From positions 1 to 64,000 of the IMG/VR virus record IMGVR_UViG_3300025917_000016: 64,000 nt of DNA; one strand, 5' to 3'. Source of the DNA: a virus. How positions within the stretch are numbered: position 1 is the first letter of the stretch; the number at the start of each line of letters is the position of its first letter. The notes under the pieces were generated by a model. That model was not told the origin of the DNA, made no database searches, and saw only the letters and a program-made list of their open reading frames with translations. This document shows, piece after piece, positions 1 through 64,000 of this stretch. The position numbers were made by a program, and so were the translations under genes.

Positions 1-25
1 ACCCTGAACGAGGCCGAGGTCGCGC

Positions 26-427
26 GTGAGCGCAACGGCCGACGTGTTCGGCAAGCAGGTCCAGCTATACAGCGCGCAGATCGAAGGACAGACCGGCCGC
101 ATGTCCGCCGAGACCGGCGCCTACAACGCCGAGGTGAACTACCAGCGTGCCGTCGCCGACAACCTGATCCAGACTTCACAGGCCAACCTGGCGGCGATGG
201 TGCAGAAGGCCGGCATGCTGATCGACGCGACCAAGAGCGGCGCCCAGACCGCCGCGCAGATGGCCGCCTCTGCACTGTCGGCGGTGAACCTGTCCGGCTC
301 GATCTCGGCGTCGATGTCGTCCTCCCTGTCGAACTCGTACGGCCGCGCAGTAGGCTTCAATTACAGCCAGTCCGGTTCGGTCAGCAATACGTACACCACT
401 ACCGACAGCACGTCCCATACCGCCTAA
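26..427 (+). CDS. virion-associated protein, 5' end cut or frameshifted
   Basis: The C-terminal part of a probable structural protein. About 100 residues are helical and rich in Ala, Gln and Asn (repeated xxYNAEVxYQRA-type heptads), followed by a Ser/Gly/Thr-rich tail. The only start in this frame is a GTG at 26, just after an in-frame TGA at 5-7. The first ten codons of frame 1 (reading TLNEAEVARE) look like the natural upstream sequence, so one extra base around 28-38 may have broken the gene. It is followed after 14 bases by the next late gene on the same strand. Comparable helical proteins lie next to internal virion proteins in podoviruses. Exact function unknown. Confidence 0.6.
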   Translation: MSATADVFGKQVQLYSAQIEGQTGRMSAETGAYNAEVNYQRAVADNLIQTSQANLAAMVQKAGMLIDATKSGAQTAAQMAASALSAVNLSGSISASMSSSLSNSYGRAVGFNYSQSGSVSNTYTTTDSTSHTA

Positions 428-441
428 CCAGAGAGAACAAC

Positions 442-2334
442 ATGGACTTCAATTCCCTCCGCAACGCAGCCAGCACGGCAGTCGACAAAGTGACGGCCGC
501 CGCGCGCGGCCTGCGCATGCCCGGCGTGGGCGTGGGCGTGCCTCAGCCGGCAGCAGCCGGTGCCGCGCCGCTTCCAACAATCGACCCAACACTGGTCGAC
601 CGCGCCCAGGCCACCATGCGCGCGCCCGTGGCGCCGCAGCCGCCAATCCCGACCCTGACCGACGTAATCAAGCCGGGCGTGGCCGGTCCGTTCCAGCCCG
701 AGCCGCCGATCCCGACGCTGTCCGATGTGCACACGGCGGGTAAGGTGGTGCCACCTGCGTTCGAGCCCGCGCCGGGTGTGGGCGCCAACCCGAACGTGCC
801 GCCCGGCGGCATGAGCGCCGAACGCGCCGCCTTCAACGCCGAGCAGGGCCTACGTGCCGGCCCGCCAGCGCCGCCGGCAACCGTCGGCCGCACGCTGTCC
901 AGCATGGCGGGTGACGCGGGCCGTACGCTGCGTGACAGCGTGCCGAGCAAGCTGGGCATGGCCGCGAATGGTCTGACAGCGGCGGCTTCCTTCGCGCCGC
1001 ACTGGAGCGCGTTCGGCGACGACAGCGGCTTGGACAACGGCCAGAAGGCCAAGCTGTTCGTGCGCGACACCACGCGCGCGCTGGGCGGCATCGCCGGCGG
1101 CGCATTCGGTGCCAGCGTGGGCAGCGCAGTTCCCGTGGCTGGTACGGCGGCTGGAGGTATCGCCGGCGGCATCGCAGGCGCCGCTGGCGTGGACGCGCTC
1201 GGTGGCGGCCTGCGCCAGGGCGTCAACTGGATCAACGAGAAACTGGGCGGCTCGCCGAACTACATCACCAGCACCGACGAGGACCTGGCCGCAGCCGCAG
1301 CAAAGAAGGGCATTGCCGCACCGGTCGTCAAGGCACCCACGCCCGCTGTGCAAGCCGCTGGTACGGCGCTGCAGACACCCGCCGACGTGACCGCATTCAA
1401 CGACCGCATGAAGCAGATCGGCGCCGACAGCGTCGGCATGCGCGTGGGGCCGGGCGACACCCGCGTACTGGCCAACACCGCGCCGACCAGCGCGGTCATG
1501 CAGCAGTTCACCGACCGGCACATGGCCGACCGTACCGCGCAGCTGGCCGCCGCCGACCAGTCCTACCGCGAGCAGTCCATGCACCAGCACGCGCAGAACC
1601 TCGTCATGCAGGACCCGGATGTGATGCGGCTGACCGACGAGCTGCAGGCCGCGCAGCGCAGCGGCTCGCCGGCCGCGATCCAGGCTGCCAGCAACGCGCG
1701 CGACAACCTGATCCGCACCAAGTCGGGCGACCGCCAGAACGACCAGCAGGCCAACGTGACGATGCGTGGCCAGGACTTCACGCTCACCGGCCAGCGCGCG
1801 ACGAACCAGCTCGGTATGTACAACGCCATGCGCGAGCAGGGCAACGTCGATCGCCAGTATCAGCGCGAGAGCGCCAACGACAAGTTCACGCAGGGCGAAG
1901 CGGCCGAGAAGCATCTGGACGACGCACTCACTGCACGCTTCACGACCGGCACGGACAAGGACGGCAAGCCGCAGGTCGACGTGGCGGGCAAGAATGCGGC
2001 CCTGGCCGGCATCCAGCGCAGCGCAGCCGCGCTCGGCGTGGAGAGCGTGAAGGACCTGTCCAAGCTGGACCGCGAGCGCCTGATCGCCGGTGCCGACCTG
2101 GCCGCCAAGGTCAACGCGGACGCTTCGAACATCCTGCCATGGAAACCGGACGTGATCGGCGAGGTCATGCCGCACGATCTCCTCGGCCTGCAGAAGAACA
2201 GCTCGGGCGACTACGTGATCCAGCGCGGCGCCGCCAAGGGCCGCGTGATCCCGGCGCGCTACCTCAACAAGGTGAATGCCGACCGCTTCGGCGGCCAGCC
2301 GACCGACATCTACGACAACCTCAAGGCACAATAA
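442..2334 (+). CDS. internal virion protein (630 aa)
   Basis: A 630-residue protein with a Pro-rich N terminus (two PPIPTL repeats near residues 69 and 90). A Gly/Ala-rich hydrophobic segment follows at about 214-258 that could insert in a membrane, then a long Gln/Ala/Asp-rich helical region to the C terminus. The start ATG follows an AGAGAG-like ribosome site. Its stop TAA shares one base with the ATG of the following giant gene, so the two are translationally coupled. Size, composition and position fit an ejected internal virion protein. I recognise no enzymatic motif. Confidence 0.7.
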   Translation: MDFNSLRNAASTAVDKVTAAARGLRMPGVGVGVPQPAAAGAAPLPTIDPTLVDRAQATMRAPVAPQPPIPTLTDVIKPGVAGPFQPEPPIPTLSDVHTAGKVVPPAFEPAPGVGANPNVPPGGMSAERAAFNAEQGLRAGPPAPPATVGRTLSSMAGDAGRTLRDSVPSKLGMAANGLTAAASFAPHWSAFGDDSGLDNGQKAKLFVRDTTRALGGIAGGAFGASVGSAVPVAGTAAGGIAGGIAGAAGVDALGGGLRQGVNWINEKLGGSPNYITSTDEDLAAAAAKKGIAAPVVKAPTPAVQAAGTALQTPADVTAFNDRMKQIGADSVGMRVGPGDTRVLANTAPTSAVMQQFTDRHMADRTAQLAAADQSYREQSMHQHAQNLVMQDPDVMRLTDELQAAQRSGSPAAIQAASNARDNLIRTKSGDRQNDQQANVTMRGQDFTLTGQRATNQLGMYNAMREQGNVDRQYQRESANDKFTQGEAAEKHLDDALTARFTTGTDKDGKPQVDVAGKNAALAGIQRSAAALGVESVKDLSKLDRERLIAGADLAAKVNADASNILPWKPDVIGEVMPHDLLGLQKNSSGDYVIQRGAAKGRVIPARYLNKVNADRFGGQPTDIYDNLKAQ

Positions 2335-5300
2335 TGAAGAACCTGACCGACGCACTCATGACACCGGCCGCGCCGGTCGTGGCAGACGAAGGTGGCAGCA
2401 GCTTCTCGCGCGGCCTGCGCCAGGGCATGACGACAGCCGGCGGTCAGCTCCACGCGCTGGCGGGCGGCGTCGGCGAGACGCTGGGCGCACAGGACTTCGC
2501 GGCCCAGCAGTACGCCCAGGCCAAGGCCGCCGAGGAGCTGGCGGCGACGCAGGCCCCGGCTGTGACTGACTGGCGTCAGGTGACGCAGGCACCGGACCTG
2601 TCCACGGGCCTGCGCAACGCTGGCAGCTACGTGGCCGGTCTCGCCGGCCAGGCCGTGCCGATGGTCGGGCTGGGGCTGGGCGCGGCGGGCGCGGCCGCGC
2701 TGACGAAGGGCGCCGTCTCTCCCCTCCTTGCCGGCACCGCGGCTGTCGCCCCGTTCGAGACCGGCAGCGCGCTGCAGCGCCAGCAGGCCGACCCGACCGT
2801 CGTGGCGAACAACAGCGCGGTCGACCGCCTGGGCACCGCCGCGCTCGAAGGTACGGGCCGTGCGCTGGCCATGAACGCCGTGCCGCAGCTGATGGGCGGC
2901 AAACTGCTGGGTGCGGGCGTCGGCGCTGCATCCAAGGCCGGCATCGTGGCCGAGGGCGTGGGCGGCAACGCGCTGGCGGGCGCGGCGGCCGAGAAGATTT
3001 CGAGCACCGCGCAGGATCACCTGAACCCGAACCGCGACACGTCAGGCGACAACGCGCGCATGCTGGATGCAGCCGTGGCCGGCGGCGCACTGGGCGTGCC
3101 ATTCGCGGGCGCCGGTCTGGTGGGCCACGCGCTGCACGGCAAGGCCGAGGCACCGGCCGGGCGCCCGATCGACGTAGCTGTCACGCCGGAACCTGCAGCC
3201 GCTGCGCAGCCACCAGCGTCGCTGGTCGACCGTATCCGCAACACGTTCGCGCGTGGCGACGACGCGGCCGAGAAGATCGCCGCCGGCAAGGACGTGATCG
3301 ATGTCGACGCACTGCGCACGGCACCGCCAGAGAAGCAGGGCGAGATGCTGCGTGCGGCGGACGACGCTAGAGTCGAGACCACGCGCGGCTGGGTCGACGA
3401 GCTGATGAAGGACGGCGGCCTGTCCGACGAGAACAAGGCCAAGCTGGCGCAGGCGGCGGGCGACCTGACCGACCGCGCCAACCAGGCCGTGGTGGCCGGC
3501 GTCAAGCTGGCGCAGGACGGCGCGGCCAAGCTGGGCACTCTGGCCGAGGGCCTGTTCAACGCCGTGTCGAAGAAACGTCCGGAGGACGAAGGCACTGCGC
3601 TGAAGTCCGAAGTGTCCGGGGACGCCGACAAGGCGATCGCCGACGTGGTGACGCCGCACATCGAGAAGAAGTTCCCGCAGGCGAACGACGTGGCGATGCA
3701 GTCCATGACGGCCGGCCTGCGCCGCGTGATGGACCACATGCAGAAGACTGGCACGGTCGACCCGGACGTGGCAGGCCACCTGCAGAAGCTGTTCGGCGCC
3801 GACACCACAAGCGTGCTGACCCAGCTGCACGAGCGCGTGCTGGGCGACGCCGACAAGAGTGCTACGAACAACTACTTCCGCGCCGTAAACAAGCTCGACG
3901 ACAGCATGAGCACGCAGGCCAAGCTGACCGACAAGATCCGCGAGGCCCTGCCGAAGGAGGTGCAGGCCACGCCCGACCAGATCGACCAGATGGCCAAGCA
4001 CCTGCAGGAGTACGTGTCCGGCGCCACGCTCGACGGCAAGACGCCCGAGCAGCGCGTCGCCATGAGCCGCCAGATCGAGCAGGCCCTGCGCGAGCACTTC
4101 GGCGACAAGACCGACGACCTGCTGGAGACGGCCAAGCTGGGCCTGGAGACCGAGCGCTCGCAGGACGCGCTGCATGCTGACGCGCGCCGCGCCGAGGGCG
4201 ACGTACCGGATGACCATATCGACCTGGCAGGCAATAGCGACGACGGCTTCGCCGACCACGCCGACGCTGGCGTAACGACCGAGCAGGACCTGGCGCGCGA
4301 GTACTTCGGCGCCGGCAAGGACAAAAACAATCCGCAGTTCATGCTGTCCGAGCAGGCGCACCGTGACACGTACGGCAATGAGAACAGCCAGGCAGCGCGC
4401 GTATTGCGCGACGTGGCGGCAAGCAATCCGGACAAACACGTGTCAGTGATTACGGCTCGCGAGTACGCCCGCGAGAACGGCCTGCCACTGTCCGAACTGG
4501 GCAAGGGCATTGATCCGGACAAGCACGTGATGATCAAGGCCGAGGGCATGAAACGTGAGGGCTTGACGTGGCGCGACGTGGACGGCGCGCGGCTGGACAC
4601 CCACAAGTACCCGGATTCCAAGAGCCGCATCGATACCGAGAATGGCCCGACGTTCGATGCTGTCAAGGTCATGAAGATGTACGCGCAGGAGCACAAGCTA
4701 CCGCGCGATGCGATGGATGCTGCCAACCCGTTCTATCGCCTGCGTCGCCAGTTCACCGAAGCCATCGGCGCATTGTCAGATCATGTGGGCGAGGCGATCC
4801 ACGTTGACGACACGACCGTCGTGGCACGGCGTGGCGGGCGCGACATCACGTGGGGTGAGCTGCAGAAGCTGGGCGCGGCCAAGCCGGACGCCGAGGCGAA
4901 AGCACTGTCCAAGCTGTATGCCGACCGCGAGGAAGCCGTAAAGGCCGGTGATACGGACGCCGTGGCCAAGATCGACGATCTGCTGGACACCCGCACCATG
5001 AGCGGCAACGATCCAAAGGACCAGTTGCTCGACGGCGAGGTGAAGCATACCCCGAGTGCGAGCGAGACCCGCGCCGCACTCGCGCGCGAACTGGGCGCCG
5101 CGAAGGAGAACCTGCGCGCAGCAGTCGAGGCGGCTGGCGGTCCACGCGGCGATACCGTATCCGAGTTGCGCCGCCAGGCGCTGGGACTGGAGGACATGGT
5201 ACAGCGCATGCGCAAGGATCACTACATCGAAGCGAAGACTACCGGCCAGTCCGATATGTTCCATCCACAGGAGCGCGAGGAATGGGCAGTACGTGCCATG

Positions 5301-8300
5301 CGCCTGCGCGAAATGGCTGACATGCTGGCCAAGTCCGGCGGTGCGCGCAAGCTGACCATGAAGGAACGCGCCGCGATCAAGGAGTACTACAACAGCGAGC
5401 GCGAATACGAGAAGAATGAGTTCGGCCAGGCCGAACGCGCACGCCGCGCGGCGCGCGATAGTATCGACGATCCACGTGGCCCATCCGAAGCCGATCCGTT
5501 CGGGAACATCCACGATGCAGTGGACCGCATGGGGAGCGACCTGACCGGTGCATTCACAGGCGCACACAACATGGAAGCCGGCCCCGAGGGCAACCTGCTG
5601 CACGCCGACAACTTCGAGCCGGACACCCACTTCGACGGACGACTGCCGACGAGCATCAAGGGTGCGATCTCCAGCCGCGCCGCCAGCCTCGCTGCCGGCA
5701 AGTCCGCGGTGCAGCGCGCGCTGGGCAGGAAGGTCCAGCACCTGCTGGGCGTGATCGACCAGATGCGGATGAGCGACCAGGCCGAGCTGGCATCGATCGT
5801 AAAGGACAAGGACACCGCCAGCGTGGCCAGCACGATCAACGCCCTGTACCGCAAGTACGGCGAACTGAAGGCGCAGGAGCCGAAGTCGAACTTCGTGAAC
5901 CGCGTGGTGGGCAAAGGCGACGTGAATGACGTGGTGCGCGCAATCAAGGTCAGCGACGATACCCGTGGCCTGCAGCGCGCAGTCGATGCGCTGCTGCCGC
6001 ACCAGCATGACGCTTCCGCGCGCGCCGTGCTGGAGGTGGCCAACGAGCGCCTGGGAAAGTTAATCGAGGCGCACCCTGACGTCGCCTACAGCATGCAGCG
6101 CATGCATCCGGGGAACTCGAACACCGGCAATGCGCGCATGCCGGTCAAGGACTACATCGACAAGGTGCTGGGCAAGACGGTCGACGTGGAGTTCGCCAAG
6201 ATGCTGCACGCGGGCGAGTTCTATACCGACCCGTCGCGCCTGGCACGCGGCCTGAACGCCGACGTGATCCGCGTGTCGACCCACGCGCTCGACCCGATGA
6301 GCGTGGGCTACCACGAGGCGCTACATGGCTTCTTCGCCAAGCTGCACGACGCGGGCCTGCTGGACGACGCGCACCCGCTGGACAAGGCGGCGAGCAGCCC
6401 GTACGTAATGAAGCAGCTGAAGGACCTGCTGGCGCACGAGCCGGATGCGCTGGCGCAGCTGTCCAATCCGGACGAGCGCGCCGCCTACATGTTCCAGTTC
6501 TGGGCCGCCGGCAAACTCAAGCTGCAGCCGCGCCCGGCCGGCATCCTGGGCCACGTCGCCGACTTCTTCAAAAAGACGCTGGGGATCTGGACCAATGACG
6601 CGCGCGCCGAGCACATCATGCAGTATTTTCACAGCGGCGAGTACGGCAAGAACATGCGGGATCGATCCGCCGTTGCTCGTGTCCTGGCCGAGGGCAGCAA
6701 CGCCCACGTCGAGAAGTTCAAGGACATGGTGGCGCCGCTCTCCAAGCTGGCGACGGCCGTGGCCGCCACCGGCGACGCGCGCCTGCGCAGTACCGGCGTC
6801 GACGCTCTGTCCAGGCTGGCCGACAAGGTGTATGCGCCGCTGCACGGCGAACACGGCGACGATCCGGGCTACCTGCCGGCGGCGCGCGCCAAGCGCGGCG
6901 AGTTCATGAACCGGTTGGGCACCGAACTGGGTCAGATTGATGCCGGCACCGTGTCCGACGCGCTGGAGTCGCTGCAGCGCGGCCTGAAGGGCGCCACGCC
7001 TGCTGAACGCCGCGCGGTGGCCAGTATCCGCAAGGTGCTGGACAACACGTTCCTGTACATGCGCGACGCGGGCGTCGACATCGCCCCGCTGGGCTTCGGC
7101 AAGGACTACTTCCCGCGCATGTGGGACGCGAACACGATCCTGCGCAACAAGGACGCATTCCGCGACATGCTGCAGAAGTATGTCACCACCGGCCAGTTCA
7201 AGGGTAGTGTGGATCAGGTCATCGCCACGCTCACGCGCACCGACGGTTCCGACCTGCAGGTCGAGACGATCCGCCCCGGCATGCAGAGCAGCAAAGAGCG
7301 CGTGCTGCAGTTCATCGACCACAAGGACGCGGCGCCGTTCCTCAACAAGAACCTGTACGAGACGCTGAACAGCTACATCACGCAGGCCACGCGCCGAGCC
7401 GAGTGGGCACGCCGGTTCAAGGACGACAGCAGCGACCTGCACCGCCTGATGCACGACGCGCAGAAGCAGGGCGCGACGAAGGAACAGCTGCAGCTCGCAT
7501 CCGATTACCTGCAGGGTGTGGACGGCACGCTGGGCGACTCGATCGACCCGAAGCTGCGCCGCGCGTTCGGCAACGCCATCGTGTACCAGAACATGCGCCT
7601 GTTGCCGCTGGCGATCTTCTCGTCGATGATCGACCCGATGGGCATCCTCGTGCGCGGCGGCACCATGCGCGACTCGTTCGCGGCGATGAAGCGCGGCTTC
7701 GCCGAGATGCCGAAGAACTTCAGGAAGGACGCCAAGGGCGACAACTGGACCGAGCTGGCCGCGCAGCTGGGCGTGATCGACAACGCCGTGCTGATGCACA
7801 ACCTGGGCTCGTCGTTCAGCCAGGGCATGACCAGCAGCTGGGGCCGCAAGCTCAACGATGCGTTTTTCAAGTACAACCTGATGGAGCAGTACAACACGTC
7901 GATGAGGGTCGCGGCCACCCAAGCCGCTGTAGGCTTCCTTGCACGCCATGCCGACGGCACGCACTCGCCGCACTCGCAGCGCTGGCTGGCCGAACTGGGG
8001 TTCAAGCCGGGCGAGGTGCGGGTGAAGAATGGCCAGCCGCTGATGTCGGCGCGCGAGTTCGAGAACGCCGGCATGGCGCCGGACGCCGCAGCGAAGATGG
8101 CTGACCGCATGACCCTCGCTGTCAACAAGTGGGTCGATGGCGCGATCCTGCGGCCGAACGCGGCGCACAAGCCGGTGTGGATGAACGATCCGCACTTCGC
8201 GCTGATCGCGCACCTGAAACAGTTCGTCTACTCGTTCCAGGAGACGATCCTCAAGCGCGTGGCCAACGAGGTCCGCTTCGGCAACGTGGGCCCGGCCTAC

Positions 8301-8663
8301 GCGCTGGCGGGCTACGTACCCTTCATGCTGGCGGCCGATACGGTCAAGGGCATGCTGGTCGGTGGCGGCGAGCAGCCGGACTGGAAGAAGGGCTGGGACG
8401 CTTCCGACTACCTGTTCTACGAGGTGCAGCGCGCGGGCCTGTTCGGCGTCGGTCAGTTCGGCGTGGACGCCGCCAAGGACCTGTATCGCGGCGGGCTGGG
8501 CGTCGGCGCACTGGTGGGCCCGACCGTGGAGCAGCTGGGCGAAGCGGCGCGCACGATCGGTGGCGCGGAGCAGTTCAAGACCTTCGCGCTGAATGCGATG
8601 CCCGCCAACGCGCTGTTCGACGCGGCCGGTAATGCGTCCGCCGCGACGAATGCGGTGGACTGA
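2334..8663 (+). CDS. giant polyvalent internal virion protein with HExxH motif (2109 aa)
   Basis: The start is the ATG overlapping the previous stop (TAATG); the reading frame is also open upstream but that part is a shadow. Residues about 100-145 and 243-266 are Gly/Ala-rich and hydrophobic. Residues 300-1250 are mainly charged and helical. HEALH at 1327-1331 is a zinc metallopeptidase-type HExxH motif, preceded by a hydrophobic stretch as in many metallopeptidases. The last 450 residues (conserved-looking DYFPRMWD, then hydrophobic segments near 1750 and 1986-2011) resemble the C termini of large phage proteins ejected with DNA. Such multidomain ejected proteins are called polyvalent proteins. 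Protease activity is inferred from the motif only. Confidence 0.8.
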   Translation: MKNLTDALMTPAAPVVADEGGSSFSRGLRQGMTTAGGQLHALAGGVGETLGAQDFAAQQYAQAKAAEELAATQAPAVTDWRQVTQAPDLSTGLRNAGSYVAGLAGQAVPMVGLGLGAAGAAALTKGAVSPLLAGTAAVAPFETGSALQRQQADPTVVANNSAVDRLGTAALEGTGRALAMNAVPQLMGGKLLGAGVGAASKAGIVAEGVGGNALAGAAAEKISSTAQDHLNPNRDTSGDNARMLDAAVAGGALGVPFAGAGLVGHALHGKAEAPAGRPIDVAVTPEPAAAAQPPASLVDRIRNTFARGDDAAEKIAAGKDVIDVDALRTAPPEKQGEMLRAADDARVETTRGWVDELMKDGGLSDENKAKLAQAAGDLTDRANQAVVAGVKLAQDGAAKLGTLAEGLFNAVSKKRPEDEGTALKSEVSGDADKAIADVVTPHIEKKFPQANDVAMQSMTAGLRRVMDHMQKTGTVDPDVAGHLQKLFGADTTSVLTQLHERVLGDADKSATNNYFRAVNKLDDSMSTQAKLTDKIREALPKEVQATPDQIDQMAKHLQEYVSGATLDGKTPEQRVAMSRQIEQALREHFGDKTDDLLETAKLGLETERSQDALHADARRAEGDVPDDHIDLAGNSDDGFADHADAGVTTEQDLAREYFGAGKDKNNPQFMLSEQAHRDTYGNENSQAARVLRDVAASNPDKHVSVITAREYARENGLPLSELGKGIDPDKHVMIKAEGMKREGLTWRDVDGARLDTHKYPDSKSRIDTENGPTFDAVKVMKMYAQEHKLPRDAMDAANPFYRLRRQFTEAIGALSDHVGEAIHVDDTTVVARRGGRDITWGELQKLGAAKPDAEAKALSKLYADREEAVKAGDTDAVAKIDDLLDTRTMSGNDPKDQLLDGEVKHTPSASETRAALARELGAAKENLRAAVEAAGGPRGDTVSELRRQALGLEDMVQRMRKDHYIEAKTTGQSDMFHPQEREEWAVRAMRLREMADMLAKSGGARKLTMKERAAIKEYYNSEREYEKNEFGQAERARRAARDSIDDPRGPSEADPFGNIHDAVDRMGSDLTGAFTGAHNMEAGPEGNLLHADNFEPDTHFDGRLPTSIKGAISSRAASLAAGKSAVQRALGRKVQHLLGVIDQMRMSDQAELASIVKDKDTASVASTINALYRKYGELKAQEPKSNFVNRVVGKGDVNDVVRAIKVSDDTRGLQRAVDALLPHQHDASARAVLEVANERLGKLIEAHPDVAYSMQRMHPGNSNTGNARMPVKDYIDKVLGKTVDVEFAKMLHAGEFYTDPSRLARGLNADVIRVSTHALDPMSVGYHEALHGFFAKLHDAGLLDDAHPLDKAASSPYVMKQLKDLLAHEPDALAQLSNPDERAAYMFQFWAAGKLKLQPRPAGILGHVADFFKKTLGIWTNDARAEHIMQYFHSGEYGKNMRDRSAVARVLAEGSNAHVEKFKDMVAPLSKLATAVAATGDARLRSTGVDALSRLADKVYAPLHGEHGDDPGYLPAARAKRGEFMNRLGTELGQIDAGTVSDALESLQRGLKGATPAERRAVASIRKVLDNTFLYMRDAGVDIAPLGFGKDYFPRMWDANTILRNKDAFRDMLQKYVTTGQFKGSVDQVIATLTRTDGSDLQVETIRPGMQSSKERVLQFIDHKDAAPFLNKNLYETLNSYITQATRRAEWARRFKDDSSDLHRLMHDAQKQGATKEQLQLASDYLQGVDGTLGDSIDPKLRRAFGNAIVYQNMRLLPLAIFSSMIDPMGILVRGGTMRDSFAAMKRGFAEMPKNFRKDAKGDNWTELAAQLGVIDNAVLMHNLGSSFSQGMTSSWGRKLNDAFFKYNLMEQYNTSMRVAATQAAVGFLARHADGTHSPHSQRWLAELGFKPGEVRVKNGQPLMSAREFENAGMAPDAAAKMADRMTLAVNKWVDGAILRPNAAHKPVWMNDPHFALIAHLKQFVYSFQETILKRVANEVRFGNVGPAYALAGYVPFMLAADTVKGMLVGGGEQPDWKKGWDASDYLFYEVQRAGLFGVGQFGVDAAKDLYRGGLGVGALVGPTVEQLGEAARTIGGAEQFKTFALNAMPANALFDAAGNASAATNAVD

Positions 8664-8830
8664 CCTTCGGAAGTTTCGAGCGGATCGGAAGCGCTAAGTG
8701 CTTGATTTATATACCTTCTTCTATTCTTCTATTATTATCTATTATTTATATAGAAAAAAATAAGAAGATAAGAAGAATAGGTATATAAATAGAGTTTCCA
8801 GTAAATGGAAGGAAGAATGGAAGACCGTGC
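8664..8830. repeat. AT-rich quasi-palindromic element, copy 1
   Basis: A non-coding block in otherwise GC-rich DNA. GGAAG cores occur at 8669 and 8687, then TTGATTTATATAC, a pyrimidine run of TTC/TTCT, TTTATATAGAAAA, a matching purine run, TATATAAATAGAGTTT, and TGGAAG copies at 8806 and 8818. The arms on either side of the centre are imperfect inverted repeats. A second copy in the same orientation lies at 42441-42606. A weak hairpin (8690-8704) just after the giant gene's stop may also act as its terminator. Confidence 0.75.
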
Positions 8831-9004
8831 GTGTGGGGCGGCGCCGGCGGCCGTTCGTGTGATCGTGTGGCGTGGGCGAAGGGATAGGGCATTGGGATTG
8901 GCCACAGAATTGTGGACTCTGCGTCCCATGTGCATAGGCATGGCCCTGTGATTGAATTCGCGATACGCGAATAGCGAAAGCCGCTTGACGCGGCTTTCTG
9001 CGTT
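8831..9004. other. intergenic region between convergent blocks
   Basis: Together with the AT-rich element this makes about 340 bases without a gene between the late (+) and early (-) blocks. I see no convincing ORF: the short ones on both strands have poor composition and no ribosome site. The right end holds two tandem hairpins listed separately. Confidence 0.6.
8956..8998 (-). terminator. tandem hairpins ending the early block
   Basis: A perfect 9-bp stem (GAAAGCCGC with GCGGCTTTC, loop TTGAC) lies at 8976-8998. A second 7-bp stem (ATTCGCG with CGCGAAT, loop ATA) lies at 8956-8972. They fall directly after the stop of the last minus-strand gene and between converging transcription units, so they probably stop transcription from both sides. 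The U-run is weak on either strand. Confidence 0.6.
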
Positions 9005-9211
9005 TTATACTAGGCGGACGTCAGCGTCGGCCGCGACCCGGAACTGCTTCTTGCACGAGTCGCACGTCATCTCGGTGTCACGCGGATCGCCGAGCCAGTC
9101 TTCGACCTGCTCCTCGCAGTGCGGACAGATCACGTGCTGCACGCGGGCGTACACGAAGCGGGCGACATGCATGTCGAAGACGCGCGTTTGTTCTCGGTCC
9201 TGGTCACTCAT
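9005..9211 (-). CDS. small zinc-ribbon protein (68 aa)
   Basis: Two Cys pairs, CPHC and CDSC, separated by 18 residues form a classic zinc ribbon in the second half of the protein. It is the last gene of the minus-strand block, three bases after the preceding stop. Small zinc ribbons of this kind are common in phage early regions and may bind nucleic acid or protein. No specific function can be assigned. Confidence 0.75.
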   Translation of the reverse strand: MSDQDREQTRVFDMHVARFVYARVQHVICPHCEEQVEDWLGDPRDTEMTCDSCKKQFRVAADADVRLV

Positions 9212-9214
9212 CGT

Positions 9215-9427
9215 TCATGCTCCATCCGGCTCGTTGATAATCGGCTCGTACGTGAAGTGCGGGTCCGGCTCGCCGTCCACATACATCGTGACCGACTCGC
9301 CGCCGACACGACCCGTACCCTTCATCGACATGTCGCGGTAGCTGTTGAATGCCCGGATGGCATCAAGGTGAACCGCGGTATCGACAACCGTACCAAGGTT
9401 GCCGACGACGACCTGGAAGCGGGCCAT
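9215..9427 (-). CDS. hypothetical protein (70 aa)
   Basis: A small soluble protein with no motif that I recognise. The start ATG has a GGGGAA ribosome site six bases upstream, and the gene is packed between its neighbours with gaps of 2-3 bases. Codon use matches the block. Confidence 0.6.
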   Translation of the reverse strand: MARFQVVVGNLGTVVDTAVHLDAIRAFNSYRDMSMKGTGRVGGESVTMYVDGEPDPHFTYEPIINEPDGA

Positions 9428-9429
9428 GG

Positions 9430-9636
9430 TCAGTTCCCCGCATAGATGCTGACGTACTGCTCACCCGGCGCCAGGTCGAACGGGCCGGTCTCGTCACTGA
9501 CTTCGTCCGTCACGTGGGCGCTGCCGAGCGGGCCGCAGTCGCCACTGGCACCATGCCGGTACATCACCTGCTTCTCGCCGTGGCCGTCGAATTGCAGCTT
9601 CTGCAGGTCGACGATGAGTTTGTTGAGTGTGGTCAT
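9430..9636 (-). CDS. hypothetical protein (68 aa)
   Basis: I chose the second in-frame ATG at 9636 because a GGAG ribosome site sits seven bases upstream of it; the earlier ATG at 9657 has none. The product begins MTTLNKLIVDLQKL and is rich in Gly and Asp. No domain is recognised. The 160 bases upstream hold no other convincing gene and could contain a promoter. Confidence 0.6.
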   Translation of the reverse strand: MTTLNKLIVDLQKLQFDGHGEKQVMYRHGASGDCGPLGSAHVTDEVSDETGPFDLAPGEQYVSIYAGN

Positions 9637-9796
9637 AGGATCTCCAAAAGAAAACAATAATGTCGGATCAGGCTACCCGAAGGCTCCGGCATGCTGTTCG
9701 CTGCTGCGCCATGATGCAGCTCTCTACTTGGAAACGCAGTCTCGGGACCGGGCCTAATCAGTCTCGTCGTGCGTGGCGCGGGCCAGCTGTGGGCTG

Positions 9797-10849
9797 TTAC
9801 TGCTGATCGCGAACCGGCTCACCAGCCATCGCATCGTAGGTCGGGTCGCCAGTAGGTTCCTCGACGTTATCCATGCGCGACAGTCCGTCCGGCGTGAAGT
9901 AGCCGAGCAGGCCCACCACCATGTTCTGCACCAGCGCGTCCGGATCGAAGTCGTCGACCTTGCCGTTCATCGTGGCGCCGCGTACGGCGTAGCGCGCAGC
10001 AGCACGGACCTTGTCGGCGAGTTCTTCGCGTTCCGGCGACGTGGTGCCAGTGCGCAGGCCCATCGGCGGCTCGTCGAAACCGTCAGCGTACAGCCAGTGG
10101 TCTTTCGGCAGCGGCGAGCTGACGACGGCCGAGCCAGAACCATCCGGACGCACAAGCATGCCTTCGACTCGGCCGCCGATCGCATCAGCGATCTGCTGCA
10201 CTGGATGCACGTTGCGCTGCTCGTACAGCTTCTGCATCAGGCGGTAGCCTTCCAGCTCCCACACCTTGTCGATCGCTTTCTTGCGCGCCTCGGTGCGGCC
10301 GATGGCTTCGTCGAAGTTATCCATGCTCACGCACGATGACTCGCCGCGCACGGTGAAGCCATTTGTCAGCGTCAGCTCGCAGATCGTGGTGCGCCCCGAC
10401 GGCGTGATGGTATACGTCTCGGAATCAATCGCCGCCAGCACATCCTCGGGCTTGATGCGCGGCGCCGTCGACCCGGCCATCTGGATCGCGATCTCGGTCT
10501 GGTAGTCGCCGTGCGAGATCGACGCGGCCGCCGTCGTGCTCAGGACGTTCCTGGCCGTGTTGTCGATCGAGGCCGCCGCTGTGCGCTCGCGCTGGTACGG
10601 CATCCATTCGACGTAACGGTTGGACGGGATCTTGTCGTCGTCCTGCACCAGCGTGACGCTCGTGCGAGCGAAGTGGCGGCCGGCGGCATCGTATAGCGCC
10701 ACGCTCACGCAGCGCGGCCCGTGCACGGCGACGATCTGCGCGGCCAGCGGCTGGTCGCCGCAGGTCTGCATCGGCGCATCGGCGCCGCCCTTCTTGTCTG
10801 CTTCGTCCGGACGATACCACACGATACGGCCGACGGTCGGATTGATCAT
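9797..10849 (-). CDS. Gp49-like protein with an extra N-terminal domain (350 aa)
   Basis: The start ATG at 10849 has a strong GGGAG site; the open frame upstream of it is a shadow. Residues 1-130 (MINPTVGRIVWYRP) match a phage N-terminal module of unknown role seen in many phage proteins. Residues about 135-215 match the Phage_gp49_66 family, with the diagnostic NGFTVRGES and the motif WELEGYRL. The C-terminal 130 residues are not recognised. The family is widespread in phages and prophages and has no established function. The unusual point is the joining of two modules normally seen as separate genes. Confidence 0.75.
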   Translation of the reverse strand: MINPTVGRIVWYRPDEADKKGGADAPMQTCGDQPLAAQIVAVHGPRCVSVALYDAAGRHFARTSVTLVQDDDKIPSNRYVEWMPYQRERTAAASIDNTARNVLSTTAAASISHGDYQTEIAIQMAGSTAPRIKPEDVLAAIDSETYTITPSGRTTICELTLTNGFTVRGESSCVSMDNFDEAIGRTEARKKAIDKVWELEGYRLMQKLYEQRNVHPVQQIADAIGGRVEGMLVRPDGSGSAVVSSPLPKDHWLYADGFDEPPMGLRTGTTSPEREELADKVRAAARYAVRGATMNGKVDDFDPDALVQNMVVGLLGYFTPDGLSRMDNVEEPTGDPTYDAMAGEPVRDQQ

Positions 10850-10902
10850 GATGCTCCCTAGTAGATTCGCCGCGCTTGGAAACGGGCGCGCGGCACGAGC
10901 CC

Positions 10903-11115
10903 TTATTCCCCGCGCGTCTCGTCGATGAGGCGCTTGATCAGGATGGTCGACGCTACCACTGGCCAGAACTCCATCGTGATCACGAACAACCAGAAGAACG
11001 GGCACCGCAGAACCCAGCGCCACACGGTTCGGTCTTCGTCGTCGATGGCGATCATCACGAGCACGCCGATCACGAAGTTCAGGCCAATGGCCCACGATGC
11101 TTCTTCAAAGGTCAT
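10903..11115 (-). CDS. small two-helix membrane protein (70 aa)
   Basis: Two hydrophobic segments, about residues 8-25 and 37-60, are separated by an acidic loop (DDEDR). The start has a GGAG site at the right distance. This is probably an inner-membrane protein, one of several small membrane proteins in the early block. Function unknown. Confidence 0.65.
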   Translation of the reverse strand: MTFEEASWAIGLNFVIGVLVMIAIDDEDRTVWRWVLRCPFFWLFVITMEFWPVVASTILIKRLIDETRGE

Positions 11116-11172
11116 GCGATTCTCCAGTCGGTTTCCAGATGCCGCGCATGCGCGGCATGAAGAAGCCAGGAC

Positions 11173-11475
11173 TCAGATGCGGTCGACGCAGCGGTGGCAC
11201 TTCTTGCACCAGCGCGCCTTACCCATACCCATGTCGACCATGAACCATTCGCCCGGCTCGTGCTCGCAACGGCGCGAATCCCACAGCCACCACTTCAGCC
11301 AGCGGACCAAATCCACCAGCAGCCACACTGGCCAGGTCTGAACCGCGAGCAGATAGCAGAACCAGTCCGGCGCCGCCAGCAGCCACAGATTCGTGCGCTC
11401 GGACGCCACCAGATTGATCATGAGTCGGCCCACCACGGCATTCAGTAGCAGGGCCAGGATGATCGCGGTAATCAC
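11173..11475 (-). CDS. membrane protein with Cys-rich tail (100 aa)
   Basis: The likely start is a GTG at 11475 that overlaps the TGA of the upstream gene (GTGA). The product has two hydrophobic stretches (residues about 2-22 and 33-58, very Trp/Leu-rich) and a cytoplasmic-type tail with CEHEPG and CKKCHRC, a possible zinc site. It follows the MazG-like gene with coupled translation. No family is recognised. Confidence 0.6.
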   Translation of the reverse strand: MITAIILALLLNAVVGRLMINLVASERTNLWLLAAPDWFCYLLAVQTWPVWLLVDLVRWLKWWLWDSRRCEHEPGEWFMVDMGMGKARWCKKCHRCVDRI

Positions 11476-12083
11476 GAATTCCTCGCGTCCAGGCCACCTT
11501 TGTCGGCGCGTGCTTCCGCGGCCTCGTCGCTGTAGGCGTTCGGAAAGCGCTCGCGCAGCTTGGCGATATTCTCGTCCAGCACGGTGCCCAGGTCGATCTC
11601 CAGCGAGACGCAGAACTGCATCAGTACGCACACGATATTGGCCAGCGAGTTATTCAGGATCACGCGCTCGTTTGCCATCGGCGTGGTGTCGAGACCGCGC
11701 GTCATGAAGCCGACAGTCTCGGCAAACCGGCCGACATAGCCACCCAGCTCGAACGACAGATCGCTGATCGGCCGGATGACATTGTCCACCATGCGCGGAT
11801 ACGAGAGCAGCTGCACATCAAGCGTCAGCGCATCGGCAGCGATGGCAACGTACCAGAACGCATCGCCGATTTCCTCGGCCATGTGGTCGCGCAATGTCTT
11901 GCCCTTGTCGTCCGGCGTATCCATCGGCTTGCTGTAGATGCTGATGCGCTTGACCGACGTGACGATCTCGCCAGTCTCGGTGAGCAGACCCAGCGCAGCG
12001 TGGGACAGGCGGCCGGCGACGGTGGGCAGCGGCTTCTCGGTGCGCAGTGCGAGCGGTACGTATTGAATCAGGTGCAGGCTCAA
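11472..12083 (-). CDS. MazG-like nucleotide pyrophosphohydrolase (203 aa)
   Basis: Carries the all-alpha NTP pyrophosphohydrolase signature: LLTETGE with E36 and E39, then EEIGDAFWYV with E71 and D74, the four acidic metal ligands of the MazG/dUTPase superfamily. It should hydrolyse NTPs or dNTPs to monophosphates, in phages either to shape the dNTP pool or to lower host (p)ppGpp. I chose the TTG start at 12083, six bases after a GGAG and directly after the upstream stop. The helical C-terminal half is longer than in minimal MazG proteins. Confidence 0.8.
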   Translation of the reverse strand: MSLHLIQYVPLALRTEKPLPTVAGRLSHAALGLLTETGEIVTSVKRISIYSKPMDTPDDKGKTLRDHMAEEIGDAFWYVAIAADALTLDVQLLSYPRMVDNVIRPISDLSFELGGYVGRFAETVGFMTRGLDTTPMANERVILNNSLANIVCVLMQFCVSLEIDLGTVLDENIAKLRERFPNAYSDEAAEARADKGGLDARNS

Positions 12084-12084
12084 G

Positions 12085-12381
12085 TCATTCTCCTTCAGGG
12101 TCGTAAAGATCGGCCACGTGGCCGGGAAAGACAGCAAGTACGGCCAGCGCGTCATTTCCGATTTGCGCCGTGCCGTCCGGGTTCGAGTAGTACTCGCGGA
12201 TGGCTTCAGGAACAGCGACGCCGATCGCGTCACCGACGTCCATCGCTTCGACGTGCATGCGCGACACCCAGTTGGCCGGCACGCCGTCCCAGTCGGTGTC
12301 CGGACGCAGAAGCAGGACGGTGTAGGGCTGCGGTCTGGGCAGTGGCTGCGCCACTTTCACATTCGGGGCTGGCTCTTTCAT
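12085..12381 (-). CDS. hypothetical protein (98 aa)
   Basis: The start is an ATG sharing one base with the upstream TGA (TGATG). The product begins with a Pro-rich segment, contains YTVLLLRPDTDWD, and ends with an acidic tail. No domain is recognised. It is tightly coupled to the MazG-like gene downstream. Confidence 0.6.
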   Translation of the reverse strand: MKEPAPNVKVAQPLPRPQPYTVLLLRPDTDWDGVPANWVSRMHVEAMDVGDAIGVAVPEAIREYYSNPDGTAQIGNDALAVLAVFPGHVADLYDPEGE

Positions 12382-12575
12382 CACTGCCCCAGCACTTCGA
12401 GAGCATCGTGCAGCTTGTCGTCGATGGTCTCGTGGCGGTGCCACATGCTATCGCCGATCTTGTACGCCTGCTGCATCTGGGAATTGAGCAGCTGCGCTTC
12501 GATGATCTTCTCCACAGCATCATCGATCCTGCTCATCGCCGTCGCAGGCGGCGCAGTCAGTGCGGTATCGCTCAT
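12381..12575 (-). CDS. hypothetical protein (64 aa)
   Basis: A small helical protein rich in Ala and Asp. The chosen ATG at 12575 has an AAGGA site ten bases upstream. It overlaps the following gene by one base and the preceding gene's stop by four bases. No function recognised. Confidence 0.55.
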   Translation of the reverse strand: MSDTALTAPPATAMSRIDDAVEKIIEAQLLNSQMQQAYKIGDSMWHRHETIDDKLHDALEVLGQ

Positions 12576-13246
12576 AGTCCTATCCTTTCTTCCAGGTCCT
12601 TGTCGCGCCTGAGCATCGGCGCCCATGCGATGTAGTCGCCCAAGTCATTCCACACGCCGCGCACGGCGACGCCGCCGCGCGTGAGCAGCTGCACGGCAAC
12701 GCCGTCCGGTGCGCGTTCGCCGATGTGCGGGTACTGCCAGCGCGCTACGCTGCCCACGGCCACCTGGTCGCCGACCTTGATGACATCGGTCAGGACCGGC
12801 GGCGCGACGAAGCCATCGTCGTAGTCGTAGTTCTTCGGGTCGCCCGCGTGCTCGGTCGGCTGGCCGTTGAAAGCGTAGTCAATGAAGCGCGGATCACCGC
12901 CTTCCTTGGCCTGCAGCGGGATGAACATCAGGTTGGCCACCTCATACACGGCATCGAGCGGCGCGTCCTTGTCCACGAGGAACAGCAGGTCGGCGTTGAC
13001 GATCACCATGCGCTGCTCGTTCTCGAGTACGGGCTGCGGCGCCAGCACCTGTGCCGGCTCGTACTGCTGGATCACCCAGCCGTCTGTCTCCAGCGCCGAC
13101 CAGCGGCGGTTCTTGCGGCCGATCAGACTCGCGCGGCACGAGTAGGGCGACGACGCCATCGTCTCGTACTCGGGGATGCCGTCCGGGCCGATGGCGGCCC
13201 ACACACCCGGCGCATGCCAGTCGAAGTCCTTGTCCTTCGAGTTCAT
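12572..13246 (-). CDS. hypothetical protein (224 aa)
   Basis: The ATG at 13246 has a GAGGA site and overlaps the preceding stop as ATGA. The protein is soluble and rich in Asp, Pro and Val. It has a Tyr/Asp-rich stretch near residue 155 and a C-terminal beta-rich part with DVIKVGDQVAVG and GVAVQLLTRGGVAV, which could be a small barrel domain. No homologous family is recognised with confidence. Confidence 0.6.
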   Translation of the reverse strand: MNSKDKDFDWHAPGVWAAIGPDGIPEYETMASSPYSCRASLIGRKNRRWSALETDGWVIQQYEPAQVLAPQPVLENEQRMVIVNADLLFLVDKDAPLDAVYEVANLMFIPLQAKEGGDPRFIDYAFNGQPTEHAGDPKNYDYDDGFVAPPVLTDVIKVGDQVAVGSVARWQYPHIGERAPDGVAVQLLTRGGVAVRGVWNDLGDYIAWAPMLRRDKDLEERIGL

Positions 13247-13446
13247 TCTTTCCTCGCTTCGTTGATTTCTTCGATGAGGCGCTTCGCCGTGGAGTACGCG
13301 GACTTGCCATAGTCGGCACCGACGTTGTGGCCGACACCGTCCTTCATGCGCACGTTGATCACGTTGGCCAGCTCGTTGACCTTCACCTCCGTAACGTCGG
13401 CCGGATCGATCCAGCAGCCGTCGGACAGTTGGATGAGCTGCGTCAC
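13243..13446 (-). CDS. small hypothetical protein, GTG start (67 aa)
   Basis: The GTG at 13446 overlaps the TGA of the ligase gene (GTGA) and has GGAGG seven bases upstream, which decides the start. The product is compact with a beta-rich N half (DGCWIDPADVTEVKV) and a helical C terminus. It resembles many small phage proteins without assigned function. Confidence 0.6.
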   Translation of the reverse strand: MTQLIQLSDGCWIDPADVTEVKVNELANVINVRMKDGVGHNVGADYGKSAYSTAKRLIEEINEARKE

Positions 13447-14432
13447 GACATGTCCTCCGCTGCACGGAAGCCCAGGAACACCGGATGGCGCGGCGCGTCG
13501 ACGACGCCGTGCTCGAAGTGCTTGAACTTCACGATGGCATTCATGTGCGCGTCGCGGCTCGCCCACACGCTGGCGCGGAACTCGGCCGTCATGCCGGTGC
13601 CGATGTTGAAGGTATAGTCGGACAGCGTGCGCTCGCCCTTCTCATCGATGAAGATGCGCTTGCACACGAACGCGCCCAGCGTGCCCTTGCCGGACAAGCC
13701 GGCCTTGGCCGTGCTGCGCTTCGTACGGCCCAGCTCATTCGTCTGCGCGGCGTTCTCGTTCTTCATCTCCTCGACGAAGTCCACGACGATCGCCTCGGCG
13801 TCCGAGAAGCGTTTCAGCTTCAGCAGGCCGTGCTCGCGCACCGTGCTGCGGCCGTACTTGTACTTGCCGTCCGGACTGCGCACCATCACGCCCTCGTAGC
13901 CGGCCTCCAGGCACTCGGCCTCGAACGCTTCCAGCTCGTCCAGCGACTGGATCAGCGTGTGCGGCACCAGCTTGATCGGGCACTGCATCATCTGGCTCGG
14001 CGCCGCTGGCATGCCCGTCAAGCGGGCCTGGACCATGAGCTGCGTCCATTCCTTCTGCACCGACAGCAGCAGACTGCCGAGACGGATCAGGCGGTCGCGG
14101 AAACCCTCGTCCGAATCCCAGTAGTCGAACACATGGTACTCGAACGCTTCGCTCTTCGAGTGCGACATGACGACGCTGGTCGTGGCCTGCATCACGTTCG
14201 GCGCATTGGCCGGGCCGACGACCAGCTCGCCGTCCATGCCGTGCAGCTCGTGCAGGGAGAGCACCGCCTGCACGAGCTGGTTCGGGATCAGCTTGAGCGA
14301 GCGCGACAGCAGCTTGCCGTGCTTGTTCGCGGCGCGCACGCCATCGATCTTGGCGCTGGCGATCAGCGGGAACACGAGGTCGTCGTTGCTGTCCGGCGTA
14401 CCGGCCAGCATGGGCTTGAATTCTTTGGTCAT
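13443..14432 (-). CDS. ATP-dependent DNA ligase
   Basis: The nucleotidyltransferase motifs are clear: KIDGVR with the adenylated lysine K28, GMDGELVVG (motif III), EGVMVRSPDG (motif IV) and LLKLKRF (motif V), followed by a C-terminal OB-fold-like region. At 329 residues it is a typical compact phage ligase. It seals nicks during replication and recombination. It overlaps the upstream gene by ATGA and lies in the block holding the polymerase and nucleases. Confidence 0.93.
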   Translation of the reverse strand: MTKEFKPMLAGTPDSNDDLVFPLIASAKIDGVRAANKHGKLLSRSLKLIPNQLVQAVLSLHELHGMDGELVVGPANAPNVMQATTSVVMSHSKSEAFEYHVFDYWDSDEGFRDRLIRLGSLLLSVQKEWTQLMVQARLTGMPAAPSQMMQCPIKLVPHTLIQSLDELEAFEAECLEAGYEGVMVRSPDGKYKYGRSTVREHGLLKLKRFSDAEAIVVDFVEEMKNENAAQTNELGRTKRSTAKAGLSGKGTLGAFVCKRIFIDEKGERTLSDYTFNIGTGMTAEFRASVWASRDAHMNAIVKFKHFEHGVVDAPRHPVFLGFRAAEDMS

Positions 14433-15166
14433 ACGAGTTCCTGGGAAAGATCGATACGTTCGACAAGCCCGCCATGATCGTCGAGCACTTCAAATACGGT
14501 GGCGTGGCTGTGAATGTCACGCTGGATACGTAGCGCTTTCACCGCAGCATCGTGAGCAGTTGGCGCATCAATATCGATCTGCCACATGACACGAAACCGT
14601 TGATCCGGCAGATCCTGCGTGATGATCTGGGCCTGCTTCACCTTCCACGGCTGCGCCTCGATCGACACGCCGTACTGGTGCGACAGCATGGCGCCGAAGC
14701 GCTGCGCGTCGCCTTCCTTGCCGAAGTCCGCGACCCAGCGCGCCAGCCCCTTGCGGCCGCGTTCGTACACGGCCCAGCAGGTCGTGTGTTCGTCCGGGCC
14801 GCCGAACTGCGGCTCGGCGTGTTCGTTCTGCGCGTCGGTGCGCGGATGGTGGATCACAGGCACGACCTGGATCGACACCACGTCCGGCAGCGCGGAGGCG
14901 CGCAGCTCGTCGAACTTCTTCTTCGTGAATTCGTCGATGTGGATGAGGTAGTCGCGCTCCACGCCGGGCTGCGCGTCGTTGACCCACTTCGTCTGGAACT
15001 CTCTCGCCCACTGCAGCGCATGCTGCCAGAAAAGGCCGCGCGAGCCGTCGATTTCTTCCATGAACGCGTCGCGCTCATCTTCGTCCATCGCATTCAGGTA
15101 CACCGACAGATTGCTGCCGATGTCGAACACGACCTCGCACAGCGCATCCGATGCTTTGTGATTCAT
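14429..15166 (-). CDS. hypothetical protein (245 aa)
   Basis: The ATG at 15166 has a GAGGAA site; the longer open frame upstream is a shadow. The N half is acidic and helical (VYLNAMDEDERDAF, LQWAREFQTKW). The C half is alpha/beta, ending ERIDLSQELV. The N half resembles the downstream-transcribed 105-residue protein (both carry a WAREF motif near a GSxGL turn), suggesting a related domain. Function unknown. Confidence 0.6.
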   Translation of the reverse strand: MNHKASDALCEVVFDIGSNLSVYLNAMDEDERDAFMEEIDGSRGLFWQHALQWAREFQTKWVNDAQPGVERDYLIHIDEFTKKKFDELRASALPDVVSIQVVPVIHHPRTDAQNEHAEPQFGGPDEHTTCWAVYERGRKGLARWVADFGKEGDAQRFGAMLSHQYGVSIEAQPWKVKQAQIITQDLPDQRFRVMWQIDIDAPTAHDAAVKALRIQRDIHSHATVFEVLDDHGGLVERIDLSQELV

Positions 15167-15179
15167 TTCGTTTTCCTCG

Positions 15180-15497
15180 TTATGAGAGCCGCGCTTCAGC
15201 GAGCAGGCCCTTGACCTTCGCGTCGACGAACGCCGCAATCTGTTCAGGGAAGTCCGCGAGATCGTCCGGATTCATGATCGCCTCGCGCACCTCCCACGCC
15301 TCGTCGAATTCGCGTGCCCACTCGACGATCTTGTTGTGCAGGCCCGGCGAGCCATCGACCATGTCCATGATCGCGGCCCGTGCTTCGGTGCTCCACTGAT
15401 TCCACACAAAACCCACGCTCATGCCCATACTGGCGATGTACTGCTGCTGGCGCAGGGCAGTCTCGAGTGCCTTCAGTGCATCTGCTTCCCTGCTCAT
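15180..15497 (-). CDS. hypothetical protein (105 aa)
   Basis: A helical protein that starts at an ATG overlapping the previous stop (ATGA). It contains DGSPGLHNKIVEWAREFDEAW, which parallels GSRGLFWQHALQWAREF in the next gene (14429-15166), so the two may be a duplicated pair. No function recognised. Confidence 0.6.
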   Translation of the reverse strand: MSREADALKALETALRQQQYIASMGMSVGFVWNQWSTEARAAIMDMVDGSPGLHNKIVEWAREFDEAWEVREAIMNPDDLADFPEQIAAFVDAKVKGLLAEARLS

Positions 15498-15820
15498 TGA
15501 AACCCCCGCCCCGGCGCACGCTTGGCCGCTTCCGGCACCAGCTTCTTCGCAAAGTCGAGCACGCACGTCATGTTGTCACGCTGGATCGCCGCGATCTCGG
15601 CCGAGTCGGGAACGTGCGGCGTCGGGATCGGCTTCGTACCCGGCACGAACCACGCCGTACTGCCATCGCGCTGCTCGCGCGCCTCGCCGTGCAGCGTCAT
15701 GAGCGTGCGCATCGCGCCAATCGTCCCACTGTGCAACACGACAGGACCGACACCGGCCGGCACGTCCTTGTTCGGCAGGACTTCGAGTAAGCCCGAAGCC
15801 CAGCACACTAATTTCGCCAT
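15494..15820 (-). CDS. hypothetical protein (108 aa)
   Basis: The ATG at 15820 is preceded by AGGAG at a good distance; an adjacent GTG one codon earlier is possible. A short hydrophobic N terminus is followed by a mixed, Pro-rich body. It overlaps the neighbours on both sides. No family recognised. Confidence 0.55.
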   Translation of the reverse strand: MAKLVCWASGLLEVLPNKDVPAGVGPVVLHSGTIGAMRTLMTLHGEAREQRDGSTAWFVPGTKPIPTPHVPDSAEIAAIQRDNMTCVLDFAKKLVPEAAKRAPGRGFQ

Positions 15821-16098
15821 CACTTACTCCTTGCTTTTTCGCCGGCCATGCTGCGGAACACCGCACGCAAGGCTCGGGTCGCGAGTGCGTCGCCCTGCTC
15901 GGAAAGAGCCTTGACGAACGCGCGCGCTTCGTTGTCGTTACCAAACCGGGTGCCCACGCCCTGCAGGATCAGGAACACCTTGCGGGTGCGCATGTCGATG
16001 CAGTCGAATACGCCCCAGCCCTGCTCCAGCGCGCGCTCCTGGTCGCGCGACGTCCAGTCCGGCTCCGGGACGGCGCCGGCCTTGCGTGCCCGTGCCAT
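15820..16098 (-). CDS. hypothetical basic protein (92 aa)
   Basis: A basic protein with an alpha/beta middle (GWGVFDCIDMRTRKVFLILQ) and a helical C terminus ending EKARSK. Its start ATG follows the stop of the upstream small membrane-protein gene by one base. No domain recognised. Confidence 0.55.
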   Translation of the reverse strand: MARARKAGAVPEPDWTSRDQERALEQGWGVFDCIDMRTRKVFLILQGVGTRFGNDNEARAFVKALSEQGDALATRALRAVFRSMAGEKARSK

Positions 16099-16099
16099 G

Positions 16100-16273
16100 T
16101 CAGTTTACGTCCAGCCAGCGGCTGTCCCGGCCGTTATAACGCGCGCTGCGGTGCCGTGGCGGCGCCCGGTCATTGATACGCTTGACGAGGTGGTAGAACA
16201 ACCAGATCGTGAGCACGATCTGGTACGACGAGCGCACGACGCGCGCAGTGGTGAAAAGCGGGAGGAAGTTCAT
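16100..16273 (-). CDS. small membrane protein (57 aa)
   Basis: The ATG at 16273 overlaps the stop of the nuclease gene (ATGA). The product has one hydrophobic helix (about residues 14-31) followed by a very basic tail rich in Arg. It is probably anchored in the inner membrane with the tail in the cytoplasm. Function unknown. Confidence 0.5.
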   Translation of the reverse strand: MNFLPLFTTARVVRSSYQIVLTIWLFYHLVKRINDRAPPRHRSARYNGRDSRWLDVN

Positions 16274-16689
16274 TTGATAGGCACTCCGGATACGGTGACG
16301 CCCATGATCCACTGGGCGATGTCCTTGCGGCTCATCATGTGCGCCTTGAACTTCTCGCAGGTGAGTGGATGCTTCCACATACCGCCAGTCAGAATCACAC
16401 CGCCGTCCTTGCTACCGACGATGACGGCGAGGTTGCGGCCTTCGGCCATACGATCCTTGCCCCAGTCCTTCTGCAGTTCGGACAGGCCCGGTTCGATCAG
16501 CGTGCTGGCGCGCTTGGGCAACTCGACGAATTTGTACTCGACCCACAGGTCACGCGCTCGTCCGGAGTACCACACGTCCCAGATGCCGGACGTGTACAGG
16601 TTGTTGTTCTTCATCCAGTACGGGTCCTGGCGGCCGGGCGGCAGGTACTTGTGCACGCTGGCCGTGAACGTGGTCTCGGGCTTGCTCAT
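16270..16689 (-). CDS. PD-(D/E)XK nuclease, VRR-NUC-like
   Basis: The central part reads GIWDVWYSG, then LWVEYKFVELPKR, which fits the D...ExK catalytic core of small PD-(D/E)XK nucleases. A later NLAVIVGSKDGGVIL forms the expected core strand. At 139 residues it is the right size for stand-alone phage VRR-NUC-type nucleases. It probably cleaves branched or linear DNA during replication or recombination, next to an exonuclease gene. Confidence 0.65.
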   Translation of the reverse strand: MSKPETTFTASVHKYLPPGRQDPYWMKNNNLYTSGIWDVWYSGRARDLWVEYKFVELPKRASTLIEPGLSELQKDWGKDRMAEGRNLAVIVGSKDGGVILTGGMWKHPLTCEKFKAHMMSRKDIAQWIMGVTVSGVPIK

Positions 16690-17027
16690 TTGCGGCCGCG
16701 TCCTGTGACTTTCGATTGCGCAGCTTCGGTACGCAGATGCTCGTCACGCGCCATGCGCTGGTCGACCAGCGAGGCGTAGCCGACGATGTCATGCCAGTTG
16801 TCGCGGTAGTTCGGGTCGCCGTTAAGCATGCGCGCGATCTTGTCGGAGATCACGGTCAGGGCTTGGCGCTGGTCTGGCGCCAGTTGCGCCCAGCCGGCGC
16901 CGCCATGCGCGTTGCGCATGACGTTCTGCAGGTCTTGTGCGATCACGGCGTGGTTCTCGAACGAGCCGTAGCGGTCGCCGCGCTCGGCCAGGGTCTGCTG
17001 CACGTTGGTATGGGTGGTGACGGTCAT
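16686..17027 (-). CDS. conserved phage protein, DUF6378-like (113 aa)
   Basis: The ATG at 17027 overlaps the stop of a 44-codon gene upstream. The N terminus (QQTLAERGDRYGSFENHA) and the later KIARMLNGDPNYRDNWHDIVGYASL match a family found widely in phages and annotated DUF6378. The motif KIxRxxxGxxxxxDxxxDIxGY recalls the all-alpha pyrophosphohydrolase fold, but activity is not established. Confidence 0.7.
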   Translation of the reverse strand: MTVTTHTNVQQTLAERGDRYGSFENHAVIAQDLQNVMRNAHGGAGWAQLAPDQRQALTVISDKIARMLNGDPNYRDNWHDIVGYASLVDQRMARDEHLRTEAAQSKVTGRGRK

Positions 17028-17158
17028 GGGTGTGTCTCGCAAAAATGTTTTGGAACGGGAGCTTCGCCTGCGTACACGCGAAACTCGACGAGATTGAGTG
17101 CGCCGGCCAGGACGAACATCAGCCAGAACGCGCCAAAGGCGGCCAGGAAGTTCTTCAT
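17024..17158 (-). CDS. small membrane protein (44 aa)
   Basis: A short ORF of 44 codons that fills the gap between two coupled genes. Its ATG overlaps the TGA of the exonuclease gene and its TGA overlaps the ATG of the next gene. The product begins MKNFLAAFGAFWLMFVLAGA, a single hydrophobic helix, with a polar tail. The ATGA junctions on both sides make it very likely to be translated. Confidence 0.65.
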   Translation of the reverse strand: MKNFLAAFGAFWLMFVLAGALNLVEFRVYAGEAPVPKHFCETHP

Positions 17159-17709
17159 TTCCCGATCCCGGCGGCCCAGATGGCCTGCAGGTGCTGGGCC
17201 TGCGCCAGCGCGTCAGCCAGCGCATTGTGCGCGGCCGCATTGGCCGGCTTGGGCACGGCGCGGGCGGCTTCCATCGACTTGATCGTGCGAAAGCACCGCG
17301 TATTCCAGAACTTCCACGGCGTGCCCTGCAGGCCATACGCATGCGCCAGCATGGCACAATCGAAGTCCGAGCCGTTGCCCCAGACCTTCGTGTGCCCCCA
17401 TTCGAGCGGCGAGCCGCCCCACGCGCGCAGTTCATCGAGTGCATCGCCGAGCGAGACCTGCTCCTTGTGGTCGAACACGGCCTTGGCCTTGGCATCCTGG
17501 TCGAGCCACCAGCGCAGCGTGCTGGGGCTGATGGTGCGGTGCTCGTCGAGGTTGGACTGGATCGTGATGACGCGGTAGAACGCGCCGTCGTCGATGTTCT
17601 TCTCGTTGAACTTCACCGCGCCGATCGACAGGATGACGGCATGCGGGAGCGTATCCAGCGTTTCCAGGTCGATCATCACGTGATCGAATTTTTCCTTCTT
17701 TGGCGGCAT
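17155..17709 (-). CDS. 3'-5' exonuclease, DnaQ/RNase T fold
   Basis: The ExoI motif is IDLETLDT with D14 and E16, followed by WGNGSDFDCAML (ExoII) and AHNALADALAQ (ExoIII, HxxxxD). The 184-residue protein resembles the phage group related to the Rv2179c 3'-5' exoribonuclease family. It should remove nucleotides from 3' ends of RNA or single-stranded DNA. It starts at an ATG near the terminator of the upstream gene and so may head a sub-operon. Confidence 0.8.
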   Translation of the reverse strand: MPPKKEKFDHVMIDLETLDTLPHAVILSIGAVKFNEKNIDDGAFYRVITIQSNLDEHRTISPSTLRWWLDQDAKAKAVFDHKEQVSLGDALDELRAWGGSPLEWGHTKVWGNGSDFDCAMLAHAYGLQGTPWKFWNTRCFRTIKSMEAARAVPKPANAAAHNALADALAQAQHLQAIWAAGIGK

Positions 17710-17736
17710 GGCCTTCCTTTACTCCGGGCGAAAATA

Positions 17737-17759
17737 AACCCGGTACTCGGCACCGGGTT
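17737..17759 (-). terminator. intrinsic terminator
   Basis: An 8-bp stem AACCCGGT / ACCGGGTT with a 7-base loop is followed on the minus strand by TATTTT. It lies after the stop of the Lys/Ala-rich gene at 17785 and before the exonuclease gene. Confidence 0.75.
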
Positions 17760-17784
17760 AAGGTCAGTCGATCCAGGCGAAGGT

Positions 17785-18222
17785 TCAGGCTGCAGCCGGC
17801 GCCAGCTTGGCGTGTGCGCGGGCAGCGACGGTGTGCGCCTTTTCCAGTTCTTTCACCTTGGCGGCAGCGGCCTTGTCGGCATCCCTGGCAGCCTTGGCGG
17901 CGGCCTTGCCGTCGGCAGTAGCCTGCTTGATGTGCGCGGCCAGATCGGCCTTGGCGATCTTGATCGCAGCCTTGTCGCCCGACTTCTCGGCCTTGCCCAG
18001 CGCCTTTTCCAGCTCGGTCTGCTTCTTGTTCGCTGCCTTGTCCGCTGCCGTCTTGGCCTTGTCGGCGTCCTTCAGGGCTTTCTCGGTTTCCTTCTTGTGG
18101 GCCGCCAGCGCGTCAGCAGCGGCTTTCAGGTTGGCCTTGCAGGTCTTGAGCTGGGCTTTCAGGTCGGCAGCAGCAGCTTTCTGGTCAGCGGCGGACAGGA
18201 TTTTCGAGGATTGACGTGCCAT
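17785..18222 (-). CDS. Lys/Ala-rich histone-like protein (145 aa)
   Basis: About two thirds of residues are Ala, Lys, Glu or Asp, arranged in long helical heptads (for example KAKTAADKAANKKQTELEKA) ending in an Ala/Pro tail. This is like the Ala/Lys-rich tails of histone H1-like and AlgP-type proteins. It could bind DNA or form a coiled coil. It overlaps the upstream gene by 38 bases and is followed by an intrinsic terminator. Confidence 0.65.
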   Translation of the reverse strand: MARQSSKILSAADQKAAAADLKAQLKTCKANLKAAADALAAHKKETEKALKDADKAKTAADKAANKKQTELEKALGKAEKSGDKAAIKIAKADLAAHIKQATADGKAAAKAARDADKAAAAKVKELEKAHTVAARAHAKLAPAAA

Positions 18223-18436
18223 GATATTTTTCCTTCAATTGTTTTGAGTATTTGATTTCATTGAGCCGTACGGCCCGTGATATGAGTCGGTCGATGATCG
18301 AGGCGCGGCGCTGCGAACCCGACTCCAGTTCAAGCGCCGCGAGGACTTCCGCCTCGGTCAGCTCGTCAATGAGTTCGTGCAGACGCCTCATTGACGACAG
18401 CGCCTCGGACACGTGCCACTGACGAACTTGTTCCAT
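18185..18436 (-). CDS. hypothetical helical protein (83 aa)
   Basis: A helical, charged protein with no motif recognised. The ATG at 18436 directly follows a GTG, and either could be used. It lies between the putative ssDNA-binding protein and the Lys/Ala-rich protein. Its last 13 codons overlap the start of the latter. Confidence 0.5.
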   Translation of the reverse strand: MEQVRQWHVSEALSSMRRLHELIDELTEAEVLAALELESGSQRRASIIDRLISRAVRLNEIKYSKQLKEKYHGTSILENPVRR

Positions 18437-18448
18437 CACGCCGCCCGA

Positions 18449-19246
18449 TCAGCGACGCGCAGCCGGTTTGGCCGGGGTGCGGCCGCGGGCCTTCGGCGGC
18501 GCCGGGGTCGCATAGCTCGACACATCCGGTTCCTGGGTGATGCGTTCCAGCGCTTCGGTGCGGCGAGCCCAGTGGACTTCCACGTTCTCGTTCGGTTGCG
18601 GATCGCCGAAACGCAGCGACGGATAGTCGACGTTCGGGTCCATCGTGATCGTGGTCACGACGCCGACCGGCAGTACGCCAAACTTCGCGGCGACCGACTT
18701 GACATAACCGTCGAACGACTTCAGGCCCGTGGGCGACACGTCCAGCACGAACAGCGGCGTGTCGGCGTCGGCGTCAAGCGGCAGCACGGCCAGGCGGCGC
18801 ATGTTCTTGCATGCCTTGCCGTTGCCGCTCGATCCGAACTGGTTCATCGGGCAGGTGGCGCAGGCGTCCGACTGCTTGACCGGCGAATTGTCGCTCGGGA
18901 CCATCTGGCTGATGACCTGGCCGATGGCGAAGCAGGCCGGCGGCTGGATGTTGTCCTTGTCGTAGGCGCCTTCATAGAAGTTATTCGTCGCGATGAAGTC
19001 GACGATCACGACTTCCAGCTCGTTCACTTTGGTGCCGTCCGGCAGGTTGAACGTCTTGTCGTTCTTCAGCTGAATCTTGTCACCGCCGGCCGGCGCGGTG
19101 CGGTCGCCCAGCGCAGCCAGCTCGGCAGCCATCTGGTCCTTGATCGACACCAGCGCACCGCCGGTTGCTTTGCCTTTGACTGCGACGGCGGTGCCGGGTT
19201 TGGCGGTGGCTTTGGCCGGAGTTGCTGCGGGTTTGCGAGTTGCCAT
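18449..19246 (-). CDS. conserved replication-associated protein, possible ssDNA-binding protein (265 aa)
   Basis: The protein has basic Ala/Lys/Pro tails on both ends and a conserved core. The core holds NNFYEGAYDKDN, PPACFAIG and SDACATCPMNQFG, and a third cysteine follows in KACKNMRR. This Cys pattern and core recur in many phages close to DNA polymerase genes. The pattern suggests a metal-stabilised fold. I infer an ssDNA-binding or replication accessory role from the position near the polymerase; that is not shown by the sequence itself. The start has an AAGGA site. Confidence 0.65.
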   Translation of the reverse strand: MATRKPAATPAKATAKPGTAVAVKGKATGGALVSIKDQMAAELAALGDRTAPAGGDKIQLKNDKTFNLPDGTKVNELEVVIVDFIATNNFYEGAYDKDNIQPPACFAIGQVISQMVPSDNSPVKQSDACATCPMNQFGSSGNGKACKNMRRLAVLPLDADADTPLFVLDVSPTGLKSFDGYVKSVAAKFGVLPVGVVTTITMDPNVDYPSLRFGDPQPNENVEVHWARRTEALERITQEPDVSSYATPAPPKARGRTPAKPAARR

Positions 19247-19316
19247 GTTTGTTCCTTGTGGATTTAACGGGTTTTGATATACCGACGCCTCACGGCGGTG
19301 AGCGGTACGTCGCAGA

Positions 19317-19730
19317 TTACTTCTCGGCGACTTTGCGCACGTTCAGGCGCTTCTTCGTGAACGGCTCGACACCGGGGATCGAGCCCTTGATTGAGAACAG
19401 TTCACGAATGGCCGGATCGCTGATACGACGCTGCAACAGGTGCAGTGCCTTGTTCTTGATGACGTAAGCGCCGAACACGTCCCAGTCAGTGACGTTGCCG
19501 GTCACGGTCTCGGAGATCGAAACCGTAGCGGCCTTGCCGGTCGACTTGTCGACGCCCTGCGCCTCCATCGCCGCCATCAGCTTCTCCTCGGCTTCGGCAA
19601 TCTTCAGCTTGATCGCCTCCTCCTTGGACTGATGCGCGCGCAATTCTTCCTTCAGCTTGTACAGCGCGTCGATCTGGAGACCGATGGGCGCCGGACCTTT
19701 CTTGACGACACGATTGCTGCCTGCGGGCAT
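19317..19730 (-). CDS. conserved phage protein (137 aa)
   Basis: The N-terminal half is a helical coiled coil (LYKLKEELRAHQSKEEA). It is followed by a beta-rich segment, VTDWDVFGAYVIKNKALHLLQRR, and IPGVEPFTKK. This pattern (DW..F..Y...N.A..LLQRR and PGVE.F) occurs in many phages beside replication or recombination genes. Function is unknown. The start has an AAGGA site in an AT-rich leader that may contain a promoter. Confidence 0.65.
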   Translation of the reverse strand: MPAGSNRVVKKGPAPIGLQIDALYKLKEELRAHQSKEEAIKLKIAEAEEKLMAAMEAQGVDKSTGKAATVSISETVTGNVTDWDVFGAYVIKNKALHLLQRRISDPAIRELFSIKGSIPGVEPFTKKRLNVRKVAEK

Positions 19731-19777
19731 GATTGTAATCCTTTCTTAAACGTAATGTAAAGTTTTGTGTAACAGGC

Positions 19778-20020
19778 TCAGCTGGTAAGCCGCTCTGCCA
19801 TCTGGTACGCGACCAACTCGGTCATGATCTTGGTTCGCGAGCCGCTGAATACGGCTATTGGGTCGCGATCCTGTACGTGGTTCGTGTCCGGGCCATCGAC
19901 TGGGTACAAGTACAGCGACATGTCGTCCGGGCCAAATATCGAGGTCGACATCCAGTAGACGCCGCTGTTCATACCGCGAAACAGTGCATCGAGCATTTGC
20001 TCGGGAGTGAGTGCGCTCAT
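19778..20020 (-). CDS. hypothetical protein (80 aa)
   Basis: Starts at an ATG overlapping the previous TGA, with GAGG encoded inside the upstream gene's last codons. It contains a helix (SALTPEQMLDALFRGM), a central beta-rich part and the C-terminal MAERLTS. No family recognised. Confidence 0.55.
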   Translation of the reverse strand: MSALTPEQMLDALFRGMNSGVYWMSTSIFGPDDMSLYLYPVDGPDTNHVQDRDPIAVFSGSRTKIMTELVAYQMAERLTS

Positions 20021-20337
20021 GTCAACCTCGCCTCGACGATCTGCGCCAGCAAGTTGCCAAGCACGGCGATGATCGAATGACCAGCAAACAGACCGTGCGG
20101 ATCGTCCAGACTGACGCGAAGTCGCGCCACTCTGTCTGACGTAGCACTGCCTGTGTCGACGCTGCACACATACTCGACCTGAAACGTATCACCCGACTGC
20201 GAATTAACCAGTGTGCGGAGGGTCTTTTCGTCGAGCTTCATGTGCATGCCGCAACCCCGTACGGCCTGAAGAATTTGTGACTCACGTATCGCTTCAATCG
20301 CGATCCAGTCTTCATCACTTGCTGTAATTGTCGGCAT
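20017..20337 (-). CDS. hypothetical protein (106 aa)
   Basis: Overlaps the polymerase gene's end by 23 bases. It has a beta-rich middle (DTFQVEYVCSVDTG) and a C-terminal helix ending IVEARLT, the C-terminal pattern shared with other small proteins of this block. No function recognised. Confidence 0.55.
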   Translation of the reverse strand: MPTITASDEDWIAIEAIRESQILQAVRGCGMHMKLDEKTLRTLVNSQSGDTFQVEYVCSVDTGSATSDRVARLRVSLDDPHGLFAGHSIIAVLGNLLAQIVEARLT

Positions 20338-22447
20338 AGCCACCCTCGCAGTTCAACGGGATATCGGCGCACCACGCGGGCGGCGTGCGCATCGTGCGCA
20401 TCATGTCCTTGTAGCACTTCTCGGCACGGGCATTCTTCACAGCGCACACGACCTCGTCGTGCGTGGTTGTGACGACCCGGTGGCCCATCTTGTCGATCGC
20501 CAGCATCTGGTCGGCGACGATGATCCGGGCCAGCGCCTGCACGAGGTTCTCAGTCAGCAGGCCACCGTAGATCTTGGCACGCTCGCCCTTGCGGTCATAC
20601 GACCACTCATCCCAACCGGTGTCCTCGTTGCGCTCGCAGCGCAGGTTCGGATACTTCAGCGCCATGCCATTCGGTAGCCAGATGCGGTCCTTCTCCCAGC
20701 GCAGGCATTTGTACTCACCCTCGATCCCGCGTGCCATCTGCGGCAGGATGGTCTTGCTGCAGAAGTCCCAGAACTGCGCGATCTTGTAATTCTCGCGCCG
20801 GTACGTGTTGACGATGGACTTGCACAGCGCCTCCTCGAAGAACACCGGCGGACCCATCGTGCCCAGCGCCAACGTGTTCTGGAACTTGTTGTGGCCCATC
20901 TGGTAGCCCAGGCCCAGCACGGCGATCTTGCCGACGAAGCGCTCCAGCTTGTCCTTCTTCTCGATGCGGCGGCCGTAGATCTTGTCGGCGAACTTGCAGT
21001 AGGCATCGCGATCCTTACCAGCGTCGGCCAGGCGGAACGCATCGAGCAGGTCTTCCTGCCCGGCCAGCCATGCGTTGACGCGCGCCTCGATCTGGCCCGA
21101 GTCGACCACGACGACCTTATGCCCCTTCGGCGCCAGGATCGACTTGCGCAGGATGCCGGTGTTTTCCGGATCGTCCGGGTCCTCGCGCTTAAGGTTCTGC
21201 ATGTTCATCTTGTTGCCGCCCGACCAGCGGCCGGTATGCGCGCCGTAATAGTTCAGGTACACCGGCAGCGCGGCGCCATTGGCACCGGCCTTGATGAACC
21301 GGCCGGCACGCGTCTCGTTCGTGGTCGACTTGACCGACAGGCGCATCTCGATGAGGTCGCGGATTTTCTGCGACGGGTGTTCCTGCAGGGACGTGAACGC
21401 CAGGTCGGTCTTGGCGAACGCATACGCCCATTTCTTGGCCGGGTCGCGGTGCTTGAAATAGGCCGGCGAGATTTTCATCGGGGGTTCGATACCGTGTGCC
21501 TGCAGCATGTCAGCGAACACCTTGTCGCTGGAGATCGCCTTCTTCGCACGGTGCAGCAGAATCTGGCGCGTATCCGGCGCATCGACGCCCTTCTTGCGCA
21601 ACTCGGTCAGCTCCGGCTTGGTCGCCTCGACACCGGCCTTGATCATTTTCTCGACCTGCTTCTCGGTGCCGAGCGACGACAGCAGCAGCGCTTCCTTGTA
21701 GGCGATCTCGCGCGCCAGCTCCTTCTCGACCAGCGGCAGGTCGACCTTGAGGACCGGATCGCAGAACAGGCGACAAGTCAGGTTGATGTGCTCGATCTCG
21801 TCTTCCGGATACTGCTCCAGCATCAGCTTGAAAATTTCGAACGTGAGGCGCACGTCCTCCTTGCAGTACGCGGCCATCTGCTTGTACAGGGCCGGCGGCA
21901 GGTCGCGCACGCCCTTGGCTTGGTCCAGGATGCCAGCCAGCTTGTTACCGACGCCGTAGTACTGGGCCACGTCGTCCAGCTTGGCCGAGATGTCGTTGCT
22001 GTGCAGGCCGCGCGCCATCGACAGCGTGTCATAGTAGAACAGCGGCTTGATACCGTCCATTTGCTGCGACAGAATGAAGCCGTCAAAATTCGTGTGGTGC
22101 GCGAGCAGCGAGTGCGTATCCCAATTGATCTCGTGCAGGGCTTCTTTGATACGGTTGGCCGGGATGTCCTTCACGGCCTTCTTGCCGATCTTTAGACCCA
22201 CCATCTGCGCATGGAAGCGCTCGTCGCGGATGTACTCGGACGTCGACAGCTTGCGCAGCGTGTAGTCGGTGTCGTAGAACGTCTCGAAGTCGAGCGTCAC
22301 GAGCCGATCCCAGTCGGGTTTGTGCAGACGGACGGCATTGCGGATGGTGGAAACCGTGCTGTGGACTTCGTCACGGATATTGCGAACAGGCCGGGACTTG
22401 GGTGCTGCGGCCGCGGGCGCGGCCTTTGTTGCGGTGGACCACCCCAT
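20315..22447 (-). CDS. family A DNA polymerase with 3'-5' exonuclease domain
   Basis: The N-terminal exonuclease has LDFETF (D53, E55), LLAHHTNFDGF and YCKEDVRLT. The polymerase domain has motif A DSGQIEAR (D449), O-helix RFVGKIAVLGLGYQMG (R503, K507, Y515) and motif C THDEVV (H663, D664, E665). All catalytic residues are present. The O-helix position equivalent to E. coli Phe762 is Leu511. At 710 residues it lacks the 5'-nuclease domain, as usual in phages. It is the replicative polymerase. It starts one base within the upstream stop. Confidence 0.95.
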   Translation of the reverse strand: MGWSTATKAAPAAAAPKSRPVRNIRDEVHSTVSTIRNAVRLHKPDWDRLVTLDFETFYDTDYTLRKLSTSEYIRDERFHAQMVGLKIGKKAVKDIPANRIKEALHEINWDTHSLLAHHTNFDGFILSQQMDGIKPLFYYDTLSMARGLHSNDISAKLDDVAQYYGVGNKLAGILDQAKGVRDLPPALYKQMAAYCKEDVRLTFEIFKLMLEQYPEDEIEHINLTCRLFCDPVLKVDLPLVEKELAREIAYKEALLLSSLGTEKQVEKMIKAGVEATKPELTELRKKGVDAPDTRQILLHRAKKAISSDKVFADMLQAHGIEPPMKISPAYFKHRDPAKKWAYAFAKTDLAFTSLQEHPSQKIRDLIEMRLSVKSTTNETRAGRFIKAGANGAALPVYLNYYGAHTGRWSGGNKMNMQNLKREDPDDPENTGILRKSILAPKGHKVVVVDSGQIEARVNAWLAGQEDLLDAFRLADAGKDRDAYCKFADKIYGRRIEKKDKLERFVGKIAVLGLGYQMGHNKFQNTLALGTMGPPVFFEEALCKSIVNTYRRENYKIAQFWDFCSKTILPQMARGIEGEYKCLRWEKDRIWLPNGMALKYPNLRCERNEDTGWDEWSYDRKGERAKIYGGLLTENLVQALARIIVADQMLAIDKMGHRVVTTTHDEVVCAVKNARAEKCYKDMMRTMRTPPAWCADIPLNCEGGYADNYSK

Positions 22448-22677
22448 TACCTGTCTCCCACTACAAGAACATGCGAAGCATTCCAGGTGCCATTCGGATT
22501 CAGTTCGATAGTCAAGCCATCGGCGGCGCCGTCACGCCATAACCCAAACTTGATCGGCTTGCCGCGTACAATGGACTCAGCTTGGAGAAAGTGGCTTTCG
22601 CCGCGTTCGTCGAGTTTGGAGAGATACTGCTGGACATTGTCATGCGAAAGCACGACAGGGATTGTTTCGAGAGCCAT
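22447..22677 (-). CDS. hypothetical protein (76 aa)
   Basis: A small mixed alpha/beta protein with a Gly/Asn-rich C-terminal half. It is the first gene after a structured non-coding stretch and precedes the polymerase with an overlapping stop/start (TAATG). It may therefore set the translation level of the polymerase. No family recognised. Confidence 0.6.
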   Translation of the reverse strand: MALETIPVVLSHDNVQQYLSKLDERGESHFLQAESIVRGKPIKFGLWRDGAADGLTIELNPNGTWNASHVLVVGDR

Positions 22678-22738
22678 GGAGGCGTCCTTTCGTTTCGGTT
22701 GCGAGGCATACCGCCGCCCAGGATTAGGCGTGGAATTC

Positions 22739-22857
22739 TTTCATGGACGCGCCGTCGTATTGCGCGCCGCGTATCTTGCAGCAGCCGCCGGCGGTCGGCG
22801 GTCTGTCATCCCGGAGAGCTAACGAGACCTGCTGCGCTTACGACGCGTCCATGAAAA
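22739..22857 (-). ncRNA. structured non-coding element flanked by a long inverted repeat
   Basis: The ends pair: TTTCATGGACGCG at 22739-22751 with its reverse complement near 22845-22857, extended by TCGTA/TACGA after a 3-base bulge. Inside on the minus strand, GCAGCAG pairs with CTGCTGC, and GGTCT with AGACC. The element lies between the thyX terminator and the polymerase operon. It is not a tRNA by its loops. It could be a structured leader RNA, a small RNA or a miniature mobile element; I cannot tell which. Confidence 0.45.
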
Positions 22858-22881
22858 AAGCCGGTCGCGCAAGGCGACCAG
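22853..22881 (-). terminator. intrinsic terminator after thyX
   Basis: On the minus strand, GGTCGC CTTGC GCGACC is followed by GGC and six T, at 22853-22881, just beyond the thyX stop. It separates thyX from the polymerase operon. Confidence 0.8.
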
Positions 22882-22897
22882 CAAACGGGTCATTCTA

Positions 22898-23704
22898 TCA
22901 GAGTGCGATGCGCTCGCGGAACTGTTCCCAGCCACGGAAATTGCGCGAGAAGTGATTCGGGTCGACCACCACCCATGCCTGATGCTCGAACGGGCTGGCG
23001 TGCCGGCTGGTGCGCAGCGTCTCGGCCAGTGCGAGGTCCTTCTCGAGTACTGGTGCCGAGCCATCGTGGTTCAGGTACGACACACGTGCGCAACGGGCCG
23101 CGCTCACCAGCGCTGCGCGCTCGTAGTCCAGCCCCTCGATCTCGGCTTCCGAGACATACGGTGCATGGAAGTCGCGCTCGACCGGCGTCGAACCTTCCAG
23201 TGCGGCCAGCATGCACTGCGCAAGACGGCGGATATTCGGCTCGGCCGCCGCGTCCAGGCGCAACGAAAAGAAGTTGTCCCATTCCGTCGACGTGACGATC
23301 GTGTGCATCCATTGGTACGGCTCCAGAATGCGATTCACGACCTGCTTGTGCAGGCCCAAGTCACGCGACATCGCCTCGGCCACATCGGCCGCGACTTGCG
23401 CTGATTGGCGCCACAACTTCTCCGCATCCTGACGAGCAAGCGGGCCGACTTCCCCGTTAGCCTGCATACCCGGTTGATTGGCGCCCCAGTGGATCGGCAT
23501 GGCCGGATCGCGGCGCACCTGCTCGATCATCTTCGCCACCGGCACGGCGCGCGAAGACATGGCGTTGCGTGAAAAAACGCGATGCGTCATGAACTCGCTA
23601 TGGACAAAGCGCGGGTACACCAGCTGCAGCGTTGCGATCGGCCGCTCGTGTACGGGCGACGCGGAATGCAGCACGATTTTTGCAGAGATTTCAGTCGGGG
23701 TCAT
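22898..23704 (-). CDS. thyX: flavin-dependent thymidylate synthase ThyX
   Basis: The signature region reads THRVFSRNAMSSR (residues 40-52). It corresponds to the ThyX motif RHRxxSxNExSxR with Ala48 in place of the usual Glu, a variant seen in some phage members. A long helical middle and the C-terminal SPFEHQA segment also match. ThyX makes dTMP from dUMP with FAD and methylenetetrahydrofolate, supplying the phage dNTP pool. It overlaps the upstream gene by ATGA and ends at an intrinsic terminator. Confidence 0.9.
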   Translation of the reverse strand: MTPTEISAKIVLHSASPVHERPIATLQLVYPRFVHSEFMTHRVFSRNAMSSRAVPVAKMIEQVRRDPAMPIHWGANQPGMQANGEVGPLARQDAEKLWRQSAQVAADVAEAMSRDLGLHKQVVNRILEPYQWMHTIVTSTEWDNFFSLRLDAAAEPNIRRLAQCMLAALEGSTPVERDFHAPYVSEAEIEGLDYERAALVSAARCARVSYLNHDGSAPVLEKDLALAETLRTSRHASPFEHQAWVVVDPNHFSRNFRGWEQFRERIAL

Positions 23705-24060
23705 AGCTTTTTAAACTCAGGGTCGTCCGGATCGATGTAGATGATCCGGTTCTTGGGGTTAAGGATCGCGTCGCTCAGGGCGATCGCGGACTTGGAAAAC
23801 TCCGGTACGGCGGCGCGCACGATCTCGCCGCGGAACTTGTCGTTGGCGATATTGTGAATCTCCATCGCGGCCCGTACAAGGTCGGGCGGATAGATCGCTG
23901 CCTTGAACGCCAGCTTGATGCGACCGGACATGAAGTCTTCCTCGGCCTGCAGGAAGTCGGCGCGGTTCAAGCCGTGGCGCACGCAAATCACGTGCAAAAT
24001 ATTCTCGAACCGTTGCTTGTTGCCGAGCTTGTCCAGCGCATGACTGAAGATACCGGCCAT
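23701..24060 (-). CDS. hypothetical protein (119 aa)
   Basis: The ATG at 24060 shares a base with the upstream TGA (TGATG). A helical N half (MAGIFSHALDKLGNKQRFENILH) is followed by a mixed C half ending DPDDPEFKKL. No family recognised. It lies between the helicase and thyX. Confidence 0.55.
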   Translation of the reverse strand: MAGIFSHALDKLGNKQRFENILHVICVRHGLNRADFLQAEEDFMSGRIKLAFKAAIYPPDLVRAAMEIHNIANDKFRGEIVRAAVPEFSKSAIALSDAILNPKNRIIYIDPDDPEFKKL

Positions 24061-24296
24061 CACCGGCCCCATTTCCAGTTAATCTGCTCCTCGGCGTAAT
24101 ACATATACGAGGGTTTCTCGAAAGCCGGCTCGGGTTTTTTCTCGCAGTACCATGACGGGCATCCCGGGCCAAGCTGCTCTACGGTACGGCAGCCTTGCCA
24201 TCCCTTTTGCCACGCGTATGATTTCGAGATATCCAATGGAAGGCCCTTACGATACGCATCCACTCCCTCAAGGTACTCACGGTCGGTAGCCATCAT
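24060..24296 (-). CDS. hypothetical protein with ribosome-modulation-like N half (78 aa)
   Basis: Starts two bases after the helicase stop. The first part, YLEGVDAYRKGLPLDISKSYAWQKGW, has the A...G.......W..GW spacing of Rmf/CrpP-like small proteins. The second part has two Cys and is aromatic-rich (YMYYAEEQINWKW). The Rmf resemblance is a visual pattern only. Confidence 0.5.
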   Translation of the reverse strand: MMATDREYLEGVDAYRKGLPLDISKSYAWQKGWQGCRTVEQLGPGCPSWYCEKKPEPAFEKPSYMYYAEEQINWKWGR

Positions 24297-24298
24297 AA

Positions 24299-25675
24299 TT
24301 ACAACCCCGCGAACAAGTCCAGCAGGTTGCCCATGCGTGCATCCTTGCCCATCAGGTTCTTGTAGACCGCCTGCTCGACCGCCATGTCCGACAGGACGAT
24401 GATCGTCTCGGTCTTCTGCTTCTGGCCGTTGCGGAATGCGCGCTTGTTCCCCTGCACGAACCACTCCAGATTGTCCGTCGGCGACGGCCAGATCGTCGTC
24501 GACGCACGCGTCAGGGTCAAGCCATGCGCGGCGCTGGCCGGGTGCGCGAACAGCACCTGATAGAAGCCGGCCTGGTAGTCCTTGACCATCTCGGCACGCT
24601 GCTTCACCGGCGTCTTGCCGTCGATGACGCAGTACTTGATGCCGCGTTTTTCGGCCTCGGCCACCATGAAGTCGCGCTGGTGCTGCCACAGGAAGAACAC
24701 GATCGAGTGCTTGCGGTCCTCGACCAAATCCATCACCAGCTCGTACCGGCCGCTGTCGACAAGGTGATACTGCTCGCTGTGCTCGTACACGGCGCCGGAT
24801 GCGATCTGTAGCAGCTTCGTGCGCACGGCCGCCGCGTTGATGGCGTTGATCACCTTGCCCCGCACGGCGGCGAGCTGGGTCATCGCCATCTCCTTGTACG
24901 CGCGCAGCTGCTTGGCCGGCATCTTGTATGGCATCGTGTACTGGAAGTTCTCCGGGATGTCGATGCAGTCCTGGAAGCGGTGCCGGATCGTCGAATCGGC
25001 CAGCAGCGCGAACACGGCTTCCTCAGCACCTTCCTTGTCCTCCCAGCGCACCATCTCGCGGCGCGGGCCGACCTGCACCGGCTGACACACGGCCTGGCGA
25101 AATGCGAAGAAGCTCTGGCCCAGGCGCTTGCCGTCGTCGATGAAGAACATCTGGTTCCAGATGTCCGTGATCGAGCGCGGGTTCGGCGTGCCGGACATGG
25201 CGATGCGGTCGCGGAAGTGTGCCTTGATCTTGTTGAGCGCACGGCTGCGCTGCGTGGTCGGGTTGCGAAATGCCGTTGACTCGTCCACCACGACGCGCAC
25301 GAAGCGCTTGAAAAACGCCTTCGGCTTCTTGGCTAGCCAGTTCACCGCATCGTGGTTCGTCACATATACATCGGCCGGTGCGGCGAACGCCTCCTCGCGG
25401 TTCTCGGCCCAGGCCACGGAGACCTTCAGATGCGGCGCGAACTTCGTGATGTCCTCGGCCCACGCCGATTCGAGCAGGGACTTCGGCGCCAGTACGAGCA
25501 GGGCCTCGCCCTTCTTGCGCGCCTTGTCGAACGCGATAATCTCGACGAAGGTCTTACCGGTGCCCGGATCGCTCATGTCGAACAGGCGCACAGGACTGGC
25601 CTTCGCGAAGACCTTCAGCGATTCGGCCTGGTGCTTCATGGCCTTGATGACCGGGGGTTTAGGCACTGCTGCCAT
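24299..25675 (-). CDS. superfamily 2 (SNF2-like) helicase
   Basis: Walker A is SDPGTGKT (K41), motif Ia VLAPKSLLESAW, Walker B VVVDEST (D131, E132) and motif III AMSGTPNP. The second RecA domain holds FFLWQHQRDF, HPASAAHGLTLTRA and QGNKRAFRNGQK, which corresponds to motif VI with the arginine finger region. The 458 residues match compact phage SNF2-like ATPases that remodel or unwind DNA. It overlaps the upstream gene by 17 bases and works with the adjacent nuclease. Confidence 0.9.
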   Translation of the reverse strand: MAAVPKPPVIKAMKHQAESLKVFAKASPVRLFDMSDPGTGKTFVEIIAFDKARKKGEALLVLAPKSLLESAWAEDITKFAPHLKVSVAWAENREEAFAAPADVYVTNHDAVNWLAKKPKAFFKRFVRVVVDESTAFRNPTTQRSRALNKIKAHFRDRIAMSGTPNPRSITDIWNQMFFIDDGKRLGQSFFAFRQAVCQPVQVGPRREMVRWEDKEGAEEAVFALLADSTIRHRFQDCIDIPENFQYTMPYKMPAKQLRAYKEMAMTQLAAVRGKVINAINAAAVRTKLLQIASGAVYEHSEQYHLVDSGRYELVMDLVEDRKHSIVFFLWQHQRDFMVAEAEKRGIKYCVIDGKTPVKQRAEMVKDYQAGFYQVLFAHPASAAHGLTLTRASTTIWPSPTDNLEWFVQGNKRAFRNGQKQKTETIIVLSDMAVEQAVYKNLMGKDARMGNLLDLFAGL

Positions 25676-26033
25676 TGATTTCCTCCTGCGTGAATTGGTA
25701 CTTGTCGCAGTATTGTTCGGCGACCTTTAGGTGATGCAGGCCATGTACCTCGTCGCCGGCCAATCTCTCCTGCACGCCGCGCGACGCATGGTAGGTATAG
25801 CGCTCGATAGCGACCTTGCGGTCGACCATGCGCTGGTACTGTGTCGGATGGTTGAGCGGGTTCAGCAGCTCGATGTCGATCATGTCGAGCGCGAATTTCG
25901 GCGGGTGCAACATCGACTTCGGGATGGACTGGTAGTTCGGCGCAGAACTCGACATCGTCCGCGTGACCGAACCGCCGTAGATCAAGTCCAAACGTTCTTT
26001 CTTCGGTAGTGCTTCCCAGTCATCGAGATTCAC
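25659..26033 (-). CDS. hypothetical protein, GTG start (124 aa)
   Basis: I chose the GTG at 26033, which overlaps the nuclease stop (GTGA) and has AGGGG upstream. The product is helical and charged, with HHLKVAEQYCDKYQF near the end. Its position between a Cas4-like nuclease and a helicase suggests a role in the same DNA-processing step. No family recognised. Confidence 0.6.
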   Translation of the reverse strand: MNLDDWEALPKKERLDLIYGGSVTRTMSSSAPNYQSIPKSMLHPPKFALDMIDIELLNPLNHPTQYQRMVDRKVAIERYTYHASRGVQERLAGDEVHGLHHLKVAEQYCDKYQFTQEEINGSSA

Positions 26034-26899
26034 ATCACCCCTTTCTCGCAGATACCGGCGCCCTTCGGGCCGTACATGCAGTACTTGCAGTTGAACATAT
26101 TCGGGTTCGGCGGGAAGTCGACGGCGCTGACCATCTTTGTCGCACGCATGTCCCACTTCTGCCGAAAGCGCAGGCCCTGTGCACGATGGAACGTCATCGA
26201 CGTGATCTCGTCCTGGTCCAGATACCACAGCTCGACATGCGCCGTCTCCAACTTCGGATAGCGCAGGAACGTCACCAGCTGGTACAGCTGCACCTGCTCG
26301 CCGTGCTTGACCTCGTTGCCGAACTTGCGGCCGGTCTTATAGTCGATGATGACTGCCTCGGTCTCGGACTTGAACACGAGCGAATCGAGCTTCAGGCGCA
26401 ACCACGCGTTGTTCCAGTCAGCCGGCTCCCAGTCCTTGTTCATGCCCCATTCGCCTTCGAGCGATACCATGCCCTGCTTGAACTGCTCCTGCATTACATG
26501 GAACTCAGTCTCGAACGCGCGCAGCTCCGGATTGAACTTCGCCTTCCCGCGCACGAACATCTCGGCGCTGTCGTGGATGCGCGAGCCGCGGTCGTTCGCA
26601 TGCTCCATCTTCCCCGGCGGCAGCGGACGCTCCGGCTCGGGGATCTTCTGTACGCGCTTCAGGAAGGTGTAGTACTTGCAGCGCTCGAAATCCATCAGGC
26701 TTGAAAACGACCAGGACTTGAGCGGCGCGGCCGGCAGGCGATGGTCTGGCACGATCGGGATGATCCTGGCCGGGTTCGTGCCGGTGACAGCAGACAGGGC
26801 GCGGGTCTTGGGCTTGGCGGCGGGTTCGGTGCTGGCAACGACGGAGGAGACGAGCGCGTCGGCGCCCAACTCCCAGGGCTTGCGGGAGGTCTTCGGCAT
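26030..26899 (-). CDS. Cas4/RecB-like PD-(D/E)XK exonuclease with Fe-S cysteines
   Basis: The ATG at 26899 is chosen; the longer frame is a shadow. The nuclease core has H110 (GSRIHDSA), D172 (LKLDSL), D186 and K188 (VIIDYKTGR). Four cysteines, C74 early and C271, C274, C284 at the end, have the 1+3 spacing of the iron-sulfur cluster in Cas4 and AddB. It probably resects DNA ends during recombination, in an operon with an SF2 helicase. Confidence 0.85.
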   Translation of the reverse strand: MPKTSRKPWELGADALVSSVVASTEPAAKPKTRALSAVTGTNPARIIPIVPDHRLPAAPLKSWSFSSLMDFERCKYYTFLKRVQKIPEPERPLPPGKMEHANDRGSRIHDSAEMFVRGKAKFNPELRAFETEFHVMQEQFKQGMVSLEGEWGMNKDWEPADWNNAWLRLKLDSLVFKSETEAVIIDYKTGRKFGNEVKHGEQVQLYQLVTFLRYPKLETAHVELWYLDQDEITSMTFHRAQGLRFRQKWDMRATKMVSAVDFPPNPNMFNCKYCMYGPKGAGICEKGVM

Positions 26900-26951
26900 G
26901 AGGTAAATCCTTGGGTGATATGGAGCGTGCAGTATATCCCAATGGAAACAG

Positions 26952-27026
26952 CTACAGCACATTTCCATCGGCGTCGAACGACAAGCCGGCGGCTTCGATC
27001 GCAGCGTCGATCTGCTCGTCGTCCAT
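26952..27026 (-). CDS. possible 24-residue peptide
   Basis: A small ORF begins with an ATG directly after the TAG of the 202-residue gene. It encodes a very acidic peptide (starting MDDEQIDAAIEAAG). The codon pattern is like the block's, but there is no clear ribosome site, so translation would depend on coupling. A 7-bp hairpin (ATGGAAA/TTTCCAT, 26942-26968) overlaps its end. Confidence 0.35.
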   Translation of the reverse strand: MDDEQIDAAIEAAGLSFDADGNVL

Positions 27027-27635
27027 CTAGTACTCATACTCGGCTTCGAGCTGGCTATAAATCCAGTCGCCAAACGCATCGACCAGCTTGTCGGCGGCCT
27101 TTTCGATCTCGGGCGACAGCCGGCCTTCCGAGTCATCGACACTGGTACACCAGTTGCGCGCGTTGCCGCGTACGGCCAGGCGCATGCCAATCTCGACCTC
27201 GGACCATTCCCGATCCGCTTCGTCGCTGCACAGCCGGTTGAATGCATGGACAGCGGCGATGGCGGCAAATAAATCTTCCGCCTGTCGCGCCAGGTCGACC
27301 AGTATGTCGTCCTCACCCATCGCCTGCTTCACACGCTCGACGGCGCCGGCCAGCTTCTCGGCGTAGATGGACCCATTCCAGCACGCGCCGCTACCCTGCG
27401 TATAGAAGCCACTGAAGTAAATATCCGGGCTGTACACCGTACGCGCCCCGCGACCTTCTTCGCGCTTGCCGATCTCCATCCCGAACAGCTCGGCCGTCGT
27501 CGACGCTTCGTCGTAGACATACTCCCACCAGTTGTAATCGAGGTGGTGCTCACGGAACTTGTCGCGAGCGCGCTCCTTGGCCTTGTCGGACAGTTCGTCG
27601 AACTCGAACTCGGTCTTCTCCTCGGCTTCACTCAC
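27027..27635 (-). CDS. conserved phage protein (202 aa)
   Basis: The N-terminal FEFDELSDKAKERARDKFRE followed by NWWEYVYDEA, and the later DIYFSGFYTQGSGACWNGS, are hallmarks of a family found in many phages of Gram-negative hosts. The family's role is not established. The start overlaps the upstream TGA (ATGA). The C half is helical and acidic. Confidence 0.75.
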   Translation of the reverse strand: MSEAEEKTEFEFDELSDKAKERARDKFREHHLDYNWWEYVYDEASTTAELFGMEIGKREEGRGARTVYSPDIYFSGFYTQGSGACWNGSIYAEKLAGAVERVKQAMGEDDILVDLARQAEDLFAAIAAVHAFNRLCSDEADREWSEVEIGMRLAVRGNARNWCTSVDDSEGRLSPEIEKAADKLVDAFGDWIYSQLEAEYEY

Positions 27636-27823
27636 GGCACCTCCACTAGTGCGTCAAGATAACTGCGCAATGCCTCACGTGCCCGTCGAACCCGGCGCTC
27701 AGTGCCGCTCACGGGTTCTTTCGGATTACTCGAAGCACCGAGCCCGACGACGGTGCGGCGTACACGCGCCGTGGCGAGGAGCGAGGCCAAGCGCTCGATT
27801 TCATTGGCTTGGTCGCGAGTCAT
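27632..27823 (-). CDS. hypothetical basic protein (63 aa)
   Basis: Arg-rich and helical, starting at an ATG that overlaps the previous stop (ATGA). Its own stop overlaps the next start. A Ser/Asn-rich linker lies in the middle (VGLGASSNPKEPVSG). It could bind nucleic acid, but there is no recognisable motif. Confidence 0.5.
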   Translation of the reverse strand: MTRDQANEIERLASLLATARVRRTVVGLGASSNPKEPVSGTERRVRRAREALRSYLDALVEVP

Positions 27824-28029
27824 GGCTTCAGCTCGTAGTCGTCGCTGGCGTCGGCTTCGCCCGTCGTGCACGAGAAGCACAGGCCGCAGCCACCGTACTT
27901 CCAGATCGGCTCGCCGCAGACCTCGCACTCCCCATTCGTATTGGCCAGGCGGCGCAGTTCGGCGAGCGAGCGGCTGTCACCCTTGGCCTGGGCTTGCTCG
28001 GGCGTGATGAATCCGGCATAGTTGTTCAT
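27820..28029 (-). CDS. small zinc-binding protein (69 aa)
   Basis: Contains CEVCGEPIW and CGLCFSC, three closely spaced Cys pairs suited to binding one zinc ion in a rubredoxin-like or zinc-ribbon fold. The N half is helical (RSLAELRRLANTNG). It is the first gene after a terminator and is coupled to the gene downstream. Confidence 0.65.
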   Translation of the reverse strand: MNNYAGFITPEQAQAKGDSRSLAELRRLANTNGECEVCGEPIWKYGGCGLCFSCTTGEADASDDYELKP

Positions 28030-28044
28030 GATCCCTCCAGACGT

Positions 28045-28069
28045 AAAAAAGCCACCCCGGAGGGTGGCT
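28045..28069 (-). terminator. intrinsic terminator
   Basis: On the minus strand, an 8-bp stem AGCCACCC / GGGTGGCT with a 4-base loop is followed by a run of six T. It lies downstream of the gene at 28096 and closes the MoxR/VWA gene group. Confidence 0.85.
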
Positions 28070-28095
28070 GAATGATCTTGACGATCGCGCTAGGA

Positions 28096-28395
28096 CTACG
28101 CGTGCATTGTATCGCGAATCGCTTCTGCGGGCACGCTCGGGATACCGGCGCTGATCGCACCGATCACATGGCCGATATCGGACAGCGCAGTATTCAGGCG
28201 CTGGACGGCGAGCAGGACCGGGCTGATGCCGCGCGCCCTCGCACTCAGGATCACATCGTCGTCCAGTTCGTAGTACAGGAACTGGAACAGCGTGTCGCCG
28301 CACTCGCGCAGGTCCTCACCGCGCTTCAGGTGTGCGAACTCACCGCCTCGATATGTGTCCATCAGGATACGTTGCAAAGTGTTCGGTTTCATCAT
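28096..28395 (-). CDS. hypothetical protein (99 aa)
   Basis: Two consecutive ATGs overlap the stop of the VWA gene; the first gives MMKPNTLQRI. The protein is helical, with LFQFLYYELDDDVI in the middle. It is the last gene before the terminator that closes this group. No family recognised. Confidence 0.55.
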   Translation of the reverse strand: MMKPNTLQRILMDTYRGGEFAHLKRGEDLRECGDTLFQFLYYELDDDVILSARARGISPVLLAVQRLNTALSDIGHVIGAISAGIPSVPAEAIRDTMHA

Positions 28396-29528
28396 TCTGT
28401 GTCCAGGGTAATGTGAAGGGTGTCGCCGAACGGTGCGATGAGATCCGGAGTGATCGAGACCCATAACACGGGGAAACTCGGCGGTGTTTTTGGAAACGGT
28501 CCATACAGATCGGTAAGATACACCATCACACAGGGTTGTGTTGCCATTTCTTCAGCATATCGCATGACTGGACGGAAATCCGTGCCGCCGTTGGCAAAAC
28601 GCGTCATCTCGAAATGATCGTCCGGCCCGAACTCCTCGACCTTGGCCACGTCCACGGCGAAGTGCGCCAGCACGATCTTCTCGGGCCGCAGGTCTTCCTG
28701 GATCGCCGCAATTTCAGCGGCGAACGCCTCGACGACTTTCTGGTCCACGGACCCAGACTCGTCCGATGCGATGACGATCGGGCCCATTTCTTCGCTGTAC
28801 AAGCCCGGCAGGTAGTGACCGGCCGCCTGCATCTTGCGGTTCAGGCGCTGCCACGAATAATCGTTCTTCGCGGCGTTCATCACGAACAGGCGCAGCTGCT
28901 CGCGCCAGTCGACCTTGTTGCGGCTGGCCTTCTCGATGAACTGCTCCATCGACTCGTGCAGCTTGCCGGCGGCTGCGGCGGCGGCCGCGGCTTGTTGCGC
29001 GGCGACGTGCCAGTCGGCGGCCTGGGCCTGCTGCATGGCCGGGTCAGTCGGGCCGGGCAACACCTGATCGAGCGGGCCGGGCTTCTGGCCACTCGGCGCG
29101 CCACTGCCACCCGGCGGCGGATCGGGGATCATCGAATAGATCTGCTCGGCCGTTTTGCCGCGGTACTGCACGTCGTGCAGCCAGCCCTCGCCCAGCTTGA
29201 GGCCGGACTGCACCAGCATGTCGTTCACGACATAGTCGCATGCATAGTTCCACTTTTGCGGGTTCAGGTTGATCCCGCGCCCAGACGCGCCGCAGTGCTC
29301 CAGCACGCAGTGCATGACCTCGTGCGCCACGGCCGACGTAGCAACGTCGTTCGGCAGCGTGTTGAGGAAGTCCGGGTTATAGCGCATCGTCTTCCCATCC
29401 ACGTTCAGCGTCGGGATGCTCGGATCCTGCACCAGTTCCAGGCGCATCGCCAGCGTGCCAAAGAACGGCTGGTCGATGAGCAGCGTTGTGCGCGCCTTGG
29501 TGATCTTGTCGTGTGCCTGCTTGTTCAT
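28392..29528 (-). CDS. VWA-like metallopeptidase (DUF2201-type)
   Basis: The N-terminal part is a zinc metallopeptidase-like domain with AHEVMHCVLEH (H69, E70, H73) and acidic residues near 98-103. An Ala/Gln-rich linker is followed by a C-terminal von Willebrand factor A-type domain with a MIDAS-like SDESGSV at 255-261. Proteins of this architecture pair with MoxR AAA ATPases in bacteria and phages, where the pair is thought to act as a chaperone-like metal-insertion or remodelling machine. A MoxR gene lies 3.4 kb upstream in the same transcription unit. Confidence 0.85.
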   Translation of the reverse strand: MNKQAHDKITKARTTLLIDQPFFGTLAMRLELVQDPSIPTLNVDGKTMRYNPDFLNTLPNDVATSAVAHEVMHCVLEHCGASGRGINLNPQKWNYACDYVVNDMLVQSGLKLGEGWLHDVQYRGKTAEQIYSMIPDPPPGGSGAPSGQKPGPLDQVLPGPTDPAMQQAQAADWHVAAQQAAAAAAAAGKLHESMEQFIEKASRNKVDWREQLRLFVMNAAKNDYSWQRLNRKMQAAGHYLPGLYSEEMGPIVIASDESGSVDQKVVEAFAAEIAAIQEDLRPEKIVLAHFAVDVAKVEEFGPDDHFEMTRFANGGTDFRPVMRYAEEMATQPCVMVYLTDLYGPFPKTPPSFPVLWVSITPDLIAPFGDTLHITLDTE

Positions 29529-29893
29529 TCCCTGCTCCTTGAAAGTCGTATCTCGACCGCGCGCATGACCACGTCCACGCCGATCGTCTGTTTGCCGTCC
29601 TGGGCCTGCTTTTCGACGACGTTGATCCACCACAATCGCGTGCGTTTATCCCAGCGCTGCCATAGGTTATAGTTTGAGTTGAAGCGATGGTATTCCTGGG
29701 CCAGCTCGTCGAGTGCACTGGCGTACATCCAGAGCTTCGTTTCTTCGTCATCGGTGAACAGCTCCTGATCTTCAATCCCGTCGGGATCGTACACGCAGCG
29801 ACCGTCGACATAGACCTTATCGCCGTTATAGGTGATGTAGCCGCCTTTATGTTGCGCTGCCTTGATGATAAGTCGTCGTTCCCAGTCGCTCAT
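29525..29893 (-). CDS. hypothetical protein (122 aa)
   Basis: Starts at ATGA over the previous stop. An N-terminal WERRLIIKAAQHKGGYITY is followed by an acidic, Tyr/Trp-rich helical middle. It ends with AVEIRLSRSRE, whose codons also carry the AGGAG ribosome site of the VWA gene. No family recognised. Confidence 0.6.
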   Translation of the reverse strand: MSDWERRLIIKAAQHKGGYITYNGDKVYVDGRCVYDPDGIEDQELFTDDEETKLWMYASALDELAQEYHRFNSNYNLWQRWDKRTRLWWINVVEKQAQDGKQTIGVDVVMRAVEIRLSRSRE

Positions 29894-30171
29894 TTCGTCA
29901 ACCTCAACTCAACCATCTTCACCGCGACGGTGTTGCGGAACTTGCCATAACCGAGCATGTACAGCGTGGCGAGTGTCGCAGCACGAGAGCCGAATAAAAG
30001 CGGTGGCGTACTGTTGACCTCGTACGTTACTGCCATGACGATAGCATCGGGTTGTATCGTTTTGCTCCAATCCACGACGCCAAACGCCAGGCACTCGATC
30101 GCCGCGCGCCACGCATCATACGCAGCCCGATCGGCACGAGTTGCCAGCAGCATTTCCCTCACACTGGGCAT
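29890..30171 (-). CDS. hypothetical protein (93 aa)
   Basis: A helical N half (REMLLATRADRAAYDAWRAAI) precedes a mixed C half ending MVELRLTK. It overlaps the HicA-like gene's end by 56 bases and the next gene by four. No function recognised. Confidence 0.55.
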   Translation of the reverse strand: MPSVREMLLATRADRAAYDAWRAAIECLAFGVVDWSKTIQPDAIVMAVTYEVNSTPPLLFGSRAATLATLYMLGYGKFRNTVAVKMVELRLTK

Positions 30172-30361
30172 CTGCGATCTCCTTTTCCTTGTGGCGTATG
30201 CGGCGCTCCAGCTGTCGATGCGCGTTCCGATCGGACGGCGACATCGACACCTGCGTCTTCACGCCGGACGGGTGGACCAGCGTGTGGTGCTTGCCGCCGT
30301 TGACCAGCTTCCACCCACGCTTGATCGCCGCCTTCACGACGATTTTCAGTTCCTTGTCCAT
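30116..30361 (-). CDS. HicA-like protein without a HicB partner (81 aa)
   Basis: Residues 1-45 carry the HicA/YcfA pattern: a helix, then GWKLVNGGKHHTLVHPSG, where the second His corresponds to the catalytic His of HicA RNA-cleaving toxins. The C-terminal half is basic and helical. HicA proteins have a dsRNA-binding fold and cut mRNA. No HicB-like antitoxin is adjacent, so it may be a phage effector rather than a toxin-antitoxin module. The start overlaps the upstream stop. Confidence 0.6.
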   Translation of the reverse strand: MDKELKIVVKAAIKRGWKLVNGGKHHTLVHPSGVKTQVSMSPSDRNAHRQLERRIRHKEKEIADAQCEGNAAGNSCRSGCV

Positions 30362-30576
30362 CATTTTCCTTCCAGCCGGCGCACGAGGGCTTCGCCCAGG
30401 ATGCGCCGCTCCATGTCATTTTGTGGGCCTTGCTCCGCGATGTCGATCGCAAGGTGCCACAGGCCGTCGATGCCGTGCAGGGAGTAGAACTGCACCACAT
30501 CAGGGTCGCGCATATGCAGCGCGGCGCTCGATATGGCCAGCGCGATTTCATGCACCTCCTCGCTGTCCGGAATCAT
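30361..30576 (-). CDS. hypothetical protein (71 aa)
   Basis: A helical, acidic protein (starting MIPDSEEVHEIALAISSAAL) coupled by ATGA to the upstream gene and by TGATG to the HicA-like gene. It is the only nearby candidate for a HicA partner, but it shows no HicB features. Confidence 0.5.
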   Translation of the reverse strand: MIPDSEEVHEIALAISSAALHMRDPDVVQFYSLHGIDGLWHLAIDIAEQGPQNDMERRILGEALVRRLEGK

Positions 30577-30851
30577 TTCCGCGTCCCTCCCAGCCGGACC
30601 TCGACGAACTTCGCACGCAGCGCCTGGACCAGCGGCGCGAGCTGCACGCTCGGGAACGCCTTCTGGATGCGCGGCAGGTGCGCGTCGCCTTCGATCCTCG
30701 CTGCGTTGATCAGCGCCTCGCGCTTCATTCGGACGATCGAGGAATCGCCGTGGAACTGGTCGACGACGAGCCACCCGTCGAGATACAGCTCGGCCAGCGC
30801 CAGCTCCCACATCTCGAAGCGCCTTACGGCGTCGTCGTCGGCGTAATCCAC
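30573..30851 (-). CDS. hypothetical protein (92 aa)
   Basis: Mixed alpha/beta with LAELYLDGWLVVDQFHGDSS near the start. It ends with FVEVRLGGTRK, whose codons include the GGGAGG ribosome site of the next gene. It overlaps the DUF3150 gene by 28 bases. No family recognised. Confidence 0.55.
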   Translation of the reverse strand: MDYADDDAVRRFEMWELALAELYLDGWLVVDQFHGDSSIVRMKREALINAARIEGDAHLPRIQKAFPSVQLAPLVQALRAKFVEVRLGGTRK

Positions 30852-31684
30852 GGGCCGATCTCCGCGAGGATTTCCGCAGCCTTGTCGGCCGTCTTGCGGC
30901 GCAGCTCCAGCGACGCGCGCAGGCTGTTGGGCGAGACGATCAGCCAGTCGCGGATCTTCGCCATGACGGCGTTGAGCTTCGGGTCGTTCGTGATGTTCAG
31001 CTTGGGCAGGATGCGCACCAGCGTGTCGATGTTATCGACGAGGCTGTCGCGAAACACGGCCTGATCGTCGGCGAGACGGATCACCATCGCGCTCACGACC
31101 TCGTGCAGACGATCCCAGCACTCGCGCGTGGCGCCGTGCAGCCGCTGCTGGACGTTCTGCTCGATGTTCTGCTTGATCGCGGCCACGGCCTCGTCGCCCA
31201 CGTCGACGCGGAAGTCCTCGGCGTCCGGCACGACCGAGAACGACGTGTTCACCGAGAAGCGCGCGGCGATCGATTCGGGCGTCGGGTAGTCCTTCGGATC
31301 GTACATGGCGCCCAGGATCTCGCGCGCGTTCTGCACGAGCTGCGGGTAGTCGGAGACGAACTTCGCCGCTTCGTTCTCGAATTCGGTCTTCAACTTGCGC
31401 AAGCCGTCCATGTAGTCCATGTACGCAGCGCCGGGCAGCACGCGGTCGCCATTGTCGGACCAGGGCAGCGTATAGCGGTAGTGGAAGTCGCGGATGCGAC
31501 CCTCCAGCTTGCTGATTGGCTGCAGCGCGGCCGGGTCGACCAGGCGCTTGTTGAACCAGCCGGCGGACGACTTCGCCCCAGCCTGGGCCTTGGCCGACTC
31601 GCTGGCCTTGTTGTCCTTCTTGCTGGCAGTCCAGGCGCTGATCGACAGGCCGACCAGCATTGCTTTTTCTTGCAAAGCACTCAT
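30824..31684 (-). CDS. DUF3150 family protein (286 aa)
   Basis: The N terminus (LVGLSISAWTASKKD) and helical body with DNGDRVLPGAAYMDYMD match the DUF3150 family. That family is found in phages and plasmids beside MoxR ATPase and VWA-metallopeptidase genes, as here. Function is unknown; the constant association suggests that it is a substrate or partner of the ATPase/VWA machine. It has a GGAG ribosome site. Confidence 0.8.
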   Translation of the reverse strand: MSALQEKAMLVGLSISAWTASKKDNKASESAKAQAGAKSSAGWFNKRLVDPAALQPISKLEGRIRDFHYRYTLPWSDNGDRVLPGAAYMDYMDGLRKLKTEFENEAAKFVSDYPQLVQNAREILGAMYDPKDYPTPESIAARFSVNTSFSVVPDAEDFRVDVGDEAVAAIKQNIEQNVQQRLHGATRECWDRLHEVVSAMVIRLADDQAVFRDSLVDNIDTLVRILPKLNITNDPKLNAVMAKIRDWLIVSPNSLRASLELRRKTADKAAEILAEIGPWITPTTTP

Positions 31685-31694
31685 GATGTTCTCC

Positions 31695-31904
31695 TTATTT
31701 TGTAAGTCGGTACGTCGTGAACTCGACGAGGATCTTCTCCTGCTGCTCGGGTGTGAAGTAGAGGTCCCAATACATCATCAACCAATGGTTTGCCGCTTCG
31801 ACATTCCGTCCGCGAATTTCGACGAGCACAACGCCGGTAGTGCGCATCGCTGCATCGAATAGATCCTGTTTTGCTTCCTTGCTGGTCAGCTCCGGTGGGT
31901 TCAT
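31695..31904 (-). CDS. hypothetical protein (69 aa)
   Basis: Acidic helix followed by VVLVEIRGRN and a Trp/Met/Tyr-rich stretch, ending FTTYRLTK. It is coupled by ATGA to the upstream gene. No family recognised. Confidence 0.55.
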   Translation of the reverse strand: MNPPELTSKEAKQDLFDAAMRTTGVVLVEIRGRNVEAANHWLMMYWDLYFTPEQQEKILVEFTTYRLTK

Positions 31905-32413
31905 GGGTTCACCCTCGGCGCCAGGCGGTACTCCATATACTTCGTCAGGATCGCTTCCGCATCTGCGTATCCACTCCACTGCCGGCGTATATAGTTTTCG
32001 AGATCGATGATTGCCGACTCGAACTGATAGAGAATGCAGCTCATGGCGTCGTAGTACGACGTGGTGCCCGGCCAGGACTTGCCGGTGTCGATTACCGCGC
32101 GGATCAGGCACAGCTGCTCGAATGACTCGCGTACGTGCGGGCGTTCGAGCTGAGGGAAGACGAGCGAGCCCTCGTTTGCCCACCTGAACAGCCCACGGTC
32201 GCGCAGCTCCTGGCCCATCGACGCGAAGGCCCAGTTGCCGGGCTTGGTCCGGTCCGCGCTGGACAATTCCAACCTGATCGACGCGTCGACCTTCCTCAGC
32301 CTGTTCTGACGAATCATCAGGTTGATCGAATTGACCAGATGCGGACTGTCCATCCACTTGACCACCAGCACCCGGCCGTCCTGCGTGGTCCAGGTCGCAT
32401 CGGGCTGCGTCAC
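31901..32413 (-). CDS. hypothetical protein (170 aa)
   Basis: Begins with a beta-rich part (WTTQDGRVLVVKW) followed by helices with many aromatic residues, and ends YMEYRLAPRVNP. It lies between the MoxR-linked 187-residue protein and DUF3150, coupled on both sides. No function recognised. Confidence 0.6.
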   Translation of the reverse strand: MTQPDATWTTQDGRVLVVKWMDSPHLVNSINLMIRQNRLRKVDASIRLELSSADRTKPGNWAFASMGQELRDRGLFRWANEGSLVFPQLERPHVRESFEQLCLIRAVIDTGKSWPGTTSYYDAMSCILYQFESAIIDLENYIRRQWSGYADAEAILTKYMEYRLAPRVNP

Positions 32414-32973
32414 TTTGAACCTCCTTTCATATGCTCGAACAGGTAGCGGAACGAATCCATATGCTCGAACAGGTAGCGGAACGAATCCATATGCGTCTCG
32501 ATGTCGATCATCGTCGGCTGCGTTTCCGGCTCTTTACGATCCATCGCCATCTCGAACACGACCGCCACGGCTTCCGCGGCCTTCTCGCCAGCGCGGCCGT
32601 TCTTCTTGGCCAGCTCCGTGAGCTTCTTGATGATCTCGGCCCGCTCCTTCGGCTTGCGCTCCTCGAAATACGAGGCGTTCACGTTGTACACGCGGCGCAG
32701 CGCCACCGCCCAGCGCCACTCCTCGGTGCTGAGCTTGTGCTTGGCGGTGGCAATGTCGAACTGGTCGAACGCGGTCTTGAAATCGACCAGGACCTCGTCG
32801 TGCACGATGCCATGAATGCGGGCGCCTTTGAGGAACGCGTCCGGCCCGACGCTGTAGCGCCCGGCATGCGCCGCGGCCTTCGCCTGCGTCCGTTGCTGCG
32901 CCATCGTTTCAAGATAGCGCTTCTCCAGCGCGGTGAAGTCCAGAGCGCCGAAGGGATTCTTCGGCTTTTCCAT
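32410..32973 (-). CDS. hypothetical protein with duplicated C-terminal decapeptide (187 aa)
   Basis: The ATG at 32973 follows the MoxR stop by two bases. The protein is helical and basic (KKPKERAEIIKKLTELAKK-type stretch in the middle). At the C terminus the ten residues MDSFRYLFEH occur twice in direct succession because of an exact 30-base tandem repeat. It lies directly after the MoxR gene and may be part of that machine. Confidence 0.6.
   Translation of the reverse strand: MEKPKNPFGALDFTALEKRYLETMAQQRTQAKAAAHAGRYSVGPDAFLKGARIHGIVHDEVLVDFKTAFDQFDIATAKHKLSTEEWRWAVALRRVYNVNASYFEERKPKERAEIIKKLTELAKKNGRAGEKAAEAVAVVFEMAMDRKEPETQPTMIDIETHMDSFRYLFEHMDSFRYLFEHMKGGSK
32431..32490. repeat. perfect 30-bp tandem duplication
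   Basis: Two identical 30-base units (32431-32460 and 32461-32490) lie inside the C-terminal coding end of the gene at 32410-32973. The lack of any mismatch indicates a recent duplication. The unit length is a multiple of three, so the frame is kept. Confidence 0.95.
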
Positions 32974-32975
32974 GA

Positions 32976-34163
32976 TCAGGCCAGGAGATGCGAATGCTTC
33001 ACGGCGAACTGCTGCCATTCACGCGTGCTGGTGAACTCGCGGCTGTATGCGAGGGCGTCCTTGTGGAACAGGATCTGCCATTCCGGGTCCATGCGGTCGA
33101 TGTACTTCTTCAGGCGCGGATAGATGTCCTTCGTATTGGCGCGCGCCAGCGAACCGATGATGCCGAACTTGGCCGAGATGTTCGTCGGGACCGCCGTACC
33201 GTCCGGATCAAGCTTCACCTGCTCGACACTCGGTAAGTCCTGCCACATGCCCAGGTACGCCACGTACTCGGATGCCTCGGCCGCGCCGACGGTGCCCTGC
33301 ATCATGGCCAGGCGCACTGCCGGATCGAGACCGGCGTTCGTGAGCTGGCCGCAGAACACCCAGGACCGCGGATTCGGCGACACGCGGCGCGACGGGTCGA
33401 ACTTGTGCAGCAGGTCCGACTTGAAGCGGATGAACGACAGCAGCTCGACCGGCACCTCGTCCGCATGCTCCAGCGCCCATGCGCACCAGTCGTCAGCGCT
33501 CGGCATCATGTCGATGTGGACGAGGCGCAGGGCCAGTGCGGCCGGCATGCGCTGCGCGTTCGAGCGGTCGGTCTCACGGTTGCCGGCGCCCAGCATGGCC
33601 CAGCCGTCCGGCAGCGTGTAACCGCCGACCTTGCGGGTCAGCAGCAGCTGGTACGCAGCGGCCTGCACCATCGGCGGCGCCTGATTCAGCTCGTCCAGGA
33701 ACAGGATGCCCTGCGAGTCGTTCGGCACGCGGCGCACTTCGACCGTCTCGGTCGGCTTGACCTTGGACTTGTACAGCGTGCCGTCTTCGTAGAAGAAATC
33801 GCCGTCTTCACCCTTGGACAGCTCGGTGCCGGTCTTGTCGGTGTAGACCGTCACTTCCTTCTCGATCATCATGTGCGGCAGGAAGTCGGCCGGCAGCCAC
33901 TCCATGTGGCCGTGGTCGACGTTCGGCACCGGGAAGCCCTTGATGTCGGTCGGGTCCATCAGGTTCAGGCGGACGTCGCGCAGCTCCATGCCGCGCTTCT
34001 TGGCGATGTCGGCGACCAGATCCGACTTGCCAATCCCAGGCGGGCCCCAGACAAAGCCGGGGCGTTTCAGTTCGACCAGCGTTTCGAGGGCCGAACGAAC
34101 CTGGCTCGGGCTGAGGTGGGCGGCGGTGATGCCGGCTGCTGCGGGCGTGGTGTCTTGGAACAT
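32976..34163 (-). CDS. MoxR-like AAA+ ATPase
   Basis: Walker A is GPPGIGKS (40-47), Walker B GILFLDELN (D157, E158), and the sensor region is MLGAGNRETD. Residues 105-145 form an inserted beta-rich arm typical of some phage MoxR proteins. MoxR ATPases work with VWA-domain partners as chaperone-like remodelling machines; such a partner lies downstream at 28392-29528, and DUF3150 lies between. The 395-residue protein begins this gene group. Confidence 0.9.
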   Translation of the reverse strand: MFQDTTPAAAGITAAHLSPSQVRSALETLVELKRPGFVWGPPGIGKSDLVADIAKKRGMELRDVRLNLMDPTDIKGFPVPNVDHGHMEWLPADFLPHMMIEKEVTVYTDKTGTELSKGEDGDFFYEDGTLYKSKVKPTETVEVRRVPNDSQGILFLDELNQAPPMVQAAAYQLLLTRKVGGYTLPDGWAMLGAGNRETDRSNAQRMPAALALRLVHIDMMPSADDWCAWALEHADEVPVELLSFIRFKSDLLHKFDPSRRVSPNPRSWVFCGQLTNAGLDPAVRLAMMQGTVGAAEASEYVAYLGMWQDLPSVEQVKLDPDGTAVPTNISAKFGIIGSLARANTKDIYPRLKKYIDRMDPEWQILFHKDALAYSREFTSTREWQQFAVKHSHLLA

Positions 34164-34198
34164 GAAGGTTCTCCTTGGATGATAAGGATGGTTGAAAT

Positions 34199-34507
34199 TT
34201 ATGCGATGCTCTGCTCGTACAACATGGCTAAGCCGAGCTTCAGTTCGTTGCGCATGTTGTGCGGGTATAGACCGATCTCAGCATGACCCGGCTTGACGCC
34301 GCGCCAGTCGAGTGGCGCTTTCGATACGAGGCCAGTGATCGAGTTGATCCAGCCCTCGTCGGTCCACTTCCGGCGGAACACATGCCCGCCGCCGGTACGG
34401 GCTTCGTACTCGCCCGGTATCGTGGGCAAGACGTCCGGCGCAAACCAGTCGGTGCGCGGGAGATTGTCGGCCTCGGCTTTCGAGGCGCGCTGAATGACAG
34501 GTGACAT
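34199..34507 (-). CDS. hypothetical protein (102 aa)
   Basis: A Trp- and Pro-rich protein with RTDWFAPDVLPTIPGEYEA near residues 18-36. This resembles the short 'W......P...GEYE.R' pattern of many small phage proteins. Its AGGAG site lies directly next to a 10-bp hairpin. No function known. Confidence 0.6.
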   Translation of the reverse strand: MSPVIQRASKAEADNLPRTDWFAPDVLPTIPGEYEARTGGGHVFRRKWTDEGWINSITGLVSKAPLDWRGVKPGHAEIGLYPHNMRNELKLGLAMLYEQSIA

Positions 34508-34518
34508 GGGATACTCCT

Positions 34519-34543
34519 GGCCGGCACGGTCCTCGTGCCGGCC
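34519..34543 (-). promoter_or_regulatory. strong hairpin abutting a ribosome binding site
   Basis: A perfect 10-bp stem GGCCGGCACG / CGTGCCGGCC with a 5-base loop sits between two genes. On the minus strand it ends directly before AGGAG of the next gene. There is no T-run, so it looks more like an RNA-processing or translation-control site than a terminator. Confidence 0.5.
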
Positions 34544-34552
34544 GAAAGAAGG

Positions 34553-35095
34553 TCAGGAAGAACGGCGGTCGTACACCGGGCGGATTTCGATATGCTTCGC
34601 TTCTTTGCGCACATCGATGCCCATCATGCCGTTGACCAGGACGACCATCGGATCATTGAGGAAGTCCGAATATGCCTTCTCGACTTCCTTGCGATCGATG
34701 CGGAACGACTGCACGATCGGCTTACCCTGGTGGAAGGCCATGAAGCCGATTTCGTGGAAGATGGGCTTCGTGCCCTGGAGCGGTTCGGTCTTCAACGCGT
34801 CGGTCATACGCTCGGCGTTGAATGCACCGGCACCGTACAATCCGGCGGTCTGCTCTGCCGGTGCCGCAGCCTTCTTCTGCGCCTCCTCGTACTTCGCGCG
34901 GCATGCCGAGCAGGTCTCGCGATGCGCGGCCGCTTCCTTTTTGGCCGCAGCGCGTATCTGTGCTTCGACTTCGTCGAACTGCTCCTCGAAGCTGCGGCTC
35001 GGGTCCAGCTCCAGGTCGACGACCTTGACATTGCCAGTGGACAGACCGGACAGCAGGGCGGCGAGGATGGTAGCGGGGTTTTTCGAATCGCTCAT
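34553..35095 (-). CDS. hypothetical protein with CxxC motif (180 aa)
   Basis: The N half is helical and charged with SRSFEEQFDEVEAQIRAAAKK and a single CSAC pair. The C half is mixed alpha/beta with a hydrophobic patch (MVVLVNGMMGID). No family recognised. It is separated from the next gene by the hairpin at 34519. Confidence 0.6.
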   Translation of the reverse strand: MSDSKNPATILAALLSGLSTGNVKVVDLELDPSRSFEEQFDEVEAQIRAAAKKEAAAHRETCSACRAKYEEAQKKAAAPAEQTAGLYGAGAFNAERMTDALKTEPLQGTKPIFHEIGFMAFHQGKPIVQSFRIDRKEVEKAYSDFLNDPMVVLVNGMMGIDVRKEAKHIEIRPVYDRRSS

Positions 35096-35109
35096 ATTTG
35101 TCTTTCCAT

Positions 35110-35379
35110 TCAGGGTTGTGCGCTGAGCGCGTTGATGAAGCTGTAAATGATAGCCGAAGTGCCGGCGGCAACGATCAGCTTGGCGACTAGTGGGCGCATG
35201 GATCGTCGCGCTCTTTTATCGGTAGCGCCCATGCCGAACAGCCAACGATCCCGGTGCCCGCGTGACCAGTGTTCCTGCAGCGGCTGGCCGAAGTAAGGAT
35301 TGAGTGCGCCGGGCGGCGCCCGTCGGCCTTCACGGTACGCGCGACGCCGGGCGAGGTGTGAAGCGGGTTCGATCTTCAT
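35110..35379 (-). CDS. Rmf/CrpP-like small protein with membrane helix (89 aa)
   Basis: The first half carries ARRRAYREGRRAPPGALNPY, then W..GHRDRW, the spacing found in ribosome modulation factor and CrpP-like proteins (A..G..A..G...NPY....W..G). The last 22 residues form a hydrophobic helix. Rmf binds ribosomes; the membrane helix is not part of the normal family. The role here is unknown. Confidence 0.55.
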   Translation of the reverse strand: MKIEPASHLARRRAYREGRRAPPGALNPYFGQPLQEHWSRGHRDRWLFGMGATDKRARRSMRPLVAKLIVAAGTSAIIYSFINALSAQP

Positions 35380-35406
35380 GCCGGCACCTGTTGTTTCGGC
35401 GCCGGT

Positions 35407-35835
35407 TCAGGCTCTGTTTTCTTCGGCGGCGCCGATGGATTCGGGATTTTCAGGCGAATGCTCTCGTCCATGTTCCTTCTTTCTTTCGTTGTGATAGTGA
35501 CGGTCGTACAACCGCTTGCGCACCGTAACCAGCTCGTCGATACTCTGCTGCGTCCGGCCGCGTTCTTCGTCGAGTTCTTTCATCCGCTGCTGGTACGCGC
35601 GCGTTATGTCGCGCTGCTCCTGCTCCAGCTGCATCTGTCGCGCGCGGTGGTATTCCAGGTGCAGCTGGACGACACGAAGTTCGTCGTCCACCTGATCGGG
35701 CGTGAGCCTGCCCTGTGCCAGTTCACGTTTCAAGTGGCGCATTGTAATGGCCGGAGTGCGTGGGCTGGCCAGACGAAGTTCCATGAACACCGGAATCTCG
35801 TATCCCATGTCGGTATGCTTGGGCATAGACTTCAT
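35407..35835 (-). CDS. coiled-coil protein, start uncertain (up to 142 aa)
   Basis: A charged helical protein from about residue 32 on (MRHLKRELAQGRLTPDQVDD, then Gln/Glu/Arg-rich heptads). The first ATG at 35835 would overlap the upstream gene by 113 bases. The ATG at 35742 gives an overlap of 20 bases and fits the helical body better. Neither has a strong ribosome site. No function recognised. Confidence 0.55.
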   Translation of the reverse strand: MKSMPKHTDMGYEIPVFMELRLASPRTPAITMRHLKRELAQGRLTPDQVDDELRVVQLHLEYHRARQMQLEQEQRDITRAYQQRMKELDEERGRTQQSIDELVTVRKRLYDRHYHNERKKEHGREHSPENPESIGAAEENRA

Positions 35836-36211
35836 TCAGAAGTTGGTGCAATGCCACGGCCGGCTTCTCGCCGCCGCGGACGGACTTGCGGGATAGATGC
35901 GTCATCACGAAAAAACGTGTGACGAACCATTTGATCTGGCGCTCGTTCATCATGCCTGGCCCGGCCACCAGCTTCGTCTCGGCCTCGGCATAGATCATGT
36001 TGCGGGCGATGTGCTGCCCGACCATCTCAATAAGCTTGTCGAACGCTGTCACTCTGTTCCGGTGCTGGCTCTCATGCTCGTGGCACTCGGCCTGGATACC
36101 AGTCGGTACGTGCAAGATACGCACGCCGCGATACGACGACCACATCCAGCGGCTGGTCTGACCTGGCGCCCGGTACGTACTGATGACGAGGTCCTGCGGC
36201 TTCAAATCCAT
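35723..36211 (-). CDS. peptide chain release factor-like (RF-1 domain) protein
   Basis: Residues 8-60 follow the RF-1 domain pattern: VISTYRAPGQTSRW, then RILHVPTGIQAEC and ESQHRNRVTAF. In release factors the corresponding loop is GGQ, whose Gln places water at the peptidyl-tRNA ester; here it reads PGQ (P16-G17-Q18). The codon-recognition domain is absent, as in ArfB/YaeJ-type rescue proteins. It may act on ribosomes, but the altered loop makes hydrolysis uncertain. The C half is helical and unrecognised. Confidence 0.7.
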   Translation of the reverse strand: MDLKPQDLVISTYRAPGQTSRWMWSSYRGVRILHVPTGIQAECHEHESQHRNRVTAFDKLIEMVGQHIARNMIYAEAETKLVAGPGMMNERQIKWFVTRFFVMTHLSRKSVRGGEKPAVALHQLLNEVYAQAYRHGIRDSGVHGTSSGQPTHSGHYNAPLET

Positions 36212-36234
36212 TTGTCTGTCTCTCCTTCCCTGCG

Positions 36235-36259
36235 AAAAAAGCCGCCCGAAGGCGGCTTT
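36235..36259 (-). terminator. intrinsic terminator
   Basis: On the minus strand, AAAGCCGCC / GGCGGCTTT with loop of four bases ends in a run of six T. It lies just after the SGNH hydrolase gene and separates it from the release-factor-like gene. Confidence 0.9.
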
Positions 36260-36283
36260 AGATAATACCGTGAATGACCTGCA

Positions 36284-37585
36284 TCATCGCCAGAGAGCTT
36301 TCAGACGATCCGCCATCAGTCGCTGGCCTGCCACATTCGCATGGACATGGTCGCCGCTGTCGTAGATGGCCTTGAGTGCGCCCGTACCGCCCGAGTAGTC
36401 AGTGATGAGTGTATCGACATCGATCAGGTTGACCAGCCCTGCAGTAGCCCACGCCTTGATCTGGGCAATGCATTTCAGGCGGCCAGCTTCCTGCGTCGGC
36501 GAGTAGCCGTTGACACCATAGCCGGTCGACATCCACACCTGCACGCCCGCGGTGCGCAGCTTCTGCAGGTAGGCCGTGTCCCGCGCAATCAGCGTGTCGG
36601 CGCCGTTGATATTGCCGCCGAAGCCGTTCTGGCTCCATCCCTGGAAGTAGATGTCCGTCGGTGCGAAGCTGGCGGTCATCATATAGTCCAGCAGCAGCAA
36701 GTACTCGGTATGGCTGTGTCCGGAACCGGCCAGGTTCGTCACGGAGATCGGCGCAGTCTGCGTCGACAGCTCGCGCAGCGCGACAGCTACCCAGCTGGTG
36801 ACGTAGTCGTTGTACGCGCTCTCGGTCGTGCTGTCGCCGACCAGGACGACCGAGCGCGCCGGCACTGCATATTGGAACTCCAGCCAGGCATACATCTGGA
36901 AGCCACCCGTGGTCGAGACTGATGCCGGCAAGTTGGTCAAGGTCGTCACGCCATCGTTGGCAGTACTGTTAGTGATGAACTCCCGATACGCAGCCGCGCC
37001 GCGGTTGGCGTAATAGGCCGTCAGGTTGCTGCCAAACTGGGTGAACACGCCGCTGGCGTCGGTCTGTGCCAGCCGGAGCAACGCTGCGGGACGTCCGCCG
37101 ACGACGTCGGCGCGTGGCAGCGACACGCATGGCATCCAGTCAGAGACCATGTAGGACGCGCTGTTGCTGGCGGCAGGGGCCAGGACGCCGGTCTTGGTCG
37201 CCGCGCCGCCGTCCCACGTTACCGCGCGCCAGCCGTAATCCGTCGTCGCCAGGGCGTTGTAAAACGTGCCGTTCGCCTTGGGCACGCAGGCGTTGTTGAC
37301 CGTGTCGTTCGCCATCGTCTCGGTCGGCGCCACCACGGCCTTGAATACCGGTACCGTGCCGCTGTTGTTCTTGACACCGACCCAGACCCGCACGGCCGTG
37401 AACGGCGCCTCCGCCTCGAACTTGTAGCTGTTCGTCTTAACGCCCGAGGCGCCCGTCACGAACTGCGAGTTGCCGAACGAGCGCTGGCCGCCGGATAGGT
37501 TGGCGACGCGACTCGTGTAACCGGTGAGAGCGGTCTGGGATGCGCCTGCCAGCTCGCCTGGCGCTTTCAGTCCTGCGGCCTTCAT
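36284..37585 (-). CDS. SGNH/GDSL hydrolase, virion-type (433 aa)
   Basis: The start at 37585 overlaps the upstream stop. Residues 1-240 are beta-rich. The hydrolase domain follows: GDST with nucleophile S252, a block with GSGHS, and GDHVHAN with D412 and H415 as catalytic dyad partners. Such enzymes deacetylate or cleave esters in surface polysaccharide and usually sit on virions. Finding it in the early strand block is unusual. The preceding promoter-like sequence and following terminator suggest its own transcription unit. Confidence 0.75.
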   Translation of the reverse strand: MKAAGLKAPGELAGASQTALTGYTSRVANLSGGQRSFGNSQFVTGASGVKTNSYKFEAEAPFTAVRVWVGVKNNSGTVPVFKAVVAPTETMANDTVNNACVPKANGTFYNALATTDYGWRAVTWDGGAATKTGVLAPAASNSASYMVSDWMPCVSLPRADVVGGRPAALLRLAQTDASGVFTQFGSNLTAYYANRGAAAYREFITNSTANDGVTTLTNLPASVSTTGGFQMYAWLEFQYAVPARSVVLVGDSTTESAYNDYVTSWVAVALRELSTQTAPISVTNLAGSGHSHTEYLLLLDYMMTASFAPTDIYFQGWSQNGFGGNINGADTLIARDTAYLQKLRTAGVQVWMSTGYGVNGYSPTQEAGRLKCIAQIKAWATAGLVNLIDVDTLITDYSGGTGALKAIYDSGDHVHANVAGQRLMADRLKALWR

Positions 37586-37860
37586 TTCGCAGTCCCCATG
37601 ATGGCCGACACGGTACCGGACGCGATACTCGTTACATTGGCACGAACGTACTGCCACGGGTCGACGTCGACGTAGCCGCCGGACGCGGTGATGCCGGTCT
37701 GGATCTTGATGGCGTTGACGCCGTCGTTCGACACCTCGATATCGACGGTCGCCGTACCGGTAATGACGACCTGGATGGTGCGGGACTGGGCCGGGTTGAT
37801 GTTGACCCAGTTGCCGGGGCCGGTGACGCCCTGGTTCTGCATAAGCGTAGTGGTTGCCAT
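37582..37860 (-). CDS. virion-type beta protein (92 aa)
   Basis: The ATG at 37860 has AGGAGG upstream. The sequence GPGNWVNINPAQSRTIQVVI, then TATVDIEVSNDG and WQYVRANV, is a beta-sandwich pattern seen in small decoration or tail-associated proteins. It is coupled by ATGA to the SGNH hydrolase gene, and the pair forms a small cassette. Confidence 0.65.
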   Translation of the reverse strand: MATTTLMQNQGVTGPGNWVNINPAQSRTIQVVITGTATVDIEVSNDGVNAIKIQTGITASGGYVDVDPWQYVRANVTSIASGTVSAIMGTAK

Positions 37861-37890
37861 GACTTCCTCCTTGTGAAATACCTGCAGGAA

Positions 37891-37896
37891 ATTATA
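37891..37896 (-). promoter_or_regulatory. promoter -10-like TATAAT before the SGNH cassette
   Basis: A perfect TATAAT lies 30 bases upstream of the start at 37860, in a short gap. A perfect TTGACA exists at 37926-37931, but the spacing of 29 is too long for a normal sigma-70 promoter. I therefore mark only the -10-like site, as a weak candidate. Confidence 0.3.
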
Positions 37897-37927
37897 TAAC
37901 GGCAACTACCGGGCTCAGCAGAATTTG

Positions 37928-38293
37928 TCAATACCGTGACCTCGGCGCGACTGGATCACTGGTTTGGTGCGTCCGTTCGATGGAATCGACAGGCTCAGTA
38001 GGATCGATAGGCTCGGCGGGCTGCTCCTCGACGGGCTGCTCCGACGCGATCGCTGCCTTCTCCAGCGCGTCGAGGAACTGGTACACCTCGCGGCCGACAC
38101 GGACATCGATGCGCAGCGCGTAATTGCCCATGGCCGGCAGGCTGCTCGGCGCCGGGATCGTATCGATTGTCAGGATCACGCCGAACTCGGCGGCACGCTG
38201 GACCAGCTGTGCGGCGGCGTCGTGCACCTTGGTCAAGCGCTCCTCCATCTGACGCTGCACGTCTTCGTACATTTCACGCTGGCGGGTTGTCAT
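37928..38293 (-). CDS. hypothetical protein with acidic Pro-rich tail (121 aa)
   Basis: A helical N half (MYEDVQRQMEERLTKVHDAA) and a beta-helix middle are followed by a tail rich in Glu and Pro (QPVEEQPAEPIDPTEPVD). It overlaps the upstream gene by 20 bases. No function recognised. Confidence 0.55.
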   Translation of the reverse strand: MTTRQREMYEDVQRQMEERLTKVHDAAAQLVQRAAEFGVILTIDTIPAPSSLPAMGNYALRIDVRVGREVYQFLDALEKAAIASEQPVEEQPAEPIDPTEPVDSIERTHQTSDPVAPRSRY

Positions 38294-38573
38294 CTTTGTT
38301 CTCTGGTTTGGGTTCGTGTTCCTGCAGATACATGCTGGCCACGGCGAGCATGGCGCGGGCCTGGCGCACATTCTGCGGCAAGTGGATCGTGTCGCGGTTC
38401 GCCGTGATCGAGGCGACGAACACGTCGAGTTCGTTCTTCGCGGCGGCCAGCTCCTGCTCGAGCACGACCATGTCGTCCGGATAGCCGGCGCCCTTCCAGG
38501 ACTCGGCCACCGCCGCTGCGCAGTAAGCCGCGATGAGCTGCGACAGGCGCTGGCTCTTTTCGTAAGTGATCAT
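38274..38573 (-). CDS. hypothetical helical protein, paralogue of its neighbour (99 aa)
   Basis: Starts at ATGA over the previous stop. The first 55 residues (MITYEKSQRLSQLI, later LEQELAAAKNELDVFV) align with the 65-residue gene upstream (MITIEQATQLHDLI, later LNERVRAARTALAVFI). This implies tandem duplication. The C-terminal part is extra. Function unknown. Confidence 0.55.
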   Translation of the reverse strand: MITYEKSQRLSQLIAAYCAAAVAESWKGAGYPDDMVVLEQELAAAKNELDVFVASITANRDTIHLPQNVRQARAMLAVASMYLQEHEPKPENKDDNPPA

Positions 38574-38767
38574 GGTGCATCCTGTGTGGTGCGATGAATA
38601 AAGACTGCCAGCGCGGTGCGTGCAGCGCGTACGCGCTCGTTCAGATCGGCGACTTCGACCTGCGAGTAGGCGCCCTTGAAGATGCGCTCCTGCTCGGCTT
38701 CGCGTTCGACTTCGACGCACTTGTTGATGAGGTCGTGCAGCTGGGTCGCCTGTTCGATGGTGATCAT
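38570..38767 (-). CDS. hypothetical helical protein, paralogue of its neighbour (65 aa)
   Basis: A compact helical protein that aligns over nearly its full length with the N half of the following gene. It overlaps both neighbours by four bases. Function unknown. Confidence 0.55.
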   Translation of the reverse strand: MITIEQATQLHDLINKCVEVEREAEQERIFKGAYSQVEVADLNERVRAARTALAVFIHRTTQDAP

Positions 38768-39018
38768 GACGGCTGCCTCTCACCGTTCTCGAACGCCTCG
38801 CGGCCGTCAAAGCTGTTATGGACCCAGACGTTCGGCATTTCAGGATCGTCGTTGTCCGGGCTACAGGTGCAGTTCTCGTCCACGTGGTCGTGCGTGTCGC
38901 CGATTGGAATGAGGTGGATACCCAGACGACCGCAGTCGACGAACGTCCAGCCATACATGCCGCGCTTGCGCATTTCTTCCTGGTCGAGAGATTCTTCAGG
39001 TTCGGTATGCTCAATCAT
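38764..39018 (-). CDS. hypothetical acidic protein (84 aa)
   Basis: The ATG at 39018 overlaps the previous stop. The protein is acidic, with HVDENCTCSPDNDDPEMPN and WVHNSFDGREAFE, a pattern seen in small phage proteins of unknown role. There are three Cys in total. Confidence 0.55.
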   Translation of the reverse strand: MIEHTEPEESLDQEEMRKRGMYGWTFVDCGRLGIHLIPIGDTHDHVDENCTCSPDNDDPEMPNVWVHNSFDGREAFENGERQPS

Positions 39019-39362
39019 TCCTTTTTCTCCCGGTCGATCTCGGCCCACACTTCCGCGCGCAATGCAACGAGGTCATCGTCGTACGGGCCGTCGATGACGC
39101 AGGCAGCCAGTTCGCTCCAGTCGGGCTGGCGCATCGCTGCATGGACGTGGGGCGCCACGGCGGCATTGCCGCCCGCCATCGCGATCTTCATCAGCGCGCG
39201 GATGCGGCCGCGTAGGTGCGGCGGGATGGGCTTCTGGTCGCGTATGCGGTTCGCCCAGGCTTCGCCATACTGCCCGACGTTCCAGTGGTACTGGCACTTG
39301 CCGGCGCCCTGGACCAGACCTGGTATTCCGGGTGCACCGCAAATAGTGCATAGGTTATCCAT
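39015..39362 (-). CDS. zinc-binding hypothetical protein (115 aa)
   Basis: The N terminus CTICGAPG followed by CQYHWN gives a C-x2-C...C-x2-H type zinc site. Helices follow, with PPHLRGRIRALMKIA in the middle. This N-terminal pattern is common in small phage proteins. Function unknown. Confidence 0.6.
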   Translation of the reverse strand: MDNLCTICGAPGIPGLVQGAGKCQYHWNVGQYGEAWANRIRDQKPIPPHLRGRIRALMKIAMAGGNAAVAPHVHAAMRQPDWSELAACVIDGPYDDDLVALRAEVWAEIDREKKE

Positions 39363-39371
39363 CTCGTCCTC

Positions 39372-39674
39372 CTATCTATATGGTGTATCGCTTGGCGCCG
39401 GCAGGTTGTAGTGCAGCTCGTCCCAGTAGAACGACATGGGCGTGTCGCCGCGCGGGAAGTCATGTATTCGTGTGTTGTGCCGCACGATTGCCACACCGAT
39501 GACTTCCTTCGACGGTCCATCGCCATACCGGCTGCTCATGCCAATCCGGCCCAGCGTGTCCGTGATGATCTGGCCGATACGGCTGATACTGACGCAGTGC
39601 TCGGCGGCCAGGACCGCGTGGGTCTTGCCAGCTGCCGCGTCGAGCGTGATCTGGGCTGCGCGGCGGTTGATCAT
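39372..39674 (-). CDS. helix-turn-helix protein (100 aa)
   Basis: The N half (ITLDAAAGKTHAVLAAEHCVSISRIGQII) has the pattern of a sigma-region-4/HTH domain (hydrophobic helix, G-x-T, A-x-x-x-x-V-S-x-x-R-I). It may bind DNA and regulate phage or host transcription. The C half is Pro/Tyr-rich and unrecognised. Confidence 0.6.
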   Translation of the reverse strand: MINRRAAQITLDAAAGKTHAVLAAEHCVSISRIGQIITDTLGRIGMSSRYGDGPSKEVIGVAIVRHNTRIHDFPRGDTPMSFYWDELHYNLPAPSDTPYR

Positions 39675-39889
39675 TCCTTCCTCGCTTCCTGGGCCTTCGT
39701 GATCTGCACGCGGTCGTAGATGATTCGTGCTTCGAGCAGGACGAAGACCAGGCTCACGAGCGCCACGATTGCGTAGTCTCCGAAGAAATGGTAAGACAAC
39801 TTAACTGCACCGAACAGGCTGGCCAGGAAGACGCAGACGAGGAATAGGCTGCCCAGTTCGGATGCGATAACCTTCAGGATGAGTTTCAT
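39671..39889 (-). CDS. small two-helix membrane protein (72 aa)
   Basis: Two hydrophobic helices (about residues 10-33 and 38-58) and a basic tail. It is coupled to the primase gene stop upstream and to the HTH gene downstream. Function unknown. Confidence 0.6.
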   Translation of the reverse strand: MKLILKVIASELGSLFLVCVFLASLFGAVKLSYHFFGDYAIVALVSLVFVLLEARIIYDRVQITKAQEARKE

Positions 39890-42255
39890 TTCCTTCCTCC
39901 CGCCACCGCGCGCAGTGCGCCTTTCTTCGGCTGCACGGCCGGTGGCTCGATGATGGCACGCAGGTCATCGAGCGCCTGCGCATCGCCCTGCCACGTGGTC
40001 TTGATGCCCTGCACCGCGCGGCCATCAACCCAGACCTTCGTCATGTGGATGCGGTGGTGCTTGAGCATCGACGTGAACTTGTTCGGCGTGTCCGGCAGGT
40101 TGCCCACCGTGTAGCCGAACAGGACGGCCAGCTCGTCGCGCGAGATGTTGCACTGGCCCGGATGGCTTACCGGCGCGGCCTTGGTGCGGTCGACCAGGCG
40201 CAGCAGCACCTCCTGGTAATCGGCGACCTTCGAGGCTTTGAGCGCGTTGCGCTTGTAGCTGTCGTCGTTCGGCAGCTGGTCGACGAAGAACTCCAGGTCG
40301 CCGCTCAGGACACGCGATACCGCGACGTCGATGGAAGTTTCGCTGATGCCGATCAAGGTGCGGCGGTCTTCGGTGTCGAGCACCGTGGCAGCGCGGGCGA
40401 TGTCGGCCTTATACGTCATCAGGAAATCGTGGAACGTCTGCAGCTCGTTCTTGATCTTGGTCATCTCCTTCTCGCCCATGACCAGGCGCTGCGGCTGGAA
40501 GCCACCGATGTTGTAGCGCCGGTCGCGCGCGGTGATCACGATCGGCTCGGGCATGTTCGAGCCGAAGATCCAGTTGCCGAAGTTGGCCACATCGCGCGAG
40601 CCCTGGTGCATGGCCCGGATCGGGATGGTCGGCTCAGAGATGAAGTTCCTCAGCTTGGCGGCGACGCCGCGCTCGTTGTCCAATGCCTTAGCTTCGATCT
40701 CGTCGATGAAGATCACGAACTTGTTCTCCATCCAGTGGTTGAAGTGCTCGTTCAGCTCGTCCATGTGGCGCATGACCGTGTGACGTTCACCTAACAGCGG
40801 CCGGATGATCTTGTGCATGATCGTGCCCTTGCCGGTGCCCTCGGTGCCGTGCAGGACCCAGGCCGTGAGCGTGCGCTGCTTGAACTGCATGATACAGGCC
40901 AGCCAGTTGATGAAGTGGTCGACGACCTTGGGATCGCCGCCGAGCGCGTGGTGGATGACCTTCGAGATCATCGTCGGCATCGTGGTGATGCGCTTGACCT
41001 TCGTCTTGGCGAAGCGCGTGGCTTCGTACAGGTTGACTTTGCGGTTGGTGACGTCGACACGCGGCGTGCCGGGCGCCGCGTGCGGGTCGAATACCAGATC
41101 CCACTCGGGGATAAAGTCGCCCAGCGGCACGCCATGCTGCTTGGCGAAGTGACGCACCTGGGTCTCGTTCTTGGCCGCGTTGATCTCAAGCACGTCCGTG
41201 CTGGCATCGTAGGTGCCACGGTAATAGGTGCTGGTGATGCGGTCGAGGAACGTGAGGTAGGTGACGCCGCCGCTGGTAGTCTTGACCGACTGCTGCGTGA
41301 TCTGTTCCCAGTACTCGGGCAGCAGCTCCTTTGTGAGGTAGGTCGGCTCGCCCTTGAAATTGAAGATGAAGTCCGGATTGTTCTCCGGGTGGTAATAAGC
41401 CCAGGAGTCGCCGCCGTTCAGGTTGAAGTACACGAAGCCGCGGTCGACCTTGACATCGCTGATCGTGGCGCTATCGGGCTTGACCATGATCTGCGTGGAG
41501 CCGAGCATCTTGTACGTGAATTTACGCGCCGGGATACCGGATGCTTCGCGCAGCTCGTTGATGCGCTTGTCAGTCTTGACCTTGTTGGTTTCGGTCGACG
41601 GGATCAGGCTTGGCATCGTGAGTTTGGCGGCCGGCTTGCCGACGTACACGATGCGGGCTTTCTTCGCCATCGGGTCCTTGAGGCCGCTTTTCAGAAGCGG
41701 TGGCGCGATGTAGATCAGTTTGTCGTTCTGGCAGGCGGTGATGTCTAGTGCCCAGCTGATCGAGTTCGCCGTCTTGGTCAGCGTCATGGCGTTGCGCAGC
41801 ATGTCGACCTTGTGGTTCAGGTCGATGAGCCATTGCTTCAGCAGCGGCGCTGCCATGGGTTTGGCCAGCTGCATGAACACGTGCGCGCGCAGGTGGTTGT
41901 TCTCGATGCCGTAGCTCGCGGAGTACTGTACCACGTACGAGACGTTGTCCAGGCCAACAGCTGTGAGGAACTGCTCGACATTCGAGATGTTCGGCAGTCC
42001 GTCCAGGTCCAGCACGATCCACTCGGTCTGCCCGTTGGAGTCGGTGCTGCCCTTTCGCGACTCACGCACCAGGGGCCGATTGATGTCGCCCTTGAGCAGC
42101 GTGTGCCCTTGAGCTGCATGTTTTTTAAGCAGCGCCTCGAAATCCTTCAGATCCTTGCAACCCTCTTCAATGGACGTGAATTCGTATGCGTTGGGATAGG
42201 GGTGCTTCTCGATGGTCCCGTCAGCGCGACGGACGTACGTTTTCGTGAGAGGCAT
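39886..42255 (-). CDS. primase-polymerase/helicase (AEP-like + DUF5906 helicase)
   Basis: I chose the ATG at 42255 because AGAGG lies five bases upstream; an earlier ATG at 42282 is possible. The N-terminal domain has WIVLDLDG (D83, D85) followed by a NNHLRAHVF segment, like the archaeo-eukaryotic primase fold. The C half is a superfamily 3/D5-type helicase with HGTEGTGKG (K476) and FVIFIDEIE (D518, E519), then GSNMPEP. It should prime and unwind DNA at the fork and is the only replicative helicase-primase seen. Confidence 0.85.
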   Translation of the reverse strand: MPLTKTYVRRADGTIEKHPYPNAYEFTSIEEGCKDLKDFEALLKKHAAQGHTLLKGDINRPLVRESRKGSTDSNGQTEWIVLDLDGLPNISNVEQFLTAVGLDNVSYVVQYSASYGIENNHLRAHVFMQLAKPMAAPLLKQWLIDLNHKVDMLRNAMTLTKTANSISWALDITACQNDKLIYIAPPLLKSGLKDPMAKKARIVYVGKPAAKLTMPSLIPSTETNKVKTDKRINELREASGIPARKFTYKMLGSTQIMVKPDSATISDVKVDRGFVYFNLNGGDSWAYYHPENNPDFIFNFKGEPTYLTKELLPEYWEQITQQSVKTTSGGVTYLTFLDRITSTYYRGTYDASTDVLEINAAKNETQVRHFAKQHGVPLGDFIPEWDLVFDPHAAPGTPRVDVTNRKVNLYEATRFAKTKVKRITTMPTMISKVIHHALGGDPKVVDHFINWLACIMQFKQRTLTAWVLHGTEGTGKGTIMHKIIRPLLGERHTVMRHMDELNEHFNHWMENKFVIFIDEIEAKALDNERGVAAKLRNFISEPTIPIRAMHQGSRDVANFGNWIFGSNMPEPIVITARDRRYNIGGFQPQRLVMGEKEMTKIKNELQTFHDFLMTYKADIARAATVLDTEDRRTLIGISETSIDVAVSRVLSGDLEFFVDQLPNDDSYKRNALKASKVADYQEVLLRLVDRTKAAPVSHPGQCNISRDELAVLFGYTVGNLPDTPNKFTSMLKHHRIHMTKVWVDGRAVQGIKTTWQGDAQALDDLRAIIEPPAVQPKKGALRAVAGGRK

Positions 42256-42404
42256 CGGGGCCTCTAAAAACACCAGTTTCATAGGGAGATCGTCCTGTTT
42301 TTGTAGTCGTGGAGGGCGGCGTACAGCAGAGTCATCATAGCGATTCCGACGCCCTCCTTCCATAGTGCAAATGTAAAATTCAGGAATTTACTCCGACACG
42401 TTTC

Positions 42405-42450
42405 CCTTCCAAAATCGGTTTTTTCACGAAAAAAGGCCGATTTTGGAAGG
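42405..42450. other. long perfect hairpin
   Basis: A 14-bp perfect inverted repeat CCTTCCAAAATCGG / CCGATTTTGGAAGG (42405-42418 and 42437-42450) continues inward with TTTTTT / AAAAAA around a CACG loop, with two unpaired G. The structure is symmetric enough to act on both strands, as a terminator or protein-binding site. Confidence 0.8.
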
Positions 42451-42606
42451 AGATTGGAAGACCTAAGTATTTGATTTATATACTCTTTTCTTCTTTTCTT
42501 CTATTCTTCCAAAATTTATTTATTTATATAGAAAATAGAAGAAAAGAAGGTATAAAAAAAGAGTTATATATAGAGTTTGTTGCGATTGGAAGCCGAAGTT
42601 TGGAAG
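42441..42606. repeat. AT-rich quasi-palindromic element, copy 2
   Basis: Same order and orientation as copy 1 at 8664-8830. It has TGGAAG at 42444 and 42455, then TTGATTTATATAC, a TTCT-rich pyrimidine run, TTTATATAGAAAA, a GAAGAAAAG purine run, TATATATAGAGTTT, and TGGAAG at 42587 and 42601. The first 30 bases match copy 1 with few changes. It lies upstream of the primase/helicase gene. Confidence 0.75.
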
Positions 42607-42651
42607 GCGTCTCGCGCGTGTCAGCAGTCCGTAGTGGCCCAGGCCGAAGAC

Positions 42652-42687
42652 AAAAACGGCCGCCAGCGCGTGTGCGCCGACGGCCGT
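42652..42687 (-). terminator. intrinsic terminator
   Basis: On the minus strand, ACGGCCG / CGGCCGT enclose an inner GCGC/GCGC stem and are followed by five T. It overlaps the region just beyond the stop of the 330-residue gene. Confidence 0.75.
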
Positions 42688-42703
42688 GCGTGCTATGTGT
42701 AGA

Positions 42704-43696
42704 TCACTTCGTTGCTTCTTCCGGCCGCGGTGCGCGACGCATGCTGCCCTTCGCGGATTGTGCTTGCGTCGTCGGCGCAGTTTCGCTCGTGCTCGTGTTC
42801 GTGTTCGCTTCGGTGCCGACGATCGTGCGGTCTTCGAGTTCCGGCAGCACGCCGCCACGTTCGAGGTAGGCATCGAGTTGCACGCGCTTGACCTTGCTGA
42901 AAGTGGTCAGCCATGCGACCAGTGATTCGCGGTTCGCCTTCAGCATCTTGCTGTCGCCGGCTGCATCGAGCTTGCCGCGCAGCAGAGCCATCAGCGCTTT
43001 CTGCACAGCCTTGTCGTGTGCGCGGATCGCAGCGGACATCAGCTTGTACTGCACGTGTGCCGGCAGTGTGTCGAACATCGATTCGATCGAGATTTCGTCT
43101 TCGTCGCACACCGGCACCTGCTTGCCGCCTTCGTCTTTTGCATACGTCTCGAACGCTTCGAGATAGGTGATGACCTTGCCTGCGTTGGCCTTGAGATCAG
43201 CCGTATCGTCGGTAACCATCTTGAGCTGCGCAGCCTTGAGCATTTCCGGATCAACGTCGACGGCGAGTGCCAGCGCTTCGATCATGTCGTCGTTGTTCTG
43301 CGAGGGACGCGTCAGCTGGAACTTGACGGTCTCGGCGATCGACAGCGGCACGTCGTTCTGTGTAGCCTGATGCTGTGCCAGGAACGCTGCGAAGTAATTG
43401 CGCAGACGCATGAAGTTCTCGGCCAGTTCACCAGACTGCATCTGGACTTCGAACCCCATGCCGTCTGCGACTGTGGTGTTGCGGAAGTTGGCTTCCTCGA
43501 CTGCGTTCTGTGCGTCGTTGTACTCGTCGATGGTGGGAACGTCTTTGCGATCGGCGATGTTCTCGATGGCGTTGTAGCGGAGGTGACCGCGCGCGTATGC
43601 GATAGCTGTTGCGTTCAGCGAGCCAATGATCGACTTGACGATTTGCTTGGACACGTTGAGCGGCAGGTTGTGATGAATGGTGGTGATCGATTGCAT
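42704..43696 (-). CDS. hypothetical early protein (330 aa)
   Basis: A mainly helical, soluble protein. A compact N domain (residues 1-130) and an acidic middle with VCDEDEISIESMFDTLP are followed by a helical region. The Ser/Thr/Ala-rich tail ends with basic residues. It has a GGAG ribosome site and its own terminator, so it is probably made in quantity. The position just upstream of the AT-rich element and primase suggests a DNA-related role, but I recognise no family. Confidence 0.65.
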   Translation of the reverse strand: MQSITTIHHNLPLNVSKQIVKSIIGSLNATAIAYARGHLRYNAIENIADRKDVPTIDEYNDAQNAVEEANFRNTTVADGMGFEVQMQSGELAENFMRLRNYFAAFLAQHQATQNDVPLSIAETVKFQLTRPSQNNDDMIEALALAVDVDPEMLKAAQLKMVTDDTADLKANAGKVITYLEAFETYAKDEGGKQVPVCDEDEISIESMFDTLPAHVQYKLMSAAIRAHDKAVQKALMALLRGKLDAAGDSKMLKANRESLVAWLTTFSKVKRVQLDAYLERGGVLPELEDRTIVGTEANTNTSTSETAPTTQAQSAKGSMRRAPRPEEATK

Positions 43697-43814
43697 GATG
43701 AAGCTCCTAGCGAATTTAGTTTGAGTGATATGTGCCGGTTACAGCGTCCGGCGCGATGAGCCATGCCGCAGCATGTTCGCTGATGGTTAACAGGCGAGGT
43801 AAAACGGCCGCGGT

Positions 43815-44006
43815 CTACATCGGTTCCTGTCTCCTGTGCTTGATGATCGGCTGCCCGAATTCTTCTTCGAGCCGGGCGATCAGTTCGAATGGGTCAGCCA
43901 GTGCATCGCCGATCATGTGCTCGACGATGTAGATCAGCGGCTCGTGCCCCATGTAGAGAATCTCGTTGATCGAGAATTCAGATGTGTCCCATGTGTCGGT
44001 GCCCAT
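43815..44006 (-). CDS. hypothetical acidic protein (63 aa)
   Basis: Starts at the ATG directly before the TAG of the upstream 49-residue gene. It is acidic and helical (ADPFELIARLEEEFGQP). No motif recognised. About 118 bases with no convincing gene follow. Confidence 0.55.
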   Translation of the reverse strand: MGTDTWDTSEFSINEILYMGHEPLIYIVEHMIGDALADPFELIARLEEEFGQPIIKHRRQEPM

Positions 44007-44156
44007 CTAGTGCACCCGCACGCGCAGGACATGTGCATTGAGCGGCGTGTACAGCATGACGATGTCGACGCGGCGCTGCTCGATCTTCGCGCGCAGTAGT
44101 TCGAGGTACTGCGCTGCGTTCATTTGAACTTGGTGCTTCGGTTGAGTGAGTGTCAT
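44007..44156 (-). CDS. small protein (49 aa)
   Basis: A 49-codon ORF with GGAG eight bases before its ATG. The product reads as a helix (NAAQYLELLRAKIEQRRVDI) followed by a short beta segment. Its stop is directly followed by the start of the next gene. The ribosome site and tight packing support translation. Confidence 0.6.
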   Translation of the reverse strand: MTLTQPKHQVQMNAAQYLELLRAKIEQRRVDIVMLYTPLNAHVLRVRVH

Positions 44157-44189
44157 GCGAAATCTCCTAAACCGTGTAAACGGTATAAA

Positions 44190-44477
44190 TCATTTGATGC
44201 GGTCGAACACATTGATTCGACCTGCGATATAGCAGCCGCGTTCGATGTAACCGAACATTTTGCGGCCTATGCTGATGAGTGCAGAGCACACCAAAGCACC
44301 GACCGCAGCGACCATCAAACCTGAAAAGGTGCCCGAGTGTAACCAGTTCAAAAACACGAACGTTCCAATATCTAGAACGACCGGAAAACCGAGCATGCGC
44401 AGTCGCCAACGCCAGCTGAGTTTGAAGAAAATGAAGATCAAACCCAGCGCCACGACGACGCCGGATTCGAGGATCAT
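44190..44477 (-). CDS. membrane protein (95 aa)
   Basis: Three hydrophobic segments (about residues 2-19, 28-47 and 51-70) separated by short basic loops. It starts at ATGA over the previous stop. It is probably an inner-membrane protein made early. Function unknown. Confidence 0.6.
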   Translation of the reverse strand: MILESGVVVALGLIFIFFKLSWRWRLRMLGFPVVLDIGTFVFLNWLHSGTFSGLMVAAVGALVCSALISIGRKMFGYIERGCYIAGRINVFDRIK

Positions 44478-44566
44478 GTGCGCCTCACTGCGCGCTGATG
44501 CACGTAGTACGCGAGAACGTGCGCGTTGTGCTTGCGACCTCGTGCGAGGATTTCAGCCAGCGTCAT
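44474..44566 (-). CDS. small peptide (30 aa)
   Basis: A 30-codon gene joined on both sides: its ATG shares a base with the upstream TGA and its TGA overlaps the next ATG. The product (MTLAEILARGRKHNAHVLAY...) is basic and resembles the N terminus of the 49-residue protein at 44007-44156. Confidence 0.5.
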   Translation of the reverse strand: MTLAEILARGRKHNAHVLAYYVHQRAVRRT

Positions 44567-45117
44567 CACGCCGCCACCGGCTTCGTGAATGCGCCGGTGA
44601 ACGCGCGCGCACGTTGTACCGCGCCGATGCCGTTCGCCTTCTCGGCCACTGCATCCTTCATGCCGCCGAAACCCAGCGACAGCGATGCAGCGCACTTGCT
44701 CACCAAGCCATCCGGCAGCACGACGCTGCTGAATACCTTGCCGCCGACGTAGCCGCCGATCTTCCAAGTCGCGTAGATGCCGAGCACCCAGACCGCAGCG
44801 CTGAGCATGAAGGCCAGCGCTGCGCTGCCGGTCAGCGTCATGATGCCGGCCAGTGCGTACGCCATGACCAGCGAGATACCGTAGCCGACGGCGCCGGCTG
44901 CTGCGAGGCCGAGGATTGCGCCGACGATCACGCGCGTAGGCGACGGCAGTGCGAGGTCAGCGAGCATCTCTTCGATGTTGGCGTGCCGCGCTTCCGGCTG
45001 CACTTTCTTCGCGTGTGCGGCCGCGCGCGTCGCCTTCGGTGCCGGAGCAGCTGCACGCTTCGCGCGTTGTGCTGCGATGTCTTTAGCTGCTGCTGCGAGT
45101 TGTGCTTTCGTTGCCAT
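44566..45117 (-). CDS. membrane protein with Ala/Lys-rich N terminus (183 aa)
   Basis: An Ala/Lys/Arg-rich N-terminal 60 residues precede three hydrophobic segments (about 61-83, 88-112 and a shorter third). The tail is Gly/Ala-rich. The start has GGAG. It is the longest member of the membrane-protein cluster transcribed first from the divergent promoter. No family recognised. Confidence 0.65.
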   Translation of the reverse strand: MATKAQLAAAAKDIAAQRAKRAAAPAPKATRAAAHAKKVQPEARHANIEEMLADLALPSPTRVIVGAILGLAAAGAVGYGISLVMAYALAGIMTLTGSAALAFMLSAAVWVLGIYATWKIGGYVGGKVFSSVVLPDGLVSKCAASLSLGFGGMKDAVAEKANGIGAVQRARAFTGAFTKPVAA

Positions 45118-45173
45118 GGTGTTTCTCCTTGAGTTGACGAGCCGAGCACCATTGCCCGGCTTCGCTAGTGGAA

Positions 45174-45323
45174 CTACGAGCGAGCGCGATGGTGTTCCGC
45201 GCTCGTGTGTGCTTCGTGTTGCTGCCACTCCTGCACGACGCGCTTGCACGCGTACATGGTGAGCGGCATCAGCGCCAGCACGGTGTACTGAAGCGCTGCG
45301 ATGGTCTGGTCGATGAACTCCAT
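45174..45323 (-). CDS. small membrane protein (49 aa)
   Basis: The ATG at 45323 shares a base with the upstream TGA. One hydrophobic helix (ALQYTVLALMPLTMYACK) is followed by a polar tail rich in His and Glu. It probably anchors in the inner membrane. Confidence 0.55.
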   Translation of the reverse strand: MEFIDQTIAALQYTVLALMPLTMYACKRVVQEWQQHEAHTSAEHHRARS

Positions 45324-45580
45324 CAGCTCACCTTCACGCTGCGGCCGATGCGCATGGCCAGTTCGCGTGCCGCTGCCATCTGCGCTGCGCGCTCGGCCTG
45401 CCATGCCGGTGCGACGTACGCGGTGCGTGGCACACGTACGGCCTGCGGCGTGCGAGCTTCGCGCTCGCGCTTCATGTTGTTGATAGCCTCAAGCTCGGCG
45501 ATCTGCTTGTTCAGCTGCTCGACCTGTGCTTGCAGTGCTGCGACCTGCGCTTCCAGCGCTGCCTTCGTGATGCGTGCCAT
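45323..45580 (-). CDS. coiled-coil protein, first gene of the early block (85 aa)
   Basis: The N half is a clear heptad coiled coil (ALEAQVAALQAQVEQLNKQI). The C half is basic and Ala/Arg-rich. It has a perfect AGGAGG ribosome site and is the first gene read leftwards from the divergent region, so it is expected to be made immediately after infection. Confidence 0.65.
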   Translation of the reverse strand: MARITKAALEAQVAALQAQVEQLNKQIAELEAINNMKREREARTPQAVRVPRTAYVAPAWQAERAAQMAAARELAMRIGRSVKVS

Positions 45581-45951
45581 GACGGCCTCCTATGCTGTGG
45601 TTGACGCACGAAGCGCCACGACGCAGCGCGGCGGTTCTTCGCGCTGCTGCATGAGGGCCGCGCACGCATCACGGCGCCTGCGGCTTTTGGGTCCCCTTCC
45701 CACGCTCTCGGTGATGCGAATCCGAAGTGCCCTGCCTCATTCCCGGAGCGGGGAAGGGAGACTCACACAGACGAAAGTACGAAAAATTTTATAAAAATTT
45801 TTCACGAAATTTTTTCGCAGTACCCCGCCCCAAGCACCACATTCCCCGCACCAGGAACCACACTCCCGCGCACCACATGCAAAATTCCTCGACAATTGCC
45901 CGGCGGTAAGCTAGGATTCGCGCTATTCCACAATCCACCTTCACACCCAGA
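45581..45951. promoter_or_regulatory. divergent control region between early and late blocks
   Basis: 371 bases without a gene between divergent transcription units. The striking part is 45775-45830, where AAAAATTTTATAAAAATTTTT lies inside a looser inverted repeat with GTAC at both ends and GAAAAA/TTTTTTC arms. It offers TATAAA- and TATAAAAT-like -10 sequences on both strands. No complete sigma-70 promoter is obvious; a bidirectional start region is inferred. Confidence 0.5.
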
Positions 45952-46641
45952 ATGGCGACTGCAACCGCGACAAAGAAAAAACCCGGTCCGAAGCCCCACG
46001 ACCGCACCCGCGCGCCCAAGGTGGCCAAGACGCCGGTCAAGATGGCGATCGTGAAGGCCAAGGCAGCCGACCAGGAGAAGCGCTTCGCCAAGCTCAAGGC
46101 GATGGCGGTCGACGCGACCACGCCACGCACCCAGGCCATCAAGTCGACCAAGCGCAAGCTCACCGAGATGCAGATGATGTTCGTGCGCCACTGGGCGGCG
46201 GGTGAGTCGATCCTGACGGCCAGTGCGCGCGCTGGCTACAGCGACGGCGGCACCTACGCCTACCGGCTGGTCAAGGACCCGCTGATCGTCGAAATCTACG
46301 AGCGCGAGAAGAGGCTCTACGAGGAAGCCTGCCAGATGACCCGCAAAAGGGTCATGGACGGCTTTCTGGAGGCCGCCGAGATGGCCCGCCTGCAGGCCGA
46401 CCCGACCGCCATGACCGGCGCTTGGAGGGAGATCGGAAAAATGTGCGGCTACTACGAGCCGCGCAAGGTGGACGTGAACGTCAACGTCAGCGGCCAGATC
46501 ACGCAGAAGGTCGAGCGCCTGACAGACGCCCAGCTCCTGGCCCTGATCAAGGGCGAGGCCGGTGCCGAGATGGTGTTCGAGCAGGACATGCGCGAAGTGT
46601 CCGACACCAAAGCCGACCAACTGGGGTACGAACCATCATGA
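45952..46641 (+). CDS. terminase small subunit
   Basis: A basic N-terminal 60 residues rich in Lys and Ala is followed by LTEMQMMFVRHWAAGESILTASARAGYSD, the DNA-binding HTH region of small terminases. Helices then resemble the oligomerisation part, with QVNVNVSGQIT-like and acidic C-terminal segments. It recognises phage DNA for packaging. Its position directly before the large terminase supports the call. Confidence 0.8.
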   Translation: MATATATKKKPGPKPHDRTRAPKVAKTPVKMAIVKAKAADQEKRFAKLKAMAVDATTPRTQAIKSTKRKLTEMQMMFVRHWAAGESILTASARAGYSDGGTYAYRLVKDPLIVEIYEREKRLYEEACQMTRKRVMDGFLEAAEMARLQADPTAMTGAWREIGKMCGYYEPRKVDVNVNVSGQITQKVERLTDAQLLALIKGEAGAEMVFEQDMREVSDTKADQLGYEPS

Positions 46642-46802
46642 CCATCGTGACCACCAAGAACGAAATTGTCCACATCCCGGTCGGCTGCAACCTGAACGGT
46701 CTGGCGCTCAAACGCATCATCATCGAGGCGGGCGACCAGGGCCATCCGGACTTCCTGGTGTGGCTGATGGACGTCGTCCTCACGAGGCTGGTCAAGGAAT
46801 GA
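46638..46802 (+). CDS. small protein between terminase genes (54 aa)
   Basis: Starts at ATGA over the stop of the small terminase and ends at ATGA over the start of the large terminase. The sequence (NGLALKRIIIEAGDQGHP) is mixed and compact. No family recognised; translation is implied by the double coupling. Confidence 0.6.
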   Translation: MTIVTTKNEIVHIPVGCNLNGLALKRIIIEAGDQGHPDFLVWLMDVVLTRLVKE

Positions 46803-48430
46803 GCCAGATCGCCACCGCCAGGCCGGTCACGAAGCAGGACGCGCTGCGCGAGATCGCCAGCCGGCAGCTCAGTAAGCGCCGCCTACTGCCGTTCGTGCAG
46901 CGCATGAACCCGAAGTACAGCGCCGGGTGGGTGCACGAGGACATCTGCAGACGGCTCGAACGTTTCAGCGACGACGTCGCCAAGGGCCTCAGCCCACGCC
47001 TCATGCTGCTCATGCCGCCCCGGCACGGCAAGAGCGAACTGGCGTCCAAGATGTTCCCACCGTGGCACCTGGGGCGCTATCCGGATCACGAGATCATCGC
47101 CTGCTCGTACAACATCAGCCTGGCGATGGGCTTCTCAAAGAAGATCAAGCAGATCATCGACGACCCGGCCTACGAGACCGTGTTCGACACGCGACTGGAC
47201 CCGAACAACCGCTCGACCGAGGAATGGACCGTGCAGGGCCATACCGGCGGCTACGTGGCGGCCGGCGTCGGTGGCGGCATCACCGGCAAGGGCGCGCACG
47301 TCCTGATCATCGACGACCCGATCAAGAACGCGGAAGAGGCGGACTCCGCCGTGACTCGCGAGTCGATCTGGGACTGGTACGGCTCGACCGCCTACACCCG
47401 TCTTGCACCGGGTGCGGGTGTACTCATCATCCAGACGTGGTGGCACGACGACGACCTGGCCGGGCGCGTCCAGCAGGCCATGCAGGCCGGTGCGGGTGAC
47501 GAGGACGTCGACAACTTCGAGATCATCAAGTATCCGGCGATTGCCGAAGCCGCGGAATTCCTGGACCTGGAGACCGACGAGATCGTGCGGGTCGATACGG
47601 ACGCCAGGGACAAGGTCGACATCCTGATCGAGGCCGCCCGGCTCGGCATCTCGACGCAGGAACTCAAGTTCCTGCGCGCCAAGGGCGACGCCCTGCACCC
47701 GGAGCGCTACGACCTGAAGAAGCTGCGCCGCATCAAGTCGACCATCGCGCCGCGCCACTGGTCCGCGCTGTTCCAGCAGAACCCGGTGCCGGACGATGGT
47801 GCGTTCTTTTCCAAGGACATGTTCCGGCGCGGGCCGATTCCGTACCTGAAGAACTACGTGTTGCAGACCGCGTGGGACTTTGCCATCGGCATCAAGAAGC
47901 AGAACGACTTCACCGTCGGCACCGTGGGCATGCTCGACGAGAACGACGTGCTGCACTTCGCCGACCAGATCCGACTCAAGACCAACGACATCGACGCCAT
48001 CGTCGGCGCCATGCTCGACCAGGCCCAGAAGTGGTATCACCCGAGCCTGATCATCGGCGTCGAGGACGGCCAGATCTGGAAGACGATGGAGAGCACGTTC
48101 ATGAAGGCGTGCCGCGCGCGGCGCTTCTTCCCGCGCATCCAGGTGCTACCGCCACTGACCGACAAGGAGGTGCGTGCCAGCCCGCTCAAGGGCCGCATGC
48201 AGGCCGGCATGGTCAGCTTCGCGGCCGCCGGCGACTGGTACGAGGACTGCCGCAACGAGATGCTGCGCTTCCCGGCCGGCGTGCACGATGACCGCGTCGA
48301 CTCGTGCGCCTGGGTGGCGCAGGTGGCGATGGGCCGTCAGGCGCCGCACAAGGTCAGGAAGGGCGCCAAGGAATCATGGAAGGACCGCCTCAAGGCGGTC
48401 ATCACCGACACTTCCCACATGGGTGCATGA
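46799..48430 (+). CDS. terL: terminase large subunit
   Basis: The ATPase has Walker A PPRHGKS (73-79) and Walker B VLIIDDP (D172, D173), and the coupling region with IIQTWWHDDDLAGR. The C-terminal nuclease has WDFAIG near residue 360, IIGVEDG, and HDDRVDSCAW near 495-504, which fit the RNase H-type acidic residues. At 543 residues it is full length. It packages DNA into proheads through the portal encoded downstream. Confidence 0.95.
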   Translation: MSQIATARPVTKQDALREIASRQLSKRRLLPFVQRMNPKYSAGWVHEDICRRLERFSDDVAKGLSPRLMLLMPPRHGKSELASKMFPPWHLGRYPDHEIIACSYNISLAMGFSKKIKQIIDDPAYETVFDTRLDPNNRSTEEWTVQGHTGGYVAAGVGGGITGKGAHVLIIDDPIKNAEEADSAVTRESIWDWYGSTAYTRLAPGAGVLIIQTWWHDDDLAGRVQQAMQAGAGDEDVDNFEIIKYPAIAEAAEFLDLETDEIVRVDTDARDKVDILIEAARLGISTQELKFLRAKGDALHPERYDLKKLRRIKSTIAPRHWSALFQQNPVPDDGAFFSKDMFRRGPIPYLKNYVLQTAWDFAIGIKKQNDFTVGTVGMLDENDVLHFADQIRLKTNDIDAIVGAMLDQAQKWYHPSLIIGVEDGQIWKTMESTFMKACRARRFFPRIQVLPPLTDKEVRASPLKGRMQAGMVSFAAAGDWYEDCRNEMLRFPAGVHDDRVDSCAWVAQVAMGRQAPHKVRKGAKESWKDRLKAVITDTSHMGA

Positions 48431-48853
48431 ATGAACAACGACATCGAGAAAAACTGCAGCTGCCACCTCACCGGCGACGACCCGAACTGCGTCCTGCACG
48501 GCGAAGTCATCCAGTTCGCGGGCGTGCCCGACCTGCAGGCGCTGTTCGGCACCCGCGCCATGCCGAACATGCCCGTCGCGGCGCCGCTGTCCACACCTGT
48601 CGGGCGCGTCATCGACGGCGGCAGCGTGCTGCTGCGCCCGTACGAGGCTAAGACCGCCGCGCCGATCCTTGTCTCGTGCAGCTGCGACCAGCCGGCCACG
48701 TTCGGGCATGACGCCGGCTGCACCGCATACGCCATCAAAACCGCACCGCTGCAGCTCCTCATCGCAGCGGCCCAGCTTATTCACGACCAGCCCACGACCG
48801 AGCAGTGGAAGACCATCAAGAAGGCAATCAGCGACCTCGTGCCGTCGCCATAA
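48431..48853 (+). CDS. hypothetical protein with paired Cys motifs (140 aa)
   Basis: Starts directly after the large terminase stop. The N terminus has CSCHLTGDDPNC and the middle CSCDQPATFGHDAGC, two similar C-x-C...C clusters that may bind metal. The C-terminal part is helical. Proteins of this kind between terminase and portal have no known role. Confidence 0.6.
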   Translation: MNNDIEKNCSCHLTGDDPNCVLHGEVIQFAGVPDLQALFGTRAMPNMPVAAPLSTPVGRVIDGGSVLLRPYEAKTAAPILVSCSCDQPATFGHDAGCTAYAIKTAPLQLLIAAAQLIHDQPTTEQWKTIKKAISDLVPSP

Positions 48854-48862
48854 GGAACTAAC

Positions 48863-50989
48863 ATGCCCGTCAATACCAGCCTGGCGTACAAAATCTGGTC
48901 CCGTTACCAGTTCTGCCGCGACAACGGCCACACGCATTTCATGCGCAAGGCCGACCGCTGCGAGCGCTTCTTCGCCGGCGACCAGTGGGACCCGAAAGAC
49001 CTGCAGAAACTGCGCCACGAACGGCGTCCGGCCCTGACCATCAACAAGATCCTCCCGACCATCGGCTCCGTCATGGGCGAGCAGATCAAGAACCGCGCCG
49101 AGATCAGTTTCCGCCCGCGCGCGCCGCAGTTCGAGGAAACCGCCACCGCGCTGAACAAGGTATTCAAGCAGATCAGCGACCAGAACCAGCTGAACTGGCT
49201 CAGGAGCCAGGTGTTCGACGACGGCGTGATCACCAGCCGCGGCTTTCTCGACGTGCGCATGGACTACAGCCGTTCGATACAGGGCGACGTCAAGTACACG
49301 AACCTGAATCCGAAGAACGTGGTCGTCGACCCGGACGCCGAGGAGTACGATCCGGATACGTGGAGCGAGGTGTTCACGACGAAGTGGGTCACGGCCGACG
49401 ACGTCGCGGTCCTGTACGGCAAGGACAACGCCGACCTGCTGCGCCTGCGCACCGAGAGCTATTTCCCGTACGGGTACGACTCGATCACCGAGGACCGCGA
49501 CCGCTTTGGCCTGAATACGACGCCGGGCTACTCGGACATCACGGACATGGGCGGCGTGCAGCGTCAGCTGCGCCTGATCGAGCGCCAGTACCGCAAGCTG
49601 GACCGCCAGAAGTTCTTCGTCAACACGAGGACCGGCGACAAGCGCCCGGTGCCGGAAGGCTGGGACCGCGACCGCATCGCGCTGATCGTCAAGGAGTTCG
49701 GCTTCGCCGTGGTGCCGCAGGTCGTGCGCCGGCTGCGCTGGACTGTGATCTGCGATTGCGTCGAGTTGCACGACGACTGGTCGCCCTACGAGCACTTCAC
49801 CGTCGTGCCGTATTTCCCATACTTCCGCCACGGCCGCACCATCGGCCTCGTGGAGAACCTGCTCGACCCGCAGGAGCTGCTGAACAAGACGACCAGCCAG
49901 GAGCTGCACATCGTCAACTCCAGCGCGAACGGCGGGTGGAAGGTCAAGGCCGGCGGGCTTACGAACATGACGCTCGACGAGCTGGAAGCCAATGGCGCGC
50001 GCACCGGCCTCGTGCTGGAGGTCAGCGAGATCGACGCGATCGAGAAGATCCAGCCGAACCAGACCCCGCAGGGCCTGGACCGGATGAGCTACAAGGCCGA
50101 GGAGCACATCAAGGGCATCTCGAACGTGTCCGACTCGATGGTGGGCCAGGACCGCGCCGACGTGGCTGCCAAGGCGATCCAGGAGAAGAAGCAGTCGGGC
50201 CAGGTCACGATGGTCAAGCCGCTCGACAACCTGGGCCGCTTTGACTTCTTCCTCGCCCGTGCCACGCTGTCGCTGGTGCAGCGCTTCTACTCGGACGAGC
50301 GCCTGGTCACGTACACGCAGGACGAGCTGCGCGGCAAGACCGCCGCGATCGTGGTCAACCAGGTCACGCCCGAGGGCACGATCGCCAACGACCTGACGGT
50401 CGGCGAGTACGACGTGGTCGTGACCAGCGTGCCGGTCAAGGACACGAACGAGGACTCGCAGTTCGAGCAGGCTGTCTCGCTCAAGGAGATGGGTGTCGAC
50501 ATTCCGGACGAGGTGCTGATCGAGGCATCACGCCTGCAGGACAAGAAGGCGATCCTCCAGAAGATGGCTGCGCGCGCCCAGTCGCCGGAAGCGCAGCAAC
50601 AGGCCGCGCTGCAGCTGCAGCTGCTGCAGGAGGCAGTCAAGAAGGTGCAGGCCGAAATCCAGCGCATCCTGGCCCAGGCCCAGAAGGACCAGGCCAACGC
50701 CGGCGCGATCGGCGTGAAGGCGCAGAAGGAAGCCGCCACGCCGATCGAGCAGCCGCAGGCCCAGGCCGACACCACCCATATCGACGAGGCCAAGGCCGCG
50801 CACGAGATCGACCTGAACGAGCGTGAATTCCAGCACAAGAAGCAGATGGATCATGCCGAACTTGCGCTGAAGGACCGCCAGGCGCAACAGGACGCCGCAC
50901 TGAAGGCCAAGCAGCAGCAGGACCAGGCCGAGCAGCAGCGCATTGCCGCGCTGACCGCGCAAGACAACGAACCCGCAACCACTGAATGA
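48863..50989 (+). CDS. portal protein (P22-like)
   Basis: The 708-residue protein matches P22-type portals: DRCERFFAGDQWDP, RRPALTINKILPTIG, then a FDDGVITSRGFLDVRMDY region and NLNPKNVVVDPDA. The C-terminal 150 residues are Gln/Ala-rich helices with many charged residues, like the barrel of P22-type portals. It forms the ring through which DNA is packaged and ejected. Confidence 0.92.
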   Translation: MPVNTSLAYKIWSRYQFCRDNGHTHFMRKADRCERFFAGDQWDPKDLQKLRHERRPALTINKILPTIGSVMGEQIKNRAEISFRPRAPQFEETATALNKVFKQISDQNQLNWLRSQVFDDGVITSRGFLDVRMDYSRSIQGDVKYTNLNPKNVVVDPDAEEYDPDTWSEVFTTKWVTADDVAVLYGKDNADLLRLRTESYFPYGYDSITEDRDRFGLNTTPGYSDITDMGGVQRQLRLIERQYRKLDRQKFFVNTRTGDKRPVPEGWDRDRIALIVKEFGFAVVPQVVRRLRWTVICDCVELHDDWSPYEHFTVVPYFPYFRHGRTIGLVENLLDPQELLNKTTSQELHIVNSSANGGWKVKAGGLTNMTLDELEANGARTGLVLEVSEIDAIEKIQPNQTPQGLDRMSYKAEEHIKGISNVSDSMVGQDRADVAAKAIQEKKQSGQVTMVKPLDNLGRFDFFLARATLSLVQRFYSDERLVTYTQDELRGKTAAIVVNQVTPEGTIANDLTVGEYDVVVTSVPVKDTNEDSQFEQAVSLKEMGVDIPDEVLIEASRLQDKKAILQKMAARAQSPEAQQQAALQLQLLQEAVKKVQAEIQRILAQAQKDQANAGAIGVKAQKEAATPIEQPQAQADTTHIDEAKAAHEIDLNEREFQHKKQMDHAELALKDRQAQQDAALKAKQQQDQAEQQRIAALTAQDNEPATTE

Positions 50990-51005
50990 ACCAGGAGAAA
51001 AAGAC

Positions 51006-52040
51006 ATGAACCACTATCTGCGCAAATTCCTCGCCCGTGCGATCCCGATGGACCAGGCCAGTGACGGCACCGGCGGCACCGCGTCGGGAGGCACCGGCAC
51101 CGTCGACCGCGGCGACACGCTCGCGGCCGGCGCACCGAAGGTCGACGATCAGGCCGCCGCCGACGCGGAAGCCGAGGCCGCGCGCATCCGCGCCGAGGAA
51201 GAGGCCAAGGCGGGCAACAAAGACGCCGATGACAAGGGCACCGGCGACAAAGGCGGTGATGGCGACGACAAGGGCGAGGACGGCAAGAAGGGCATGATCC
51301 CGCTGGACCGCCACAAGGCCGTGCTCGACAAGACCCGCGCCGAGCGCGACGCGCTGGCGGCCCAGGTCAAGGCATTTCAGGAGGGTCAGGCCGTCGTCAA
51401 GACGAACACTGACATCACGAAGCTGGAGGAAAAGGTCACTGCCAAGGAGGCCGAGTACAACAAGGCGCTGGTCGATGGCGAGGTGGACAAGGCCACCGCG
51501 ATCATGCGCGAGATTCGCACCATCGAGCGCGAGATCGGCGACCTGAAGGTCGAGATGCGCACCCAGGCCGCGACGGCCCAGGCGATCGAGTCGGTGCGCT
51601 ACAACACCGTTGTCGAGCGGCTGGAAGCGGCATACCCGGTGCTGAACCCGGACCATGAGGACTTCGACAAGGAGCAGGTGGCCGACGTGATGGACCTGAA
51701 AACGACCTACGAGCGCCGGGGCCTGACCCCCAGCGCGGCGCTGCAGAAGGCCGTCGAGAAGCTGATGCCGGCCACCAGCGCCAAGCAGGAAGCCGCCACC
51801 AGCGTGACGCCGCGCGTAGACAAGGCCGCCGTCACCAGCGCCGAACGCAAGGAAGACGCGACGAAAAAGGCTGTCGAAGCCGCCACGAAGACCCCGCCGT
51901 CGACTGCCAAGGTCGGTGCCGACAGCGACAAGCACGGCGGCGGCGCGGTTTCGGCCGAGGACGTGATGAAGATGGACCAGGACAAGTTCGCCAAGCTCAA
52001 CGAGGAGACCCTCGCGCGTCTGCGCGGCGATACGCTGTGA
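51006..52040 (+). CDS. scaffold-like head protein (344 aa)
   Basis: Acidic and Gly/Asp/Lys-rich N third (with GDKGGDGDDKGEDGKKG), then strongly helical coiled coil (LEEKVTAKEAEYNKALVDGE). The C-terminal end is rich in Ala and Lys, with the last residues EETLARLRGDTL. Position between portal and capsid genes and composition fit an assembly scaffold. No catalytic residues are seen. Confidence 0.75.
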   Translation: MNHYLRKFLARAIPMDQASDGTGGTASGGTGTVDRGDTLAAGAPKVDDQAAADAEAEAARIRAEEEAKAGNKDADDKGTGDKGGDGDDKGEDGKKGMIPLDRHKAVLDKTRAERDALAAQVKAFQEGQAVVKTNTDITKLEEKVTAKEAEYNKALVDGEVDKATAIMREIRTIEREIGDLKVEMRTQAATAQAIESVRYNTVVERLEAAYPVLNPDHEDFDKEQVADVMDLKTTYERRGLTPSAALQKAVEKLMPATSAKQEAATSVTPRVDKAAVTSAERKEDATKKAVEAATKTPPSTAKVGADSDKHGGGAVSAEDVMKMDQDKFAKLNEETLARLRGDTL

Positions 52041-52079
52041 CGTAACCGATACGCGACCGGAAAAATCCCGTTACCCGAT

Positions 52080-52108
52080 TAGGTTGCGCTTGCGCAACCT
52101 ACTTTTTT
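52080..52108 (+). terminator. intrinsic terminator/attenuator before the capsid gene
   Basis: A perfect 10-bp inverted repeat TAGGTTGCGC / GCGCAACCTA with two bases between is followed by C and six T. It lies 39 bases after the scaffold gene stop and 130 bases before the capsid gene. It may limit read-through or end the packaging unit. Confidence 0.8.
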
Positions 52109-52239
52109 GTGACAATATTGCGCACACGTAACAGGTGACGAGACTCCTGTCCCAGCAGTGCCCGTCCGGTCGCAACGAGATGCGATGCACACGCAGTAGA
52201 CCATCATCCCATTCTTGACCAACTACGAGGTACGCACAC

Positions 52240-53349
52240 ATGCTGACCAATTTTTCGCAGCTGACGAACGAGCAAAAGACCATCTGGTCCATGGACCTGT
52301 GGAAACAAGCCCGTAACATGTCGTTCGTGAACCGCTTCCTGGGCAAGGGCCCGAACTCGCTGATCCAGCACATCACCGAGCTGAAGAAATCCGAAAAGGG
52401 CGCCCGCGCCGTGATCACCCTGCTGGCCGACCTGCAAGGCGACGGCGTTGCCGGCGACCGCACGCTGGAAGGCAACGAGGAAGGCATCCAGACGTTCGAC
52501 CAGGTGATCCGCATCGACCAGCTGCGTCATGCGAACCGCCACGAAGGCCGCATGGCCGACCAGAAGTCGATCGTCGAATTCCGCTCGAACTCGAAAGACG
52601 TACTGGCCTACTGGCTGGCCGACCGCGTCGACCAGCTCGCGTTCCTGACGCTGGCAGGTCTGTCGTACACCCGTACCCCGGCCGGCGCCCTGCGCGTGGG
52701 CTCGGACCTGCCGTCGCTGGAATTCGCATCCGACGTGGCTTCGCCGTCGACCAATCGCCGCCTGCGCTGGGATGGCACCAACAAGGTACTGGTCCCAAAC
52801 GGCGCATCGTCGGCCATCGTCGCGGCCGACACCCCGACCTGGAACATGCTGGTCCAGCTCAAAGCCTATGCCAAGGACCGCTATATCCGCGGCGTCAAGG
52901 AAGAAGGCGGCGAGGAGTGCTACCACGTGTTCCTGACCCCGCAGGCCATGGCCAAGCTGAAGCTCGATCCGGACTACATGCTGAACCTGCGCCACACCGT
53001 CCAGAAGGGCGAGAACAGCAAGCTGTTCGACGGCGGCGCGGTCAAGGTCGACGGCCTGTACCTGCACGAGTTCCGCCACGTACCGAACACCCGTACCGCC
53101 GCGTCCGGTTCGAAGTACGGTGGCGCCGGCACGGTGGAAGGCTGCCAGATGCTGTTCTGCGGCGCCCAGGCGCTCGGTATGGCCGACATCGGCAATCCGG
53201 AATGGATCGAGAAGGAGTTCGACTACGGCAACCAGCAGGCCATCGCATGCGGCAAGATCCTCGGCTTCCTGAAGCCGAAGTTCTCGAGCATCTACGAGGC
53301 TGGCTCCGTCGAAGACTTCGGCGTCATCTCGGTGTACGTCGCGCAGTAA
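52240..53349 (+). CDS. major capsid protein (N4 gp56/DUF4043-like)
   Basis: Begins with NEQKTIWSMDLWKQAR and continues with KKSEKGARAVITLLADLQGDG, EGNEEGI and DQKSIVEFRSNSKD, which match the N4-type capsid (DUF4043) family. Residues 215-345 (including YHVFLTPQAMAKLK) are the expected A-domain part. The codon composition is strongly biased to C-ending codons, consistent with high expression. It forms the icosahedral head. Confidence 0.88.
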   Translation: MLTNFSQLTNEQKTIWSMDLWKQARNMSFVNRFLGKGPNSLIQHITELKKSEKGARAVITLLADLQGDGVAGDRTLEGNEEGIQTFDQVIRIDQLRHANRHEGRMADQKSIVEFRSNSKDVLAYWLADRVDQLAFLTLAGLSYTRTPAGALRVGSDLPSLEFASDVASPSTNRRLRWDGTNKVLVPNGASSAIVAADTPTWNMLVQLKAYAKDRYIRGVKEEGGEECYHVFLTPQAMAKLKLDPDYMLNLRHTVQKGENSKLFDGGAVKVDGLYLHEFRHVPNTRTAASGSKYGGAGTVEGCQMLFCGAQALGMADIGNPEWIEKEFDYGNQQAIACGKILGFLKPKFSSIYEAGSVEDFGVISVYVAQ

Positions 53350-53418
53350 TCGTGACATGGGCGGCGCGAGCCGCCCGGCACCCGAGCTGCTGAACCATCT
53401 CATTCAAGGAATCCAAAC

Positions 53419-53853
53419 ATGTCTACTCTGAAAGCTGCCCGCTCCGCGCAATACCCGCAGGTCGCCTCGTTCAAGTTCACCATGGCCGACGCCATGGTCG
53501 ACACGAGCGGCGCCACGACCAACTTCAAGGCTGCAGCCGGCGTATTCGAGCCGATCCCGCTGCCGATCGGCGCCATCGTGATCGGCGGCGACGTGACCGT
53601 CGAGACGGCGTCGGATGACACCGGCACCGCGACCATCGCCGTCGGCGACAGCGGCAGCGCGTCGCGCTACCTGAGCGCCACCAGCATCAAGTCGGCGGCC
53701 CGTACCGCGCTGGTTCCGACCGGCTACCGTGGCACTGGCGAGAACCTGCGCATCACGCTGGCCAACCAGAACGGTAACGCCGCCGCCGGCGCCGTGACGG
53801 TACGCGTCGAGTACATCATCGACGGCCGTGCGACCGAAGTCGTGGTCGCATAA
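53419..53853 (+). CDS. head decoration-like protein (144 aa)
   Basis: A beta-rich protein with conserved-looking VFEPIPLPIGAIVIGGDVTV and RITLANQNGNAAAGAVTVRV. This pattern is seen in small capsid-stabilising proteins placed directly after the capsid gene. It has a good ribosome site and ends at an intrinsic terminator. Confidence 0.7.
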   Translation: MSTLKAARSAQYPQVASFKFTMADAMVDTSGATTNFKAAAGVFEPIPLPIGAIVIGGDVTVETASDDTGTATIAVGDSGSASRYLSATSIKSAARTALVPTGYRGTGENLRITLANQNGNAAAGAVTVRVEYIIDGRATEVVVA

Positions 53854-53876
53854 GACAGCGACTGCCGACATCACTC

Positions 53877-53900
53877 AAAGGGGCTTCGGCCCCTTTGTTC
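53877..53900 (+). terminator. intrinsic terminator
   Basis: An 8-bp stem AAAGGGGC / GCCCCTTT with the stable TTCG loop follows the decoration gene. The trailing GTTCT is a weak T-run, so termination may be partial. Confidence 0.8.
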
Positions 53901-53919
53901 TAACTGCACAGGAGCCACC

Positions 53920-54207
53920 ATGTACAAACTGCCTCGCACCGACGTGATCGCCACGGGCTTCGGCGCGATCGCCTTCGTCGCCGATGAACCTACCCATGTA
54001 CCGCCGGAAATGGTGCGCGAAGTCCTGGCCGCCGGCGCCGTCGAAGCCACGGATGACATCGAGGTCGGTCAGACCCATGTCGAAGTCGATCTGGACAAAC
54101 TGCGCGCTTCGCTGACCGCTGAAGCCGAGACTGCGCCTGCACCCGAAGCGCCTGCACCCGAAGCGCCTGCACCCGAAGCGCCTGCACCCGAAGCGCCTGC
54201 CGCCTAA
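53920..54207 (+). CDS. small virion protein with PAPEA repeats (95 aa)
   Basis: Residues 1-45 contain EPTHVPPEMVREVLAAGAV, which aligns with EPTHVPKEMWNDVIAVGAV of the next gene, so the two share an N-terminal domain. The C-terminal end is a (PAPEA)n tail. It may be a head- or tail-associated protein. Function unknown. Confidence 0.6.
   Translation: MYKLPRTDVIATGFGAIAFVADEPTHVPPEMVREVLAAGAVEATDDIEVGQTHVEVDLDKLRASLTAEAETAPAPEAPAPEAPAPEAPAPEAPAA
54133..54200 (+). repeat. 15-bp tandem repeat coding PAPEA
   Basis: Four identical 15-base units (54133-54192) and a further 8 bases encode the acidic Pro/Ala tail of the preceding gene. Such perfect repeats change copy number easily. Confidence 0.9.
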
Positions 54208-54258
54208 ACCCTTACCGCGCGGGCGCGAGTCCGCGCACCCGACACTGGAGCACCCGCC

Positions 54259-54633
54259 ATGAAATTCGTCCTCAACCGTAACAAAGTCGTCACCAGTACT
54301 CTCGGACACGCCATCGAGTTCAAGAAAGGTGAACCGACGCACGTACCAAAGGAAATGTGGAACGACGTGATCGCCGTCGGCGCCGTGCCCGAGGACGAGA
54401 TCGAGGAAGTGATCGAGAAGAAGGCGCCGGTCCTGACGGGAGAAGAACGCAAGGAGATGATCTTCGCGGCGTTCACGGTCCTGGTCGAGAAGAACGAGCG
54501 CGAAGCCTTTACCGGCAATGGCTCGCCGCACATCCGTGCCGTGGCGGACGTCACCGGCTTCCCGGTCGACGCCAAGGAACGCGATACGCTGTGGACCGAG
54601 TTCCGCCAACTGCACGCTAATCCGGATGCATGA
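54259..54633 (+). CDS. virion-associated protein (124 aa)
   Basis: The N-terminal 45 residues are a paralogous copy of those in the previous gene (both hold EPTHVP-EM and GAV). The rest is helical and acidic, with a GERKEMIFAAFTVL-type segment and FPVDAKERDTLW. It lies before the head-tail adaptor gene and overlaps it by four bases. Role unknown. Confidence 0.6.
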   Translation: MKFVLNRNKVVTSTLGHAIEFKKGEPTHVPKEMWNDVIAVGAVPEDEIEEVIEKKAPVLTGEERKEMIFAAFTVLVEKNEREAFTGNGSPHIRAVADVTGFPVDAKERDTLWTEFRQLHANPDA

Positions 54634-55283
54634 TGGACTCGTACGGACTGAGGGATGCGTTCCGTGCCGACGTTGACGATTCTGTCGCACCGTATCTATG
54701 GTCCGACGATCTGATCGCCTCCTACGCGGACGAAGCGCAGAAAAAATTCTGCCGGTTGACGAACGGCATCGCCGATTCGTCGTCCGACCTGTGCAGCGTC
54801 GATATCGAGGCCGGGGAACCGGTCGCCGACATCGACAAGCGCATCCTGAAGATCCGCCGCGTACAGCGCGATTCCGACGGCGCCAAGCTGCACGTCTACA
54901 ACCTCGAAGACCTGGACGAACGCGGCATTCGCCTCACCGCACAGCTAGGTCCCGTGCGCGCCGTCGTACTGGGCATGGAAGAACACAGCGTTCGCTGGCT
55001 GGATGTACCGGCAGTGAACGATACCGCCACGCTGTCGGTGTACCGTCTGCCGCTGCGCACCGTCACGACCAGCAAAACCCAGCTGGAGATCGACGAGCAG
55101 CACCACCGCTCCCTGCTGCTGTGGATGAAGCACCTCGCGTACGCGCGCCAGGACACCGACACCCACAACGAGCAGCTGTCGCAGCGCTACGAGGCCGAGT
55201 TTCGCGCCTACTGCAAGGAGGCCAAGGCCGAGCAGGACCGCGCCCGCGGCAAGGTGCGCGTCGTGGCCTACGGAGGCATCTGA
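54630..55283 (+). CDS. head-tail adaptor-like protein (DUF6682-type)
   Basis: The N part YLWSDDLIASYADEAQKKFCRLT, then DIEAGEPVADIDKRILKIRRVQR, matches phage adaptor proteins of the DUF6682 type. The C-terminal part (HHRSLLLWMKHLAYARQDTDT) is helical. It likely forms the ring beneath the portal, comparable to gp4/gp11-type proteins. The start overlaps the previous stop by four bases. Confidence 0.7.
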   Translation: MMDSYGLRDAFRADVDDSVAPYLWSDDLIASYADEAQKKFCRLTNGIADSSSDLCSVDIEAGEPVADIDKRILKIRRVQRDSDGAKLHVYNLEDLDERGIRLTAQLGPVRAVVLGMEEHSVRWLDVPAVNDTATLSVYRLPLRTVTTSKTQLEIDEQHHRSLLLWMKHLAYARQDTDTHNEQLSQRYEAEFRAYCKEAKAEQDRARGKVRVVAYGGI

Positions 55284-55723
55284 TGGAAACGACCATCCGT
55301 GCCACCGGCTGCCTGACCATCACGTTGACCGACCGGGAGACGGGCCTGGTCCGCGAGATCAACACGACGAACAAGGTCGTGAACTCCGGATTGCAGTTCC
55401 TTGCCTCGAAAGCGATCTCGCCGTTCGAAACACGCAAGATCGACTTCATGGCTATCGGCACCAGCTCGCAGCCAGTGGATGCGAACGACACCAACATAGT
55501 GAGCCTGGCAGCATCCGAGCCGCTCACCGGCCTGACTGCATCCGGAGGTGTGATCACGGCCACGGCGTCTTTCAACGAAGGTGTGGGCACCGCGAGTATC
55601 ACTGAACTGGCGCTGCACCTGAACGACGACACCCTGTTCGCACGTACTGTCATCCCAGTCCAGACCAAGTCCTCTACGACGTCGATGGACGTGGCGTGGA
55701 CGATCACCTTCCAAGCTGTTTAA
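55283..55723 (+). CDS. tail or virion beta-rich protein (146 aa)
   Basis: Starts with an ATG sharing a base with the previous TGA. The sequence is beta-rich with INTTNKVVNSGLQFLASKA, a repeated pattern in phage tail-associated proteins. Thr/Ser-rich strands follow. It is in the tail module. Function unknown. Confidence 0.6.
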   Translation: METTIRATGCLTITLTDRETGLVREINTTNKVVNSGLQFLASKAISPFETRKIDFMAIGTSSQPVDANDTNIVSLAASEPLTGLTASGGVITATASFNEGVGTASITELALHLNDDTLFARTVIPVQTKSSTTSMDVAWTITFQAV

Positions 55724-55738
55724 CTCATAGGAACCACC

Positions 55739-56164
55739 ATGTCCAAGTACTCCACCTACACCAAGACGAATATCCTGCAGACGACCCTGCGCGGCGTCGC
55801 CATGCCGGTCCCGGCCGGCGTGTTCGTCGCCATGTGCACGGCCGATCCGGGCGACGACAACACCACCGCAAACGAGGTCCAGACGTCGGCGATGCCGGCC
55901 TATGCCCGCCAGAATGCGGCCGGTACCGGCACGATCGATACCGGCTGGTCGGCGCCTGCGAGCGGCGTGTCGTCCAACGCGAAGGCGATCACCTTCCCGG
56001 CCAACAATGGCGTGGCAGCGATCACCGTGAACGCGATCGGTCTGTATGATGCGGCCACCGGCGGCAACCTGCTATACCACGCGCCGCTGACCTCGCCGAA
56101 GACGCTGCAGCCGGGCGACGTGCTGTCGTTCGGTATCGGTGCGCTGACCATCACCCTGTCGTAA
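55739..56164 (+). CDS. tail fibre-associated protein (141 aa)
   Basis: The pattern of a predicted phage tail fibre/collar domain is visible: FVAMCTADPGDD, NEVQ, YARQNAAGTG, ITFPANNG and AIGLYDAATGGNLLYHAPL, ending FGIGALTITLS. It is expected to be part of the tail fibre or baseplate region. A good ribosome site (AGGA) lies before the start. Confidence 0.7.
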   Translation: MSKYSTYTKTNILQTTLRGVAMPVPAGVFVAMCTADPGDDNTTANEVQTSAMPAYARQNAAGTGTIDTGWSAPASGVSSNAKAITFPANNGVAAITVNAIGLYDAATGGNLLYHAPLTSPKTLQPGDVLSFGIGALTITLS

Positions 56165-56176
56165 CCGGCGGCTCGG

Positions 56177-57607
56177 ATGGATTTCTACGCGATCAATGGC
56201 GAGACAATCAACGGTACTCCGGTACTGCCGATTGCCGCGTCTGCTGGTGTCACCTGCACAATCGACATCAGCGCGGTCGCGACCCGCAACGTCCTTCCAT
56301 CGGCCGCCCTCAACAGCGGCTCTGCATCGTTTGTTGCGGACCCGACTTTCACGCAGGCCGCGGCGTCCACCATCAATCCGCAGGCCGCGATCCAGACCGA
56401 CGTAACGTTCATTCACGCCGCGTCGGCAAGCCTCGTGTGCAGTGCCGATATCGTCGTGGCCGTGTACCGCGTGGTGCCATGTGCGGTTCAGATGGACTGC
56501 TTCGCCGACCTGCAGGCCATTCCGGCGTCCACGCTGGCCCATGCTGATGTCACCACAGATATCACACTCGACGCTTCGGCGACGAAGATCCAACCGGGTG
56601 CGTCGGCGATGGCCGGTACGGTCGCCGTGGAGGCCGACCCGGTCGTCACGCGCTATGTCGCAGCGAGTATCGACGGCACGGCGGCGCTGCGGGTCGAGGC
56701 GACGCTCAACAACCTGCTCGACGGTTTTGTAGACGTGGCGCTCAGTGCCTCGTTCTCGATGCCGGACACCGGGATCGTATTCCGCCAGGCTGCAGCGTAT
56801 GTCGAACTGCAGGACAACCTCGCGATCACGCCGACCTACATCTACGCCAGCAGCGGTGCTCTCATCGACTGCTATGCGGACGTGGAGCCGGACGGCATCA
56901 CGCTGGCTGTTCCGGCCGCGATCCTGGTGGCCACGGCCGATTTCACGGCGGACGGTGTGCGCATCGTCCTGCCGACGGTAAGCATGGCTGTCACGGCCGA
57001 CGTGGCGGCGCCGGCATTGCAGCGGCACGCAGCCGATACGACTGCCGTCGGCAGCGTAGTGCTGACGAGTACGCCCGTGGTCACGCAATGGGGCATGACG
57101 ACGATTGATGCTGGTAGTAGCTTCGCAGCCAGCGGCACCGCCGTGCGCATGGCGGTCGCGGACGTGCAGGGCGGCGCCGACGTCGCGCTGGCGCCGTCGA
57201 ACAACATGGTTGCTAGCGCGACGATCGACCCGAGTACGGACATCTCGGTGTCGTCAGTGCGTATCTGTCTCGCAGCTGTCGATGGCGTGCTCACGGCCGA
57301 TTTCATCGCGCTGTCGACCGCAACGCGGCCGGCGGAAGCGAGCATCACCGGTGGCGTCGCAGTAGACGCCGTGGCCGTGAACACGATGCCGGGTAGCGCG
57401 TTGATCGATAGCCACGTGGACTTCTCGCTTTACCCGGTCATGAAGATCATGGCTGCGTGCGTACTGGGTGTCACCGTTGATGTACGGGCCGATGCTCGCG
57501 TCAACATCGAAGCGATCGACCTACCCGACGACACGATGTACCGGCCAGCCGAGGACACCGAATTTGACCGTCCCTTCGAAGAAACTGAAATGAGGCGCTA
57601 CGCATGA
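56177..57607 (+). CDS. repetitive beta-rich virion protein (476 aa)
   Basis: About twelve degenerate units of 30-38 residues carry the pattern A-x-I/V-x-x-x-x-D-hydrophobic followed by variable turns with R or Q and V/A-rich strands. The C terminus is charged (MYRPAEDTEFDRPFEETEMRR). The repeats suggest a long fibrous or beta-solenoid-like protein of the tail. No named family recognised. It overlaps the next gene by four bases. Confidence 0.65.
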   Translation: MDFYAINGETINGTPVLPIAASAGVTCTIDISAVATRNVLPSAALNSGSASFVADPTFTQAAASTINPQAAIQTDVTFIHAASASLVCSADIVVAVYRVVPCAVQMDCFADLQAIPASTLAHADVTTDITLDASATKIQPGASAMAGTVAVEADPVVTRYVAASIDGTAALRVEATLNNLLDGFVDVALSASFSMPDTGIVFRQAAAYVELQDNLAITPTYIYASSGALIDCYADVEPDGITLAVPAAILVATADFTADGVRIVLPTVSMAVTADVAAPALQRHAADTTAVGSVVLTSTPVVTQWGMTTIDAGSSFAASGTAVRMAVADVQGGADVALAPSNNMVASATIDPSTDISVSSVRICLAAVDGVLTADFIALSTATRPAEASITGGVAVDAVAVNTMPGSALIDSHVDFSLYPVMKIMAACVLGVTVDVRADARVNIEAIDLPDDTMYRPAEDTEFDRPFEETEMRRYA

Positions 57608-57885
57608 AACTAGGGACCAAGACCAAGCAACCCGGCGAGCGCCGTTCGTACACGATCAACTACATCGATGCAATCACGAGCGACGACACCGTGATGACGG
57701 CCACACTCAAGACCGCACCACCAGTCGAACTTGTCGTCGACCAGATCACCGTCATCTCGCCGCGCGTGCGCTTCTTCGTTGCCGGCGGCACCGATGGTAT
57801 GAGCTACAAGCTCACCTTCGTTGTCGTGACGAACGACGGCCTCACGTTCGAGGACGAAGTAACCATCAAAGTGAAGGAACAGTAA
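57604..57885 (+). CDS. beta-sandwich virion protein (93 aa)
   Basis: A small beta-rich protein with YTINYIDAITSDDTVM and LTFVVVTNDGLTFEDEVTIKV, an Ig-like or fibre-associated pattern. It lies between the repetitive protein and the tail fibre, coupled to both. It may be an adaptor for the fibre. Confidence 0.65.
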   Translation: MKLGTKTKQPGERRSYTINYIDAITSDDTVMTATLKTAPPVELVVDQITVISPRVRFFVAGGTDGMSYKLTFVVVTNDGLTFEDEVTIKVKEQ

Positions 57886-60170
57886 TGACGCAACTTTTCG
57901 CGAACAACGCATTCTCCACGCTGGCCAGTGCCATCACCAATACGGCGACGTCCCTGACCGTGCAGGCCGGCGCGGGTGCGAAGTTCCCATCGCCATCGGG
58001 CGGCGACTATTTCCTCGTCACGCTGTTCCAGCTGATCGGCGGCATCGAAGCCAACCATGAAGTCGTGAAGGTCACGGCGCGCTCGGTCGATACCTTCACG
58101 ATCGTGCGCGGGCAGGAAGGCACCACGGCGCGCGCGTGGGACGTGGGCGACCAAGTCTCGCACCGCGGCACCGCCGGTACGCTCGGCGGCCTGGCCCAGC
58201 TCGGCGCATCCGGCCAGGCGTTTACGAGTCCGGTCAGCGTACCGACGGCCTCGGCCGGTACGAATACGGACCAGGCCGCCAGCACGGCGTTCGTCACCGC
58301 CGCCGTAACGCAGGCCAAGGCCGATCTCATCGCATCCTCGCCTGCCGCGCTCGACACGTTGAACGAGTTGGCCGCCGCACTGGGCAACGATGCAAACTTC
58401 TCGACGACCATGGCGACGGCGCTGGGCAACCGCCTGCGCGTCGATGTGAACACACAGGGCTTGAATTCGACGCAGAAGTCCAATGCCGTGACGAACCTGG
58501 GCTTGGCCGCCGTGGCTGTGTCTGGTGCCAAGGCCGACGTAGGCCTGGGCAACGTCGACAACACGTCGGACACGAACAAGCCGGTCAGCTCGGCAACACA
58601 GACCGCGCTGGACCTGAAGGCGAATCTGAGCGGCGCGACCTTTACCGGCTCGGTGTCCACGACGGGCGACTACACACTAGCAACCCAGGGCGGGCGCTTC
58701 ATCGCCGACTTCTCCAATGCGACGCTGTCCAACCGTGGAAACTTCCAGACTTCGGTAACGAACGGATCCACATCTGTCGGTTTCAGGCCGAACGGCTCCG
58801 GCACATCGGCGCAGGTCAATGCATTCAACGGCTCCGACATGACCAACAGTGCGTACATGTCGGTCGGCGCGGATGCGACTGCTACCTTCCTCGACTCGAA
58901 AGTATCGGGCACCGGTACTCAGTTACCGATCGCCTTCCGGATCAATAATTCTGAGGTTGCGCGCTTTGATACCAGCGGCAACTTCGGTCTCGGCCAAACT
59001 GCACCATCCAAGTACTTGCACGGAGGTTCGGCTCGCGTACTTGAACTTCTGAATAGTGACGCCGCAGTCGACTCGCAGAGCCATTTGGTCCTCTCAACAG
59101 GCTGCGCTGCTGCAAGTACTTCGATTGGTACGGTGTCATTCGTCATTCCGGGTATCACTGCGTCTAACAAGCTCTTGGCATACATCAGCGCGTCAACGGA
59201 CCCATCGCACACTTCAACCGCACCATCTAGCACTCTCAGGTTTGCAACCCGTACAGCGGGTGGGGCGCTAACGGACAACATGATTCTCGACGGTAGCGGC
59301 AACCTGTTGGTGGGAGTGATGTCCGGCACCACGCATACCATTAATAAAACAGGTGCGGTAGAGGGCGATATCGTCCTCATTGCACAAGGGGGAGGCAATA
59401 GTGCGTCCTTCTTCCGGCATGTAGCAGGCGCAGGCGGTAATGCTGCTAATACCGCCCTGTCTATGAAAGCCAACTCCACTACCTTGCGCTCGATCAACGT
59501 GGGCGGCACCGTCAACGCATCCGGCGCCGACTACGCCGAGTACATGACCAAGGCCGCCGACTGCGGCGTCCTGGCCAAGGGCCAGATCGTCGGTGTGGAT
59601 GCACACGGCAAACTCACGAACAAATGGGCGGACGCGGTCTCGTTTCTGATCAAGTCGACCGATCCGTCATATGTCGGCGGTGACGTGTGGGGCAGCGAGG
59701 AAGCTCTCGGCATCGCACGCCCGGACGAACCGGTGTTCATGGCGCCTGTATACACCGGAGCTAGCGCAGTCCTTACAGAACCGCACGAAGGCGACTCCGA
59801 CGAGATCAAGGCCCAGCGTGCTCAGTACGAAGCCGACCAGCAGGCATATGCCGCGCAGGTCGCCGCTGCACGCCACACGTTCGACACCGTGACCATGCCG
59901 GCCTACCAGGCCGCGCTGGCCGACTTCGAAGCCGTGCTCGAAGCCGCGCGCCAGAAGGTCGACCGCATCGCCTACTGTGGCCAGGTGCCGGTCAACGTCA
60001 CCGGCGCGACGCCGGGCCAGTACGTCGTACCGGTCCAGGTCGGCACCGGTATCGGCGCCCAGCTTGTCAACAAGGCGAACCTGACGATGGCCCAGTACAT
60101 CTCAGCCATCGGCGTCGTCCAGAACATCCTCGCAGACGGACGGGCGAACGTACGCGTAAAAGTCATTTAA
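57885..60170 (+). CDS. tail fibre with C-terminal autoproteolytic-type domain (761 aa)
   Basis: Residues 1-100 are an attachment domain of the type seen in virion fibres (FLVTLFQLIGGIEANHEVVKVTAR, TIVRGQEGTTARAW). Residues 130-250 are repeat-rich. The C-terminal part has GADYAEYMTKAADCGVLAKGQ, a match to the peptidase G2/intramolecular chaperone-like autocleavage domain (the family typical of phage fibre C termini), followed by a helical stretch. It likely binds the host surface. The middle (about 58900-59500) is less GC-rich, consistent with exchange. Confidence 0.8.
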   Translation: MTQLFANNAFSTLASAITNTATSLTVQAGAGAKFPSPSGGDYFLVTLFQLIGGIEANHEVVKVTARSVDTFTIVRGQEGTTARAWDVGDQVSHRGTAGTLGGLAQLGASGQAFTSPVSVPTASAGTNTDQAASTAFVTAAVTQAKADLIASSPAALDTLNELAAALGNDANFSTTMATALGNRLRVDVNTQGLNSTQKSNAVTNLGLAAVAVSGAKADVGLGNVDNTSDTNKPVSSATQTALDLKANLSGATFTGSVSTTGDYTLATQGGRFIADFSNATLSNRGNFQTSVTNGSTSVGFRPNGSGTSAQVNAFNGSDMTNSAYMSVGADATATFLDSKVSGTGTQLPIAFRINNSEVARFDTSGNFGLGQTAPSKYLHGGSARVLELLNSDAAVDSQSHLVLSTGCAAASTSIGTVSFVIPGITASNKLLAYISASTDPSHTSTAPSSTLRFATRTAGGALTDNMILDGSGNLLVGVMSGTTHTINKTGAVEGDIVLIAQGGGNSASFFRHVAGAGGNAANTALSMKANSTTLRSINVGGTVNASGADYAEYMTKAADCGVLAKGQIVGVDAHGKLTNKWADAVSFLIKSTDPSYVGGDVWGSEEALGIARPDEPVFMAPVYTGASAVLTEPHEGDSDEIKAQRAQYEADQQAYAAQVAAARHTFDTVTMPAYQAALADFEAVLEAARQKVDRIAYCGQVPVNVTGATPGQYVVPVQVGTGIGAQLVNKANLTMAQYISAIGVVQNILADGRANVRVKVI

Positions 60171-60187
60171 CCCGATAGAAAGAACGT

Positions 60188-60463
60188 ATGGACACGAACA
60201 AAAAAACTCCTGGCCCTTGCCGCCGGTCGTCCGACCTGAATCCTCCAACCGGGTCGCTTGCCGCGCTCGAAGCGCGCATGGATACGTTCGAATACAAGCT
60301 CGACAAGAACACCGAGTTGACCGAGACCATCGTGAAGCTGTTTGGCACGATGGAAGCCGGCATCAAGTTCCTCGGCTGGCTCGGCGCTGCGCTGAAGTGG
60401 GCAGCGATGTGCGCGGGCGCCCTGTTTTCGCTGTGGGCCCTGATCAACGGGAAAAATAAATGA
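60188..60463 (+). CDS. putative holin-like membrane protein (91 aa)
   Basis: A polar N half with a coiled-coil-like stretch (LAALEARMDTFEYKLDKN) and one C-terminal hydrophobic segment (about residues 61-86). It lies directly before the endolysin and is coupled to it by ATGA. This suggests a role in lysis as holin or antiholin; there is no sequence proof. Confidence 0.55.
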   Translation: MDTNKKTPGPCRRSSDLNPPTGSLAALEARMDTFEYKLDKNTELTETIVKLFGTMEAGIKFLGWLGAALKWAAMCAGALFSLWALINGKNK

Positions 60464-60984
60464 TCATTACCATCACCGACTTGTCCGAGATCATGCCGCA
60501 GGCCGCGCACTGGCGCATCGAGGCATTCATCGGGGGAATCAACAACGCCTTCAGCGAATTCGAGATCAACACGCCGATGCGCGCGGCGCAGTTCCTGGCC
60601 CAGATCGCATGCGAGTCGATCCAGCTCACCTACACGGCCGAGTTGGCATCCGGTGCACGCTACGAAGGCCGCGCCGACCTGGGCAATACCCAGCCGGGCG
60701 ACGGGACCAAGTTCAAGGGCCGCGGACTCATCCAGGTCACGGGACGCGCGAACTATACCGCGTGCGGCCACGCGCTCGGACTGCCACTGCTGGACCACCC
60801 CGAGCTGCTGGAGTTGCCGACGTACGCCGCACGGAGCGCCGGCTGGTTCTGGCGCTCGCACGGGTGCAACGAACTCGCCGATACCGGCGACGTAAAGGCC
60901 GTAACGCGCCGTGTCAACGGCGGCTACAACAATCTCTCCGACCGCACCACATTCTTTGAACGAGCACGAAAGGTACTTCTATGA
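60460..60984 (+). CDS. endolysin, GH19 family
   Basis: The 174-residue protein has the GH19 pattern: FLAQIACES with catalytic Glu52, Glu61 nearby, then RYEGRADLGN, GDGTKFKGRGLIQVTGRANY. It should hydrolyse the glycan bonds of peptidoglycan. There is no signal peptide, so it needs a holin to cross the inner membrane. It overlaps the genes on both sides by four bases in a lysis cassette. Confidence 0.92.
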   Translation: MIITITDLSEIMPQAAHWRIEAFIGGINNAFSEFEINTPMRAAQFLAQIACESIQLTYTAELASGARYEGRADLGNTQPGDGTKFKGRGLIQVTGRANYTACGHALGLPLLDHPELLELPTYAARSAGWFWRSHGCNELADTGDVKAVTRRVNGGYNNLSDRTTFFERARKVLL

Positions 60985-61325
60985 AACCGCACACCGCCCA
61001 CTTCCTCCTGTCGCTCGTCCTGGTCGCCTTCGGCATTACCGTGGTGTTCTGGTTCCTCAATACCCGTCGCGAAAGCATGCCGCCGAAGGTCCAGAAGTTC
61101 GTCGACAAACTGTACGGTGCGTTCAAGTCAAAGACCGTATGGTTCAACGCGCTGGCGCTGGTATTCCTGCAGCAGCTGCCGGACTTCATCAGCTACCTCG
61201 CACAGAACATGTCGTCCTTGCAGCCGTTCATTCCGGCCGAGTATTACCAGCTCGTGGTCGGCGCGATCGCGGTTGCGAACATCGTCCTTCGGTTCAAGAC
61301 CACGCATCCGCTGGAGGCAAAATGA
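60981..61325 (+). CDS. putative holin (114 aa)
   Basis: One clear N-terminal hydrophobic helix (residues about 8-27). KSKTVWFNALALVFLQQLPD, and a third segment near 88-105 follow. The middle part matches a small membrane family common in phage lysis cassettes. It overlaps the endolysin stop by four bases and the Rz-like gene by four bases. Holin is the best inference. Confidence 0.65.
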   Translation: MKPHTAHFLLSLVLVAFGITVVFWFLNTRRESMPPKVQKFVDKLYGAFKSKTVWFNALALVFLQQLPDFISYLAQNMSSLQPFIPAEYYQLVVGAIAVANIVLRFKTTHPLEAK

Positions 61326-61834
61326 ATGACGGCATCGAGAAAGGACTGATGGTACTCCTGCTGCTCGTGATCGCGGCCGTGCTGGGCAGCGTACTGATGC
61401 ACGCGCACATGGCCGCTGAGATGGACCAGCAGGCCGCCCAGTTCGAGAAGATCCTGCAGCAATCGAAAGACGCGAAGGCCGCCGCGGAACAGCGTGCCAC
61501 CAACATCGAGAACGCGCAAAAAGGCGTCATCGACAATGCCGTCGCAACCTACAAGGCCAACAATGCAATTGACAAAGCCCGTGATGCCGCTGTTATTGCT
61601 GATCTGCGCAACGATGTTACAAGGCTGCGCGTCCGCACCAACCGTCCCGCCGCCTGTGGTGGCCAAGTGCCCGACGCCGCAGCCAGTACCAGCGGACCTG
61701 CTGACGCCGGAGACGAAACTCTCGCCGGACCAGTTGCAGCGCGACTTGCTGGACGGTACGCCGACTACAACCGCATCGTTGAAAAACTGACCGCCTGCCA
61801 GGCCATCGTCAAAGCCGACCGCATGCTCGACTGA
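61322..61834 (+). CDS. Rz: Rz-like inner-membrane spanin subunit
   Basis: The ATG at 61322 overlaps the stop of the holin-like gene. A single N-terminal membrane helix (residues about 8-27) is followed by a long charged coiled coil (QFEKILQQSKDAKAAAEQRA). This is the layout of the inner-membrane spanin. A lipoprotein gene is nested inside in another frame, which strongly supports the identification. Spanins disrupt the outer membrane at lysis. Confidence 0.8.
   Translation: MNDGIEKGLMVLLLLVIAAVLGSVLMHAHMAAEMDQQAAQFEKILQQSKDAKAAAEQRATNIENAQKGVIDNAVATYKANNAIDKARDAAVIADLRNDVTRLRVRTNRPAACGGQVPDAAASTSGPADAGDETLAGPVAARLAGRYADYNRIVEKLTACQAIVKADRMLD
61563..61790 (+). CDS. Rz1: Rz1-like outer-membrane lipoprotein spanin, nested in Rz
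   Basis: A 75-residue product beginning MQLTKPVMPLLLLICATMLQGC; LQGC is the lipobox and Cys22 the lipidation site. The mature part is Pro-rich, as in Rz1 proteins. It lies wholly inside the Rz gene in another reading frame, the classical embedded arrangement. It forms a complex with Rz across the periplasm. Confidence 0.8.
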   Translation: MQLTKPVMPLLLLICATMLQGCASAPTVPPPVVAKCPTPQPVPADLLTPETKLSPDQLQRDLLDGTPTTTASLKN

Positions 61835-61849
61835 ATGCAACGGTCCCAG

Positions 61850-61936
61850 TAGCGGGTGGACCGCATGTGCCCTCGTGTCTAGGTGCAAAACCCGCTACCA
61901 GTGCCGCCACACGGGCCGTCTCCCTCGTGTGGCGGC
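61850..61936. other. structured intergenic region between lysis and tail genes
   Basis: Two hairpins: TAGCGGGT (61850-61857) with ACCCGCTA (61890-61897), and an 11-bp perfect stem GCCGCCACACG / CGTGTGGCGGC (61903-61913 and 61926-61936). There is no strong T-run. Likely a terminator or RNA-processing signal before the tail tube B-like gene. Confidence 0.55.
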
Positions 61937-61965
61937 GCGACCGTTAACCACCACGAAAGGATGAC

Positions 61966-63657
61966 ATGACCACGACCGATTTCAAGCCCAAGCAACGCGC
62001 CGATCGCGACGTCACCACGTTCACCGAGTTCAAGGGGCTGCGCAACGACACGACGCCCGAGCGTTTCTCCAATTTCGACCTGGCCGTGGCCAACAACGTC
62101 ATCCTCGACGAGGCCCGCGCACTGCGCCGGCGGGCCGGCGCCACACTGCGCCTGCCCGGCGCCATGCATTCACTCTGGGCCGACGCACAGGGCGCCTTCA
62201 TGGCCTCTAGTACGGCGCTGTACAGCCTTGACACAAACCTCACGCCCACGCTGCTGACGAACAGCCTGTCCGGTGCGCCGCTGGCGTACGCGCGCGCGGG
62301 CGACTGCGTCTACTTCAGCAACGGCCAGGATACCGGCGTCGCCCTGCCCAGCTCGACGCGCGCATGGGGCATCACCGTGCCGCCCGTACTGACCACGCTC
62401 ACGAGCGGTGATCTGGTGCCGGGCCGCTATCTGGTCACGGCCACGTACGTGCGCGACGATGGCCAGGAATCCGGCGCACCGGGCGCGCAGGTCGTCGACG
62501 TAGCGGCCGGGCGCGGCATCCTGGTCACGATACCTGCATCGCTTGATGGCACCGTGACCAGCACGCGCGTGTACATGACGCCGCCCAATGGTGAAGTGCT
62601 GTATCACGTCGGCACGGTTGCGGACGGCGCGACGTTCACACCCACTGCGGCGGCTGTCGCCGCAATGAACGAGCCGCTGGAGACCCAGTTCATGACGCCG
62701 CCGCCGGCCGGGCAGCTGCTGGCTTATTACAAGGGCCGCATGTACGTGGCTGTGGGCGACACGCTGTACATGTCCGAGCCATTCGCCTACGAGCTGTTCG
62801 ACCTGCGCAACAACCTCGTGCTCGACGGGCCGATCACGATGCTGGCGCCGGTCGAGGATGCTGGCGCCTCGGGCTTCTTCATCGGCACGACGGCGTCGAC
62901 CGGCGTGCTGCTGGGCGAGTCGCCCGACGACTTCAAATACGCGCAGCGTTGTGACTACGGCGCCGTGCAGGGCGCACTGGCCTATGTCGATGGCACGCTA
63001 TTCATGGAGGGCTCGACCGGCGCGCACAAGCTGCCGATGTGGGTCAGCCGCGCGGGCGTATGCGTTGGCATGCCGAGCCTGGACATCACGAACCTCACGC
63101 GCGAGCGCTATACGTTCGCCACCGGCCCTGTCGGCGCGGCCATGTATGACCCGACGACGAGCCAGTTCGTGGGCGTGTCCGGCGTGCAGGCCGCCATCGC
63201 GATGAACACCCAGACCCTGACCCTCACCACGTTCACCGAGTACGGCTACAACAGCTTCGCGCGCGTGTTCGACCGCAACATGGGCGCCAACTCGAACGGC
63301 CTGTTCGAGTTGGTCGGGAACGACGACAACGGCTTGCCGATCAACGCCACGATCGGCCTGCCCACCACGGACTTCGGCTCCTCGTTCGTGAAGGTGCTGG
63401 AGCGCCTGTTCGTCGGCTACCGCTCGCAGGCCGACATGGTCGTGCGCATCACGACGGACGGCAACGAGGCCGTGACCTACGTGATCCCGGTGACGAGCAA
63501 TCCGGGCCTTGCCACGCAGCGCGTGAAGGTCGGCAAGGGCCTGGCGGGCCGCTACTGGCAGATCACGATCAACAACCTCGACGGTACGGATTTCACGCTC
63601 GATACCGTCGACGTCAAGCCGGTCAAGCTGGAGCGCCGCGTCAATGGCCGAGCGTAA
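61966..63657 (+). CDS. tail tubular protein B-like virion protein (563 aa)
   Basis: The beginning FTEFKGLRNDTTPERF, NNVILDEARALRRRAGATL and repeated Tyr/Val-rich beta units (YARAGDCVYFSNGQDTG, LAYYKGRMYVAVGDTLYMSEP) match the beta-propeller-like tail or nozzle proteins of podoviruses. The length also fits. It likely forms the tail nozzle beneath the adaptor. Confidence 0.75.
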   Translation: MTTTDFKPKQRADRDVTTFTEFKGLRNDTTPERFSNFDLAVANNVILDEARALRRRAGATLRLPGAMHSLWADAQGAFMASSTALYSLDTNLTPTLLTNSLSGAPLAYARAGDCVYFSNGQDTGVALPSSTRAWGITVPPVLTTLTSGDLVPGRYLVTATYVRDDGQESGAPGAQVVDVAAGRGILVTIPASLDGTVTSTRVYMTPPNGEVLYHVGTVADGATFTPTAAAVAAMNEPLETQFMTPPPAGQLLAYYKGRMYVAVGDTLYMSEPFAYELFDLRNNLVLDGPITMLAPVEDAGASGFFIGTTASTGVLLGESPDDFKYAQRCDYGAVQGALAYVDGTLFMEGSTGAHKLPMWVSRAGVCVGMPSLDITNLTRERYTFATGPVGAAMYDPTTSQFVGVSGVQAAIAMNTQTLTLTTFTEYGYNSFARVFDRNMGANSNGLFELVGNDDNGLPINATIGLPTTDFGSSFVKVLERLFVGYRSQADMVVRITTDGNEAVTYVIPVTSNPGLATQRVKVGKGLAGRYWQITINNLDGTDFTLDTVDVKPVKLERRVNGRA

Positions 63658-64000
63658 GCGCTTTAGCGGCGACCGTGATACCGCGTTCGACTACCTCGGC
63701 ATCGGGCGTAACCTGCTCGACCAGCTGCTGGCCCTGATGCGGCTGAACAACCTGCAGGTACTGTCACGCAGCGTCCGGCTGCAGAACGGTGTCACGATAA
63801 CCGTGTCGTCCACGTTCGGACATCACGACATCCATATCGACGCGCCGGCCAGCGCTTCGCAGCAGACGCGCGAGGCGCTGCAGGGTCTCGCCGACGACGT
63901 ACAGCACTATACGGGCTTCGTTACACTGGCCGATACCGTCGTACTCAAGAGCATCGTGCGGGTCAAGATCACGACACGCGAACCGAGTGCCGCACCGAGT
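63644..64000 (+). CDS. virion-associated protein, cut by the window edge
   Basis: The ATG at 63644 overlaps the end of the previous gene by 14 bases. The frame is open to the edge (119 codons). The N part is helical (FDYLGIGRNLLDQLLALMRLNN), followed by beta strands (SVRLQNGVTITVSSTFGHHD). It continues beyond the window, so the full size and function cannot be judged. Confidence 0.6.
   Translation, partial: MAERKRFSGDRDTAFDYLGIGRNLLDQLLALMRLNNLQVLSRSVRLQNGVTITVSSTFGHHDIHIDAPASASQQTREALQGLADDVQHYTGFVTLADTVVLKSIVRVKITTREPSAAPS

Follow-up and report, generated by a model that had tools for sequence, protein, structure and literature searches.

Bacillus phage SPP1 offers the closest described parallel to a phage genome with two origin-like sites. 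Its theta replication starts at oriL, and initiator bound at oriR has been proposed to stall replication forks and to trigger concatemer synthesis. The two sites are similarly organised, each with direct repeats and an AT-rich unwinding element; one is located at the replication genes, the other within the late region, and both are bound by a single initiator, gp38 (PMC6316719, PMC3485210). They lie 12-13 kb apart, oriL being inside gene 38, and SPP1 divides the work between a separate initiator, loader and helicase and the host primase. In the SaPI Rep/ori and SCCmec Cch2 systems, initiator helicases recognise origin iterons by their C-terminal domain, Cch2 requiring the 5-nt iteron AAGTG (PMC7581432). 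Here a single origin lies downstream of the rep gene, on a genomic island, and there is no second copy. P4 needs, in addition to its origin, a further site, crr, which carries the origin repeats as well. Its alpha protein alone binds the origin repeats by a winged helix, unwinds and primes, the last with a Toprim primase (PMC4234260). The genome of NrS-1, which encodes a PrimPol-helicase, holds two copies of the 8-nt recognition sequence of that protein (PMC7102993).

For KPP25-like phages, the papers that we found describe no replication origin. Here we analyse a 64-kb stretch of DNA (hereafter the window), which forms part of a 66.6-kb phage record. The source phage is distantly related to Pseudomonas phage KPP25, and its primase-helicase (825 residues) is 42% identical to the protein of KPP25 and its relatives. 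The window carries a pair of elements, A and B, that is real, old and functional-looking; judged by sequence and by analogy, it would be an SPP1-like pair of iteron origins with a PrimPol/SF3 initiator resembling those of NrS-1 and SaPI5.

Two homologous AT-rich elements in the window

Element A (8664..8830, plus strand) is 81% AT and consists of an AT-rich core with flanking GGAAG iterons. Exact searches placed the left GGAAG iterons at 8669..8691 (sites 8669 and 8687) and the right TGGAAG/GGAAG iterons at 8806..8823 (sites 8807, 8811 and 8819), all on the plus strand; the conserved box CTAAGTGCTTGATTTATATAC, whose family form on the other strand is AAATCAANNACTTAG, occupies 8694..8714 (plus strand). 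Element B (42405..42606, plus strand) combines iterons and an AT-rich core with an inverted repeat, CCTTCCAAAATCGG...CCGATTTTGGAAGG, which holds two facing iterons (42405..42450) and is also found in the relative G001. Exact search gave GGAAG sites at 42445, 42456, 42588 and 42602, the last two within the right TGGAAG iterons (42587..42606, plus strand), and the conserved box CTAAGTATTTGATTTATATAC lies at 42463..42483 (plus strand). The first-pass annotation was right that a homologous element is present here but drew it too short: the true left edge is near 42405, at the 20-bp inverted repeat with GGAAG/CTTCC. The TTC-rich pyrimidine run that it described does exist, but read on the minus strand it is a tandem iteron array of TTTTGGAAGAATAGAAGAAAAGAAGAAAAGAG with a period of 8-9 (42483..42514), laid out in the same way in relatives.

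The shared order of parts claimed for the two elements was borne out. Exactly two occurrences each of CTAAGT, TTGATTTATATAC and TTTATATAGAAAA are present in the 64 kb, one in A and one in B, and by sequence and exact search the parts of A and B follow the same order in the same orientation; AGAGTTT is present in both copies and has one further, reversed occurrence at 61716. Also as proposed, no other DNA in the window is as AT-rich as the two elements, with 100-bp windows at 42468 (82%) and 8706 (81%) against a mean of 37%; the next AT-richest (62%) borders element B. Their homology is equally clear: a blastn search of the whole record with B returned A (73% identity over 141 bp, E = 1.8e-17), and the A-B alignment reached z = 35 relative to dinucleotide shuffles. 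Both elements had in addition been called quasi-palindromes, and they fold far better than shuffled sequences (z = -6.1 and -4.5). This hairpin, strong in the window pair, is however absent from the relatives G016 and G006 (z = -1.2 and -1.0); because it is not kept, we rejected it as the functional core and do not count it as an essential feature.

The two locations given by the first-pass annotation hold. Element A starts at the stop codon of a 2174-residue virion protein (PHROG 'virion structural protein'), at the convergent junction of late (plus-strand) and early (minus-strand) genes, and element B sits upstream of the primase-helicase gene, between that gene and a minus-strand terminator (42656-42687). 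The interval from A to B encodes a DNA ligase, a family-A DNA polymerase, a thymidylate synthase and a helicase. A promoter/terminator scan found one terminator before element B and another after element A, and nothing notable inside either element. GC skew is not flat, and in many genomes it turns near both elements; since transcription also switches strand there, the skew cannot decide origin activity. Directly upstream of element B, a 330-residue protein is encoded (42704-43696, minus strand) that is without an assigned family and has no match in phage records.

The pair recurs in relatives and changes in concert

A nucleotide search of the phage collection with element A gave no matches, and relatives were therefore found through the primase. 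Scans of IMG/VR, bacterial genomes and phage records located the primase on more than 100 contigs, and more than 25 relatives' records were read whole or nearly whole. Most of 82 loci have an AT-rich island at most 900 bp upstream of the primase, eight being without one at the threshold used. Searching these relatives for the pair, we found a second copy in 15 records, nearly always directly after the gene for the giant virion protein, and thus two like sites near replication and late genes, as in SPP1. A homologous second copy is present in the window, G001, G003, G004, G007, G008, G009, G010, G012, G014, G016, G017, G025 and KPP25; in G011 it is cut by the contig end. The position of element A is the same in G001, G003, G004, G007, G009, G012, G016, G017 and KPP25, and the KPP25 pair is also found in phiR18, YMC17/07/R4900a and CRPAP1904. 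The circular relative G006 has element B only, its second copy being absent. The two copies lie 25-43 kb apart, or 0.38-0.62 of the record, a spread that rules out a spacing of exactly half a genome as a rule. In KPP25, the primase gene is 12 kb from element B, whereas the two are adjacent in the window's group; there (NC_024123, 26.4 kb and 38.8 kb) it is the element, and not the primase gene, that has stayed close to where the early block begins.

Across relatives, the architecture of the element is conserved while its sequence changes. The kept layout begins with inverted iterons, a CTATATAGG-like box and a pyrimidine run, and continues with two to four tandem iterons spaced at 7-11 bp, a AAATCAANNACTTAG or TCATAGG box and further iterons. 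The iteron itself varies by phage: GGAAG in the window and several others, ATAAG/GTAAG, AGAAC/GGAAC, or GTRAC, that of KPP25 being TTCGTRACA. Within a record, however, the two copies always share the iteron class (15/15 records), and the A-B alignment score has a median of 61 within a genome versus 21 for same-position copies of different genomes; the copies of G016 are 91% identical over 170 bp. In most pair-bearing genomes, the two elements outrank all other iteron clusters of the record. The pair is old, and its two copies change in concert within a genome.

A stem-loop with the loop TCATTTTTA was considered as a common feature and rejected, as it stands beside some elements only. In several relatives, a small stem-loop with a variable stem and the constant loop CATTTTTA lies beside the element (G016 at 19023 and 45009, G012 at 33516, G006 at 43433, G009 at 19257 and G003 at 42894).

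A primase-helicase with an SF3 core and a predicted C-terminal winged helix

The gene next to element B (39886..42363, minus strand) encodes the 825-residue primase-helicase, in which AEP-type motifs, an SF3 helicase and a C-terminal winged helix follow one another. The helicase part matches Pfam DUF5906 (residues 504-616, E = 3e-19). Residues D119, D121, H161 and D207 are invariant, and from these motifs we read the N-terminus as a putative AEP-type (PrimPol-type) primase. The protein would in this way join an SF3 core to a primase-type N-terminus, as SF3 primase-helicase initiators do, its primase part being recognised by motifs. In Foldseek searches with the whole protein, the NrS-1 PrimPol helicase region came first (6k9c, E = 5.8e-27, TMt 0.78), followed by the poxvirus D5/E5 and SaPI5 primase-helicases; no structural match specific to the N-terminal part was isolated. 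The winged-helix domain (residues 695-805; 39949..40281, minus strand) was predicted by AlphaFold2 with a pLDDT of 92; searched alone against the PDB, it gave weak, mostly winged-helix matches, none of them significant (best E = 0.13).

These features separate the phage from each described system. Its protein unites primase, SF3 helicase and winged helix, unlike the divided machinery of SPP1, and we found an SF3 primase-helicase as the protein that co-varies with the repeats (see below) rather than a gp38-type initiator with a DnaB-type helicase and loader. Neither mark of the P4 alpha family was recovered: the primase-helicase has no Toprim match, and the P4 alpha origin-binding domain falls outside the top 50 structural matches of the winged-helix domain. 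NrS-1 is the best match of the helicase part in both structure and sequence, but its recognition sequence is much shorter than the elements described here, both copies lie at the genome centre, and no iteron/AT-rich pair has been described for it. SaPI5 shares a structurally matching primase-helicase; no common sequence family with the SaPI/SCCmec proteins was shown in this analysis.

The helicase part of the G014 primase-helicase (L065:10001-13216) is lengthened by some 270 inserted residues, for which a Pfam search gave an intein-splicing match narrowly short of the curated cutoff (E = 1.7e-8). L081/L371 has a match of similar length.

Iteron identity tracks two residues of the wing

The surprising part of this analysis is a co-variation of two residues with two bases. 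K776 and W778 (codons at 40030..40038, minus strand) lie, in the AlphaFold2 model, on the first wing strand, directly after a recognition helix (PNKFTSxLKHH) that is nearly constant among relatives. We called the iteron class of each locus from DNA alone, using the largest tandem chain and counts, and obtained 48 calls. Residue 776 was K or R with G at iteron base 2 in 26 cases and with T in 2, whilst other residues occurred with T in 20 cases and with G in none (p = 1e-11). Residue 778 was W with G at base 5 in 30 cases and with C in none, other residues being paired with C in 16 and with G in 2 (p = 7e-11). Read as a code, K or R at 776 goes with G at base 2 and any other residue with T; W at 778 goes with G at base 5, and R or K with C. 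The four iteron classes fill this 2 x 2 code, with exceptions in L081 (foremost, R with GTAAG), L107, L109 and L116. The iteron of a phage thus goes with the residues that its primase-helicase has at two positions of the wing.

Both positions were initially spotted by eye, and every column of the 825-residue protein was later scanned by mutual information. Column 776 ranked first for base 2 (0.78; next 0.48) and column 778 first for base 5 (0.73; next 0.33), a ranking unchanged after rows more than 80% identical were dropped. The iteron caller underwent a single revision, ahead of the held-out test described below: the first caller, composition-corrected and stricter, under-called the AT-rich TAAG class and gave 20:0/0:13 for base 5 and a weaker 24:1/2:6 for base 2. 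The chemistry appears sensible, with K/R beside G, small or hydrophobic residues beside T, and R/K where the opposite strand has G. The binders first suggested for the elements, the 330-residue protein and a separate HTH protein, find no support here, as it is the primase-helicase that co-varies with the iterons, through two residues of its wing.

The elements as candidate origins

Taken together, we consider it likely that A and B are paired origin-type elements at which an initiator binds, and that this initiator is the PrimPol/SF3 helicase encoded by the phage itself. Short repeats flank an AT-rich, easily melted segment in both, as in iteron origins, and the best reading of these repeats is as predicted initiator sites, a reading based on the co-variation and the predicted winged helix. 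Among the three roles that the first-pass annotation had put forward (replication origin, recombination site, regulator-binding site), it is the first that these data support. Following the models for P4 alpha (PMC4234260) and for SaPI Rep and Cch2 (PMC7581432), the C-terminal winged helix would bind the iterons to the left and right of the AT-rich core, an SF3 ring would be loaded onto the melted core and begin unwinding, and the N-terminal AEP (PrimPol-type) domain would prime for the phage family-A polymerase. Element B, present in nearly all relatives, is probably the main origin. For element A, often but not always present, we propose a role as a second origin or, by analogy with SPP1 oriR, as a fork-arrest site aiding the switch to concatemer synthesis.

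One version of this explanation, compatible with it, restricts origin function to B and makes A an initiator site that does not fire, acting in fork arrest, titration or handcuffing. The SPP1 oriR, proposed to arrest forks, is a precedent (PMC3485210, PMC6316719), and B is nearly universal where A is optional. On the other hand, A keeps the full origin layout, AT-rich core included, and evolves in concert with B; we hold this version tentatively, as somewhat less than an even prospect. Far less probable is a role for the elements as operators or promoters by which the primase-helicase or another regulator controls early and late transcription, with no part in starting replication. Rep proteins commonly autoregulate at iterons, and B does lie directly upstream of the primase gene. 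A, however, stands where convergent genes meet and precedes no gene, the promoter scan found no sigma-70-like promoter in B and a single weak 9/12 match in A, and in KPP25 element B does not adjoin the primase gene; we regard such a role as unlikely.

It is very unlikely, moreover, that the association of residues with iterons reflects shared ancestry instead of binding specificity. Related rows do share both traits, and the supported independent phylogenetic contrasts are few (5-7). Yet on a tree built without the C-terminus these contrasts agree with the code in 5/5 and 5-6/7 cases, with none opposite, and two residues two positions apart top a whole-protein scan for two different bases. Sister lineages also switch. 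L050 (R, GGAAG) and L052 (Y, GTAAG) share 87% identity and the same recognition helix, and the class has switched at both copies of the element in the genomes concerned (G008 and G010); L088 (R778, GAAC) and L097 (W778, GGAAG) form another such pair, and further switches of class and residue separate L037 from L111/L112 and mark L064 within a TAAG clade. Among held-out new contigs, 7 of 9 distinct callable classes were fully predicted. The two misses with the frozen caller, L232 and L282, both fit the code by eye, which is a weaker statement; L283, with S at 778, had no prior prediction and was kept out of the nine. Least credible of all are site-specific recombination, resolution or parS-like partition sites, for although two homologous copies lie roughly half a genome apart, their relative orientation is not fixed (same in 9 pairs, inverted in 5), which disfavours the recombination role first suggested, the co-varying protein is a primase-helicase and not a recombinase, and no ParA/ParB family was found among the early proteins scanned, a subset of the ORFs.

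Preferring, then, origin-type elements read by the primase-helicase, we give even chances to a fuller proposal: that these phages have two distant origins whose iterons stay matched to one another and to a code of two residues in the wing, that specificity is readable from the protein, and that it has switched repeatedly through the wing and both sites. If true, the origin specificity of KPP25-like phages could be read from the primase-helicase sequence. The family is a natural experiment in the joint change of specificity of initiator and origin, in which closely related sister phages belong to different classes and a switch has to involve both sites of a genome simultaneously. How initiator and origin co-evolve, and what a second origin is for in a phage, can thereby be tested directly in isolated Pseudomonas phages.

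KPP25-like primase-helicases also occur in bacterial contigs (L111-L121) assigned to Herminiimonas, Janthinobacterium, Variovorax, Uliginosibacterium and Allochromatium, several of them sharing the iteron classes described above; these may be prophages, or contigs of phages within the assemblies.
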